Assembly (NCBI GenBank): GCA_036562265.1
Contig: DATCKS010000549.1
Span: 1 to 6,571, forward strand
Direction of reading: 5' to 3'
DNA from: DASVDK01 sp036562265 [NCBI: Thermodesulfobacteriota bacterium]
GTDB lineage: Bacteria; DASVDK01
Length of the DNA: 6,571 bases
In this document: positions 1 through 6,571 of the stretch, one piece after another
How the letters are laid out: the number at the start of each line of letters is the position of its first letter
Numbering within the stretch: the first letter of the stretch is position 1
Program-made: the position numbers and the translations under genes
The notes under the pieces: model-generated
Told to the model about the DNA's origin: nothing
Database searches by the model: none
Seen by the model: the letters and a program-made list of their open reading frames with translations, nothing else

Positions 1-397
1 GTCTGGAGCTGCGCCAGCGCCCGCTCGAGCTCGGTCTGGGCCTCGGCGGCCTCGGGCGATCCCGGCTCGAGCGCCTTCAGCTTCGCCTCGGCGGCGTCGC
101 GCGTCCGCACCGCGGCCTCCGGGTCGATCTCCTCGGCCGGGTCGGCGGTGGTGACGAGGACCGACACCCGGTCGTTCGCCACCTCGCAGAGCCCCCAGGT
201 GAGCGCGACGTACCGCCACTCGGTCCCCTGGCGGAAGCCGAGGACGCCCGGCTTGAGGCGCGCGAGGAGCGGCGCGTGGCCCGGCAGGACGCCGAACTCC
301 CCCTGGACGCCCGGGCAGATCACCTCGTCGGCGTCCAGGTGGTGGACCCGCCGGTAGGGGGTGACGAGTTCGAAGTCGAGCTTGCCCGGCGTCGCCA

Positions 398-398
<1 letters not shown>
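1..398 (-). CDS. atpC: F1Fo ATP synthase subunit epsilon, 3' end cut by window edge
   Basis: Epsilon is the rotor-side F1 subunit. It binds gamma and the c-ring, and its C-terminal helices can inhibit ATP hydrolysis in many bacteria. The 132 visible residues begin MATPGKLDFELVTPYRR. An N-terminal beta-sandwich covers about residues 1-85 and includes the family motif GEFGVLPGHAPLL (about 33-45). It is followed by a DPAEEID linker (86-92) and the alanine/glutamate-rich helical hairpin. The family is usually 130-140 residues, so only a few residues should be missing beyond base 1. The usual Gly-Gly-x-x-Glu-Val segment reads WGLCEV here (68-73). The ATG shares one base with the atpD stop (TGATG), and there is only a weak Shine-Dalgarno, so translation is probably coupled to atpD. 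Identity is secure from motifs and position as last gene of the F1 set; inhibitory activity is family knowledge only. Confidence 0.96.
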
Positions 399-4369
<3,971 letters not shown>

Positions 4370-4912
4370 CTAACCGTTCGCGAGCCGCTGCCTGAGCACG
4401 TCGATCTGCGTCTTGATGCTCGCGTCGAGCACGAGACCGCCGACGCGCGCGACGGCGCCGCCGATGAGCGACGGGTCGACCCGCGTCGTGAGCCGCACCC
4501 GCTTGCCCGTCCACTTCGCGAGCTGCCCCTCGACCCGGGACACGGTCGCCGGATCGGCCTGGGTGGCCATGACGAGCAGCGCCTCGACCCGGCCGGCCGC
4601 CTTGTCGACGAGGGCGCGGTACTCGCGCAGGATGTCGGGCAGCACGACGAGCTTCCGCTTGTCCACGAGGAGGCAGAGGAGGTTCACGACGAGCGGCGCG
4701 ACGCCGAGCCGGCCGGCCACCTCGCGCAGGATCCGCTTGCGCGCGTCCGCCTCGAAGACCGGGTTGGTGAGGACCATCTCGAGGTCGCGGCTCGCCGCGA
4801 GCGTGTCGGCGAAGCGCGTGAGGTCCTGCTCGAACCGCTCGAGCGCCCCCTCCTCCTGGGCGATCTCGAGGAGCGCGCGGGCGTAGCGCCGGGCGACCGT
4901 CTCGTTGGCCAT
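4370..4912 (-). CDS. atpH: F1Fo ATP synthase subunit delta
   Basis: Delta (OSCP type) sits on top of the F1 head and links the alpha N-termini to the C-termini of the b-type stalk subunits. The 180 residues are normal length. The N-terminal helical bundle begins MANETVARRYARALLEIAQE and contains the conserved NPVFEADARKRIL stretch (about 49-61). The C-terminal domain carries the family signature region GGAVARVGGLVLDASIKTQI (about 151-170). The ATG lies only 3 nt after the TAG of the b'/b ORF (TAGGCCATG), with GAGG seven bases upstream inside that ORF, so translation is very likely coupled to the stalk gene. It ends in TAG, 33 nt before atpA. It is a free-standing gene, unlike the b-delta fusion of mycobacteria. 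Confidence 0.97.
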   Translation of the reverse strand: MANETVARRYARALLEIAQEEGALERFEQDLTRFADTLAASRDLEMVLTNPVFEADARKRILREVAGRLGVAPLVVNLLCLLVDKRKLVVLPDILREYRALVDKAAGRVEALLVMATQADPATVSRVEGQLAKWTGKRVRLTTRVDPSLIGGAVARVGGLVLDASIKTQIDVLRQRLANG

Positions 4913-4915
4913 GGC

Positions 4916-5938
4916 CTAGCCTCGTCCGTCGCCGGCCGACGCCGGCAGGCGGGTGATGAAGTCCTGGACGAGACGCGCGTGGTCGGCCGGCGTGAGGTCC
5001 CGCCTGATCGCCTGCTCGGCGAGGCTCGTGGCGAGGCGCGCCGCCTCCTCGCGCAGGAGGACGCGCGCCTTGGCCGTTTCCTGCGCCGCGGTCTGCTCGG
5101 CCGCGCGCCGGATCCGCTCGGCCGCGCGCTCGGCCTCGGCGAGGATGCGCGCCCGCTCCGCCTCCGCATCGGCCCGGTACTGCGCCTTGAGCGCCTCGAT
5201 CTCCGCGTCGGCGCGCGCGAGGCGCTCGCGGTACTCGCGGGCCCGCGCCTCGGCGTCGGCCTTGAGGCGCGCCGCGTCCTCGATGGCGCGCGCGTAAGCG
5301 GCGCGCCGCTCCTCGAGCGCCGCCTTGACGCGCGGGCCGGCGAAGTAGACGAGCGCGCCGACGAGGATCGCGAAGTTGACGAGGTGGGCGACGAAGCCGC
5401 CGAAGGGGGTCTGGAAGAAGCCGCCGCCATGGCCGGCGGCGGCGGCCATCGCCTCGGTGGCGGGGAGGCCCACGGCGGCGAGCACGGCGAGCCCCGTGGA
5501 CACCGTCCGGCCGAGGATCTTCTCGGCGATCGCGCGCGCCATCTCTCGCGCCTGCGCGCCGAGCATGCTGCGTGCCTGCTCGGTGGCGGCCGCGACGTCG
5601 CGCTCGATCTCACCGATGCGGCGCGCCGCGTCCTCGCGCGCCCGCTCGAGGATGGCCTGCTCCTCGTCGCTCGCCCGCTTGCGGGCCGCGGCGGTCTCGG
5701 CGTGGGCCTCGGCGCGCGCCGCGGCGATGCGCGCCTCGTAGGCCGCGAGCGCCCGGGCCGCCTCCTCCTCGAGCGCCTTTGCCTCGTCGACGGCGCCGTG
5801 CGTCTTCGCCTCGCGCTCGTCGAGGTAGCGCAGCATGGGGCGGAAGAGCACCGCGTTGAGGTACGCCATGAGGACCAGGAACGTGACCAGGATGATGCCG
5901 CTGTTCACGATCTCGGCGCCCCAGTTGACCCCCTGCAT
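4916..5938 (-). CDS. atpF: F1Fo ATP synthase peripheral stalk: subunits b' and b in one ORF
   Basis: The peripheral stalk holds the F1 head still against the membrane while the rotor turns. This 340-residue ORF contains two complete b-type subunits in tandem. Half one (1-145, b'-like) has a membrane helix (about 9-31), the basic EREAKT turn (Arg42), an Ala/Glu/Arg-rich coiled coil and a typical b C-terminus AIAEKILGR (136-144). Half two (146-340, b-like) starts with a signal-peptide-like segment (149-165, ending TEAMA). A second membrane helix (about 181-202), ALEERR (Arg211/212), another long coiled coil and the tail SLAEQAIRRDLTPADHARLV (305-324) follow. Normally these are two genes of about 140-160 and 190-200 residues. 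No stop lies between the halves and codon use is continuous. The start is ATG at 5938 with AGGGAGG nine bases upstream. It could be a real fusion, two products through internal initiation, or an assembly artefact. Confidence 0.93.
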   Translation of the reverse strand: MQGVNWGAEIVNSGIILVTFLVLMAYLNAVLFRPMLRYLDEREAKTHGAVDEAKALEEEAARALAAYEARIAAARAEAHAETAAARKRASDEEQAILERAREDAARRIGEIERDVAAATEQARSMLGAQAREMARAIAEKILGRTVSTGLAVLAAVGLPATEAMAAAAGHGGGFFQTPFGGFVAHLVNFAILVGALVYFAGPRVKAALEERRAAYARAIEDAARLKADAEARAREYRERLARADAEIEALKAQYRADAEAERARILAEAERAAERIRRAAEQTAAQETAKARVLLREEAARLATSLAEQAIRRDLTPADHARLVQDFITRLPASAGDGRG

Positions 5939-5947
5939 ATGGTGGAA

Positions 5948-5954
5948 CCTCCCT
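5948..5954 (-). promoter_or_regulatory. Shine-Dalgarno of the b'/b gene
   Basis: AGGGAGG on the minus strand is nine bases before the ATG at 5938. It settles the start against an upstream TTG at 6163 that would add 75 low-complexity Arg/Pro-rich residues. The stop codon (TAG, 5955-5953) of the small upstream ORF overlaps this site. Confidence 0.85.
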
Positions 5955-6144
5955 AGGGCGTCACGCCGCTCGCCGGGTGCTCCCTGTGCCCGGTGCCGAG
6001 CCACCGTCCGCCCATCGGGCGCCGCGACGGCGCGCGGCACGGAGCACGCGGCGAACCGCCGGCGACGGCCGGCGCCGGGGCGAGACTGACGATCAGGAGA
6101 ATCGGAAGGGCGGTCCCGGGGACCGGCGGGCGCGGCGCGAACAT
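5953..6144 (-). CDS. Possible small secreted protein upstream of the stalk gene
   Basis: This is an ATG-to-TAG ORF of 63 codons that I do not recognise. Its N-terminus resembles a Sec signal peptide: MFAPRPPVPG with one Arg, a hydrophobic core ALPILLIVSL (12-21), then APAPAVA with a possible signal peptidase I cut after Ala28. The predicted mature part is 35 residues, basic, rich in Arg, Pro and Gly, with one Cys. GC by codon position, counted by hand, is 76/73/89 percent, the coding-like order for this genome. Against it: the only Shine-Dalgarno-like bases (GGGGG) are just three bases before the ATG, and chance ORFs of this size are common at this GC content. Its stop lies within the b'/b Shine-Dalgarno, so its translation could influence the stalk gene. 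It may equally be spurious. Confidence 0.3.
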   Translation of the reverse strand: MFAPRPPVPGTALPILLIVSLAPAPAVAGGSPRAPCRAPSRRPMGGRWLGTGHREHPASGVTP

Positions 6145-6260
6145 GGACCCCCGGGGAACCCAAGCCGGTCTCGGAGGTGGACGGCTATCGCTGCGCCACG
6201 GATGCGGGGACCCGCCGGCCGGCGAGGCACGCGCGCCGCGCCTGCGACGGGCCCGGCCGC

Positions 6261-6285
6261 GAGAGCGAGCCTCTCCCCCCGAGAG
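6261..6285 (-). other. Two mutually exclusive hairpins at the transcript start
   Basis: The minus strand reads CTCTC (6285-6281), GGGGG, GAGAG (6275-6271), GCTCG, CTCTC (6265-6261). The central GAGAG can pair with either flanking CTCTC, each time as a 5-bp stem with a 5-base loop, but not with both. It starts within the first few bases of the predicted transcript. The pairing is seen directly. A regulatory role is inference, and 5-bp stems are short. Confidence 0.35.
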
Positions 6286-6294
6286 ATTGTGCAG

Positions 6295-6324
6295 ACAGTA
6301 ACAAGCTCACAAAGCCGGTGTCAA
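6295..6324 (-). promoter_or_regulatory. Sigma-70-type promoter of the ATP synthase operon
   Basis: On the minus strand a perfect -35 box TTGACA (6324-6319) is followed after 18 bases by TACTGT (6300-6295). That hexamer matches TATAAT at three positions, including the key first T, A and last T, and is preceded by TG one base upstream (extended -10). The spacer and the bases just downstream form an AT-richer island in otherwise very GC-rich DNA. The predicted start is an A near 6290-6287. The -35 lies 16 nt after the bactofilin stop, so the ATP synthase genes can be transcribed independently of it. No second promoter was seen nearer the b'/b gene. Confidence 0.7.
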
Positions 6325-6340
6325 GGCGCGTGGGCGGCCG

Positions 6341-6571
6341 TCAGGCGTCGAGGCGCGTCGGCGCCTCCTCCACGCTCGGCAGGGCGGCGTCGCTCGGACG
6401 AGACGCGCCGCGCGAGGCGTCCGCCTCCCGAGCCCGCTCCATCTGGCACTGGCCGTCGAAGACCGAGCCTTCGTCGACGACGAGCACCGGCGTCGTGATG
6501 TTCCCGACGACGCGCGCCGGGGCGTGCATCTCGATGCGACTGCGGGCGACGATGTCGCCGACGATCGTCCC
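6341..6571 (-). CDS. Bactofilin (polymer-forming cytoskeletal protein), C-terminal part
   Basis: Bactofilins polymerise without nucleotide into filaments and act as scaffolds for cell-shape, polarity or chromosome-segregation proteins, often at the membrane. The visible 76 residues show the right-handed beta-helix repeat pattern typical of the family: GTIVGDIVARSRIEMH, then APARVVGNITTPVLVVDEG, then SVFDGQCQM, with Gly and small hydrophobic residues spaced by strand turns. A short disordered tail rich in Ala, Arg, Ser and Glu follows and ends ...APTRLDA with TGA at 6343-6341. The N-terminal part and start lie outside the window. No terminator-like hairpin with a T-run follows the stop, so read-through into the ATP synthase operon is possible. 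The specific cellular role cannot be told from this fragment. Confidence 0.9.
   Translation of the reverse strand, partial: GTIVGDIVARSRIEMHAPARVVGNITTPVLVVDEGSVFDGQCQMERAREADASRGASRPSDAALPSVEEAPTRLDA

What the first reader, a model, noticed from the sequence alone, without database searches (positions are those of the whole stretch)
4916..5938. Peripheral-stalk subunits b' and b encoded as one continuous ORF
Two complete b-type subunits, each with a membrane helix, basic turn, coiled coil and b-type C-terminus, sit in one 340-codon frame with no stop between. In bacteria with b' and b these are normally separate genes. A literal fusion is awkward: the b' C-terminus should lie near the top of F1, while the b N-terminus must be in the membrane. 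The product would need either a folded-back b' arm and an extra membrane crossing, proteolytic cleavage, or separate synthesis of b. The mycobacterial b-delta fusion shows that stalk fusions can be viable.
Basis: partly seen in the sequence, partly recalled or inferred. Interest (0 to 1): 0.7.

Follow-up and report, generated by a model that had tools for sequence, protein, structure and literature searches.

The report
ATP synthase stalk subunits made fused
Some bacteria encode the two membrane-anchored stalk subunits of their ATP synthase as one protein joined by what looks like a built-in signal peptide, which probably lets the cell cut them apart again after they are threaded into the membrane.

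Summary
Window 5938..4916 (- strand) is one 340-codon frame with two complete ATP-synthase b-type units, ahead of delta, alpha, gamma and beta. It is not an assembly slip: the same architecture occurs in 42 of the 52 genomes with a match in one class of 'Deltaproteobacteria' (63 searched) and in three genomes of another class. I read 47 distinct fused proteins. Trees need at least four changes between fused and separate; that the window's fusion is its own event is likely but not secure. In all 47, the b' end with its Arg/Lys is followed by a hydrophobic core, a small-x-Ala/Gly site, then b. Most separate b genes carry this segment as an N-terminal signal peptide. Internal starts are not conserved: 13 of 47 scanned junctions have no ATG/GTG/TTG. 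Best explanation: a polyprotein whose internal signal peptide makes the extra membrane crossing and is cut by signal peptidase I, freeing b. The hydrophobic tail left on b' must be trimmed or tolerated; that is unsolved. No cleavage was observed here.

The parts
4916..5938 (-). fused b'-b open reading frame, 340 aa, ATG to TAG
   Evidence: PF00430 two stretches; full-length one-frame homologues
5498..5938 (-). b' unit, residues 1-147: membrane helix about 8-32, then helical arm ending in IAEKILGR (residues 137-144)
   Evidence: AlphaFold helix 5-140 on a two-sequence alignment
5444..5509 (-). internal signal-peptide-like segment, residues 144-165: R144, hydrophobic core 149-158, A163-M164-A165 (overlaps the last residues of b')
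   Evidence: sequence; core and site survey of 47 fused junctions; same element at the N-terminus of most separate b genes
5501..5503 (-). in-frame internal GTG (V146), the only in-frame start codon found that would leave the whole hydrophobic core in a separate b; no Shine-Dalgarno match at usual spacing
4919..5443 (-). predicted mature b unit, residues 166-340: Gly/His-rich N-terminus, membrane helix about 178-204, helical arm
   Evidence: AlphaFold helices 200-314 and 317-330
4370..4912 (-). separate delta (OSCP) gene, so not a b-delta fusion
   Evidence: PF00213 E 3.9e-47
2816..4336 (-). alpha subunit gene
1876..2742 (-). gamma subunit gene
398..1846 (-). beta subunit gene (epsilon, recognised by eye only, follows to the window edge)

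Best explanation
The gene makes one polyprotein. The b' part inserts with its N-terminus outside and its arm in the cytoplasm. The last residues of b' (ILGR, positively charged) also serve as the start of an internal signal peptide, whose hydrophobic core crosses the membrane outward. Signal peptidase I cuts after an A-x-A site (A165 in the window), which frees the periplasmic N-terminus of b; the b membrane helix then returns the b arm to the cytoplasm. The result is one b' and one b with their normal topology, in fixed 1:1 ratio. SHOWN here: the fused frame, its recurrence, the junction pattern, and the matching signal-like segment at the start of most separate b genes. INFERRED: membrane topology, cleavage by signal peptidase I, and the benefit of fixed stoichiometry. 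UNSOLVED: the signal-peptide core stays on the b' C-terminus after such a cut, although b' should reach the top of F1, so a second trimming step (for example a RseP/SppA-type signal-peptide peptidase, named from recall) or an altered b' arm is required.
For: 47 of 47 distinct fused proteins have a hydrophobic core (10-aa mean hydropathy 1.78-3.51) soon after the b' C-terminus, followed by small-x-Ala/Gly; strict A-x-A in 31 of 47 against a shuffle mean of 11.3, sd 2.7, maximum 21 in 2000. The loose pattern alone is weak (47 of 47 against mean 42.5, maximum 47). At the chosen sites -1 is Ala in 46 of 47 and -3 is Ala in 32 of 47, close to separate b genes (96 and 69 of 110 with a site, 113 examined); my site picker favours such residues. 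Most separate b genes carry the segment as an N-terminal signal peptide. Internal starts are not conserved: in the stretch scanned (6 residues before the end of the b' domain to 14 residues before the b domain) 13 of 47 junctions hold none, 26 have starts without a 4-base Shine-Dalgarno match, 8 have a 4-5 base match. Fused and separate states change at least 4 times on well-supported branches in the alpha, alpha+beta+gamma and b'/b trees, and one clade of all fused rows is rejected (p-AU 2.5e-5). The fused genomes show no other b or b' match (E<=1e-3) or (E<=1e-10), apart from G272 with two fused copies, so this gene is their only detected source of both subunits.
Against: No cleavage data. 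The cut leaves a hydrophobic tail on b' that needs a second, unproven step. The window's own core is the second least hydrophobic of the 47 (2.44) and the window has an in-frame GTG at the place where b could start. No signal-peptide predictor was available; the site search was a simple pattern. The shuffle control keeps composition only, not relatedness: 43 of the 47 proteins come from one class. A few separate b genes show no clear A-x-A segment by eye (for example L023 and L112).
Confidence: 0.7

Rival explanations
1. b is made separately from an internal start (GTG at 5503 in the window), with its own complete signal peptide; the fused product is a by-product.
For: In-frame GTG at 5503-5501 at the border of the signal segment. 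8 of 47 fused junctions have a start with a 4-5 base Shine-Dalgarno match.
Against: No suitable ribosome site at the window's GTG, while b', delta, alpha, gamma and beta have GGAG/GAGG-type sites by eye. 13 of 47 scanned fused junctions have no start codon at all. With no stop after b', all b' must still be made as part of the long chain.
Confidence: 0.12
2. The fusion stays uncut and works as one chain: b' folds back or partly unravels so that its C-terminus returns to the membrane.
For: Nothing in sequence forbids it. By my arithmetic (not a call) an extended return strand of about 35 residues could span the height. The signal-like segment could be a permanent membrane helix.
Against: The b' end keeps the IAEKILxR-like helix end seen in separate b' genes. 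The -1 Ala and following small residues look like a cut site. AlphaFold gives one helix 5-140 for b' and a low-confidence linker, from a two-sequence alignment.
Confidence: 0.13
3. Assembly or sequencing error, or a decaying gene, in the window.
For: The window comes from an unnamed source with no whole genome held; read data cannot be seen.
Against: The same architecture and junction in 46 other distinct proteins, including contigs of 2.59, 2.75 and 5.85 Mb (G262, G267, G375).
Confidence: 0.03

Closest known systems
Separate b' and b genes of Desulfuromonadales/Geobacter and Myxococcales-titled genomes
   Same: Same two subunits, same order before delta and alpha, b mostly with an N-terminal signal peptide ending in A-x-A
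   Different: Stop and new start between them; the b signal peptide has its own Met and N-region
Mycobacterial/Gordonia b-delta fusion (Rosetta Stone delta/b; passages of PMC5709465)
   Same: A natural fusion of peripheral-stalk subunits
   Different: There delta is joined to b; here b' is joined to b and delta is separate
FbcH of Bradyrhizobium (cytochrome b and c1 made as one precursor, cut at the internal c1 signal sequence) - recalled; the 15 of 24 papers listed show none about it by title
   Same: Two subunits of one respiratory complex in one frame, joined by an internal signal peptide
   Different: Different complex; there the upstream partner can keep a C-terminal membrane segment, here b' should not
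Chloroplast CF0-I (subunit b) N-terminal processing - recalled, not searched
   Same: A b subunit whose N-terminal leader is removed
   Different: No fusion to b'

Membership tests
F-type ATP synthase b/b' subunits (PF00430) | b-type membrane helix plus long helical arm, two copies | tested here: met
   PF00430 E 5.3e-34, two stretches; PDB b chains match both halves
F-type ATP synthase b/b' subunits (PF00430) | Encoded next to the F1 genes | tested here: met
   delta, alpha, gamma, beta follow on the same strand
F-type ATP synthase b/b' subunits (PF00430) | Assembles as the peripheral stalk | not testable with these tools
   needs purified complex
Sec signal peptide / signal peptidase I substrate | Positive residue, hydrophobic core, small-x-Ala | tested here: met
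   47 of 47 junctions by a simple pattern, nearly expected by composition; strict A-x-A 31 of 47, above shuffles
Sec signal peptide / signal peptidase I substrate | Actual cleavage | not testable with these tools
   no proteomics
FbcH-type signal-peptide-joined polyprotein (family recalled) | Two subunits of one complex in a single frame joined by a signal sequence | tested here: met
   as far as the signal pattern can be trusted
FbcH-type signal-peptide-joined polyprotein (family recalled) | Mature subunits are separate chains | not testable with these tools
   no proteomics
b-delta fusion (mycobacterial type) | delta domain in the same chain as b | tested here: not met
   delta is a separate ORF, PF00213 in 4373-4912

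The most novel reading that the evidence does not exclude
An essential ATP synthase in several bacterial lineages is built from a precursor that must be cut twice: by signal peptidase I outside, and by an intramembrane signal-peptide peptidase to release the b' C-terminus. The b' tail doubles as the signal peptide's positive end. This would be a cellular counterpart of viral polyprotein processing, evolved at least three and probably four times.
Probability: 0.4. Interest if true: 0.78.

Novelty: new variant of a known kind. Interest (0 to 1): 0.6.

Why it matters
Stalk subunits b' and b have opposite needs at the point of fusion: one end belongs at the top of F1, the other in the membrane. 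A repeated, conserved fusion with a signal peptide at that point suggests that fusion is tolerated because the export machinery undoes it, and gives a direct test of how signal-peptide remnants are cleared from an essential complex. It also warns annotators that an AtpF of twice the usual length need not be an error in these groups, and suggests a natural way to fix b':b stoichiometry in the heterodimeric stalk.

Tried and rejected
Sequence error: rejected, since the architecture recurs. Methylomirabilota as the window's home: 95 genomes of the phylum of a Methylomirabilis locus gave only partial matches of 25-44% identity. G113 looked fused from its table row but its sequence has a stop; likewise G505. 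One origin of all fusions: rejected. Window plus the deltaproteobacterial class as one clade: NOT rejected with alpha alone (p-AU 0.66, where the held tree even scored higher). With alpha+beta+gamma, window nested with only the fused members of that class is disfavoured (p-AU 0.0098); I named that group after seeing a tree. A shared ancestral fusion later split in the sister group is therefore still possible. The window's place differed between trees. A first alpha tree without the second class needed only 2 changes. One tree had a wrong row for L076 (very long branch, odd make-up) and its script stopped with an error after the tree; it was replaced. A third AU test did not finish; a like one was done. 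Lipobox idea: 8 of 113 separate b N-termini match a lipobox pattern, but only 3 (L244, L249, L256) at the end of the core. Paper searches (one search returned none) listed no title or abstract start on a b'-b fusion; the lists show only part of the papers found. The stalk review PMC6131620 has no 'fusion' or 'fused' (term search only). The library holds open papers only, so absence in print is not shown.

Full report
OBSERVATION. The minus strand 5938..4916 reads ATG to TAG as 340 codons. A GGGAGG lies just upstream of the ATG. Pfam finds ATP-synt_B with two stretches; NCBIfam and PDB b/b' entries match residues about 10-148 and about 180-332. Upstream is a bactofilin, downstream on the same strand delta, alpha, gamma and beta and, by eye, epsilon. 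Long open frames are cheap here: GC is 71% and an 836-codon frame lies opposite. Homology, not length, makes the case.

RECURRENCE. A search with the fused protein gave single full-length matches without a stop in G156 (59 genomes) and G173=L076 (15 genomes). In the class of G173, 63 genomes were searched and 52 had a match: 42 have a full-length (one of them 18-329 of 329) one-frame match without stop (43 rows, G272 twice), G281 has a full-length match with one TAA, and 9 have two separate matches. Record titles of its named members (L002, L006, L076) say Deltaproteobacteria. In the phylum of G165 (377 genomes, 254 with a match at E<=1e-15, at most 5 candidates scored per genome, row list cut) three more appear: G375, G457, G415. 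All three lie in one class of 57 genomes, in which no other genome gave a full-length stop-free row (12 and 5 of the 57 had no match there). In the phylum of G002 (395 genomes, 66 at E<=1e-25, at most 5 candidates scored) the 11 full-length stop-free rows all belong to genomes of the first class. In the phylum of G004 none of the 12 of 195 genomes with a match at E<=1e-18 has one, nor do those of 58 genomes at E<=1e-3; in that of G001 (95 genomes, 82 with a match) and of G003 (3 genomes) none. From loci held, I read 47 distinct fused proteins and 117 distinct separate pairs; these were picked by similarity, so 47 to 117 is not a frequency.

INDEPENDENT ORIGINS. On an alpha tree of 85 rows the label needs 5 changes, 4 forced by well-supported branches, and 0% of 200 bootstrap trees have 1 (bootstrap not settled). 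On alpha+beta+gamma (79 rows) 4 are forced, and on b'/b itself (164 rows) 4 (long branches noted). An earlier alpha tree without the second class needed 2. One clade of all fused rows is rejected (p-AU 2.5e-5). The two lineages of the second class (L270; L271+L272) are not one clade (p-AU 5.6e-49). The window is less sure: with alpha alone, window plus the whole first class is not rejected (p-AU 0.66); with three proteins, window plus only the fused members is disfavoured (p-AU 0.0098; group named after a tree was seen). Counted as gains, three origins are well supported and a fourth likely; an old fusion shared by window and first class with a later split is the alternative.

THE JUNCTION. 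In the window the chain reads IAEKILGR-TVST-GLAVLAAVGL-PATEAMA-AAAGHGGG; L076 and L111 read IAEKILER-KLA-AFLIMLLPLM-ATTALA-ATEGG and IAEKILDR-R-LALLLPVMLT-PGVVFA-GGGGE. All 47 have Arg or Lys, then a hydrophobic core soon after the b' end, and small-x-Ala/Gly after it; strict A-x-A within ten residues is in 31 of 47 against 11.3 +- 2.7 in shuffles. The loose form is nearly expected by composition (42.5 of 47). Most separate b genes start with a like element: at sites chosen by the same rule -1 is Ala in 96 of 110 and -3 Ala in 69 (113 examined), against 46 and 32 of 47 in fused proteins. Thus the fusion seems to have joined the b' C-terminus to the core of b's signal peptide and dropped b's own Met and N-region.

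WHY NOT A SEPARATE START. The window's internal GTG lacks a Shine-Dalgarno match at normal spacing, unlike b', delta, alpha, gamma and beta by eye. Of 47 junctions, scanned from 6 residues before the end of the b' domain to 14 residues before the b domain, 13 have no ATG/GTG/TTG, 26 have starts without a match of 4 bases, 8 have 4-5 bases. My scoring is crude: it finds 4 or more bases at only 22 of 47 b' starts, against 116 of 144 separate-b starts (not deduplicated). Even with internal starts, b' could be made only as part of the long chain.

MECHANISM. b' inserts N-out/C-in; its Arg/Lys end is the positive side of the internal signal peptide; the core crosses outward; signal peptidase I cuts after A-x-A; b's membrane helix returns. 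It leaves the core on the b' C-terminus. A b' arm reaching the top of F1 cannot also sit in the membrane unless it unravels, so I expect a second trim. AlphaFold on a two-sequence alignment gives a helix 5-140, a low-confidence linker (142-144 and 146-187), then helices 200-314 and 317-330 (mean pLDDT 72.8, pTM 0.51); it does not decide the matter.

EVOLUTIONARY ROUTE. Of 117 separate pairs, 21 have b' and b in the same frame with exactly one stop between them; in L190, L194 and L195 the stop is followed directly by ATG. One substitution could fuse such genes (inference).

KNOWN KINDS. A published survey of bacterial F1Fo transcription units reports a delta/b fusion in Gordonia and Mycobacterium; the 12 of 13 passages I saw mention no b'-b fusion (PMC5709465). 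The nearest working parallel is FbcH of Bradyrhizobium, recalled; no paper on it showed in the lists.

VERDICT. Real, conserved in one class and arisen more than once; a new variant of known kinds (stalk fusion; signal-peptide-joined precursor). Cleavage itself is inference.

Noticed in passing
window 3446-5956 (+): An 836-codon open frame antisense to part of alpha, delta and b'-b; probably a by-product of 71% GC codon use.
   Followed up: no
window 6341-6571 (-): C-terminal part of a bactofilin gene (PF04519) just upstream of the ATP synthase cluster; bactofilin-like matches also lie in many of the related loci.
   Followed up: partly
L244, L249, L256 (separate b genes): The b signal peptide ends in a lipobox (LSGC or LAGC) instead of A-x-A, so b may be a lipoprotein in these genomes.
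   Followed up: partly
L162 and L172 (both genome G272): One genome holds two different fused b'-b genes.
   Followed up: no
L190, L194, L195, L197, L201: b' stop codon followed at once by an in-frame ATG of b; L197 and L201 have very short b signal segments.
   Followed up: partly
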